A DNA stretch of 64,000 nucleotides from the NCBI RefSeq assembly GCF_021155765.1, contig NC_060112.1, forward strand, positions 6,758,001-6,822,000, in the 5' to 3' direction. Below the pieces are notes generated by a model. That model was not told the origin of the DNA. It did no database searches and worked only from the letters and a program-made list of their open reading frames with translations. Position numbers and translations under genes: made by a program. This document shows positions 1 to 64,000 of this stretch, one piece after another (positions within the stretch are counted from its first letter, which is position 1; the number at the start of each line of letters is the position of its first letter). The stretch comes from Diprion similis (lineage: Eukaryota; Arthropoda; Insecta; Hymenoptera; Diprionidae).

Positions 1-512
1 AAGCTGTAGTCGCTTGCGTCAGTCGATCTCTAAAAACAGACTAATTTTCTTAACTCCTAGACGTGGATGTCGAATGCCGAGTAGCAAAATATGTGCATTC
101 AACCTCACGACATTGTAACCACCTCGCTACATAATGATTAGTATAACCGAGGAATGACGATCAAAGTGATTACAACGATCTTTATTATCAGTAAATTCTT
201 TGATGAAGTGTCTCGGATTCTTCCAGTTATACACAATTACACTTTTGAGAATAGAAATATGACACCGTAACGTCTGGCGGCCAGAAATGCATCGCTCCTA
301 CCGTGCCATATTTAATTTAAAAATGTCTATTTCGTCGGATTTTTTGCAATACATAGATTCCACATGCAAAAACTAAACCATCACACCTTGCACTCGGTTC
401 TCCGTATCTTCCTCGTTCGCATAACTGACCTAAAGTGATCCCCTCACAGCCTAATTCTCGTCGCCATACTGCCCCTCCTTCCCTTTAAATTCTAATCCTT
501 TGAATGTTCCAG
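1..512. other. Non-coding lead-in, probably intron of the RhoGEF gene
   Basis: No convincing coding exon is seen here. A pyrimidine-rich stretch from about 470 leads into an AG at 511-512, which looks like a splice acceptor for the first RhoGEF exon. That would make this an intron and place the true start codon upstream of the window. Confidence 0.5.
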
Positions 513-3500
513 AATTACGACACCCTGAGCAAGGGCAAGAAATCGTGGAGCGTCCGACTGGGTCTCTCCCGGCAAAGCCAGATGCAGTCCGAGGAGGGTC
601 CGAAGCAGGGCTGGGGAACGATAAGTGGGGGAAGCGCGCTGTCGCGTCAAATGCGATACGGCGATCCGTGGCTGTACGGAACGGTCCGAGGAAGTCACCA
701 GGCGGTTTTGGACTCCCGTTCAGGGTGCTCGGGGTTCGGAGGCCGTCCGATCCTGGTGGTCTGCTCGTGCCCGGAGTTCCTTAGCGGAACAACACGGCGG
801 TTGGGTAACTGCAAGAAGTGCGGGGGCCACCGGCTCGCCGGTCTTCCGCTGGGTGGCACGTGCCGCACCCCCTCGGCCGCGTCACGGCTGCGGCCAAGTT
901 TGGCCGGAGTTTTGCGTCCGGCTTTGGACGACCCTTACGACCTGGTGCGCCGCTCGCGATTGGTGGAGCCGCGCTCCAGAGCCCGTAGCATAAGTCCCCA
1001 TCGCCAGGGGCCCCGAGACGGTGGGCGAAGCCAGAGCGTTGCGTGGTCGGCGAAGGAGCAGGATCACTGGTTCAACTCGGAGAGTAATAACTCAGGTTTC
1101 CGTCAGCGGAAGGGGTGGAGGAAACGGGAAGAGGAATGGCTTCAGGACGAAGGGGGCGCCCGTGACGCCGACGCCCGGCGCAGCATTCTAGAGTGCGATG
1201 TGAACCCCTACCTGCTCGTAAAGAAGCAGGCAACTCGTGACGAGGACGAGTTCAGCGACGACCTATCCGACAACGCCCTCGAGCTTGATGAGCCCCTGCC
1301 CACCCTCTTCGACCCCTCTAAGGTCAAGTCTATAGAACGCATCCCCGCGCGATGCTCCGTCGCTGCTATTGGCGGACAACGCATCAGGGTCTTCAACGAG
1401 CCCCGGGAACCCTCGGACGAAGATGAACAAGTTGGGAACCTCGCTGTAACCCCGACCACTGGGATCCCCATTCCCAAGGTTTCGCCGAAGCGGCCGCCAC
1501 GGAAGACGAGGAACACCGAGGCCAAGGCGGCGCCCGTTAAGAGCATACTCAAAAGGCTCAGGGCCGGCAGGCCACCGGGGGTGAAGAAGAAGAGCGTGCT
1601 CTTCAACGTCAACAACGTCGTCTTTGCACCGGCGAAACTTGAGTTTGGCAGGCACTCCGAGGAACCGGAGGAGGACGTCGAAGAGAACATCGTACCCGAG
1701 GAGAAGGTCGAGAAGAGGCCGAAGTTCATCACCATCCCGAACATCAGGGACCCCAGATCCACGGATAAGATCAGTACAGCCAGGAAACCGACGACACCGG
1801 CGAGGATATCCGGGATACCGAAAAGCATCACACGCACGGAAACCGTGGCTAGACCAGCACCGCCACCGGTTCCGGTTCCCGAAACCGTTGCAGCGTCAAT
1901 TAACGAGTCGGACGTTGGAAATGGGAAGGTACGACCGGAAGACGAAACCGAGCTCGAAATCGAGATCGAAGAGCTCAAGGAGCAGGCGACGGAAAACGAC
2001 GAAGAGGAGCGACATGTCGAGACGACCGAGATGACCGAGACAAACGGTGAGCAATTTATACTTCATTCTATTTTTCTCTTTGTACTTTCTTGCAGGATCG
2101 AGAGTCGAGAAGTAGGTGGATTTTTCATTGCGCAAGCCAGAAGGCGGATCGTGATCTTCTTTGCTGGTTATCTACTGATGTATTACTGCACTTCTATATC
2201 GTGAGGACATTTCGCAATTTAAATGTTGCTATCTCGGTTGCTATGCAAGTCGGTGCAACAGTTTCTGGGTATACGTGTATCAACGGTAAGCTTGGTTAGC
2301 CAGAGACCTGGTAACGGCGATTGAATATTGCGAATAAATCTTCTCCATAAACCGACTTCGGTAAAAGATCGTCTTCATGGATAGAAAATCCGTTTCGACG
2401 AACCAGTTAAACGAGTTTGATTTTTAAACAAAATCAATCCGTTACGGTGACGTCGGCGACGGTTCACAGATGCAAAGTTGAAGAGCTGGTAAGACGACAG
2501 TTTTCAAGGTCTGTTAGTACATAAAACAGAGATCGTGATTTTGAGCAGGTTGGATTTGCCTGATAACCGGTAACTCAACTTGTGTACCTTAGAGTAGAGT
2601 ATTTTAAAAAAACAACTCAATATGCCAACCAGTTTTCATTATATGCCTAGGATTACTAAAGTCACCGCTACAACATGCCACTATCCTTGGTAAAGCTGTC
2701 CAACATGTTGCATACCTGCCGACCATATAATTCCGTAATTATAATTTTTCGAAAAGTTCAAGGATTTGAAATTGTGTAATTTATTCAACCATTACTAATC
2801 CATTATTCTGATTGACCAAATTGAACCGCCTCTAGTCGAGATGAAATTTAAACATTGGCGAGCGATCCGTATAAAGAATCTCGAATGAATTCGCTTTATA
2901 GATTTTCTTACCACATTCAGATTACCTTCTTGAAAATAATGCCTTCATACGCATTTGCGAGATTATGCGTCAATCGCTGAAACAGGTCTTGATCTTGGAA
3001 AGAGAAGGCATGCAGGCGGACTGATGTTGCTGCAGGACAAAGACCTCGAGAGATGATAAATCTTGCGAATGGAAAGGGTCACCAGAGTATCCATGAGTCA
3101 CACCAAACACGAGTAACTCGACTGGGACGTGAATATAAGGTGGAAAAATTCTAACCTGGAGTTTTTAAAATGAACCTGATGACAATTTTTTTTTTTGGGG
3201 GGGGGGGGATTTTTTTTTGTACCTCTCATTTCCGACGCAATTGTTACTTGATATTTATAAATACCTTGATTCTAGTACTTAACCGTCGAAAATAACCAAA
3301 CTAAAATTAGTCATTTTGTAAATCATCTACTAGTTTTTACGCTGTGAGAACCGAATCACGCTTATTAGTACAATGAGTGTAGGCATTATATACATTTTAT
3401 AAAAATATGGGCAGTTCATCTAACACTATCTGATGTTGACCTTCCCAATTGACCACAAAAACTGTTCTGTAGTAGTCCAAATCGACTAATTTTTGTCAAT

Positions 3501-6500
3501 TTTATCACTGCCAGTTACCTAACACTGATTCCGATATTCAACGCTATTATTTGAAGCATGACGTGATAGGGCCTTACCATGTTGCAGACCCAACACCAGC
3601 CCGGAGACCAGCGCTCCAGCGCAGCCAAAGTGAGCGCACCCCAACGAAACCGGGAATGGTGGAGAACGTCCAGTTCACGGACACGATGAGGCTCAGCATT
3701 CGCAGGCGGATCCAGAGGGACGCCGAAACCGCCGGTTCCCAGGACACACCACACCAGGTCGCCGAAGAACCGGATCCCACTCGCACCCTGGTCCCACTTC
3801 CAGTTGAGGAAGCGGAAGACGAAGCGGAGCCGAATTTACCCGGAGATTTGCCGGTGCGTCGGGACGCGGAACCGGAACTACCGCCAAGGTCGAATTGGGA
3901 AGGCTTCCAGAGGATGAGGCCCACCAGCTGGTCCCCGCCGCCTTCTAAGCACAAAAGTTTGCCCCAGAACCGAAGCAGTGATCCTGGTACTACTGACTTC
4001 AAACCGCCGAAGCCGTCACTCGCGGCAGATATAAAGGCGTCCTTTAACTCCAAGGTCGGAGTGGCCTCGAGCAGGTCAGAAAACGTCTTCAAGATAACGG
4101 TCAGCCCACTTCAGTCCCCGCTCGTCCACAGACTGCAAATTGGTTCCGAAGCGCCGAGTCGCGGCGGTAGAAGAACGTCGATAATGATAAACGGGGACCA
4201 AAATTCGAGCGGAGAATCAAGCTCGAACAACAAGGTGACCATCAGCGTGGGCGGTGAGGACAGCGTCTGCAACCCGACTGTGATATCGGTTAACACCGAC
4301 GTTTCGCCGAAGATCCAAAGCTCCTCAGAGAACAGGACGCTAGTCATACTGGATAATTATAGCTCTAACATAATCGTCAAACCCTGCGCAAGCAGACCGG
4401 ATGTTGACGAAGATTGCGAGAGGGATTCCACGGAGAAACACGTGGACCACGCAAAGCCGTCTGTCCCTGAAGAAGGGGTTGAAGGAAAGCGGATCCCACC
4501 GCTCTCCAAGGAAGCGGTGGTCTCCAAGCTGCTCGAAGACTCGCTGATGAAAGCGCGAAGGAACGGCGAGATCCTCGACGAGACAAGTGGTGAGGCGATA
4601 TTGAAGATACTGAAGGAGACGCTGCTCAAGTCGGGCGACTACGAGAGCTCCGAATCGACGGTCGAGCCCGATCCGACCTACTCGAGATCCTCGAGCCTGA
4701 ATTCGGAGGTCGATTTCGTGGCGGCTAATATGTACATCGAGGAGAATCCGTACGAAGTGATTAAGGAACCGATTTACGAAGAGATTCCCGACGATCAACC
4801 GCCGCCGCTTCCGCTGAGCCCGCCGCCCTCGGAGCCCTTCCAAAAGGAGCAGATGTACTTCGGCGAGGAGTACAAGGAGGCGAGCTACTACAAGAAGTTC
4901 AACTCCGGTCAGCTGCTGAGATCCTATTTCCCGGACGACTTCTTCAAGAAGCCGACCGCCGAGGAACTCAGCTCGAAAATTTATCATCCGTCGGAACCGT
5001 TCGCCAAAAAGGCCTCCTCTTCGCAGGAGGAGAATTACGCTTCCAAATTTGAGCTTTTGAACTACCTTATCGACTCCAAGGAACGGACTGGGCTCGTCGA
5101 GGAGGAAGAGGATGCTGAGGGGGAGTTAGACGCGCTTTACGAACAAAAGGAGACCAGTCTCGATGATCTCAGCTCCAAGAGTTCACAGATATCGAACGTG
5201 TCCGACAGCAGCGAAGATGGCAATTTACCATTGGCTACTTCAAGCTCTCCAGAAACTTTGAAGGTAATGTGATTTCGGATGGTTGGTTGGATTAAAATTT
5301 ATACTTTGTGGTTAATCTTATTACAAGATAGTCGTACTTTGAGTATTTTTTATCAACGTTGGATCCGTAAGAACTTGTGGAATATGTTAAAACAGAAAGT
5401 ACTGGAATTATAAAAAAAAGCTTGGATGTCGATACTTCATTTCAAATCGCCTCAAAACTATAACAAACGTAGCAGATTCGTTCAATTTCACTCTACGATG
5501 ACTCATTTTCTTAGCCGGTAATTCACTAGAACACTTTTTTCTATCGTGACTTGACTTTGTAAAGATCTTCTGAATAAAATCAACAATTTCGAAGTGATTT
5601 AAAACAAATCATCCATATTTATTCTAAGCTTTTGTTTTCTAATCCCAGTATTTTTTATTATCCAAAAAAACACTCGCACGCGACTATCTCGCAGTAAAAT
5701 TACGATAAATCGTGCTTCTAGCTCGATCGTTAATCCTGATCCATTAATTACTCGAACTGATGATTACTCATCATCCCCTGTAGATGAGGACCGTCGACAT
5801 TGAGCGAACCGACAGCGGCGTTGGGTCCGAAAGCAGCCAAGCGAGTAGCAGCCGCGGGGCAGTCCGGCGATGGAGAGGAAGCAGCGGGGGATCTTCAGGC
5901 CCAGGAAGTCTCCTCGGAGTGATGCCGCAGGTGGTTTCTGGCGATGCGAAACTCTGCCAAGACTGCGAACAGCGGCTTGATCCTCTGGTCACGATCAGGT
6001 ATCCCAGATACACGCGACATTTTTATCGCCTATTTTAAGTATAACGGAATGTCGCCACCGGTTATTCTCAATTAAAAGTAAGTAGATAAAATTAAAAAAC
6101 GATCTGCGGAATGCTGCTGCACGTCATTTGAACGCTCGCGTTTACCGGTTCACTTTATTACGCACTCCCGGAGCCGCGATGGACTGGAGTTCTTTTTCTA
6201 CATACAAGCTTGACTGATCACGAGGAGAGGTTACGCGGTAGGACAGACTAATTTTAACGAATATTTCTTTACACACTCTTGGGACGTACAACATAAAGAG
6301 ACCCATGTTTCGGCATTTCACTGTATGAACTTTTTAGCGAGAAAAAAAATGTTTTCAAATTTGTTTTGAATATGGGTTGTAAAAATTTTTTGAAATGTCA
6401 ACCTTTTTTGGATGATATTATGCATCGGCAACAAGTTTTTCAGATTTTTTTCCTCGTTAAATAATGCTCGTTTTACGAAACGCGGCAACACGGGTATCTT

Positions 6501-9323
6501 TGTTTTGGATCAAAAGAGTCGAGGAAGATTCTTAAATCCGGTTGTCTTATGGCGTGACATCTCCTTGTCAGTCTACTAAGCGCCAGCGTGTGACGAAATT
6601 TGAGGGATCGTATACTGCTTGAAATTGCAAACCACATTTGATCATAATCGTTCGAAAATTGCATGAATTAATCGCTTGAATTCATTTGAAATCACTTAGA
6701 AGCCGATTAAAACCAGTTTTAAACCCCTTGAAATTGCTTGAAACTATTTTGAAGCGATTTAAAACTCGTTGAAATCATTTTGAATCCATCGAAATCACTT
6801 GAAACCCGTGCAAAACCGTTTGCCACTTGATCTGTGAGTGAGCAGATCTTCGATAAAACCCCATAAAGAATTCGAAATCATCGAAATTTCTATGAATTCA
6901 TGTATTCGTGCAAAGTGCATGATGATTATATGGAGAACAAGAAGATTAGCAAGAGAAATTAAACGATTGAGAAATGTTCGAACTGCTTCAAGGTTCTCCA
7001 TTGTTTTATCCCCCATTCAATTTCACATACATTTATATTATACTATACACAATCCATTCAGCAAGAAAAACCCAGCCATCCAAAGATGCAGACCTATCAG
7101 GTATTTCGTTACACTGCTCCGAATGAAGGTTCATTGTTTTCACTTCCACGTCTGCTGCGCACGCTCGATGATTTTCCACACCTATACATATATCCGGTGC
7201 ACGGTTCTCCACACGTATAACGGATATTGGGGAATCGAGTATGCAAATGTACCGATTGCGAAGTAAACCAACTCCCTTATTCTCATGCACAGTGGTGTTG
7301 TCTACGCTCCGTTCGTCTGCAGAAAGTGCGCAAAAAAGCGATCCGAGCGCAAGGAGATCGTGATGGAGATCGTCGAGACGGAGCAGAAGTACGGAAGGGA
7401 CCTGCAAATCATACTCGAAGAGTTCTACAGGCCGATGCTTAGGGCCGGTCTTCTCACCCAGGACCAGCTATCCGCGATATTTCTGAACGTCGAGGAACTC
7501 CTAGAGCACAATATCACTCTCGCCGAGAAGCTGAGGGAGGCTGTTGAAATCGTTCAGGTGAGTAATAATTGCTTAAAGGACTTTGAGTTTCTTCGACGAT
7601 TCGTTCAGCCAAAGTAATTAAAACGATCCTATATTATGTCATCTATGAGTTTGAATTTCGCTTTCTAAATCAGGAGTCCGGAGATGAGGACCTGGTCACC
7701 ATGGACGTCGGCAAGATATTCCTCGAGTCTGAGGGTATGCTTCACGCCTTCGAGAGCTACTGCACAAGACAGGGAAGCGCCAGTTTGCTGCTGCAGAATC
7801 TCGAGAAGGAGAAGGAGCTGCTGAGGATATTTCTCAAGGTGTCGCAGATGGAGAACGCCGTTCTTCGCAGAATGAACCTCAACTCTTTCCTCATGGTCCC
7901 CGTGCAGAGGGTCACCAAGTATCCTCTGCTGCTCGCGAGACTCTTCAAAGCCACTCCGTCGAATCGACCTGACATCCAGACTGCCAGGAATAAACTGAAA
8001 CAGGCTCAGACCAACATCGAATTGCACTTGGAGCACATGAATGCCGTGCGTTGATTGATCATACGATAATTCGGGTTTACAGCGATCAATCTGATTTAAA
8101 TGTAGTATAGAAAAAATTAACTAATACGTTTTCGCAGGAGGCCAAAGACGTGACATCGACGAAGCTGTGGCGCAGGATTTCCATCATTCAAAACGGAAGG
8201 CGCTCCATGGGGGAACAGGATATGGTCAACATAAAGCTACGGAAGGTGAGAATTATAACCAATTTTCTCAGCTACCCAAACCTGAGGCCATATCGATCCA
8301 TATTTATGTCTTTGATTCCTGTAGATGGCCGTCGAGGTGTTGGAATGGGCTCACGAAGAGGTCAGATTTGCTCTGGAGGGGAGACTTCTGGTAGCTCTGC
8401 CAACCGACAACAATTGGCGACGGGGAAAGACCGTCAAACTCGTACCGGTAACCGCGATGCTGGTCACGAATGGAAAAGTCAGTCTTTCAATAGATCTTTA
8501 GCTGTAGCTATGATCGAATAATTATATCTAAGAATATTTCAACGTTATTACACGATTCATTATGTTTCAGCCGAACACTCAGTTCCTCGATCTTACTGAT
8601 GATTCCCTATTCCCAAGGCAGATTGGAATCAAGGAAGCAACGCTTTTGCTCGTCAAGGAAAAAATCGGCCGATATTCTCTGCTGAGGGTGAGTTATTATT
8701 GTTAAATCGTCAAAGTATCTTGTAAAATTTTATTAAAACAGGTCTGGTTTTAACGAGTCCCCAACAATTTTATTGTTCTACTGCGTATTGTTTATAAATT
8801 GATCATTTGGAGAAAATCAATCTCGTTGATTTTCGATCGTGGCTAAATTACGCTTCTTGCTGTCTTCTGATCAGGAACCTCTTTACCTGGACAAGTGCAT
8901 CGTCTGCTGCGAAGCAGATCTTGAGGATTACTTTGAGATCCAGGAATTATCATCGAAGGAAACATTTATATTTAAGGTATGGCATCGACTGTTATCCCAA
9001 TATTACAATACTCTTATCGATTTTCGTGAAAGAGTATAAACTTGTATGGAATATTAAAATGATCGACAGTTTTTACAGTCACATGTGTTTAAGATTCTGT
9101 AAAATATCGTGTGAGAAATTTTTTCGACTACCGTTGTAACGGGAAACCGGATATTTGACCGCTTGAACCTCGTTATTTTCCCATCTTTTCGCAGGCGGAA
9201 GACGGTGTGCGAACAAAACGATGGTGCAGGACTCTTCAGGCCCACGCGCAATCCTTAGGCGCTTGGCGTCGGCGTCGCGGTGCCTTGGCGAACATCATGA
9301 TATGCGGCGTCGATCGAAATTGA
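513..9323 (+). CDS. Rho guanine nucleotide exchange factor (DH-PH), 5' end probably incomplete
   Basis: Ten exons join in phase: 513-2046, 3588-5263, 5784-5998, 7293-7557, 7674-8045, 8138-8245, 8325-8477, 8571-8687, 8875-8976 and 9195-9323 (TGA), giving 1556 residues. The first two exons encode a long disordered, Ser/Pro/acid-rich N-terminus. It holds a SILK plus RVxF-like PP1 docking pair (1542-1604) and a proline-rich stretch near 4790-4840. Exons 3-4 form a CxxC-X20-CxxC knuckle, followed directly by a Dbl homology domain (ETEQKYGRDL; VPVQRVTKYPLLL). Exons 6-10 fit a PH domain ending in a basic tail. The family loads GTP onto Rho GTPases at membranes or actin; which GTPase cannot be read here. 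The start is uncertain: an ATG at 504 follows an in-frame TGA at 501, but the AG at 511-512 looks like an acceptor. I do not assign a specific orthologue. Confidence 0.88.
3188..3218. repeat. Homopolymer T/G/T tract in RhoGEF intron
   Basis: A run of T is followed by a run of about 12 G and then a second T run. It lies inside the intron between 2046 and 3588. It is a low-complexity tract, prone to assembly and polymerase slippage. Confidence 0.85.
6670..6810. repeat. Degenerate short tandem repeat in RhoGEF intron
   Basis: About 140 bases are built from diverged copies of a unit resembling TTGAAATCACTTGAAAC, with a period of roughly 17-20 bases. It lies in the 1.3-kb intron between 5998 and 7293. 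The copies are too diverged and have no spacers, so this is an old minisatellite rather than a CRISPR-like array. Confidence 0.6.
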
Positions 9324-11616
9324 CCGAAATCCTTTCCTTTCAATAACCGGTCGTGATAATTACGAGAATACGGACGCCGAGCTTTGAAGATCGGAAACAA
9401 AAGGATAATCCATGATTTTCTTTTCGTGATCCTTACATAACTTTAGCCAAACGTACCCAGGATACAAGAAACCGTGTTTTAGGCGCACAGCATTATTCTA
9501 ATTTGCTAGCTGCTCATACTGAAAGAAAAATTTCCTAGGATCGAGGAATTGGATGTTTGACTCAATATTTTTTTTCTCTAACAACAAATAAATGTCGTAT
9601 TAGAACTATTCAAATATTCACAAAATTCTGATAAAGTTTCCTCAATTTGGGTGGATTTAACTTAATCTGATAGTGAATGAATTTTATTTATCGAATTAGA
9701 TGAATTCAAATGGCATCAATTATTTGAATGGCGCTACTACGATCTTTACTCTGGATGGGAGAAAAAATTAATCAAACAGCAAATCTCGTATATATTTGAA
9801 CCAAAAGAAAAAATCATAAATTATCGAATCAAGTAAATCAGGGAAAACAAGTCATTTTTCTCTGAGTGATGTAATCTTGAGGCTGCATCGTTTTGTACCG
9901 TCCATGTAGCGTTTTGAAGAGGTTGACCGTTTCCACGTCGTCTTATTAGATAAAAATTAGGACGAATAGTGAAAAAGTGTAAAACGCCTTATTCGATCAG
10001 GCCTAGGTATGTCTAACGCGAGTTGGCCTGTCTTACTTCAGGGGTAAGACAAGTTTGCGGCTTTTATCTGCAGGTTTAGTAAATTGACTGAAGTGCGAAA
10101 ATTTGTGGCATCATCGATATCCGTATAAACTGGAAAGAATTTCAACATTATCACAGTAAAAACTGCAAAGATGTTGATCAGAGGTATTTTGCAAAAAATT
10201 ATCAGTTTATTTCAGAGACGTGAAAAAGATTTGTATATAGTAAAAAAATCTAAAATTTTCTCACAAAGATTCTGGCATGAAAAAGTACAACATTATTTTT
10301 TATATGTCCAAAAAAATTATTTCAAAAACTGTGTTAAGAAACGAATGGAATGAAAACAATTTGCATGTATGAACTGCGTGTTGGAGATTGAATGAATTAA
10401 TTTCAGTTTACTGGGATATCGGTCTTTAGCTAGAAACCGCAGAGAAGCTGTCAAATATCGTATGTTAGCTTTTTTATTTCTTCCTTCATATAATTCTTCG
10501 CAAAAAGTCGTGTACAATTAAGTAAATTCCTGAAGACACTGTATAAAAGAGTTTCATATATATATATGAATATATATAATAGTAGGATAAGCGATTCCTA
10601 ATACCATTTAATATATTCCCTATTATAATTATTATGTATACATATGTATACTGTAAAATTATTTAATATTCTAATTCTCCTAAAATCGATGAGTAGCTGT
10701 GATATTGACTGGTGTATTGGGATTCATAATGATAGATGTAGTCTGCAATTCGTTACGTAGTTGCAATCGGATATACAAAATGTGAGCACATAAATTTAGC
10801 GGTAGAATAAGCCACGATATCTTATAATAATAAAAGAAGGGGATTCTGCAGAATCGAACTCGCCTTGAGCCGAGAAAATTGTAATTACGGTCACGAGAGA
10901 GCATTTCTTTGAATCGATTGCTGTAGATTTCTAACAATAACAATCGGGGTAATTAAGCTTAGGAATTTTTTATTGGCGTACAAAGAACCGAATGTGAATT
11001 GAGAGCCGCGAAACAGGGTAACTCGTATTTCAATTTTCATTTATGTCATTACTTGTATTCGACGCCTCTTTAATGTACGTAATCGTATACCTACCCTAAC
11101 ACGATTTCGTATACTGTAATATAAATCTCATTTAATCTATAAGATTATTCTCTTTTCTTTTCATTCCTTTTTTATGTATATAATGAATAATTCTGATGTA
11201 GAAATTTCCACATATTAAAAGCATGAAGAGCTTATTATGCAGTGATTAAATAAAATATAAATTACAGATGTAATTATAGATATTGAAACGAGATAATTCA
11301 ATAATCGTCTAACGCTTCCGAAATCTCGACAAAATAATCAATAAGTAATTCATCTTGCTCCAACTAAGTTGACAATGGAGGTGACATAATGAAGATCCGT
11401 TCCAGCGTTTTGATAAACTGTCAATTTATTTTGGATAAAGAAAACAGTGCATAAAGTAAATGCAAGTTAAAATACACTTCTATATATAGTTTGATATAGC
11501 GATTTTTTGAATCACTGACTACAGACAATTGTAACTGATTATCGTTGTGGTCGATCTTTGCAATTTGATCAACAATTCGATCAATGCTTACCAACCACAC
11601 TTGTAAAGCGATGTTT
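9324..11616. other. Convergent 3' region between RhoGEF and TFB1M
   Basis: This 2.3-kb AT-rich stretch separates the stop codons of two converging genes. It presumably carries both 3' UTRs. I see TA microsatellites near 10,556-10,580 and 10,630-10,655 but no coding exon, RNA gene or mobile element. The short open frames here have no recognisable domain. Confidence 0.6.
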
Positions 11617-12927
11617 CTACATTGAATTAGCGCTAACTTCCTCCACTGTAACGTCCGACGTATGACAATGTGATAATAATTTGTTACTAGCTCTGTAATT
11701 GAAAGACTCTATGCCGGGATGCTTTTCACACAAGTATTTGTACGCTGTGCAGAGGCGATCTATTTCCGCTACTTCAAGCATAAACGGTCTTGTCGTGGGG
11801 TCAACTTCGGCTAGCTTTACCATCATCATTCCAAGCTCCTTTCGAGAAGAAAGCGGAAACAGAGTCCTGAAAGATAGCAAACAACCTTTAACAAGAATCG
11901 ATGCTACTAATAGATGAATTAGGAACTGGAACAAGTCTACAAGGTAAACGATCCACAATTAAAGTTCAGCCATATGTCTAACATGCGTTTGTCAAATTCC
12001 AGCATACTCACTCTGTACATTTCACAACGTATTTCTGACGAAAACTGAATATGTGCCGAGTAACTTTCTCAAATAATTCAAATTCATGGTTTGTACGAGG
12101 CTGTACCAGTGGTGTAAATGTCACGACTCCAACATCTACGTCAGGCTGTGGAACAAATGCTTTGCCTATAGCAAAGCAGGTGGTAATTAGATGAGGGATT
12201 TTTTAATGAACTCTGAGATAATTCATCCAAAAAGATAAGCACAAAAACGCATGTGCTTCAAATTAATACAGTAACAGCAAAACTGAAATGTTTGCTCACC
12301 GGGAATGATGAACTTTAGCGTTGGTTTAGTCCAAGCCTGTGCCATGACTGACAATCTGCAGCGATCCCGAGCATATGCTTCTGAGACAAGGCGTTCAGCA
12401 ACTTCCTTTTGAAAGGTAAGTGTCATTCTGGTTCTTCCCATGGCCCACGGTCCGCTTTTCTCAGAGATAGCTTTAAGCCAGACGATAATAAGATGGGTTG
12501 AAAGGCTGAATGGCAGATTGCCGATCAAATGAATCCTTGGAGAGATATCGTCCCAGCTTTTCTTTTCGCACTCAGGAAATACGTTCAAATTTACTTTCAA
12601 TATATCTCCTATGATTATTTCCATTTCGCCATTTACGTTTTGAAACGTTTCTTGGAGCAGCTGCAACGTAGGCAAAAATCTATCATCTTTTTCAACTACT
12701 ATTAACTTCTGGGGATACTTTCTCATTATGGATCGCGTCAATCCCCCTGGTCCAGGTCCGACTTCCAATATATGTGCATCTTTTATTCTACCTGCCATTT
12801 TGATGATTTTATCTGTGAGACGTTCGTCCATTAAGAAGTTTTGGGACAACTGTTTACGTGCTTGAAGGCGATACAGTTTGACCAAATCTCTTATCGAGGG
12901 CAACGGAGGTAATCTTAGAACACTCAT
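11617..12927 (-). CDS. TFB1M: Mitochondrial dimethyladenosine transferase 1 (mtTFB1 / TFB1M)
   Basis: Three exons (complement of 12300-12927, 12012-12165, 11617-11866) join in phase to 343 residues, close to the usual vertebrate length. The family dimethylates two adjacent adenines in the helix near the 3' end of mitochondrial small-subunit rRNA. The SAM-binding Rossmann fold is clear: QNFLMD (29-34), LEVGPGPGG (54-62), acidic EKD (79-81), GDIL (107-110) and the catalytic GNLPF (136-140). The second exon carries VPQPDVDVGVV, also typical of KsgA/Dim1 enzymes. Splice sites are ordinary GT-AG. The start has A at -3. The ATG lies only 99 bases past the COA3 stop on the same strand with no obvious promoter between, so both proteins probably come from one transcript. 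Family assignment is firm; co-transcription is inferred. Confidence 0.95.
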
Positions 12928-13026
12928 TTTGATGTGAACTTATTATTTTCTGTATATTTTTTCAGTGTTAGATCGTAACAATCTATGAATATATCTAATA
13001 CTATATTATTGTTGTCTTCGTGATAA

Positions 13027-13290
13027 TTACTGTTCTGTCGTTTTTGCTGGCTCTTCAAAATCATCAAGAAAATTTTCCTGGCGAACTGCGTACATGGAGT
13101 ATCCGTATATTCCTAAAACCATTGCCCCTAGCGATAGACCGGTTATTCTATTGTTTCTTCGCATTCGTTTCAACCTGTTTACTCTCTCAAGATTCTTCTC
13201 TTCTATAATCCGCATGTACTCTTGTTCCACAATCGACAATTTACGAAAGTTTTTCCCTTCGTGAATTTTTGGCATCTGCTCATCAGCCAT
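13027..13290 (-). CDS. COA3: Cytochrome c oxidase assembly factor 3 (COA3 / CCDC56)
   Basis: A single-exon frame of 87 residues. The family is a small inner-membrane protein that stabilises newly made COX1 during complex IV assembly. The sequence shows a hydrophilic N-terminus, a basic Arg/Lys/Asn stretch (about 35-48), one membrane segment (about 49-69, ITGLSLGAMVLGIYGYSMYAV trimmed at its ends) and an acidic C-terminal tail, the layout expected of COA3. The start context has G at -3 and G at +4. An acceptor-like AG lies at 13302-13303 just upstream of the ATG, suggesting a spliced 5' UTR. TFB1M begins 99 bases downstream on the same strand, matching the upstream-frame arrangement reported for Drosophila mtTFB1. 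RMC1 diverges on the other side. Confidence 0.93.
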   Translation of the reverse strand: MADEQMPKIHEGKNFRKLSIVEQEYMRIIEEKNLERVNRLKRMRRNNRITGLSLGAMVLGIYGYSMYAVRQENFLDDFEEPAKTTEQ

Positions 13291-14156
13291 TGCACAACGA
13301 TCTGTAAACGGATGAACAAAACTTTAATGAGATCCGGATTCATCAATTTTTATCCTATTTTGTGATTGCGCCGTCTTATGAACAAATAATATTCCATATC
13401 TTGTAGAAGTTCTTTTTTATTATCATTCAATTCAATACAAGTATAGCATCGTTTAGTGTAAGAGTGAAATAACGTTCTTTGTGACACCATAGCGACTAGA
13501 AATATATGGATATTAATCACGCGGCAACAAAACTGAGAGTCAGAGTAAATTATCGAGGAGAATAAAAAAATCATTGTAAACCGAAAAATTCCTCAGTTGA
13601 TCAATCATCGTCAATAAATTTTTGTGGGTAGAAATTAGAGGTTAGAAAGTCGCGGAGTCTACCCGCGTTCCAAGTACCTGGACATTTGTGACCGTGATAC
13701 TTAATCGAAACCGTTAACCGCGAATAACGTCACTTAATTGTAAAAACCGTTGATATATTGCAATGACTCGCCTCTATGTTGCAAGAAATACGGGATGATC
13801 TTCAATCCAAGTACGTTATGTCGATTGCTACCATGAATACCATGATGTCCATGATGATGCTCATACGATGATGATGATCATGAGGCCCAGTATTATTAGT
13901 ATCTTCAAACTCTGCTAGATGGCGCCACCATTGCATAAACCGTCACTTACCTTACTGACGATTGCAGTTGTCTCTACATCACTTGCCGACCGTGGTCCGT
14001 AGGTAGTTTCGTTAATGATAAATGTTTTTAGCCAATTGCATCTTCGAATAGCTTGGAAATAACCAATGAGATGGCTTTTGATGTTTGAGCCAATTTACCA
14101 ACACGTGTGAATCAGGTTGTTGTTAGTCAGTTCTGTGAGCTGTCAAATAGCGAAAA
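13291..14156. promoter_or_regulatory. Shared promoter region between COA3-TFB1M and RMC1
   Basis: This 866-base gap separates two divergent coding starts. CCAAT boxes occur at 14032-14036, 14063-14067 and 14090-14094, spaced 31 and 27 bases. An exact insect initiator, TCAGTT, lies at 14127-14132, which would give RMC1 a 5' UTR of about 28 bases. An imperfect ATG/CAT-rich stretch lies at 13836-13885. The boxes and spacing are seen; NF-Y binding and bidirectional use are inferred. No coding exon is seen. Confidence 0.55.
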
Positions 14157-17100
14157 ATGGAAGCGTCGAGTAGCGAAGGAAACGATGATTATTACCTGGA
14201 ATTGTCGCCTGACCCCGTAAGGTTCGAGTCGATAAGTCCGTTGACGAATGTTTTCTTCGATGACACGAACAAGCAGGTCTCGTTATTTTGACTTTCTTAA
14301 ACCGCATTGATTGCCTAAAATATTACTGATAGATTATCTTTCGTCTGATGGTTGCTTGACCGCTGCAAAATTCATGCTATAGGTATTCGCTGTTCGCTCA
14401 GAGGGCGTCATCGGGGTCTTGGTCAAGGGCCCCGAGCACAATTTGAACTTTAGAATGGAAGACAAGGGTCCCATAATCTCGATCAAGTTCTCGCCTGACA
14501 TGAACATCCTTGCGATACAGCGGACTAATACATCCGTCGAGTTCATCAATTACTCGTCGGTCTCCGGATTGGACAATGTGGAATACTCGCAGTCCTGCAA
14601 AGGGAAGAATGCCTCTATCGTAGGCTTTGTCTGGACACACAGCAATGAAATTTTATTGGTCACAGATCACGGAGTAGAACTGTTTTTGGCGAGTATTAAG
14701 CAGAGATTTTCTTCTGCCTACTTTACTCTACTTCTATCTGGATCGCTGCACAAAAAGTATCATATAACTCTGCATAGACCTCAGATCAATAATACTCAAA
14801 ATTTTTTAGGTGGTTCCAGAGAAGCGAACTGTGAAAGCCCTCAAATCCCTTAGTTTGGGTGTCAATTGGTTTGTCTTCTGCCCTCAGAGCTACCTCGTTC
14901 TCCTCTCGTCTGGCACCATTGGTAACCAAATGCAAGCGCTGCATATCACTCCTGGAAACTTGCACAAGCTCGCCAAATTTGAAAGTGAGTCAAAATTCTC
15001 GTGTTTAACTTTGAAAAATTGATTAGCCGATTAACGGAGATAGATGTTACATCGTTTTAGTGGAAGCTGGAGCCACGAAACCTGGGAAACTCGCAGTTTC
15101 AGAGAGAGACGTAGCATTGGCAGTTCTTTACGGAATCCCGTCAATAATTGTGCTGCGCCATCAACCAGGAATCAGTCGAAGCCTTGGTACGGCTCAAGTC
15201 TACGTCTACACAGTACATAAGTAATTTCGTAATTTGTTTTTTTCTGCGATTTTGCCTCTTTCAAAGTACTCTCAATGATTCATCGATGATTTACTGTTCC
15301 AGAATGCTCACGATAAAGAAAAGCCACATTTTGAAACTTGACACTAGTGGCCGATTCGCTATCAATGTTGTTGACAATCTTATAATTGTGCATCATCAAG
15401 CATCCGAAGTAAGTCTTGTTCACGAAGAAGTACATTTTCGAAAACAGGATTTTTTAGGCAATTAACTGATCCGAAATAAACCCACTGATGTCTATTGTTT
15501 AGTTTATAAAAACAGTTTAGCATCATTTTTTATTACTGGATGTGAACCAATTAGAATCACTTTTTCTTGCCATTGAGACACATCAGTCTTTGAGTTTTAT
15601 CTCGAGAGTAATTGATTGATAAATTACAGACTTCGATGATCTTTGACATTAAATTGCCAGGAGTGAGCGACGGCACTGTGATACATCATACCAGTATAGC
15701 TTCACCCAAGCCGATAAGACCATACAGTTTGAAGGTCCCTGGCACGACTTTGCTAGAGCAATTGTCTCAGCCCTGTCTACTTTGTATCCTTTCAAAAAAA
15801 AAGATAATGATTGTAAAAATAACAACATTGATCACCAAGCATTTTACTTAATTTCTCGCAGATTCCCCTAGCTGGGTTGTTTTTCAGCCGAATATAATAA
15901 TCGATGCGAAATTAGGATGCCTTTGGTGAGTTCAGAAGGAAAATATTCAACGTCTTTTCAATTTAGAAGTGTAAAAAAACGAAGTTGTTGATTATTCACA
16001 GGTTTGTTAAACTGCGGCTTGAATCGTTGATAAAATTAATCCCTGACAAGGTACAGCTCGTCGAGTTTTTAATGCAACGAAAAGATTCCAAGCAAGTTTT
16101 GATGCAAGTTCTGAAGGAGAATGTTACTCAGCTACCGTCGAGCTTGTTGTACATGTCAACAATTTTTGACAAGTTGAACTCTGTCTATCGTAGTCACCTC
16201 GAAAACGAGTTGCAAAGCCAAGTAAGTGACCGTTGTGGCTAATAATAGTGATAAAGAACCCCTTTCACCTTCATCTTCCATTGATCAATTTACAGATGGG
16301 AACGCCGCTGCAAACTGGATCCAAAGGTGTCACCACAGTATTGGAAGATATTAAATACAAACAAATAATCGATCAGAGTGACATGTACACTCACATACTG
16401 TCGAAATTTCCCGAGGACACGACAGAGCCGAAAATGGTGGTTTGGATACTGTTAGAATACATCAGGTACATACAGGCCTTGGCAAAAACTATAGTTTGAA
16501 AAGGTTTTTTTTAGCGTATACCCAGGCCGGAAGCTCCCTGAGTATAGCGTCTCTAAATAAACTTTTTCCGGTTCTTTTCCTCAGGTCTCTGGCTGATCAC
16601 GATATACCTGTTCAGCACTACCTCCACGAATTGGTAATCACGACTTTGGTTCACCGGAAAGCTTACTATCAGCTGCATCAGCTGCTACAGTATCACGTTG
16701 TCGCTGACTCTAAACCACTTGCCTGTCTTCTACTCTCTTTGGAAAATCTCTATCCAGCTGCTCACCAGCTTGCGCTAGACATGCTCAAGCGATTAGGAAA
16801 TGCACACGAAGAAATAATGGAAGTCTTGCTTTCCAAAGGACACATATTACCGGCTTTACGGTGAGCTGGACACCCTAGAAAATGCCTTTTGTGATTGCAA
16901 AAAAGAAATTTCATATTTCAAGGTGATCCATTTGGAGAAAATACGTATTTTTCTGTTACAGGTACGTCCGATCGGTCGGAATAATCGATCAAGTTTCTGC
17001 TCGGAAATTTTTGGAAGCAGCAAAGACCACGAACGATCCTAAGTTATTTCACTCCGTTTATAAATTCTTCGAACATCGTAATTTGAGACTCCATAACACA

Positions 17101-17223
17101 ACTGCTTTCACAAGAGGGGAACATTGTCAAACATATGTACAGCATTTTAAATATTTATTCCAAGAAACTGACAATGGCTGTAATTCGGATACGAATTCAA
17201 ATGTATCGGCTATGTCATCATAG
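14157..17223 (+). CDS. RMC1: Regulator of MON1-CCZ1 complex (RMC1 / Mic1 / C18orf8 homologue)
   Basis: Eleven exons join in phase: 14157-14276, 14383-14688, 14810-14984, 15061-15220, 15303-15408, 15630-15783, 15862-15925, 16002-16221, 16296-16465, 16585-16860 and 16962-17223, giving 670 residues against about 657 in human. RMC1 is the third subunit of the MON1-CCZ1 exchange factor that activates Rab7 on late endosomes. The N-terminus (DYYLEL, ANKQVFAVRS-like DTNKQVFAVRS, FRMEDKG) fits the beta-propeller. The C-terminus (VQHYLHELVI, SDSKPLACLLLSLE, ARKFLEAAK) fits the Mic1 helical domain. Intron 2 needs a GC donor at 14689. Intron 6 (15784-15861) has a perfect U12 donor. Intron 1 has a weak GTCTCG donor. 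The exon 4 end at 15220 was chosen for phase. Family call is very secure. Confidence 0.96.
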
Positions 17224-17756
17224 GTTGAATTGCAATTTATTTGCAAATTGTAAACAGTTATACATATTGATTTGGTACTGCAGTGAATATCGGGTTATAA
17301 TAGAAACAGCCATGGTATGTACCAAATAATCGAATGATTTTTTTTCCCTCTACCTTAAGGTTCGACTGAAATTATCTGAAATAATTAACTCAGCATTCGC
17401 ATTTCATCACGCTTTTGTGTTTTGTTTAACGCGAACAATCCACAAGACCAGTCTGATCAGGAATCTGTAGAATTTGTAAACAGGTTTTTAAATGGTACGT
17501 AACGTGCATAAAAAACCAAAAAGATGCAGAAAGTAAGGAACTAACAATCTAGTTGTAATCTTACAGTCATTACGTTTCATTTTTCATACTGTTCTGTGAT
17601 ACATTATAATTAAGCCTGTGTTGAGAATGGTGCTGCTTGAAGCTCTGTTGTGTAAATTATAATATTATAAAACATTCCCGTGAGATACGTTATTCTGAGG
17701 ATAATATATGTACAATGTTTGTTTTCGAGTTCATTATTATTGACTAAATTTTATAC
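17224..17756. other. Spacer between RMC1 and the SRA gene
   Basis: This is AT-rich DNA of 533 bases between two genes on the same strand. It probably holds the RMC1 3' UTR and the promoter or 5' UTR of the next gene. No coding exon is supported. Confidence 0.6.
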
Positions 17757-20700
17757 ATGGGTAGATTATCGCTGTCACATATGACAAGTTGTCAAAAATT
17801 CGAACATCGCTTATTTCTACAACAACAATTTACAAAACTTTCACCGAATGCATTGAATGCATTGACTAAATGTAGGTACGCAATAGTAGCTACGTTCACG
17901 TTGTCGCCGAAGCAATCTCTACAGCTTCAGGCATGCAAACTGATAGCTGGTAGAAATAACAAAATGGCGATGATGGTCGGAGATCTAATTGAACGAGTGA
18001 ATACAATCTGTGAAAATAAACAAGTACTTAGTGAATTAGCGAGAAATAACGAGGTGAAGATTAATTGCGTAAAGTGTCAACTATACGAATACATTTTTTT
18101 ATCATTGAATCCGTATCGCTAGGATCGATTAAAGCGTAATTGTTCTGCCGCATTTTTCAGTTCGACGAACCCAGCAAAGAAGAACTCGACAAACTATTCC
18201 ATAAATTGAACGCTGAGAATGCCAGGGAAATTGTGAATCACATGCACAGCTATGAGCCAGCTTGGCACAACAAAAAGGTGAGCCAAATTGCTGTCAACGC
18301 TATCGAAATCCCCCGCGTCATAACCTCAAATTACGTTCGTGTTGACATCGCAGCTCGGTTGTCCAACTCGGAGATTTTTGTTTATGAAGTCGCAATGTCT
18401 TAGGTAATCGCTGCTAGATAAACAATCGCTCAATTTGGCTATCGGATGTATTACAAAATTTTTATAAATTGTAGAGAAATGAAGTTTTTTTTATTATAAC
18501 TTCTGATTTTTTTTTTTTTTTTTTTTTCTATTTTTTTATTATTATCACACTGCACATTATAATTTTTCTGTACCAATGCCAAATAATCTGTTGACATGAT
18601 GATGCGCTATGTTTACATTCCCCGCCACAATGTCATAATAAAAACTTTTCTATGTTCCAATTATGTAACACTTATCGTTATTTTCATTATCTTGGAATAA
18701 AAAAAAAGAGGACAAAACACAAGATAATATTGTTTTAGAACCTTAAATAATCTATCACTAGTATCAAAATCAATGGAAATTCACCCTGATTCATGTTGAC
18801 GAGAAAATCGATGTTTTGGATTAATAAATGAAACTGGATTCCTAATTTTTAGTTGAAGTTTCTTCTTTGAAGAATTAATTTATTTGGAGAACAGTATCAC
18901 ACGAAGCCAATATTCAGCTAGTTTTTTTGTTCGATTAACCAAGTAAAAAATCATATTTTCTCTAGGTGACAGGACGCCTTTACGGTCCTATACCAGGAAT
19001 ACCATGCGGTTCTTGGTGGGGAATAAGGATGGACTGTTCGAGAGATCGCATGCATGATCCTTTCAGTTTAAGCGTGCAATGTGGTCCAGTAGGAGCAGTT
19101 TCGGTCTGCACCTCACATTCAGAAGAGGATGTTGACTTGGGAGACGTGTTGAGCTTCACAGCTGATCCAAGCGCTGAGAAACAAGGTCGCTACGTCAAGG
19201 GCAAAGAGCAAACCCCGGAGAATAGGTCCTTGATCTTGAGCTTGGAGAATCGGGTGCCGATACGCATAATCAGGAGCTACAATTTGTCCAATGAATACTC
19301 GCCAAAAACGGGGTATCGCTACGACGGCCTGTATGTAGTCATAAAATACTGGATTGGTGTATCTCCGGAGACAGGTTCAAAGTGCTATAAATTTGCACTA
19401 AGACGACTCCTCCACCAGGATCCTCCACCCTGGAAATTGCAAGCTCCTTGTGACAAAGGCTTTGATCCAGGTGCCAATAGCAGCGATACGATTATATCTC
19501 GATGCATTTCTACAAAGAAGTTTCAGGGCAGAGATGGTAAAATGGTAATTCGTTTATTGCTACATTTTTTTCCATGAATGCTTATTTGCTTGTACAAAGT
19601 ACGTCGATATAGGTTGAAATTCTGTACTAAATGTAAATTGCAGCAAAATCTGTGAATGAATTTCTCTAGGAAAATGTCTCGATATATTTTTTTAGCAACT
19701 ATTCTTTTTCCAGTCGCAACTGCATGCACCTTGCAACGATAATCCGAGTAAAGCTGCTAAATCCGTGGAGAAAGAGAAACAAAGTTTTTTGAAAGAAGAA
19801 AGATCATCAGTTGGAAGAGCTGGCAATTTGAGTGGACACGATATTACGACGACAGTGTCAGTTTTACCAGGTAAAAAAATCGCCTTGGATGATCATACAC
19901 ATGTTCAAGGTAGCACGATCGTTACTAGACGTGTATCCAAAAAAACACCAAACAACAAATCCGACGGGAAGCAACTAATTTCTGAGGCTAGTAACAAACC
20001 GTCCAGTGAAACACAGCCACGAAACGAACCGGGTGAAGAAGAAGGAATGAAGTCTCAGGGTACCCGACTCCAGAACACGAACATATCGATTCGGTACGAT
20101 TTATATGATTCTTCTCACAACATTAAGCAGCGTGGTTCCAACGTCGCTACTCACAGCAGTGGCGGAAGTTGCGTGTTTAAACCACGTGTGCACATTGTTC
20201 CTACGAGACAGCTGCACTTTGCAGGAGTTGATTCGTCGCCTGGAAGCAGTAGCAGGACGATTTCGAGTGTGAAAATGGAGCGAGTCAAGTCATTCAGCGG
20301 TGCGAAAAAGTTGAACCTTAACGAAGTTTGTAATGAAGGAGAAATTTCGTCGCTGATCCATCAACAAAACCCGCAATTATCTGTGGAACACTCGTATGCT
20401 ACGCAATTGACAGAGTCGTTGGAACTGCGCTGCGAAAAGGTTGAAGAAAATCGTCAAAATTTTGTAAATAGGGGGACGGATGAAAAGGAAGCGCTTCTGA
20501 AACCTTGTCAAAGGGAAAGGAGACATAAGAAAAATAGTCGAGAGTGTGAATCTCATATATCTCCTTCGATGGAGCAGACAGAAGTACGAAAAACCTTTGA
20601 TGCTTTGAATAGAATTCAATCAACTATCAATGACGATTCTTTTTCTGGAGACACGTTGACTGGAAGAAAACTTGCAGATGTTACGATCCCTTCGCCGTCT

Positions 20701-23700
20701 GAGAGTCCACCATTCAAGGGATTCGTATCAGCGAGAGAAATCGAGAGGAAAAAATTATGGCCCGAAGCGTTGGAAATGGCAAGTTCACTCACTGTTGAAA
20801 AGATGCTGGATATAATAACAGAGGAAAAGACTAGTCCAATGGCAAAGATGCTGATAAGTACTGTGATCGGATTCCCGAACGTCGAGACCCTTCCTGTCTG
20901 CAACAATAACAAAGAAACCACGTTAACGAACGTTCATTATGAAGGGCTAGATAATCCGACGCAGAGAGCGACATATCGGAATAAAACTGGAGTGCAAACT
21001 GCCCTAAATAAACGAACACCATTGAGTATGAGAACCAGATCCTGTGCTAAACTCTGTGAGCAAACAGTGGCGAAGACTGTTCAAGAAAAAGAAACCGTCC
21101 CTAATGTTTCCAGTGAAAGGTTGAAGATGGTCGACAAAACTATATTGTGTTTGGAAAGAATCGGCGATGACTATCCGACGAAAATGTCGCGTTCGAGGCA
21201 ACTCAGATGCTTGGATAACAGCAAAGAGCAAAACATCATCGAAATAGTTTATGCCGGTGAAGAGTCTGTCGGAAATCAACGAGCGGTGACAACAAATTTG
21301 AATCATTCACACAGGCTGAGGTCCAGCGGGAAAGTGGACGTCGGTGAAAAGCCAACAATTAAAAACCCTGGTATCAAAGCCACCGAACAACCACCCATGC
21401 TCGTTAGCAGAGCGAGAGAAGTTTGCGTTCGGAGTAACAGAAATCTGCAATGGCCTGACGCAGTGAACACCAATGCTGCTAATCACGTAGTAACAAGGCG
21501 TAAGAGCAACTCCGAGTCTTGCAAAGGTGATGGAGAAGCTAATGCATATGAAACTGTTCCGAGAGGAACCGAAAACCAGTCAAACAACACGTCGAGTAGT
21601 GCGAAGTCGGTTGATACGGTCGACTGTTCAAAAATAACTAAAGATTCGTGTATACAATTGAAAGACCAGAATGAAACGAACGGCTGTTTGATCGGTGCGA
21701 GGAAATCTTCAATGCCAAATAAGCCAGAATTTGTCGAAAGAACAGACAATGCTTGTCTTCAAAAATTTCTGCACAGTGATCAGACGCTTGTGACGAAATC
21801 GACTGAGAAATCTAACGGCGAACGAATTTCAGGTAACAAAGTGTTGAATTTTCGGGGAAATATGGTTTCGGAAAGACTGCAGGAATCCAAAACAACTTCT
21901 CAGAGTTCTGAGGCGCGTGATATCACTGCAGATTCGGTGGCTCGAAATTTTACTAGCGATATCAATAAGCCATCGAGTCTTAAACCGCTTGGTGGAGTTA
22001 CTCGTTCCAAAGAATCTGGGCTGGTGTCTAGGAAGAAAGACAGATCGCCGGAAAAGATCAGACTGGCAAAAAGGCCGAGAGTTCGTGTTAAACACAAGCT
22101 AGAAATAGCAAATTTAGTCATAGACATGAACATGAGCCCCAGATCGCAGATCTCTAAGTCAAGATCAGGTCGGTCCCTGAGGGGCGTTGATTACTTGCGT
22201 GGCGGAAGGAGTTGCCCGACTATCCTGGACCAGTCGAGGAAACGAAGGAACACCGAGCCCATTCAGCACACGTCAAGTTTGTCAAAGCAGATGAGAAAAA
22301 ATGCCCAGATCTCAAACTCTTCCATCCGAATTGCGGATGCGACGAATTCCATGAAGGAGCTTAAACTTCGAAACAAGTCAGAAAGGGACAAATCACTATT
22401 AAACAATAACAACAACGACAACAACGGGGATAGTAAGAACAGTAATTCGATGCGACGGATCGGCAGAACAGAGAAAATCGTGACAAAAATAAAGAAACCA
22501 ACGAAAGCTAAGAAGTCTAACATTGTTACAGCGAGGAGAGCGATAGCAGACATACCGAAGATGATTCGTAAGCAAGATTTGGTGGCAACGGCCAAGAAAC
22601 AGCCCAGCGAAGTACCTCCGAGACCCACGAGACGAGAGGCTATGACCAGAACACGGAGTGGAAGAAGTCCGAGAAGTTTAACCATTGGGAGACTCTGCAT
22701 TCGCAGACCATTGCTTCAGAGTGGCGAAACCTATGCACTAACGAAGAAGAATAAGAGGGATACGAGTGAGAGAGCAATTAAGCAAAATTCAAAGCCTGGT
22801 AAACAGCCGTTGCCCCGGAAAGAGCCAGCAAAATTCGCGCGGCTTAACTACAACGTCGAAAAACGGTCAACTGAGGTGCGGACGAAGTCAAAAATGGTTA
22901 GCGTTATGGTGCAGTGTTCTCTGATTCCAAATCCTCCGGAATCTCCCACCTGCGATCTCGATGCCACCTGTCACTCAAAGAGAAACAGTCCATCAGATAC
23001 AAGCGTAAACACTGGATATCTGATCAGTGAATACATCGGTAGTCCTCGTAATTCTGAATCGAAAAGAGTGAAACACGAGGTGATCGATTTGATTGAGATC
23101 AAGTCTGAGAGCGGCGGCGAAAACGTGGTCGACTGCCAGTTGGACGACGACGAAATCGACAGGGTAGAAAATGCAGCCCTTCGAATAAAGCCTTCGACTA
23201 GTAATCCAGTCTTGTCAAAGTCGAATCGCAAGAAATCGACCCTTGATTTGGCATACCTCAACGATCAGCGAAACAAGGATTCGCTTTCGAACAGAGGATT
23301 TGTGCGCTACGTTCCAGGCCAAAGACAGCCCGTCGTTGTCCCGGTGAAAACGGCGGGGGTAAAATTCATGATCACGAAGCTAGAATCGATTGGATTCAAG
23401 CCGATAAAACCTAGGATTCATTCCAACGACGAGTCGGAACGCGGGCGGCGAAGCACCAGCGACAGTCCCAGAATATTATACGTGAGCAAGGTCGTGAAAC
23501 GAGGTGTAAACGAGGAATACGACAAGTATACTAGCGAGGAGAATAACGTGGTCCAGTACATGGACAGTGAGTTATGCTACGAGGACATAGAGAACGAAGA
23601 CAAAGATTTGTGCGTTCAAAAAATGGAGTTCGTCAAATTCGGGGACAGCATAGACGAGGAGAGTTTCGATATCTCAGAGTTGTACGGTGAAGAGGAAGAG

Positions 23701-23988
23701 GAGGAGGAGGAGGAGGAGGAGGAGGAGGAGGAGGAGGAGGAGGAGGAGGAGGAGGAGGAGGAAGAAGTGGAGGAGGAAGACGAGGAGAATGTCAAGGACG
23801 AAGAAGAACAGGAGGAGGATTTTGGACGTGACCTTAAATCGGAATGGCAATCTCAGCTCAACGAGGATGGAACCAGTTCAAATTTCGATTACGAACAGTC
23901 GGCTGCTGATTCTGATGGCGACGTACCGCCATGGCACGGATGGAGGAAAATTGTATCCAACAAAGAGACACATTTTGTTGGGTGGTAA
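17757..23988 (+). CDS. SRA (YDG) domain protein with long disordered acidic tail
   Basis: Four exons in phase 0 (17757-18053, 18161-18277, 18966-19544, 19714-23988) give 1755 residues. Exons 1-2 are helical with no recognised domain. Exon 3 opens with YGPIPGIPCGSWW and contains EEDVDLGD, an FT pair, ENRSL and YRYDGLYVVIKYW, the signature of the SRA fold that binds modified or hemimethylated CpG in UHRF1 and plant SUVH proteins. The last exon (1424 residues) is Ser/Lys/Arg/Glu-rich and disordered. It has many basic RSGRS-type patches, one more ordered block near 20720-20900, and an acidic C-terminus with a long poly-Glu run. No ubiquitin-like, tandem Tudor, PHD or RING domain is seen in these exons. 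UHRF1's base-flipping NKR finger is not recognisable. The link of exons 1-2 to exon 3 rests on phase and splice sites only. Role in chromatin is inferred. Confidence 0.8.
23690..23775 (+). repeat. GAG trinucleotide repeat encoding poly-glutamate
   Basis: A nearly pure GAG tract lies in frame near the end of the SRA protein and encodes an uninterrupted run of over 25 Glu, followed by further Glu/Asp. Its near-pure codon use marks it as a recent slippage-prone microsatellite, and its length may vary between individuals. Confidence 0.95.
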
Positions 23989-24601
23989 ATAATTAAAGTC
24001 TGATACTTTGGTTGAGGTACAAAAAAAAAACCAAACGAAACCTAATTAATCCGGTAGTTATTCGTGCCTCGGAATGGCTTTGCGTTTTTCTATTTTAACT
24101 CCGGATGCGGTTTAATATTACAAACGAAATGAACATAGTGTATACCATGAGGGTGTTACAGTCCAGGTGATCAAATTTATTATTCAAAATGTGGCCTTCT
24201 CATCTATTGCAGATCGGATTATTATTGTGGAACAAAGACGCGGTATCTGTGTCGAGTTTTCTATGGTTTTAACCGGTACTGGAGAGAAAAATATGTGTGT
24301 AACAAATAAACTATCCTGCACGTCTTCACCCGTTCTTTTATTGAAATTTGAAATTATGGAGTTCTGTAGGTATGTTCGATTCGCTGAGTACAATTTTTCA
24401 CTCCAAATGTTCTTCCTGAATAGTTTATTGAAAAATGAATATGATTTTACATTGAGCATTGAATTTCGCCTTTATTTTAATACGTGGGGAAAAGTTTTGG
24501 CAAGAATTTATGTACAGTAAAGATTTTATTCTTTTTACTTCGTCTGATACAAATCGTTTCAGTATCCGAACAAAATTTTTTTAAGCCTGTTGTCATCTTC
24601 C

Positions 24602-24646
24602 TATATTATTATTATTATTATTGTTATTGCTATTATTATTATACAA
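24602..24646. repeat. ATT trinucleotide microsatellite
   Basis: Imperfect ATT units run for about 45 bases with two interruptions (TGT, TGC). Located in the 3' flank of the SRA gene. Confidence 0.8.
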
Positions 24647-24727
24647 AAGTTGTGACTACTTTTGTTTAAACGATGCAAAGTTTAAAACACGTTTAATACA
24701 AGAGCTAGATATTTGTTTTCTGCAGTC

Positions 24728-25277
24728 TTCTACAGAATTGATATCAGTGTCGGAAAATGTTCAGGGCTGTCTCCTCAATGTAAAATCAGCATCAGCCACC
24801 ATCTTGGAAAAAACATCTTATCAAATATCTCGCGAACCGTGCATCGTACGACAAGAACACTAGGATTCTTTCTTGTAGATAATAAAGTTCTTTACAATTT
24901 TTGTATGAAACTTTTTCCTGTATAATGTATAGTTTTTGATTTATAGCACGCAAAACTTTTCCAAACATGATTATTGCTAAATATATAGCTAATGTTTGAT
25001 AAAACAGTAAAAATGATTATGACCAAATTGGCAGAATATGCAAAGTAAAAAACTATGCCGCTATACAGGAAAAAAGTTTCGTACAAAAATTGTAGGGAAC
25101 TTCATTATCTACAAAAAAGGTTCGCATGTTTTTTGTTGCACGATCTACGATTGACTAAATTTTTAATAAGATGAGTTTTCCGAAATGGTGGCTGACGCCC
25201 CCCCTCCGCAACCAACTTCAATTTACTCTCAGAAGACACCCCCAACATTTTCCAATAAGAACATTAATTTGGTAGAA
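24728..25277. mobile_element. Foldback (long inverted repeat) element A, about 550 bp
   Basis: The two halves are imperfect reverse complements about a centre near 24,995. Best-matched blocks: GTAGATAAT.AAGTT at 24875-24890 against 25098-25112; CAATTTTTGTA.GAAACT and CCTGTATA nearby; TCAGCCACCAT (24791-24801) against its complement near 25186-25196; GGAAAATGTT (24752-24761) against 25249-25258; TTCTAC (24728) against 25272-25277. No open reading frame or clear target duplication is seen. It resembles a MITE or foldback element and could also form a long hairpin if transcribed with the SRA gene's 3' UTR. Confidence 0.65.
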
Positions 25278-25854
25278 AATTGCATTATGAATCTACTTTT
25301 TTCACTCTGTCTCTCGGACTAGTTCAAGAACAAATCTTGAGATACTTCGTTAACTTGTATATATAATATAATATCTAACGGAGCACGGTCTTCGTTATTT
25401 ATTTAGGTAGGATTCAGGTTTTGCTGTTGCGAAATTGTTCGTTTGCTTTTCTATACGTGAACAGAACGTGCTTAACAACGTGTAGGTAAGATGTACTACT
25501 TATTACGGAGTAGTTGAATCATTAGTTGCTGCTTTGGTGTTATTCTTAGTCAGTTTCTGTTAGAATAAGTATTGCTATTTTCATTTGTCTTTCTTTTTTT
25601 TTTCAATTTCAATTGTACAACTAGTTAACAAATCTCGACAATGTGATCAAAGCCGAAATGTCGAATTTGATTTCCATTTAGTTTGATAGTATCCGCAGCA
25701 GTTGTGGATCTTCCAGGACCGCTTCAAATGCTGCAAAGGGCACGGTGACAAAGTGTTTATCTTTATAAGTTAAATTCGTTTGACTCAAAGTCCATGCGGT
25801 TCGGGTTCAAGAGTGTGGATGAACAGATCCAGCACTTGGGTTCAGTAAAGTCTA

Positions 25855-25910
25855 TATACATAGTATATACATATACATAGTATATACATATACATATATA
25901 ATCAAAGAGA
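25855..25910. repeat. Short tandem repeat of a TATACATAG-type unit
   Basis: About two and a half copies of a 17-19 base unit (CATAGTATATACATATA) lie in tandem. It is low-complexity satellite-like DNA with no coding potential. Confidence 0.7.
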
Positions 25911-27459
25911 TATTAGAAGGTGTAACAACCACGAATTATTATTACTATTATTATTAATAATATGAAAATGTATAGAAATATTCTTGTATAATATATCAAT
26001 AGTGTAAAGACAGGAGAAGAAAGAATATATTCAGTCAAACTAAACTTTAACGAATGACTATTAATTCTTTGAAAATATTAACGAGCACCTAGTATGTTTA
26101 TTGGATAAAACTTATATATTATTTTATTAACCGATCATTGTTTTTATATAGTTATTAATATATACCCTAGTACGTATGTTATATATTATTTTTGTATTGT
26201 TTTTAAATAACAAGTATGTAAAGTTATTACGTTACTAACTTTCCTTAGTTTTCTTCTAGTATTCGTTTCTAGTTAGTAGCCATCATGTCAATGAGAAGTT
26301 TTCCTCAAAACCTGCTCTTTTCTTTTTTCGTTATTATCAAAGTCATAAGTAGAAATGTGAACAATAGTTGCAAAATTAATCCTACAATTATCGGTATGTA
26401 TTTCTTATCCTTTTCTTATAACGGTGTCGTTCGATTTTCATGGTAACGCGACTGTAAATAAACAGAACTAATTATTGCTACTAAACCGAAATTAGTAAAA
26501 CATAAAAAAAAATTTCTTTGCAAGTGATAAATTATTAGAAATGTAAGGTACATACATACATGAAACCGAAATTCGAATTGGAAGTAGAGATGAAAAAAAC
26601 TATCTAAATGAACGTCATTAAAGTACGAGCAGAAAGACTGATCGTAATAGGCTGCTTGAAGAAAAATTGAAAGAAAACGTTTGAGAAGTCGGACCGGTCA
26701 CGACACTTTTTATTCGTCCACTAAAATAACAGAAAACTGACAAGATTTTTTTCTCGTCAATTTTGTTTTACTCTGTCGGTGAAGAAAATTTAAATATAAC
26801 AACGCGAGTATCACAAATCAAAATGGACACTATTTACAATATGAAAAATATACGATTTTCACACGAGAGAAGAGAAATTTTGAAAAATTAATCCTACCGT
26901 AGTGTCCGTTACTCTTTTTTATATTAGATGAAAAATATATTTTTATACATAGTGTCACAAATAAAAGCGAAACTGCAAGTAATAATCGTATGTCGGACGA
27001 TAAATTCAACATATGTATAAATATATGTACATATATTGATATATAATTTTATTCTATATATATTTTTCTAAATGTCAATACTGATAATAAATGTTATTTG
27101 AAAAAACAGTCCGTACGTACCTCGTAAGAAACTATGCAATTAAACTACTAATTTAATTAGGATGAATAACGGAGTAGTATTATAGTTCGTTTGCTTTTTT
27201 TTCTTCTCATATTTATTCCAATAATACTGTACACAGTAACATAAATTTTTTTTTCATACTTTTTTCGTTCTCTGTTTATTTAATTTTGATTAAACAATAA
27301 ACAATAATATTACATATTCAATATTATATTTTTTTTTTCTTGGTCAAAATAATTATAATAATTACGTAGACGAATGAAATATTTTTGCACAATGTAACAT
27401 ATTCACAGATTAAATTCATATTTCAATTTTTCTCTCTTAATACATTACACATATATATT

Positions 27460-28163
27460 AGGCATTTCACACAGATACGATCTAGATAGACCCTTGATCT
27501 CTGCCTTTCGGACCACGATTTTTTTACCTTGCTTCAACTCTAACACACTCTAACTTTTTTTTAAATTTTTAAAATAAAATTTGATTCTTTTATAGTTTTT
27601 CAAAATGTAAATACGGAAAACAATTTAGCCCAGATTCTAAAAATTGAAAAAAAATCTCAAAATCCCAGTATCAGACATCGAAATTTTCGAGCCCAGTCCG
27701 GAAGTGGGCCGCCGTTCGCTTCATAATTTATTGTATTTTATTAGATAAACTTTTGTTTCTTCATCAGAAGCAAAAACCAGATCACTAGAATTTTGCTGGA
27801 ACATATTTACACATAATAGGAGAGTAAAAAAAAACATCAGATTTTTTAATTGCACCTAACCATAGATTTGTTTCAATATTTATTGTAATATATTTATATA
27901 CTATAATAAAACAATATATAATAAATACTTCGGGTTTGGATTCAAAAATTTTTATCTCTAATACTGGAATTTTTAGACTTTTCTCAGATTTTAAAATTTG
28001 GGCTAGTAATGTTATCATACAAAAATTATAGATGAATCAATCTATCTAAAAAATATTTAAAAAATCTGGGTGCCTTTTGAAGTCGAAAAAACAAGATAAA
28101 AAATTGCGAAACGAATTGAAGAGGTCGAGGGTCAGACCCAGGTCGAATCGGTGTGGAATGCCT
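27460..28163. mobile_element. Foldback (long inverted repeat) element B, about 700 bp
   Basis: The ends are inverted copies: AGGCATTTCACACAGAT at 27460 against the complement of 28147-28163 (AGGCATTCCACACCGAT). Similarity continues inward for about 240 bases. Further matched blocks include TTTGATTC-like sequence and TAGCCCAGATT.TAAAA (27626) against 27986-28005, and CCAGTAT.AGA (27665) against 27955-27967. The spacer (about 27,700-27,925) has no coding frame. Flanks show no obvious target duplication. It is a non-autonomous, MITE-like element with long terminal inverted repeats; superfamily not assigned. Confidence 0.72.
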
Positions 28164-28975
28164 CATTTATTGTGTATATTTTTAATTATTCGTTATATTA
28201 GATTCGCATAAGCCATTCATGATTAATTATTATCTATCTAAAATTTAGTTTATCCTCCTTTCTTCAAGTATATTATAGTTCCTCCTCTTTGTTCACACAG
28301 GAATATATATTTTTGTCATTTACTTCATTAGGGTGAGTTTTTTTTATTATGCATCGGTTTTAATGCAAATCAACATGACTGTGTTGTTGCAACAATTCTT
28401 AATCGACAGTTCATACAAGTTTTATGAGATTTTTGTTTTTGACTTTGTTCATGTACATTAAATACGTACAACAATACTTAGTATTTCTATATCATAATAG
28501 TCTATTTTAACAATACATTATGTACATTTATCCTTAAGATTTCAAGTTCTTGTTGTTGTTTTTCGTTTTCAAACTTTATTCATGGCCATCAAATGCGACG
28601 GGAATTCATTATTTTTCTTTCTTTTTTGAAACAACAGATCATATATCAATTTACTTTGAGTTATGTTTTATAATTCTACGCAAGGTAAAGAGAATAACAA
28701 AAATTACATAACAATAATACGTAAGAATGTATATAACTTATTACAGATTTTTATTATTGTTTGATCGATACAGAAAGACCGAGAAAGAAGGAGAGAGAGA
28801 GAGAGCAAACTTTTGGCAACAAACTATAAAAAAATAATTAACTAAAAGAAGTATTACAATGTTTAATTGTTTCTATTCAATATTCATAAAATTAAATGCA
28901 ACATCGGAGAATCTCACTTTGAATGAATAACATGTTCACTTTCTTTTTCTTCGCAGTTCTTTATACTAAATGGAT

Positions 28976-29024
28976 CATGATGATGATGATGATGATGACA
29001 ACAACAACAATAATAATAATAATA
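28976..29024. repeat. Compound trinucleotide microsatellite (ATG, ACA, ATA units)
   Basis: Units of GAT, then CAA, then TAA run consecutively for about 49 bases. Non-coding. Confidence 0.85.
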
Positions 29025-30643
29025 TGATACAAGCAATCAACAAAAGTTTTACATTTTTGTTTCATTAGATTCCATCATGGAATTTTATTAAACTGCTTAA
29101 TCTTAAGCTGAATACAGCTGCATAGATCTGTTTGTATTTACACCAGGGCGCGGATAGTTTGATTTTTATTTTATTTTTCTTCATTGAAAATTAGTTTTTA
29201 TTTATTTGTATGATTATTTCGAAATTCAAGCAAAGTTGTTTAAGGAAAAGAAATTTCCTACTTCTTTGAGATGGGTGTCGCCTACCCAAATCAATTATCA
29301 ATATATTTCGTATATAGTTTACACACGAGAAACGAACAGCATTGCTATTTCTCTCGTGTTTTTCGAACATACGTTTCTTCTTTACGCAGTTATCAATACT
29401 TACCCATATAATAAAAATATTTTCTCAAACGCGTTATATTTCTATTTCTTTTTTTTTTTTTTCCTCCTAATTATAAAAAAACGTTGTTCATCAACGAGTA
29501 TGCATATATTAACAATTTGCTAATTTAAATGGACGTACTTTTTAAATATTTTTGGCAGCGAAAATTTTTTTTTCAAATCATTATTATGCGTAAAGTACTT
29601 TCGGAATTTCACGAAATATGAAGATAGCGAAGAAAACAGAAGATAAAATGTAATATTTGAACGTATCACTATGCGGTTTGAAATCAGTTTGTCTTTTCTG
29701 TTTTTTTTTCCTTTGTTATTTTTACACTATATAAACCTACGTCGTCAAGTAATATAAATCTATTTAATTAAGTGCATGGGCATTATTAAAATAAATATTC
29801 TGTATATCATCATTATTCTTAGATATAATAACAAATATTCACTTCATTTACTTAGTTTTGGAACCATAATTACTTATTATAGTCAAGTATATAGTATGCT
29901 TATACCATGTACAGGCTCCTTTTTTCTCACAAGAACTTCTTTGCATTTCTCAAATGATTCGTGTCATGACAACTAAATTTTTTCTTTCTCACGTTCGCCT
30001 TTCTCTTCTTTTTTCGTTTATAATCCGGACAGAATTTGAATAAAAAAACAGGTCTAATCTCTATTCCTATTTCTTAAGAAATATGTTCGTACAACTACCA
30101 TGACGTGTGCAATGGAAATCACAATGTTTCAGTATAAAAAAAAAATAACACAAATGATACAAACAAACTAGAGAGAAAAATGTTCACTTATAAATGAAAT
30201 TTGTACACGTTGGTTGAAAAATTGTATAGAAGTTCTTCACGATTTTTTAATCAATTAATCAACTTCCTGAGAAAAGGAGAATTTAGTTTTGGACAAATAT
30301 TGATGTACACATACTTCATTACCATATTTATATAGGTATACATATGAAGAAAGAGCATTTTTTCATTCCGTCTCATTACGATTATAAATTTTTTTTTTTT
30401 TCATTTTCTATAAACACATTTATCGATTATTCAATTTTCAACTTGAAAATCGATCAAACACTCGTCTTTATCCGAGCCCTTTGGCATTTTGTTTATAATT
30501 ATTTTTCTTCCGGAACATCACGTTCTCTCAATATCGTTAATTTCCTTGCTCACCCGACTATTACGCAATCATTAATTACTATACGTGTTAATTCTTAAAG
30601 CGAGAATGGGCAATTGTTTCTTTTCTCTTTCTCTTCACTCTCT

Positions 30644-36700
<6,057 letters not shown>

Positions 36701-39700
36701 GCCTCTTTATCCCTAAACGAACAACAAAAAAAGTAAGAACAAATTCTATTATTGTTATAAAGCAGTCACATCATCATTTGTTTTTGTCTTGCTATAGCAT
36801 ACAGACACACGTATCTTTTGTTTTATCAATCGATATAAACTATTCTTAAATTCTGTACTGACAATAATTGGATCTTCAAATTTTTGCATCATTCTGACGA
36901 AGCTTAAGCTAGCACCCAGAATTGGTAGCCGAATGTTCTAATGTTCATTCAACTAAGGCATTGAAATCTAAAGAATCTAAATTTTCCGAAATACCTTCAA
37001 CCCTCAATACTTGTATAGAATTATTAGAATAAACCTGAACTGCATTTTCCTATTTCTGAAAAGCTCAACACATTTAGCCACAGCTTTATTCATTTTGACA
37101 AGTGCTCTTACAGATTGAATGGAATGCCATTCTCTTTTCTTTCTTTTTTACAATTTCATATCAATGTAGTGAGTCTCAGTTACAGACGACTCGAATAATT
37201 CGACAAGAAGTTTGATAATATCTCCTGAAAATCATTTAGAGTAAACAGTTTTTTCTATCTTGATTAGTTTTAACAAAAATGAACATTACCTGGCTAGGGA
37301 ACGAGTTAAAAAAAAAAGCAAACTAAGTATATTACAGAAATGATGCAAAAAAGACTTTCAACTTTGAACTATCATTGCGTCAGCCCAGGAATCCGGTTTT
37401 GTCAAGTCTGGCAACTTTTGTTCTTACCTAGTCCCGTGGCTTATACAGTAAATAAGAAAAAAAAAAAAAAATGGATATCATGACGTGTCGCAGTCGAACA
37501 ATCTATGATAAGATACGGATCCTATATATTTCTCTATACCTCAGCTGATAATTGTGGAGACAAGAAGCTCAACACGTATATATACCTATACATTTATAAT
37601 ATCGTAAATAGATAAACACCCAGTTTAGCAGCAATAAGAAAGCTAAGATGAAGAATCGGGGTTTATTGATTCGAGTATCGATCTATCAGCTGTTCTTGAA
37701 ATATTGGAAACAAATATTTTGATGGAAAGTTATCGAAACTGTTTTAAACTTAAAAGAAATTTGGTAAGAAGTATAAATTTACATTAAATATTTGTGTGTA
37801 GACAAGTATTAAACATTCTTCAATAATCGCATTTTAGTTAATGAACCAGTCAACCTTGTGAAATCATGATAATCATAGAATTAGTATGGGAATAGATGAT
37901 TGAAAACGTTTCAGCAAATATAAGATAACGATATATTACATATAAATATATGGAATCGAAAGTAAAAAAGTAGATCCAGAAATTGCGAAATCATTCCAAT
38001 GATCTTTAAATATGTGCTGATCAATTAGGTGCTAATGAGTGTAACACAGTTCCCTTTACTACCAACTGTGTCTTGTAGCATGAGTATCATTGACTCACAA
38101 ATTTAAATAGACATGTGTGTTGTGTGATGTAGACAGGTATGTGTGCTCTGATGTATACAAGCCGCGTTTATATTTGTAGAAAGTATATGTTACATGTGCT
38201 TGAGAGAATCGTTGGTTACATCAAAACCCTATGAAATAGCTGTTGGACTGTGGAGAGAAACGGTTGCGTATATTGTATGAGTATGGAAATCTTTCCATGT
38301 TATTATTATTTAGTCATCATCATTGTTGAGGGATTGTTTTTTCTTCTCTCCCTCTCCTCTTGAAATGTGATCTCGCGAACATCGAACATGACGTGATTTT
38401 TAAGGTGATTCATAATCAAGATGAACGCAGTAAATTATACCTAGTTACTGAACGATCGAGTTTGGGGTAAAATATTTTTTCAATCAAACAAGCTTAAGAC
38501 GACTATCGCGAGAATAATAAATTGTAGGTAAAAACTTAGAATGTCAACAATTTGTGTGCGGCGGCAATAATTTTGATTAAAATTTGCAATTCAACGAAAT
38601 TTTAGGCTTTTGAGGAAATAATTTAATGCGGAAAATGTAATAGCGGCACAGTTTGGCCGTTGTTTCGGAATACACGCGTAGATATGTGGGTAAAAATCAA
38701 GGTTATGAGATTGGTGGAAGGAGATAGGGGCACAATACTTTTATACTTTTATTAGCGCGTGTTAGTGCAAAGCATGCACGTATATTGCGAATTGGAAAGG
38801 AAAATATCCCGTCGGACGAATAAATGACGAAAACGGCCATATGCACCACGCGATGCCAAAATCGAGGATAATGTCGCGACCCCGTAAGATAAAAATCAAT
38901 ATCCATAACAACAACAGCATCGTTTATAGCTGGTACCTGTGAGCAATTGTCGGTCGCAATACGGATATGCGGATATTTCGATGTTTACACCTCGAGACTC
39001 ACAATCTATGCTTTAGATGATTTTGTTTTTTTCTTCACTATTTCGACGCCGTTCTTTTGTTTTAACGAACCCAACAGGGCAACGGAACATAAGTTGAGCG
39101 GAAAGGGGAAAAAGAGAAGTGTTATCGAACGATAGATTTGTGAGAAATTAAACTGGACGAGGTAAATACCCACCGGAAACAAGACGTCACCTCGGCAATA
39201 TTCCTGGAATTGAAAAGTACGCGTAGCCGTCTTGTCAGCCACTCTCGCAGTACTTGGAAGATGGGCTGAATTTCTTTGCGTAGAGTTCGAGGAGTCGCTT
39301 TGGAGAAACGTAGAATTTTACAGATTTAGTGTTTTTCCACCGATCGATCGATTGCACTTATTTTCACGTCAATATCACCGAGATACACTTTTACGCGACA
39401 TTATGAAGCAGCTGTCGAACACCGCGACCGTTCACGCTTCTTTCTATGTGAACATGGGTGGTGTGTGGTATGAAACTGTGGATTTATTTACGGTATATAA
39501 AAAACAGGATGTGTATGTATGCGTGTGGATGTCGGAGGTTGTCAGACGACGTATACGGTATACTCCTACCCGACTTGTGCACCATCTACTCTTTCTCTCT
39601 TCCCTCCTTTCGACTGTGTAGTAGGTTTATGTGTGTGTTTATGTTGGTGGCCGCGTGTGCGTGACCTCGATGTTGGCGCGCCTGCGTGTTGCGTAAATTA

Positions 39701-40374
39701 TACGTTATATTTTACGCGTTTTATCCGATCTGTTTTGTACGATACGGTGTGCTTCGCGCTATTTTACTCTTAGAATTTCATTACTTAACGTCTCATCACT
39801 TTTTCACGAAATTCTCGCCACGATTCCATGCTTCCTTAATTTTTCATATGCTTCGTACGCGCTTGTAATGAATCGATTCAATTTCGTGCGTTACTGTTTG
39901 TTATATTGCCCAAACTGTCGTCACGGTCACGACACGGTTCTAGCGCATGCGGTGTTGAGTCGACGGGTTTTGCCCTGCAGCTCTACTGATATGCAATACT
40001 CCCGCCGTCTTCGACTCTCTGAATCGTCGGTAATAATATAAACTGCACATTTTCAAACAGATCGAAAACAAATAATCATTTATCACCAAATCCATGGTGA
40101 TTGCAGATTATTCCAAAATTTAGTCATTATCGAACCGTACAGCTTGCAGGGTTGGCCTACGTGAATGAAATATTTACTGGAATTGTAAGATGAGCCTCTA
40201 TTAATTTCACCCATTGAATTTCTGCGAGCCACAATGGTTAGCTTCAGTCGGTCAAATCAACCGCCATTTAGCTTATTATAAACGATCTCTTATAGTATAG
40301 GTCAGGATGTTTATATTGTAATATTATTTTTGCTACTATAGAAATTAAATACGCGTAGGCTTTATGAGCATATA
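36701..40374. other. 5' flank of TMEM184, no supported coding exon
   Basis: Upstream sequence for the minus-strand TMEM184 gene. It probably contains an untranslated first exon, since an acceptor-like site precedes the ATG. GC-richer DNA at 39,500-40,040, including GCGCATGCGG (39,943-39,952, an NRF1-like site), may be the core promoter. Open frames in 38,947-39,868 have no recognisable domain and look spurious. Confidence 0.45.
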
Positions 40375-40469
40375 AGTATGCTGTATACTCTAAGGCGCAG
40401 GCAATTGAGAGTCGCTTTCCGGCCGCTAGAGAGCGCTTTTGTCGCACTTCTTTTCTCCTCAGACTCGCC

Positions 40470-41156
40470 GGTCGCTCAGTCAGTCAGTCGGTATTGGTCG
40501 GTACACAGCGCCGAGCAGGAGCGAACGAGATATTCAATTTTCCGCGACTGTCATTCCTCTGACCCGGCAAATATAAACCTAAAGATTTTTACAAATAGTT
40601 ACTATTTATTGATGTTTTATGTGGAGATTTTCGGAAACGAGTGTATGAATTTTTGAACGAAGTGAAATCTTTTGAGTGTCGAAAAATCTGGCTTCCTTGC
40701 AATGACGATTCTGTGTGTTTTTAACCGATCAGTGACCGATTAGAAGTGCAGTGCGTGGTCTAATTAATACCTGCTTGCCTCGATAATAATTTATGTGTAA
40801 TTTATCATGGATGTTCATTTGTTTTTCGCTTGTTATCGCTGACCGAGTGTAGCATTTTTTTTTATTAGCGTAACCGGTGAAGATCACTAACGATTAACGA
40901 GCATATGATTTTTTACAAAGAAATCAGTGAACTTATCCACCGTGGAAGTTTTTGAGACGAGCATTTTTGGTAATTTCAGTATTTCCTTTTAGTGAATTAG
41001 GCAGAACAAAAAATTCTCAAATGTTGATGTGAACGAAGTGAGTCGAGTTTCCAAACAAGTGACAGGTGACCGCCAGCGCCTTGAAAATAACCGAACGTGG
41101 CACCAAATGCAGTAAAGTGAAGTGGACTGCCATTATGCAGGCGCAATTGACCGCAG
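40470..41156 (+). other. Candidate promoter and first exon of an unidentified plus-strand gene
   Basis: A TCAGTC initiator-like repeat (40476-40489) begins a GC-richer stretch. An ATG at 41135 opens a 22-base coding start (MQAQLTA) that runs into a perfect donor, CAG|GTGAGT, at 41157. An upstream ATG at 41108 is closed at once by a stop. The matching downstream exons are not identified, so STX8 would lie inside the first intron. It may instead be a non-coding transcript. Confidence 0.35.
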
Positions 41157-41619
41157 GTGAGTCATTCACTCAAATTCTTTTTGAAATTTTGACAAACTGG
41201 CTGCGTTCATTGCCGTTTCGTTCGAAGGTATCACACTGTTTATCACATTGAGATGCAATGAATAAAAATTAAGTATAGGAATTAGGAATACCGTCTGATT
41301 TTTTCAAGTTTAGCTGCGCCTTTTGCGCCTCTACTTGATACCCCGCGTCTCTACAGTACGAACCATTATGAGAGTTTTTTTTACACCGCGCAAAACTCGC
41401 GAATGAGATGAAGAGCGATTAAAAATTTTCCAATGGGTTCGGAAAATTTTGTAGAGATTGGTGAAAGTTTCGTAAACAGTAGTTCGCGGCCGATAAAAAT
41501 GAGTTTGACATTTAGGACGCCTTAGGCATGGTGGATTAATCCTTCTGCCATACTTATTTCCCGAGGTATTATACATATAGGTATAGTCGTGTGTGTTCAT
41601 AAGTGACAGTTCATAAAAA
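41157..41619. other. Spacer or intron upstream of STX8
   Basis: Contains a perfect 10-base stem (AAAATTTTCC / GGAAAATTTT, 41,424-41,455) with a short loop. No coding exon seen. It must contain the STX8 promoter or 5' UTR. Confidence 0.5.
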
Positions 41620-43036
41620 ATGGCGCTGATTCAGATCGAAGACGGTGATCCGTGGTAAGTATTCACACATTATTAAGCTATTATTTCAAAAATATTTTCA
41701 TAAGTATTAAAACCAATCTCTCAATCCTTGCACCCGTTGAATTTTCATGTCTTTTACACGTCGAAATATCGTTGCTGAATGCCAGTCAATGCCTGACAAA
41801 GAATAACCTAGGTTATGTCTTGTCGGATGCTTCTGACAGTCTAAGTGGTTTCAAAATTTTTGATAGATAAAGTTGGATGGAAAGAAACTTGAAAATTCAT
41901 TCATTTTTCTTATCATAATTCCTAATTAAAATCTTTGTTTATTCAAAAAAATATTAGGCTCACCGAATATGAGTCGTGCGATAAGCTGTTCAGAGAGATT
42001 ATGGAACAGTTGACACTTCGCAATAGGGAATCACGAACGTCCCAGAATTATGCCAGTTTGTCGGCTAACATTCGCCTGCGTATGAAACAGTACAGCGGAG
42101 AGGTAGAGCAACTTAAGAATAAGGTCGATGAGGACTCTAAAATGCGATCGATGTATCCTTGCTGTATTTGCATGAGTATGGTAAAGACAATTCTTTTATT
42201 ATAACGTATGAACTTCCTTAGCAAAGTTACAAATCAGAACTAGGGAAGAAGCTGAACGAAGATGCCGTCAGATTGAACAGCTGCAAAGCAAAGACGTGCA
42301 GCTTCAGCAGCTCTACAATGGACGCAGTAGTAGCCTTGCCTCCGATCGAGCTAGACTCATGCAACCTAATTCTTCGGCTTTTGCCGATATGGGAACAACC
42401 AGCTGGGGATTAGAGGAAGACGACGATCAGCCTATTGACATTGAAGTAACTGTCGACGATTTGAAAGTTCAAAAGTTACGACTTTTGCAAGGTATTGTAT
42501 CAAGCTCAGCGAAGGTTTATTCTCTAATTTTTACTGTTCTAAATGCGAATGTCAACTATTGAAAAAATAAAAATAGACTTATTAGATCGCAAGTTATTCA
42601 TGTTTGAATCTTTATTAGAACAAGACGAAGGCCTGGAAGCATTGTCAAAAGTTATTTCTCGACAAAAGGATATTGCAAACACCATTAATAATGAAGTCGA
42701 TCATCAGAATGGTGAGTATTTTGATTCACTATGTGATGTTGCACATTCATAATAAAAATTGTACGCGATCACAATTTGTGAAGTTGAACAATCTAGTAAT
42801 CAATATCGGAAGATTAATTATCCTTACGTCCAAATTTTTTCACACAGGTTTGTTCATTTTTGCCGTTTGTTTTAGAAATAATTGACGACCTGGCCGATCA
42901 CATGGAGAGGACCGATCAACGATTAATTAGCGGAACTCGTCAAGTCGGTTTAATTGATCGCAAAGATCGAACATGCGGTTATTGGGTTGTTATCATCTTG
43001 TTATTTATCAGTATAATTGCAGTTGCCGTAGTTTAA
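41620..43036 (+). CDS. STX8: Syntaxin-8 (Qc-SNARE)
   Basis: Five exons (41620-41654, 41958-42152, 42238-42491, 42619-42711, 42876-43036) join in phase to 245 residues, against 236 in human. Syntaxin-8 is the Qc-SNARE of late endosome fusion, acting with syntaxin-7, Vti1b and VAMP8. An N-terminal helical bundle leads to a SNARE motif starting EQDEGLEALSKVISRQK. The ionic-layer Gln lies in NEVDHQNEIIDDL. A basic linker precedes one C-terminal membrane anchor (about residues 224-245, beginning after TCGYW). Intron 2 (42153-42237) is U12-type; using its acceptor at 42237 gives SITREEAERR, aligning with ITQLEGDRR of human STX8. RMC1 in the same window acts in the same endosomal route, but proximity alone does not show linkage. 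Confidence 0.95.
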
Positions 43037-43932
43037 AATTAGCATATGTAGGCTTCTATTCACAATATATAATAATCAGCACGGTATATTCAACACACAC
43101 GAAATGGAAAGTGAAATTTGTAACATTTTTGGTTCACCCATTGCTTCAGATAATCGAAATGGCAACTTATATGCAATATTGTACATACCTTTTCACATAA
43201 TTTTCAATTAGCACACTCGCGTTGCCAATGTTCAAAAATTTGTAAAGACCATTGCGTGTGACTGTAAAGAAAATCAATTTGGCGCATCCCAATTATTCCG
43301 TTTATAATTAGATTTTACGCTATTATTTGTAAATATACTATCCACATTTCTCTCGCTTGAAACTCTTTCCATCGCATTTGGCTGGTATTTTTGCACCACA
43401 ATCAGTTAGTAGCCGGGTTTAATTTATTGGTGTATCCTTGTTTGGAAAAAAAATCGAACAAGTTGGCATTGTGTAACAGTGCTCGAGTATGGGGGGGCGG
43501 CACATCAGTCTTCGATGACATATTTTTTTGTGAGCTCTGTGTTTGTATGCGTTAACAAAAGAATTTAATTTGTCAATGGATTGAGAAGTAAAGTTTGAGA
43601 TTGATTTTGTGTATGACCTAGTGAAGTGTAATTTTTTTTCTAACTTACAATAAGTAATTTGTAGTATTATTATAACATCGACCGGCAAAAGCTGTCTATA
43701 ATATATGTACATAAATATAGCTCCAAATATATGTGGATGCATTTATATATATAAATATAAAGTACTTGACATTCCAAAAAAAATTTGCGTTCCTTATAAG
43801 CGTTATAATGGAAATTGAGATAATACCGATTCTATTTTTTCAACCCAGTTTCCACAATCATCCAACTGTGCTCTTTACTGTGGTACATTCGTGAAATGAA
43901 TAGTCCGTTTAGGAATGCAATCTAAGTATATT
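43037..43932. other. Convergent 3' region between STX8 and EXOSC1
   Basis: About 0.9 kb between two converging stop codons, likely made of the two 3' UTRs. AT-rich; the frame at 43419-43742 (-) has no recognisable domain. No RNA gene or repeat element seen. Confidence 0.6.
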
Positions 43933-45180
43933 TCATTTTTCGTTAACAATATGTTCGGGTACAACTTTAGCCACTTTGCGAAATTCTTTGTTTAGAGTCT
44001 CAGGACACTGCATTTCCGTCCAACTTACAGGCACCATTGGTACACCTGTATAAAAAAAAACAAAGAATTTTCCACGTTAACGCTGTATTCAAGAAAATTC
44101 ATCGATTCCAAATAGTGATGTTGTTTTCCTCAGAAAATGTTCTCAATCCGATCTTAAAAAGTACAATAAATCTTGCTTTTCGAGTCTAAGGGGGTAATTT
44201 CTCCAAATTATTTCACTTTGTTAAACGAAGTGTGAATGGTAAAACAAAAATTAAAACTTGTATTGTGTTGATTTTTTGTTTTACATATCTTCAAACTGCT
44301 AGCTGAGACTTATTGAATATTCTATAGTCTAATGTATTCTTTGAATATTTCTACTGTCATAAAAAAGAAACAATTCTTCTTGCCTTCTTCGCTGTGGGCG
44401 ATAACAACTCCCAATTCGTTCTCGGCAGTGGAAAGTTGATAAGTATGAACTTCGGTGAGAGGTAGCTAAATTTTGCATCAGAAAAATATCAAGCTATGAA
44501 ACTGCTGTATTAATAATAACAAACGGTACAGGGAATTTTTTTAAGAAAAAGGATACAACTCTTGCCAGAATGATATCTCCTGGTTTAAAAGATTTGTACA
44601 TTTCAGTCTTATCTTTTTCTGTAGCCCTGACATCTTCCTTTCTCAAAATTCCTCTGTAAGGTCTGGTTAAAACCACATCTCCGATGCATTTTATAACGCA
44701 TTTGCAAAACCTTTGATTAACGACCATTACCTCGGCCGTTACGATGTCTCCAGGAGCCGGAACAATACTTTGTTCTCTTATGCTCCGCACCTCGACTGTG
44801 TTCGTCTATTGATAATAGAAATTGAAAAATGATGTTCAACCTGAAAGCGAGTGACCGTGAAATGTCTTAAAACTTATCGTACATGTTCGTCTTTGACCAA
44901 GTTCACCACTCCCGCCAATTTTGAATAAATGTATCCGTGCTGCTCGTAAGTTCCCGGTCCTGGAATATTTACTTTGTCCGACAAACAGAGCCTCTGACCT
45001 GGGTTGCAATAAAAATTTATCATGAGTCTTAACCACGTGTTAGTTGCATATAAACAAAACATAAGTGAGGTTAGGATGGGCCAATTCATGTGGACGTTTT
45101 TGCGCAGGAATATTTATCGATTTCGTTATTCATTCATCTTTACCTGGAACACATACTATCGGCTCGTTTATTGCGTCCAT
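43933..45180 (-). CDS. EXOSC1: Exosome complex component CSL4 (EXOSC1)
   Basis: Five exons (complement of 45144-45180, 44883-44998, 44557-44805, 44384-44465, 43933-44045) join in phase to 198 residues, against 195 in human. CSL4 is one of the three S1-domain cap proteins of the RNA exosome. The N-terminal domain shows VPGQRLCL and PGPGTYEQHGYIYSKLAG. The S1 domain runs from PAPGDIVTAEV through YRGILRKEDVRATEKDK and YKSFKPGDIILARV. The C-terminus has LSTAENELGVVIAHSEEG and SW.EMQCP. Intron 3 (44466-44556) has a perfect U12 donor. The last intron needs a GC donor at 44383. The donor after exon 2 (GTACGA) is weak. Convergent with STX8; same strand as the ABCH gene downstream. Confidence 0.95.
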
Positions 45181-46716
45181 TTCAATTTTGAATCGAGGTA
45201 AATATATTATTATTTTTCAAATTGCGATACAAGTTGACCTGATGTGGTAACAACGGCGATAACATTTGGAGCACATTTGGAGTTAGGATAGGTTATGTTG
45301 TCATATTGAGGTTGAATTGTAAACAGAATTTTGTCAGCCTCGAAATCGCAAGTGATCGATTAATCGATATGATTTAAATGTAAATCATCGTCACAATCAA
45401 TTACTTGGAACGTTGACTAAGTTCAGTCAACTCTTGGAATACCGCAGAAAAGGAGTAAAGTAATTAGTTTCTGATAACTGGATGACAATGTTAAAGTTGA
45501 AAGTTATTAACGGTTCAAAAGTTTCGCCAGCTCGTTCATTTCTGCAAATTTAAGACATTTCCGTCATCACTGTTCGAATTTCTAACGATATAAAATTATT
45601 ATATTTTATAAATCTCGCAAGATGTTAACCGATTTCGAGTAATCGCTTATCAAATTTGTTCAAGATTCGTTGCCATTGGAAAAAATTATCAGTATTTCAA
45701 AATTTTAAATAACTTCCCCGCCATTTTGTACAACCAGAAGTGCGCGGTAAGTTGAAAAGATTTCGCGTATTACTTCAGACCGCTCGATGCTTTTCTGTTA
45801 TTTGAAATTTATGTTGATTGTGCTATAGCAGCAAATCGCATAACTGATGCATAATATTTAAATGACAGTTTATTCGCCTCAACGGTACAATATTGCCTAA
45901 TTATAAAATATACATATTAATTTACATATTTCTACTTACAAATTGAAAGTCTTAGGCTACAAAAACTATTGAATTGAACTAAAAGAAAGTCACATTTAAC
46001 AAGTAATGATACAATCATAGAAGTCATTGTTTGAAAAAAATTTATACAACGGATTATAGTAGTATCTCAGATACTTACTTTCAAACCCATTATTATGATT
46101 ATATAATTAAATGCATTCTTCATTGCACATGGTTATATTATACAGAATATAAGCTCGATTCCAGGAGCCGATATAGCTCACTAGTACATGTAATACGTGT
46201 AGTATAATAGTATCTATTTAATTGCGTTACAATATACAGTTTTTTTTTTTTTTTGTTGAATTACATATAACTATATTATTCGCACATGTTGGAACAACAT
46301 CGTCACGTATATATAGATGCGCTGAATACTTTCTTTTCTACATATCAAACAAAAATGAATATACGTATATATAAAACTTATTGAATCAACTGTACACATG
46401 TGATATCCTATAAATAATTAACCAGCTATATTAGTAAATCACATAATTTATACAATAATCGATTTATCGAAAATATCTTTTAAATCGCATAGCCGATATA
46501 TGCTGCCGCGAAGAAAAATTAAATAATAGCAAATCGAAGTTGATGTAAAAAGAGAAGATAGAAATAGAGATAACAATTTGCATGATTCAAATAAACGTTT
46601 TAATCTTTTCGACGCTCGTAGATGAGACGATTATTTATCGTCTAGCACTAGCTTTAAACAAAGTACAATGAGGGTGGGGTGCGATGAGGAGGATCGCAAT
46701 TGATTTATCTATACAA
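45181..46716. other. EXOSC1 5' flank and ABCH 3' flank
   Basis: Both neighbours are on the minus strand. The half near 45,200-45,800 should hold the EXOSC1 promoter; CCGCCATTTTG at 45,718-45,728 resembles a YY1/Pho site. The rest is AT-rich and probably ABCH 3' UTR. No coding exon is seen. Confidence 0.5.
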
Positions 46717-49700
46717 TTAACCCTTCTTGAATTTAATCAGCAATATCGATAACGTGAGGAATATTATTATCCACAGGAAAGTGGCGATGAAACCGTCGTA
46801 AACGGCTGGCTGGGATATGGACCATCCTTTACCGAGCATCGCCCTGATCGACTCTGTGCTCTTCGTCAACGGCAGGATAAAGCTGATGTATCTAAGGACA
46901 GGATTCATCCCCTCGACTGGCCAAATGATTCCACAGAGCATGACGATTGGCAGAAAAGAACCCATCGCCATGTAAGTTGCGCTTCGTTCGTTGTCGCAGG
47001 CGCAGGCAACCACGAAACCTGCGGATATCAATTATGTCGGTCAGCGGTTACTCGCTCAATTATGTCTCTTTGAAAGTTCAATCAATACTGTGAGATTAAT
47101 TACCGAAACACATTCCACAGAGACCCGTCAACACCGTCAGAGCCGTCACCCAAGCGATGCTGCCATGACATGTCAGCTTGAATACCGCAAACGAAAAGAC
47201 TAGGACCATCAATGTTTGACCGCACATAACAACGAACTGGGTCACCACCTGGCCGAACAAAATCTCCGTACCGCTGATACCTACGAATACGAAAATGGAT
47301 GAAATTAAAAAACGGTATGTCATTACAGATGAAAATGAAGAACATTACGGATTGTGAACTCATTTTAAGATAGTATATTTTGTCTTATCGCAATATTCAA
47401 AAGCAGGGGGATTGTGTGCTCAGAGGTTTTTTTTTTTTTTGAAATTGGACGAATATTTTTACACTTTTATTTACTCACCGGAAACTAAACTTCTTTCCAT
47501 TAAACCTTCGTTCCTTTCAAGTAGCAGCGCTCCGGACGTCAAAGCAACGGAAAGGAAGAAAATGATCCTGAAAAATTAAATGAAAATGTTAACAGATCCG
47601 ATCACCAGTCGTATTGTCCTTAGTTTTTTTTTTTTTTCAAATGTGAAATCTTGACCGGTCATGAATGTTTTCATTTAAAATCCGTGATCTAGGGGGAAAT
47701 TACTTAATCTGTAAAATGTTATTTCTTCTCTTTTTAACATAACTTACGTCAATATAATTCCGGGTGCGGCAAAGTCCGTGAAGTTGGGTTCCTTGGGTCC
47801 ATAAATCGGCGTACGGAACTGAAGAAGAATAATGACATTCAAATTCCACGGTACATACATATTTTTTTTTGTCATAAATATTACATCTGGCTTTCTAAGT
47901 TGAATGATTTTTATATATTGTATATACTTACATCCATCGGAATGCTGGTAGCTTTTTCGCTGTAGTCGCAATCGCGCGAAACATTTTTAGCGAAGTCCAT
48001 AAAAGCGTACAGCAGATCCCTTTGAAGTAGCTGCCCGATTTGCTGATCTATGAAACAAATTATAGATTAGAATGCTGATTTCGTGATCGATTAAGGAATT
48101 TAATAATTGTCAGATCAAGAATAACGTGCGCCTCAATCGGTTTTACAGTCCCATCGACAGTCGAAATTTTGTTGTTTTTGTTAAAATTATTAAAAATCTA
48201 TTCTACTCAAATGTTATTCAGATGAAAGTCGTAATTCACTAACTCGACATGTCCATCGTGACATCGACGTCCGAATACTGGATGCTCCATTCGTCGGCAT
48301 CTCTGCCATTGTCCATCCGATCGACAAGAGACTTGGAGTAATTTGAAGGGAAGTTTAAGACAGCCCATGCCCATCCCTTCTTTACCGCATATTTTGCATC
48401 CTCGTCGGTTTTGTACGGAACAAGATCGACTTTTCTCTCTTTTAAATGCTCCATGTACCGACAGCTTAGTAACGTCCTGTCACATCCAGCGTAAACCGTG
48501 CAAGGATCCAGTGAATTGTTCAGCTCGTTGTTTACCACAGCGAGTTTAAGTCCGACCGGATCTCTTCCGATCGATAAGCAAAACAGAATTATTTGCACTA
48601 CTGGCAATCCAATTACGAACGCCATTACGCTGAAAAATGAATGAAAGAAACAAGTTATAAAATAGACTCATGTCAGTAACGATATGTATTCTTTTTTGCT
48701 TTTGTTTCAGGGATATTGTCAAGATACCGAGTGGATAATGCTCACCCGAAATTTCGCCACATCCATAGAAAGTTCTTCCATATCAGAGCTTTCATATGGC
48801 AAGGATCCAGCATCTTGAATGACGACTTCGACCCCTTTTCCTCGGGTGGCAGATCGGGAACCTTAAATGTTGTAAACGCTTGTCAGGTATGCAGATTCGC
48901 TTGTACATCGCCTAGTTTTCACGTCTTTGACGACACCGTCGTATTGACTCGGAAGTTTTGAAAAATCATTTTAGAATTGTACTCACTATTTCGTCGTCGG
49001 TTGGGGTTATCGCAATGCTTCTTCGTCGACTCGATATACTAACATTGTCACCAAACTCTCCGCTCATCTCGTCGTCTATGTTCTGAAATACAGAATAATC
49101 AATTGTATTTTACCCCTGCAATGAGTTCCAGTAGAAAAAGAGTGAATTTTAAGAATTTTAACGTACAAAAATTTACAGAAATCTGCAAATTATGTACTTA
49201 GCTTGCGATATTTCGCATTGAGTCTTACAAATGACATCGGAATCTATTCAATCTCGTTGGATATGATAACAGAGTCAGAGAACTTTTGTACGATGTCAAG
49301 AAACTTTAGAAAATATTTACAGTTGCATTATTAAAAATTCTACGAAATCGGCTGTTCATTGAACTGTCTTTGAATTTTTCAACCATTACTAATGATTTAA
49401 ACTCCTTGTTGATCATTTTTCTTGAGCTTGTTCAATTTTGCAAAAGTATTGCGAATCACGATGTGTATAGGTACAATGTATAATAGTAAGAAGTCTGGGA
49501 GAAATCATCATTGCGATCAGGGAAACAGCGAAGAGTTTAGAAATTCTCAAAACCAACATGACATAACAACGCAATAACGGTTTTTATTTTCACCCACCAC
49601 TTCAGGAGGAACGCCGATGACGCTACTGAGGATGCTGCTCCTTCTTCTCAGTCCCATGTTCTGCCTGCGGCTTAACTTGAGGAAAACCTCCTCGAGGGTG

Positions 49701-52700
49701 TCGAGCCTGTGCATGGCCATTAGTCTGGTGGGCGATTCTTCGGCGAGGAACTTCCCCCCCCTCATTAAACCGATGATGCTGGCCTGCCTCGTCTCCTCTA
49801 TATAGTGAGTAGTTATTATCACAGTTCTGTTCCCGTCTTTAGTTATGTGCACCAGGTGGTCCCAGATGCTCTGCCGCAGCACCGGGTCCACACCGACCGT
49901 CGGCTCGTCCAGGATCAGCAACTCTGGATCTGGAAGAAGCGCCGCTGCGAACGAGACTCGCCTCTGCTGGCCTCCCGACAAGCTCTTTACGAAACGATCT
50001 TCTCCCGGTAGCTGGAGCAGCTGAAATATCGTTTGAGAATGAGATATAATCGGTTTATTGAGGTTTTTTAGGGGGAAGATGGACCGACGAATGGACACTC
50101 ACCTTGATCAGGAATTCGAGCTTCTCGTCAACCTGCTGAGTCGTCATGCCTGCGCACCAGCCGAAGAAGATGAACGTTTCCCGTATTGAGAATTCGCCGT
50201 ACAGTGCTAGCTCCTGCGGCATGTATCCTACCCGAGGGCCCGGAACTCCGGATCCCTTGGAGCCAGGACGACCGCCCAGCACCCATATTTCACCGGAGTT
50301 TAACCGTCGTCTGCCGACGATGCAGGAAAGCAACGTCGTCTTTCCACATCCGCTCGCGCCGAGCAATCCATAGCTGTTTAGAACATAAGTGAAGGTCATT
50401 ATTTGAAAAGGATCAGAAATTAGAAGGGAGAGTAATACCAAATTTTCAATTACCCCTTCCTATTTTGCACAATTTTTAGCTTATTGTGAAAGCTGGAATA
50501 CATAGAAAGTTTAATATGTAGGAAAGTGAAGTATAGAAAGTCAATATAGAATCGTTAGAATTCTGCACAGGAAAATTGTAACAGAATAAATTTCACATGA
50601 GCGTTTTTTGAAAATTTAATAATTTTACTCTTCTACTTTTTCTAATCTTCTACACTTTTGTTCCCAGCCCATTTTCTCACCGTTTACTTCATTTTTTAGA
50701 TTAATACAACTGTACAAAGCGATGAACATAAGAGGCAATGCTTCGGCAAAGTGACTTTCGCAGACTTTTCTGCAAGCAATCCAACCCGAAGTTGCCTAAT
50801 TTTGGATCGCCGGCTCTTCACACAAATACCTGATCAACTGACATGTGAATTTGACAGGTAATATTTAGTGCAATTAATATTTTTCAGGCGGTAAGATTCA
50901 TTTTAGAATCACATTGATAACTTTGGATGTTCAACTTGACTTTTGACCAGCTTCAATTTCCATTCTCTGCTTTTGCTTTTCGTTTCGCAATCAACTATAG
51001 TCCCGACTTATTTAAATTTCTGATTATATTAAATTTTACACATAATTGTGAATTCTTAAAGATTTAATGTTTCCGTGACGTATGAATTTACATTATACAT
51101 ACATCAATACGAGATTTTATTAAATTCGTATATTTTATAGATAAGTAGAGAAGGAAAATATTCCTGCTGTACTTATAAGCCACCAAAATGGATGATGATG
51201 TTTTTACAATTACGTTTATACTACACTTCGTACCTGGGTAGGATTGGGAAGCTGCCAAGGTTATTTTGTACGAAAGGGTAATAAATATTTAGATACATCC
51301 AAGGTTCGAGTCGCTAATATGTAAAGGCGGTATTGAAACTGCGTTACGCGCTCTAGCTTGTGTGATATAATAAACGCGGCTCCGATCATACGCGTGGCAC
51401 ACACACACCTTGATGTTCTAACAAGGCTCCAAAGTACCTGTTGAATACTTGAACTTGCTTACGTATCCGGAAAAAAATAATCAATGTATGACTCGGATGT
51501 ATTGTAGACAGCAAATTACAAGATCAAGTTTACTTCAATATTAATTTTTGCAAATTACAAATTCCATATTTACTGTTTATTATACCTATAATGGATATTT
51601 TATTGCGTATATAAGAAATTTAAACGTCCATATATGGATATGTAATCGCTTAAACCGTTTAGCTTGCAGATACGGAAGTATTCCGTCCCAATTTATCGTT
51701 TCACGCTATAATCATGGTCGCTCTTTGTTTTGGTTCTTAGTTTTTGTTTTTGCTTACTTTGCTTGTCGTATTTCGCGCGCGCGTTTGTATGAGAATATTT
51801 ACTGCAATGCAAGAGCTGCGGGTTCAAACCGTCAAGTATGCAAAGTCAATCCGGAGGTTTTTACTTTATTAATTACGAATCCGTTGACGTCAATCGCATG
51901 GTTTGAGACCGCGTTTTAATGTGTAAATGTATTTGAGAAAAAAACTGGGAAAAATAAAAGAAACTCAACGAAGATGAAGCAAGAAAGATATACTTGAGAT
52001 ATGAGCTTTGTGTTTGTCTCAAGGATGCATATTATATGCATAAGCTGAAGTACAGCCACAGAGATTGAAGATCATGGTGGAGATTAGATCGGTAATAAGG
52101 ACAGCTTATTTTTGTGTCATTACATCCATATGCCCTCTAACATTAGGCTAACAATAAGAAACCGAAGAAGAATATGAAGAAAACATTGGAGAAAAAAACT
52201 ATGAAAATTACAGTCATTGTCAGGGTGAGAGAAATCCCACGTGTATATTGATTATACATGTGTGAATGTGTGTAAGCTTGCGCAAGTGAGATTCTGAGAG
52301 CCTTTGGCTAGGTCGGAAAGTTACGGAGGTACTATAGGTGAGGCTGTTGTCAGGCTTTGGACCCGGTTGGTCATCCATACTCCGAGGTCCGTGGGTCAGT
52401 ACTTAACGAGCAAAAACGTTTCTGCATAATTATAACACGAGACTATGTCCTTCGTTGAGTGTTAATATGTTATCTGTAGCTGTACCTCGCAGTCAGATCA
52501 CATTACTGCCACAATTCTATTCAAGCGTGGTGGGCGATGTACTTAATACCCGTATCGTATCACGATGTCAAAAATTTTTATGCTATGCTAATTGAAACGG
52601 CGATTGGAAAACTATACAAAGATCTTTGAAATTTCAAAATTTGATTTGTAAATTAATTGGAAACTAAAGTTTAATATCGCTGGTGTAGTTGCTGGTAATA

Positions 52701-53554
52701 CGTATTTTACTTAGGCGAACGCATAGCAGGTAAAATATCTCTGTAACGCTTCTGTTTCGTAGAATCGTGTAATATTTAGCGCATCTTACGTAGGCGTGAA
52801 TTTCGTAATATAGATTCTCTGCTCTTTTCACAATATACGTATGAAACTTTCATTTTTCAAGACAAATATTTAGCGCGATGTTGCCGATTCCTGCAGAAAA
52901 TCGAACGTTTCCTTTTATAGTCGATACATCTTGCAACATCGTTTTTGAATAGCCTGTCAATATGTTTATCGAATTTTGTTTTAATGCTAGCGGGGTCACG
53001 ACGCTTCCAAGATTCTACATTTCTTACACTCGGAAATTCGGTGCTAAATATCCATCACAATTCTATACTATAGTTCATTCAATTTTTTCTCTTTAAAACA
53101 ATCATAATAGTGGTAAAATTCAATTCTAGTGATATTCTGTTTGTCACTAGTTTCGTTTCTAGTGTAAAATCCCAACGAAATTCCCTGCTATGGATCAACC
53201 GAACAAAAATATTATTTTTGTGTTTCTTCTTCAAATTCTACTGTTGGAATTATAAAATTATGTGTGAAGATATTGAGAATTGATTTTTAGGCATACAATG
53301 AATTATAAATATAGGTATTTTTACAATAATTTTTTGTTTTTTACTAACATCGATCCCTTCGGCACAGTCATGTTTAGCCCGTCCAAAATGACGTTCGGAT
53401 TCTTTTTTGGACCGTATTTTTTGCACGCCCTTCTCACGCATATCGCCTGCCTTCGTCTCGTAGCGACTGTTGATGTCTGTGGTTGAAATTGGGCTCTACG
53501 TGTTTTTAGTTCAAGCGAAGCGTTTGTTCCCCCTGCACCTCCGGCTATGTCCAT
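46717..53554 (-). CDS. ABC transporter, subfamily H half-transporter
   Basis: Eleven coding exons (complement of 53349-53554, 50103-50373, 49598-50020, 48987-49082, 48746-48861, 48244-48629, 47932-48047, 47748-47818, 47479-47567, 47104-47280, 46717-47018) join in phase to 750 residues. The nucleotide-binding domain comes first: Walker A GASGCGKT (74-81), signature LSGGQ (173-177), Walker B LLILDEP (193-199), H-loop His 231. A charged linker rich in Ser/Arg/Asp follows, then an ABC2-type membrane domain with about six helices, one before and five after a large extracellular loop (48244-48629) with paired cysteines. NBD-first order and the VGYMPQELALYGEFSIRET stretch fit arthropod ABCH proteins such as Drosophila CG9990 (snustorr), which move barrier lipids for cuticle. 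The start at 53554 follows an acceptor-like TTTCAG, so an upstream coding exon is possible. The first intron is 3 kb. Confidence 0.93.
50374..53348 (-). other. Large first coding intron of the ABCH gene
   Basis: A 2975-base intron with GTTAGT donor and CTAAACAG acceptor, splitting the codon just before Walker A. AT-rich; open frames within (for example 51548-51919 on the plus strand) have no recognisable domain. No foldback element or exon was recognised. Confidence 0.75.
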
Positions 53555-56500
53555 GATGCTTGCTGTCTGAAACGAAAAAACAAAAACAGCTTGATTAAGA
53601 TATTTTTCCTACGCTATACAGATATGTATAATAAGCCGATGTATGGGTTATTCGTGGCAATCATATTGTCGGTTGATTGGCATCTGCACTGGTTTTTGAA
53701 AAGCAATATTCAGTTTGCGTCAAGTATCGAAATACTTGCACGTGTATTGAAAAGCGATAAAAAGTTTCAGTTTTTACATAGCTACTAGAAAATTGTTATA
53801 AAAAATCGGTATCGTTTCAATATTAATCTATTATTAACGGTTGAAATAATTATTGCTAGTTGGATAATTAGTAACAATTTAAGGCGAATTTTATACTTGT
53901 TGATACTACATCCTGGTTACTGAATATATAACAAGATCTTGAAACCGATTTACCGCTGCGCCAATATCAAATCATCGCGATATTGGAAAATAAAATATCG
54001 TACAAACCACATTCTTTGGTGATGGATAAAAAAAAAAATAAAACAAATGAAAAACTCCAAGCAGAACTAGAAATTTTTCTCCATATAGTCTACTGCATAT
54101 ATTTGTCTTTGCGTGTAGAGTCTGAGTTATTTTAAGCGAATATTTCAAACATATTTATATACATAAGTATATACCATGTAGTTACGAAGTATGTGTTCAC
54201 CTACAAGATACATATGTAAATTAATACATATGTACCTACATTATACGTAGGTCGCCACGTCAGAATTCTTGAAATCATTACCACAGCTAAGAGCTCTCAG
54301 CTCCGGGCAAACAAGTCTTGCCATAAGCTATACGACGATCCATGCTATGTATATTATAGGAATATTATGGAGTCGCGACTGCTGTTTACTAAAAATTTTC
54401 GAATCCCTATTTTCTGCCGGGTGATGAAACATTCCTTTGCGATTGTGTTGTTATAGGTATATTATCGGTAGACGTGGCCGTTTGGTTAAATCAGGTTTCG
54501 TTCTTTCCGTTTCCTTCGTGTTTCTTCGAAATAAAGAATTTTTATCCAGCATTTTTCTTTTTTCGTTACTACGTTAAACGAAGAAAGATTAAACCGTGTT
54601 AAAAATGAATTTATTGTCATATCTGCCAGTCCGAAATTATCAACAAAACTTATTTTATCAAGCAAAAATCAATCCGAATCAATCCGTGAGAAATATTCGT
54701 GAATTAAATTGAGTTAAAAATAAAACAAACTAGTCGAAAACGATAAAAGTGCTAATTTTCGAAACGTTCTAAACCCTTTTCGAGGTACATTTTTATGAAA
54801 GAATGGAATATCAATTAATAGATACGGAATTTCGTTACAATCCAAACATGGAAAAAAAAATGGAAAGATACCAAATCGGTTCATACATATCGGAAACAAT
54901 AGAACGATTAAATCTGATTAATTTTCATGTTATGCGATCCGTTTGCTTGTAAAATTCGGTTTGGTGGACATCAAAACAAGTCTCATTTAATACGCTTGAA
55001 TTTTTTTCCGTTCACTGGATGCAGTATCGAGAAATTCAATTACTGCAGAGTATAATTTATTTATGTACGATCATAATAATCGTTCTGTTATATGCACAAC
55101 GACTAAGAAATCTTTTCACCTTCGGTCATCATTGCCGCAGGATTTAAAATTTTTTCAAATCGATGCTTTATAGCACGATGATTGTCGCTAATTTACACGT
55201 GTTGTTTTAGAACGATATCTTCAAGTCATGCTCAAGCAATTTATACTGCTGAGTCACTCTTACATATTACGCGAATCACTTAAACTTAGTCTTTTGAACT
55301 GATTTAGGTATTGAAAATTCGAAATGACGTTAACCAATTAAATCGTGGACTCAATTTCAGTTGTGTATCAGACTGTTAATGGTGAGAGGAAAATTTTCAA
55401 TTTTCGTTACTATATGAGCAGTAGTTGTTAATTTACAGAAAAAAAAAAAAAAATCGTATCGTTAACCATAATCGGAGTAAGTAGTTACTTGTACCACATT
55501 TTCATTGAATTCTTACAACGTTTCATCGCTTATCCAAATATAATATTAAAACGAAACCCGTTTTATTTGTAGAAGTTTTTATTAAGTATGGTGAATGAAA
55601 TTTTTTTTCAACGTTGAATTTTAAATTTCAAATCCGTCGTCGAAATCTCTTAAATTAGAAATCATTTGATGTGAAATGCAACATGTCGATATAAGCGTAT
55701 GTGTAATAATTTATACATCCTTGAAAGTTATAATTCAAAGACAATTTTTCGTATCACCCACCGAGACGGAATAATATTATATAGTAAATATATGCATAAC
55801 TGATATATAACAATTAAAATAGCGTGCGCAAGAAAAAACTGCACGTTTGAATAAAAAATCGCGATTCTCAAACGAAGAAAGACAAAAAAGATCGAAAGAA
55901 ATCAATAATAAAAAATGAAACACGTCGCCACCGTGTGATACAATTTATTGTTTTTATTTTCACACCTTTCTGTTTAACTTTCAAGGTGTTTTTGTGTAAT
56001 ATATTATTATTCTTCTTATATATATATATATTATACATCTACCCGTAAGGATATCTCGCACGGTTTATTACTACACTTCATACACACCTCGCGATATATC
56101 GTAACCCATACATTAATATCATGTATTTATATAATACAAATGTACGTGTGTATGTGTGTACGTTCAACATCGCAAAATCCTGGTATTTCCTACTTCTGAA
56201 AGTTCTGTAACGTGTGTTCCCGTACTTCCCAATTTGTAATTCGAACTACCGGTGAAACCTGCTGATTATTTATTACACTATATATTTTACACACACACAT
56301 ATAATATATTTTGTTAATAATTAGTTCACGGCGTAATGATGATGCCTATGCATTTATACGGTTTGGTGTAGTATAATTTGAACATTCATACAGTACATAC
56401 TTAAATATGTACTTGCTTGTGTACGTGTATGCGTATTGTGAAACAAGAGTTGTACGTAATATACCTATATCGTTACGTACGCACCTCTCTCATTTTTAGG

Positions 56501-59500
56501 CGGTCATGATTCACGTTTACAGTTGAATGCATTATAGTGTATATTATATCGGTGTATGTATAGTATAGTGTTTAACGTGGAAGGCAACACGAATTGCACA
56601 CTAAAGTCTCATTTTTAATAACTTTATTATATATTAAAATTTTCACGTTATTTCAATTTATCCTCCTCGGTATAAATTATTTCCATTATTTTGAGTTTAC
56701 AAAAACCCACAATAATTTTACTACATTCGGAAAGATGAATTGAAAATGAAAAGAAAGAAAGAAAAAAAAAACGCGATAGAGTTGAAAATCTTGAAATCTC
56801 ACGGTCGCTTAACTTTTTCAATGCGAAAAAAACTTCACTCATCACAACTTTTTTCTTTTTCGTCAAACAGGTGGAAATTATTCTAACCTTTTGATTAAAA
56901 ACCAGTACGTATTCTGCTCTTTATATTTTTTTGGATAAACTTAGTGCGATGGTCTTTTTTTAATATTTTGCTTTTTCCAACTACATTAAACCTATATTAC
57001 GATACTGAAACAATTTTCAAATAACATCTCTTGAAAATTTCACGAGTAAATCCGTTTATATGGTACTGTATAGACTGATTTATATAACGTGCATATAACA
57101 GTGCGTTCATTATGATAGAAAATGAAATATATTATAATCATGACTTGACTAATAAATTCTATTTTATTTCTGTATAAGCGAGTGTGACGTACTAAATTAA
57201 AGTCCACAGTTTATGGTCACCGTTTCTGCAACCTCATTGTGCAGTTTCGTTTTTATCTTGTAGTTTTTTTTTCCATTTTTTTGTTGTTTTTTTTTTCTAA
57301 CATTTATTCAAAATTAATAAGTATAATCTACGGTTTATTCGTAATAAAAACACGTCGGCAAAATTGAAGATCCGGGATAACATGCCGTTGCCGATGTGTA
57401 AATTTCCATCACCGTTTAACATAGGTATACGTACACGTGATTCGATCAGTTTTACAGGCTGAAATTCACGCTGCAACAGGTTATTACGCCGATCTCCAAG
57501 AATGAGACTATCTCTCTTTCTCCCTTTTATTTTATTTTTTTTTTTTTTCTACCACAGTTTCTTCTTCTTATACTTATTCTTATTTTCTTGGCTTTTAAGA
57601 AACGCGTTACATAAATTGTACGTTTTCTACCAAGTTTTGTACGATGTAGACAGTATACCTGATGGTATATTGCCGTTTCATTTAAACGGAATATTTAAAC
57701 ATGCCGTTTGATTTCTATATATATGAGACACGTTTTGTCGTGAAAAACCGCGCTATTCAATAATAATTTTCCCTAAAATTTTCGTGAAATTAGTCAATTT
57801 TTGTGTTTTCTTTTCTTCTTTTTTTTTAGTCACCCTGTAACGGTCATTCTGTATTTTCTGATAATTCAAAATGTTTCTTTTGTATAATGTAAATCGATAT
57901 TATTTTGTTACTGTGTTTTCCTTACAGTGATATTTTCCTACCAATTACATTATATTCGAATTAAGAAATCCAAGGATCATGACGAACCTGTTATGAATTG
58001 ATAGAAGCGTGTAAACAACTATATTATCGTAATTATACTACATTTGAATGACGATTTGGAATTCGAAAAAAATATGATGTCCGACAATTTATATCATGTT
58101 TCGCTTATCATTCTTGAAGCTAAATTCTATACCATAGACACTTATTATACATCCGGGCGAAGATGGAATACGTGAGAGAGAAAAAAAAAAACTAAAAAAA
58201 AACTCCGCTACTCGCGGCATTTTTATTTTCTTTTTGTTTTTGTTTTTTTTTTTTTATGCAAGCGTAGGTATATGTATAACAAACGCATACATACACGATA
58301 TAAGCGTGAGGAGTATTTTAGAAGCAAGAATTTGAAATACATATAAATAAAACGAAATAATAATACAGTGAATAAAATCAGTTGCAAACAATGTCAAAAT
58401 GGCAATTATCGTTGTGAAAATTACACAATTTATGTATACGTGTATAATGTATAATTATTAAACCATAATATATATATACATATATAATGTATATATGTAT
58501 ATATTATGGATCCGTCGACGTCGCGATTACGTACGTAGATATTATATTGTCAGCAAAAATGTCACATGGCCGAATGTGTGGGTTAATATGAAATAACAAT
58601 GACGATGCTTCGTCAAGACGCGTTTTTATACAACAATATTTTACAATATGAAATATTTTACGATATAATGTATTTGAGTAACCGCGAAAATATGATTCAG
58701 AGATTTTATATCATTTTGATTTTTATAATTTATTCAATATCGAACCTTGGAACAATAAACAATAGGCGAATACCTTATTCGAGAATCACTGCAATCGGTA
58801 AAATCGTCTCTTTCTTTTGCTCTGTTTCACTCGCTCCGTAATTGCTACGTAATGTCGATTACAATGAAAGCGAATTCTAACCAACCGTATAACAAAAGCA
58901 ATACTATATCGTATCAGAGAAAAATAATTCAATCGAGGTTTTAATAATCTTCCATAATATTGATATGTTAATTAAATTATACGACTTTATTATACGCAGA
59001 TAAGCTTGAGCACTGGCAAATATTTTCATCGTTTCGATATTATTATTATAAAAAAAAAAAAAAAAAAATAATCTAATATTATTTCAAAATATTCCTTAAC
59101 GTTTAACGATTCTCACGAATAAATATATAAAATTGGAATTATAGGGTATTAAAATATATCATAATTATACACAAACCTTGATTATTATATGTGGAAAGTG
59201 ATGATCAAGAAGTTTTTCTTTTTCTTGAAAAAGAACCAGAACAATGAATAACTATTGAAGTCGAACTTATTCACACCTTATAAACAAACTGAAACTTGAA
59301 TTTCCTGTATTTTTAACGTCACTTTTGCATACATGCAACTGGATTCGAGACCGAGTTTAGATATCGTTTATTATACTTGCTGTCGATGTGAGGATCGCGT
59401 AAAATTTTTCACTGTCGAAGTCGAGGTAGAAATTATAATTCACCGATGATTATTACAAGAAGACATAATTGCCAGATTATTTTCCCCATTCAATAGCGTT

Positions 59501-59585
59501 TAAAATAATTATTTTTTACTTCTTCTCAGTTTCTTTGGATGGCTTATTTTCAGCGAGACGCGAGCTCGCTACAAATTTCTAGACG
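53555..59585. other. AT-rich 5' flank of the ABCH gene
   Basis: About 6 kb with no supported coding exon. It may be a 5' UTR intron plus promoter of the ABCH gene. It contains many TA/CA microsatellites, for example 56,018-56,033 and 58,461-58,508, the latter near-palindromic. Short frames here are low-complexity. Confidence 0.5.
58461..58508. repeat. Near-palindromic TA/TG microsatellite
   Basis: Alternating TATATACATATATAATG units form a self-complementary stretch of about 48 bases. Likely replication slippage product and able to extrude a hairpin. Confidence 0.75.
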
Positions 59586-59873
59586 ATGAACGAATTCTGG
59601 AGCGAGGAGAGAAATTCTCAAGTCAAACTGCCGCCAACTCCGGGCAAACTGCAAGGCAACAGGTTGAACGAAGCGTATGGAAGCCGCCGCCTCCTTGCCG
59701 CGAGAAACTTGCTCCAGCAGCTAAATGCTCCGGGGGAAATGAGACTCTTGCAACACACGCAGAGACGGGCAACAACACAAACGCAAAATTCAACTCACTT
59801 CGCTACGATCGCTCTTGAAGACGACGACGTGACGCATCGTGATATCCGTATAGACGTGGATATATGGTGTTAA
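59586..59873 (+). CDS. Doubtful single exon, 95-residue frame
   Basis: A GC-richer island in otherwise AT-rich DNA. On the plus strand it reads 95 residues from ATG to TAA, hydrophilic, with a helical stretch SRRLLAARNLLQQLN and no family I recognise. An acceptor-like TTATTTTCAG (59,543-59,552) precedes the ATG. On the minus strand the same island has a GTGAGT donor at about 59,801, so it could instead be a first exon of the upstream-lying ABCH gene. It could be a CpG-rich promoter with no coding role. Confidence 0.25.
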   Translation: MNEFWSEERNSQVKLPPTPGKLQGNRLNEAYGSRRLLAARNLLQQLNAPGEMRLLQHTQRRATTQTQNSTHFATIALEDDDVTHRDIRIDVDIWC

Positions 59874-60784
59874 TTAAGGGTGCATGGGTTTTACAGTCGG
59901 GTTAAAACAGTTTGAAAAACAAAAATTTCAATTATAAGTATTGATTTATAGTACATTTAATTGTAAAAGTTATTCAAACTCAACTATAAACACCTTGTTG
60001 TTTAAGCTACGTTATAGAAATATTATTATTCCACTGTGTTTTCATCGATAAAATCCGTTTCTTTTGTCTGAATCTAATTAGCGATAACCAGATTTACGAT
60101 TGTATTTATCGAATGTTGTTTGTTTTTATTTTTTTCTAACCTACCGACGAAATTAAGAGTGAATCTGTCTCAGACAATTTGGGGGGAAATTATTGACGAA
60201 TAAAATGAAGTATTTTTTAGTAGAATCAGACTAATTACACGGATTTTTGTGTGGAAAAATAGTGGAATATGCGATTTCTCTGAGGTTGTTAATAAAAAGG
60301 TGTTTAAAATTGAAATTCAGTGTCGAAACGTCCTGATCGGGATCACACAGTGATCACTTTCTTAAATCAGTTTTAATGTCATCAGCTTCAGTAAACCTGT
60401 TCAACTTAGTTTTGTCATGTTTTTAATTCGATACATTTTTGACCTGACTGTACCTCCCGTAGGTACATCCTTAACTATAGTTGAATCAAGTTCACAGTAA
60501 TTTTATGGAATCTCGATGGAAAAGGGCAGGTTTTATGTACTCTTTTTCAAAAACTCGACGTCGGATTGGAGAATTTGAAGAGCGGTGGGAGAGATTTAAC
60601 ATTCAAATAACATCGATTATTGACGGTGCGTGCCGGGCACTAATTGTTGTAAGATTTCGTAAAAGATGTAGCAAACAACTAATTGCCACCCTCGAGGAAG
60701 GACGATGACGATTGCGATGTCGGCGCGTTATAATATATTCTATACGGTAGAACGGAAAGCAAGTTTGCGATGGGGAAAATACGG

Positions 60785-60812
60785 TGGGAAAGGGAAAGGG
60801 AAAGGGAAAGGA
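60785..60812. repeat. GGGAAA hexanucleotide repeat
   Basis: Four consecutive GGGAAA units, giving four evenly spaced G3 runs on the plus strand and so a possible G-quadruplex. Non-coding. Confidence 0.85.
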
Positions 60813-63355
60813 AATAATAATTGTGATGTAAGGTACAACATGCATACCGAGCTGTAATAATACATCGTCGCTTCGTTTCTTTATGTTATATATTGTCGGA
60901 AAATACGGAAGTATATTGTTATTATAAATTGTTGTTTTCTTTTCATTTTCATCGTTTTGATATAAGTTGTTTGTTATTTTGAGATTGGTCAAACTTTAGT
61001 TGGGAATTTACAGTATTAGTCAAGACCGTTGATACGAAATATGCGTGAACGAACGTGTATCCGAATTTTAACCAAAAATCATTTTTTATACTTTGATTCT
61101 TATTTCAAGAATTTTCAAAGGAATTTTATAGTTACTAAAATTTCAATCGATATCGTCTAAATATTAGTGAGAAAGAAAATAGTCTGCCTGTATTGAGTTA
61201 ATTCCAGTATTTTAGTTTTTAGTCGAATATTAAAATGAGGTTGAGCTTTCGTTCCTTCGAGTATTTTTTTCATCGATTCATTACTCGTGACGTAACTATA
61301 TTCTTTCGAAATCGTGGAAGTCTTGTCGTTAGTGATGCAAGAATGGGAATGTGAAATTTAAAAAAAAAACGCTTAAACTAATTCATATATACATAAGAAT
61401 GAAGTTTATACTATTTTTGAAAATTGCTTCTACGGCATTCAATCATTTCGATTGATTTTTTTTAAACCTTTGAAATTGCGTTTATATTCCAGTTATAATC
61501 ATACGTCGTAAATATTACCTGAATAAAACTCTAGATAAAATTCGATCGGTTTTTATACTTGGAACACCTAAACGAAACGATTATTTGAATAGGAAAAAAT
61601 GAAACGCCGATGATATTCAAATCGGTGACCAGTGTTTTACGTTGGTCGAGTCAGCATGATGATGTGCCTTAATCTCCATGATTTGCATACGGATTAAAAC
61701 GCTTCAGAGAATTTCTGCCCTGTCAAAGTTGCCAGGAAAGAAAAATTCCCCATTTCTTTTAACGTTTAGTCTTGTCATTGATTCGATTTGAATTAATTTG
61801 GTGACCCTGTTGAGTGTTTCTGTAAATGACCATGAAAAATCTTTACACGGACGGCTTCTTTCAGAAACCTTGGAAGTGCCGATCGAGTATTTGAAAGATG
61901 AATTCAAAATGACAAACATGTCGCATAGGATTGGCGTTAAACAGCGATATATGTATGTATATATATATATGTTGCATGCAATATAAGACTCCGAAGAGGC
62001 GATCACCTCGGGAATTATTGATGTTTTACAAGTCGATGTAGAATCGGTTGACCCGTTAGCCTCGAATTATTCACAGAATTATTATTCAAGAATTTTTAAG
62101 TTTCAGTCAACTTTTCGTAACACTTTTATTCTTTTCGATATATATATTTATCTCGTAATTTAACGTCTATAATATATTTTATTATAAGTACAAAACTAAT
62201 AAAAGAATCCATGGAAAGTTTGAAAAAAGCGTGTAAATAATGGGGGGGAAAAAATTTCATCTCGTTACGATGTGTTTTAGGTTGTATCTGAAATTTTGAA
62301 AAAAAAAAAATACTTTGATCAGATCAGAACACTTTCAGTAATTACTGTACAATGATGTAAATGCGATGAAATGATTCGACGGGTTTGGAAAATAATTGAT
62401 TCACAGTCATTTTGTAATTCACTGAGAGCTTTGTAAAATATTATGCTATATGTAGAGGTCGAAGGATTCACCTTCTTTTGTTTTTTTATTCTGTTTTGGA
62501 AAATTATCGCTCGCGTTAGAAAAAATAGTTCGATCAGTAGAAACTATATCAATTATTCCACCTTACATGAAGATATTTGCTCGATTCTTTTTTAATCCTT
62601 GAAGAATTTCAAAAAGCGATAACTTTTCTCACCGGCAGCGCGGCGTTCAGATTACAAAAAAACAATTGGAATCTAATTTCAATACTTAATAATAAGAGAT
62701 AATTTTACGGTTCAATTGTGTAAAAAAATTTGCACTGCAAATTCAATCCGATAATCATTACAGGATAAAATACATTCGTTTCTTAATTTGGGTCAGTTTT
62801 AATGTAAAGTAACGTTAATCTCTTTTGCCATTTTTTCTCTTTGGTCTATCTAACAGATTTTTAATCGTTTCGGCACGCGGATCTTAACGGTTTCGTTAAG
62901 TTACGACGCCGCGCCGCGGCGAGATGAAACCTCCTGACAAAGAACGAGAGATTGCTAAGGATGAAGTGAAAAATAAAGAGGTCAATGACTCGGAGGCGAG
63001 GCATTTGCATCTGGAATAAAATTTAACAGCGATTCGATAGTAAAATTGACACTCGTATCTCGATACGTGAGGTTATAGACGAAAATAAAAACGAGATATT
63101 TGATCTACAAAATCTTACTTTTCTTTCTTTCTTTTTATGAATATCAAAGATGTTTATCACGTATTAATGCCAATTATATTAATTGTCTGGATGTTCCCGT
63201 GTCAAGGAAAACTCGTGTCCGTCAATTACACGACATTTCGTCTTCCTCGTATTCTTCTTCTTTTACCCTTTTTCTCATTTCCATGTCTTCAGAAACGTTA
63301 AATGGGTGTTAAAAAAAAAAATCACACAAGAATTATGCCATACATTAATTACGTA

Positions 63356-63775
63356 AGGGTCCCAAGGGGGAGGGGGAGGGTTAAAAGTCATAGGTAAGTC
63401 ATATTTTACTAATTCGAATGTGCATAATAAATATTTTCCATTGAGTCAAAATTTCCGTACAGCAATGTCTCAGAAAACAAAAGTCGCCTAGAAAATTAAA
63501 AGGCTGTATCAAAAACTAAAGAAAATTTCTATTCAGACGTTCCATAAACTGTAAGATCTATTTCTTCATTTTTAATATACTATTTCATTTATATATTGTT
63601 ATTGTGAGAAATTTTATTTCTTAATAAGTTTTTAAAATTGTAAATATGTTCATATTTGCACACTTTAAAATTTGTAAATGAAAACTATAGGTAAAATCTT
63701 ACGTAAGAAGTGGGAAGGAGAGTCCAAGAAATCTTATGTGTTTTTACATGGGGGCAGGAGGGGTTAAAAATGGCT
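63356..63775. repeat. Pair of related G-rich blocks, about 390 bases apart
   Basis: Block 1 (63,357-63,390) reads GGGTCCCAAGGGGGAGGGGG then AGGGTTAAAA. Block 2 (63,750-63,770) reads GGGGGCAGGAGGGGTTAAAA. Each is near a TACGTAAG motif (63,350 and 63,699). They look like diverged copies, or the two ends, of one old repeat element. Block 1 has four G3+ runs. Confidence 0.45.
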
Positions 63776-64000
63776 AAAATTGTCCTTTGATGAATTAATT
63801 AACGCAATTAATGAATGGCCCCTAATTACATGATTGAATTCGCTAAAAATTTAGGACGATACGGGTGTATGAAAATCAATTCCAGAAAAACATTCCACGG
63901 CTACATCATTATAGGGCATACATATATGTATAATGATTTGAGTACAATGAAATAAATGCATTATTGCACTGCTGACTGCGCGTTGAACGAAGAAGTTTTT

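Follow-up and report, generated by a model that had tools for sequence, protein, structure and literature searches.

The SRA gene and its surroundings

The window, by which we mean the whole stretch of 64,000 nucleotides from Diprion similis that was analysed, carries an SRA gene (Table 1). The gene for RMC1 (regulator of MON1-CCZ1) precedes it on the same strand, with its last open frame ending about 530 bases upstream of the first likely SRA-gene exon, and offers a synteny anchor. On the opposite strand are COA3 and an exon for a TFB1M-type rRNA adenine dimethylase, with COA3 just upstream of the latter; in Drosophila these two genes are carried on one bicistronic transcript. Farther along the window, also on the minus strand, lie exons of an organic solute transporter and an ABC transporter.

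The open frame of the SRA exon runs from 18966 to 19577 and includes the motifs YGPIPGIP, EEDVD, and YRYDG, with the domain itself at about 18978–19433. This frame ends 30 bases past its splice donor, the frame of the tail exon begins 18 bases ahead of its acceptor, and the first methionine of the tail comes only at residue 112; we thus read the two as one gene, joined across an intron of 169 bases with GT-AG ends. All three introns of the gene are GT-AG and phase 0, and the predicted spliced product has 1755 residues and no internal stops. Both frames in the span that an earlier note on this DNA had assigned to the gene (18966–23988) are real, but that start is probably too late, as the two upstream exons fit the frame. 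The first of them opens at its first in-frame ATG, an uncertain start codon, and ends with LSELARNNE followed by GT; this exon and the start codon are the least certain parts of the predicted gene model. A profile search of the first two exons returned no Pfam family over its cut-off, and a 69-residue query made of the end of exon 1 and exon 2 matched only its own two places in the genome. The SRA gene is single-copy as far as searched (269 Mb, 60 contigs). The same genome gave 103 matches to 7tm_6, an odorant-receptor family that marks insects.

The last exon is open for 1430 codons up to its stop; the longest forward open frame among 200 single-base shuffles of the exon was 151 codons. The length given beforehand for the tail was correct, and the description of it as mostly disordered derives from composition only: 1114 of 1374 tail windows were classed as disordered by charge-hydropathy. 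No Pfam family was found in the tail up to E 0.1. Among the best candidates scored, its one match in the genome was itself, which led us to reject the idea that it is a piece of a repeat or transposon. The tail contains a strongly basic stretch, a VIDLIEI sequence that resembles a SUMO-interaction motif, and a run of glutamates whose codons form an almost pure GAG repeat, possibly variable in length. The CpG observed/expected ratio was 0.89 for exons 1–3, 1.17 for the tail, and 1.29 for the whole window.

Table 1. Coordinates of the SRA gene, its motifs, and neighbouring genes in the window.
Feature	Position	Strand	Basis
TFB1M-type rRNA adenine dimethylase exon	12223–12939	-	
COA3 frame	13027–13323	-	Pfam Coa3_cc, 83 bits
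RMC1	14383–17223	+	C- and N-terminal Pfam matches
Likely first coding exon	17757–18053	+	Open frame, GT donor, phase 0; inferred from sequence
Likely second coding exon, FDEPSKEELDK...EPAWHNKK	18161–18277	+	AG acceptor, GT donor, phase 0
Exon with the whole SRA domain	18966–19544	+	Pfam SAD_SRA, PDB sequence matches, AlphaFold/Foldseek
Thumb-loop equivalent FSLSV; human Gly448 (glycine in 15/15 other SRAs) to Ser	19062–19076	+	Alignment
SHSEEDVD; Tyr466 to Ser, Gly464-Gly465 lost, Asp469 kept	19113–19136	+	Alignment
SFTADPS; Tyr478 to Phe, TGxGG glycines lost, Thr479 kept	19152–19172	+	Alignment
QGRYVKGKEQ, finger-loop equivalent, short non-NKR form	19182–19211	+	Alignments
Last exon, 1424-residue tail, stop TAA	19714–23988	+	Open frame, AG acceptor
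Strongly basic tail stretch, net charge +55 over 400 residues (701–1100)	21814–23013	+	
VIDLIEI	23080–23100	+	Pattern match only
Run of 26 Glu, GAG/GAA repeat	23689–23766	+	
Organic solute transporter exon	35417–36145	-	Ostalpha, 267 bits
ABC transporter exon	49550–50098	-	

SRA identity and the separate UHRF1 gene

The third exon encodes a genuine SRA domain. It matches Pfam SAD_SRA at 94.7 bits (cut-off 30.7) over profile positions 2–147 of 148, and a sequence search of the PDB returned UHRF2 first (66.6 bits) with UHRF1, then SUVH6, TagI, and SUVH5. An AlphaFold model of the exon (8 sequences) had a mean pLDDT of 75.9, and when its first 150 residues were taken in blocks of ten, 10 of these 15 blocks scored at least 86. 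Foldseek matched the model best to the UHRF1/UHRF2 SRA (E about 1e-11, probability 1.00, TM about 0.6), with an rmsd of about 4 to 6 over 160–190 columns. The profile match over the curated cut-off and the predicted SRA fold together place the domain in the family. Confidence in the predicted structure of the pocket is only moderate, since pLDDT was 75–77 for residues 51–70 and 52 for residues 71–80; beyond residue 150 its mean was below 50.

The partner domains of UHRF1 were sought in the window and across the genome. A scan of the window for C/H patterns in six frames found neither PHD nor RING and recovered both in the control UHRF1 locus; on this evidence we rejected the idea that RING and PHD exons had been missed nearby. 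The only TTD match of the genome lies on contig C4, and none of the 30 ubiquitin-family matches found genome-wide falls in the window, UHRF1's own being among the 30. The earlier note, which had seen an SRA domain here without Ubl, Tudor, PHD, or RING, was thus borne out on both counts; of the separate UHRF1 and DNMT1 that it proposed to look for, the former was found on another contig and a DNMT1-like gene is present as well. Three stretches matched in the genome search for the SRA family: that of the window and two in a single gene on C4, which we identify as a complete UHRF1 because it combines ubiquitin-like, TTD, PHD, SRA, and RING exons. Of the DNA methylase matches, the one at C10:9620671 adjoins a weak BAH match (20.3 bits, under the cut-off of 30.8), and we infer that it is DNMT1-like; the one at C10:17142361 goes with a DNMT3 ADD match; and the layout of the one at C3:5808615 suggests a DNMT2-like gene. 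The DNMT1-like and DNMT3 genes make it likely that 5mC is present in the species. With no partner domains in the window and a complete UHRF1 elsewhere, the conclusion that the window gene is distinct, and is not UHRF1, is supported.

Losses in and around the pocket

We aligned the window SRA with 15 others, namely the same-genome UHRF1, human UHRF1 and UHRF2, plant SUVH4, SUVH5, SUVH6, and SUVH9, TagI, six bacterial loci, and one locus from a viral contig. Eight of these rows are therefore prokaryotic or viral (TagI and the seven loci); the rows for TagI and the bacterial locus L014 are partial, and a Janthinobacterium plasmid SRA was left out. The SRA frame of L014, which comes from a metagenome contig (29–463), stops ahead of the RYDG block and its tblastn match continues to base 651; the frame seems to be shifted. 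Columns identical in at least 80% of the 15 other SRAs were taken as conserved, giving 42. The window SRA keeps 25 of them and changes 17, compared with 31 of 39 to 37 of 37 kept by the others in leave-one-out scoring, with gap columns set aside for TagI and L014.

These losses are concentrated in one region, the base-flipping half of the domain. By human UHRF1 numbering, 14 of the 22 conserved columns between 440 and 501 are changed, and outside this stretch 3 of 20 are (p = 0.0018 by Fisher's test, for a boundary drawn post hoc, after the losses were known). Varying the conservation threshold (three values) or the MAFFT setting (three), or removing the eight prokaryotic and viral rows, left the direction unchanged, with p between 0.0004 and 0.018. 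The changed columns are Gly440, Gly448, Ile449 (Val), Gly464, Gly465, Tyr466 (Ser), Asp468 (Glu), Tyr478 (Phe), Gly480, Gly482, Gly483, Asp498, Gln499, and Leu501, with Gly464 falling opposite a gap rather than Ser in the third alignment setting. Asp469, Asp471, and Thr479 are among those kept.

Passages of PMC5995235 describe how Tyr466 and Tyr478 of human UHRF1 sandwich 5mC while Asp469 bonds it, and the TagI pocket has the same two tyrosine walls and aspartate according to passages of PMC6212794. In the window SRA the walls are Ser and Phe under all three alignment settings, the second thus still being aromatic, and no aromatic residue lies near the first (SVCTSHSEED). The two aromatic walls of a 5mC-flipping SRA reader are therefore not both present; its carboxylate is, residue 55 of the exon being Asp. 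The human G448D variant interacts more weakly with all DNA in the part of PMC6816099 that describes it, but this is a hint only, as residue 448 is Ser here and not Asp.

The finger loop departs from UHRF1 in a less distinctive way. QGRYVKGKEQ aligns with NGRHIKDQEF of L014 and KGVQVKDQEL of the viral-contig locus L017. The DQ pair is missing from this region in the window SRA; the D is found in 14 and the Q in all 15 of the other rows. Both the NKR finger and the second UHRF insert (GAEAKDWR type) are absent in the alignments, and the plant and bacterial rows likewise lack the latter. TagI has a finger shorter than that of UHRF1, with KKQ (passages of PMC6212794). Finger loops are described in passages of PMC6816099 as divergent among SRAs and as setting selectivity for modified DNA in UHRF1, with flipping not needing the finger; a SUVH5 finger placed in UHRF1 gave tight binding regardless of methylation state. 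We rejected the finger as the main departure, because sequence comparison and passages of PMC6212794 and PMC6816099 show a short finger without NKR to be the usual state among SUVH and bacterial SRAs, and by itself it is weak evidence, since plant and bacterial SRAs with such fingers still read 5mC.

Of the observations made earlier on the domain, the non-NKR finger segment and the replacement of the tyrosine of FTYTG (the Tyr478 equivalent) by Phe were both found in the alignment, and the pointer to the finger was not an empty one, given the part that finger loops play in UHRF1 selectivity (passages of PMC6816099). The description of the SRA core as intact was right in that YGPIPGIP, EEDVD, and YRYDG are present, but with only 25 of 42 conserved columns remaining, and with the Gly-Gly-Tyr ahead of EEDVD, which includes the first pocket wall, turned into Ser-His-Ser, an intact core was rejected. 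That the window SRA recognises DNA differently is plausible from these alignments, and the suggestion is better backed by the loss of the pocket wall, the thumb glycine, the GG, the TGxGG glycines, and the DQ pair.

Origin, possible function, and relation to known SRA systems

The earlier note had called for a phylogeny of the domain. In a tree of the window SRA with the UHRF rows of this insect and of human and with the plant, bacterial, and viral-contig rows, the window SRA sits on a branch of 3.75 changes per column, and no neighbour of it is supported. An exclusive sister relationship with the same-genome UHRF1 was rejected (AU p = 0.008, with long branches in play), and the best tree grouped the window SRA with all three UHRF rows, with support of 19/0. 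AU p values for other groupings were 0.277 with SUVH, 0.137 with a bacterial set (TagI, L017, L011), and 0.089 with all eukaryotic rows; none of these, nor the grouping with all UHRF rows, was either rejected or established.

Two origins are tentatively considered. The gene could be an old, fast-evolving duplicate of UHRF1 from which the other domains have disappeared, along with both UHRF-type inserts and the introns in its SRA, a history to which we give rather less than an even chance. UHRF2 is both the best PDB sequence match and the SRA of highest identity (36%), the first 24 columns are closest to human UHRF1 and UHRF2 (12/24 and 13/23), and the best tree joins the window SRA with the UHRF rows despite the support noted above. 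The rejected sisterhood argues against a duplicate, as do the missing finger extension and second insert, a state shared with plant and bacterial SRAs, and the intron pattern: the SRA of the same-genome UHRF1 reads as cut by three introns (open frames, GT-AG sites) and that of the window by none.

The alternative is a lineage outside UHRF, whether an ancient SRA-only family that some animals have retained or one acquired by transfer from fungi or bacteria, and this too we regard as possible and short of probable. The pattern of inserts and the GYRYDGLYVV block are like those of bacterial and plant SRAs, and in columns 440–501 the window SRA has 18 of 54 residues in common with L014 and 18 of 55 with L016, against 11–12 of 55 with the three UHRF rows. 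TagI shares only 9 of 55 over these columns (all these counts are from the first alignment setting). Figure legends of PMC10538959 also mark RING-less SRA homologues in fungi and across a broader set of eukaryotes. Against this origin, the tree provides no supported placement, and the bacterial and SUVH groupings, though not rejected, are not favoured. Searches for relatives gave no matches among phages and a single plasmid record, a YDG/SRA gene of Janthinobacterium with 31% identity; viral contigs yielded one relative, and genome contigs at least six bacterial ones. The viral one, L017 from an IMG/VR contig (2896–3858, plus strand), is an SRA gene similar in sequence to the restriction enzyme TagI (154.7 bits) whose end looks HNH-like by eye.

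As for function, we put at an even chance the reading that this single-copy second insect gene encodes a non-UHRF1 chromatin adaptor with an SRA fold that has lost canonical 5mC flipping. The predicted protein would consist of a short N-terminal part from two exons, one SRA exon, and a long disordered tail that is first basic and then acidic. Such a domain would be unable to grip a flipped 5-methylcytosine from both sides with aromatic rings in the manner of UHRF1 and, as modelled, of TagI, and for this reason it is probably not a canonical 5mC reader. The remaining SRA surface would most likely make contact with DNA at the level of the backbone or with protein, and the basic tail may hold the protein on chromatin or RNA and recruit partners. 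Its role would then be that of a scaffold or adaptor, the adaptor part being suggested by composition, and not that of a ubiquitin ligase or maintenance-methylation factor. The kept SRA scaffold and the basic, disordered tail are the grounds for suggesting a nuclear role of this kind. Passages of PMC6816099 assign the majority of SRA contacts to the phosphate backbone and attribute flipping to distortion of that backbone and insertion of the thumb, so DNA binding by the window SRA may persist. A precedent for an adaptor role is suggested by the titles of PDB entries, which name UHRF1 as part of oocyte cytoplasmic lattices and of a PADI6-UHRF1-UBE2D3 complex; one title has the RING bound to the SRA.

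It is also possible, but unlikely, that the pocket has been reshaped and the domain still reads bases: it would then still flip, with Phe64 and the retained aspartate gripping a modified or unmodified base. Asp469, Thr479, the Phe, and the scaffold are all present, and the walls in other SRA-like proteins may be formed by different residues; UHRF2 itself has Phe at the first wall (passages of PMC6212794). Selectivity set by divergent finger loops and flipping independent of the finger (passages of PMC6816099) would suit such a reader, as would the probable presence of 5mC. The first wall, however, has no aromatic residue nearby, and Gly448, the TGxGG glycines, and the DQ pair are gone as well. 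That the gene is a non-functional SRA copy in decay, as the many lost positions and a sample of one genome might suggest, is very improbable given an uninterrupted frame of 1755 codons, introns that all have GT-AG ends and phase 0, and the retention of 17 of the 20 conserved columns outside 440–501.

More broadly, some insects may keep a conserved second SRA protein beside UHRF1, a 'pseudo-reader' family stripped of methyl-base flipping and reused for chromatin or protein binding; we consider this quite conceivable, if somewhat short of an even chance. Insect database entries carry the name 'YDG domain-containing protein'. The open-licence PMC matches listed contained no description of a second insect SRA gene or of an animal pseudo-reader SRA family. 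A further animal SRA gene with a dismantled base pocket, in a species with UHRF1, DNMT1-like, and DNMT3 genes, would mean that the SRA scaffold and 5mC flipping have come apart in nature, and would be a caution for surveys of insect methylation, as an SRA match alone may not mean UHRF1. In one such survey the annotation of UHRF1 in Ecdysozoa is described as unambiguous (PMC10538959).

Among known SRA systems, the homologues from fungi and other eukaryotes resemble the window gene in having an SRA without RING, a likeness drawn from figure legends (PMC10538959). The SRAs of plant SUVH4, SUVH5, SUVH6, and SUVH9 share its short second loop and also belong to eukaryotic chromatin proteins, but they keep the pocket tyrosines in all four rows, and the window tail has no SET match. 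TagI, other SRA-HNH endonucleases, and the bacterial and viral loci L011–L017 have a similarly short non-NKR finger and a short loop ahead of P-(V/I)-R, and L017 also has the YSPxTGYRYDGLY block. These eight rows retain the tyrosine walls and the Gln of the DQ pair that the window SRA does not, and, with no Pfam match in the window tail, no HNH was seen there. Compared with UHRF1 and UHRF2, the window gene shows no ubiquitin-like, TTD, PHD, or RING match and lacks the NKR finger, the GAEAKDWR-type insert, and introns inside the SRA, and both of its pocket walls are changed, whereas the fold, the IPGIP start, the Asp469 equivalent, and the RYDG(L/I)Y block are held in common.
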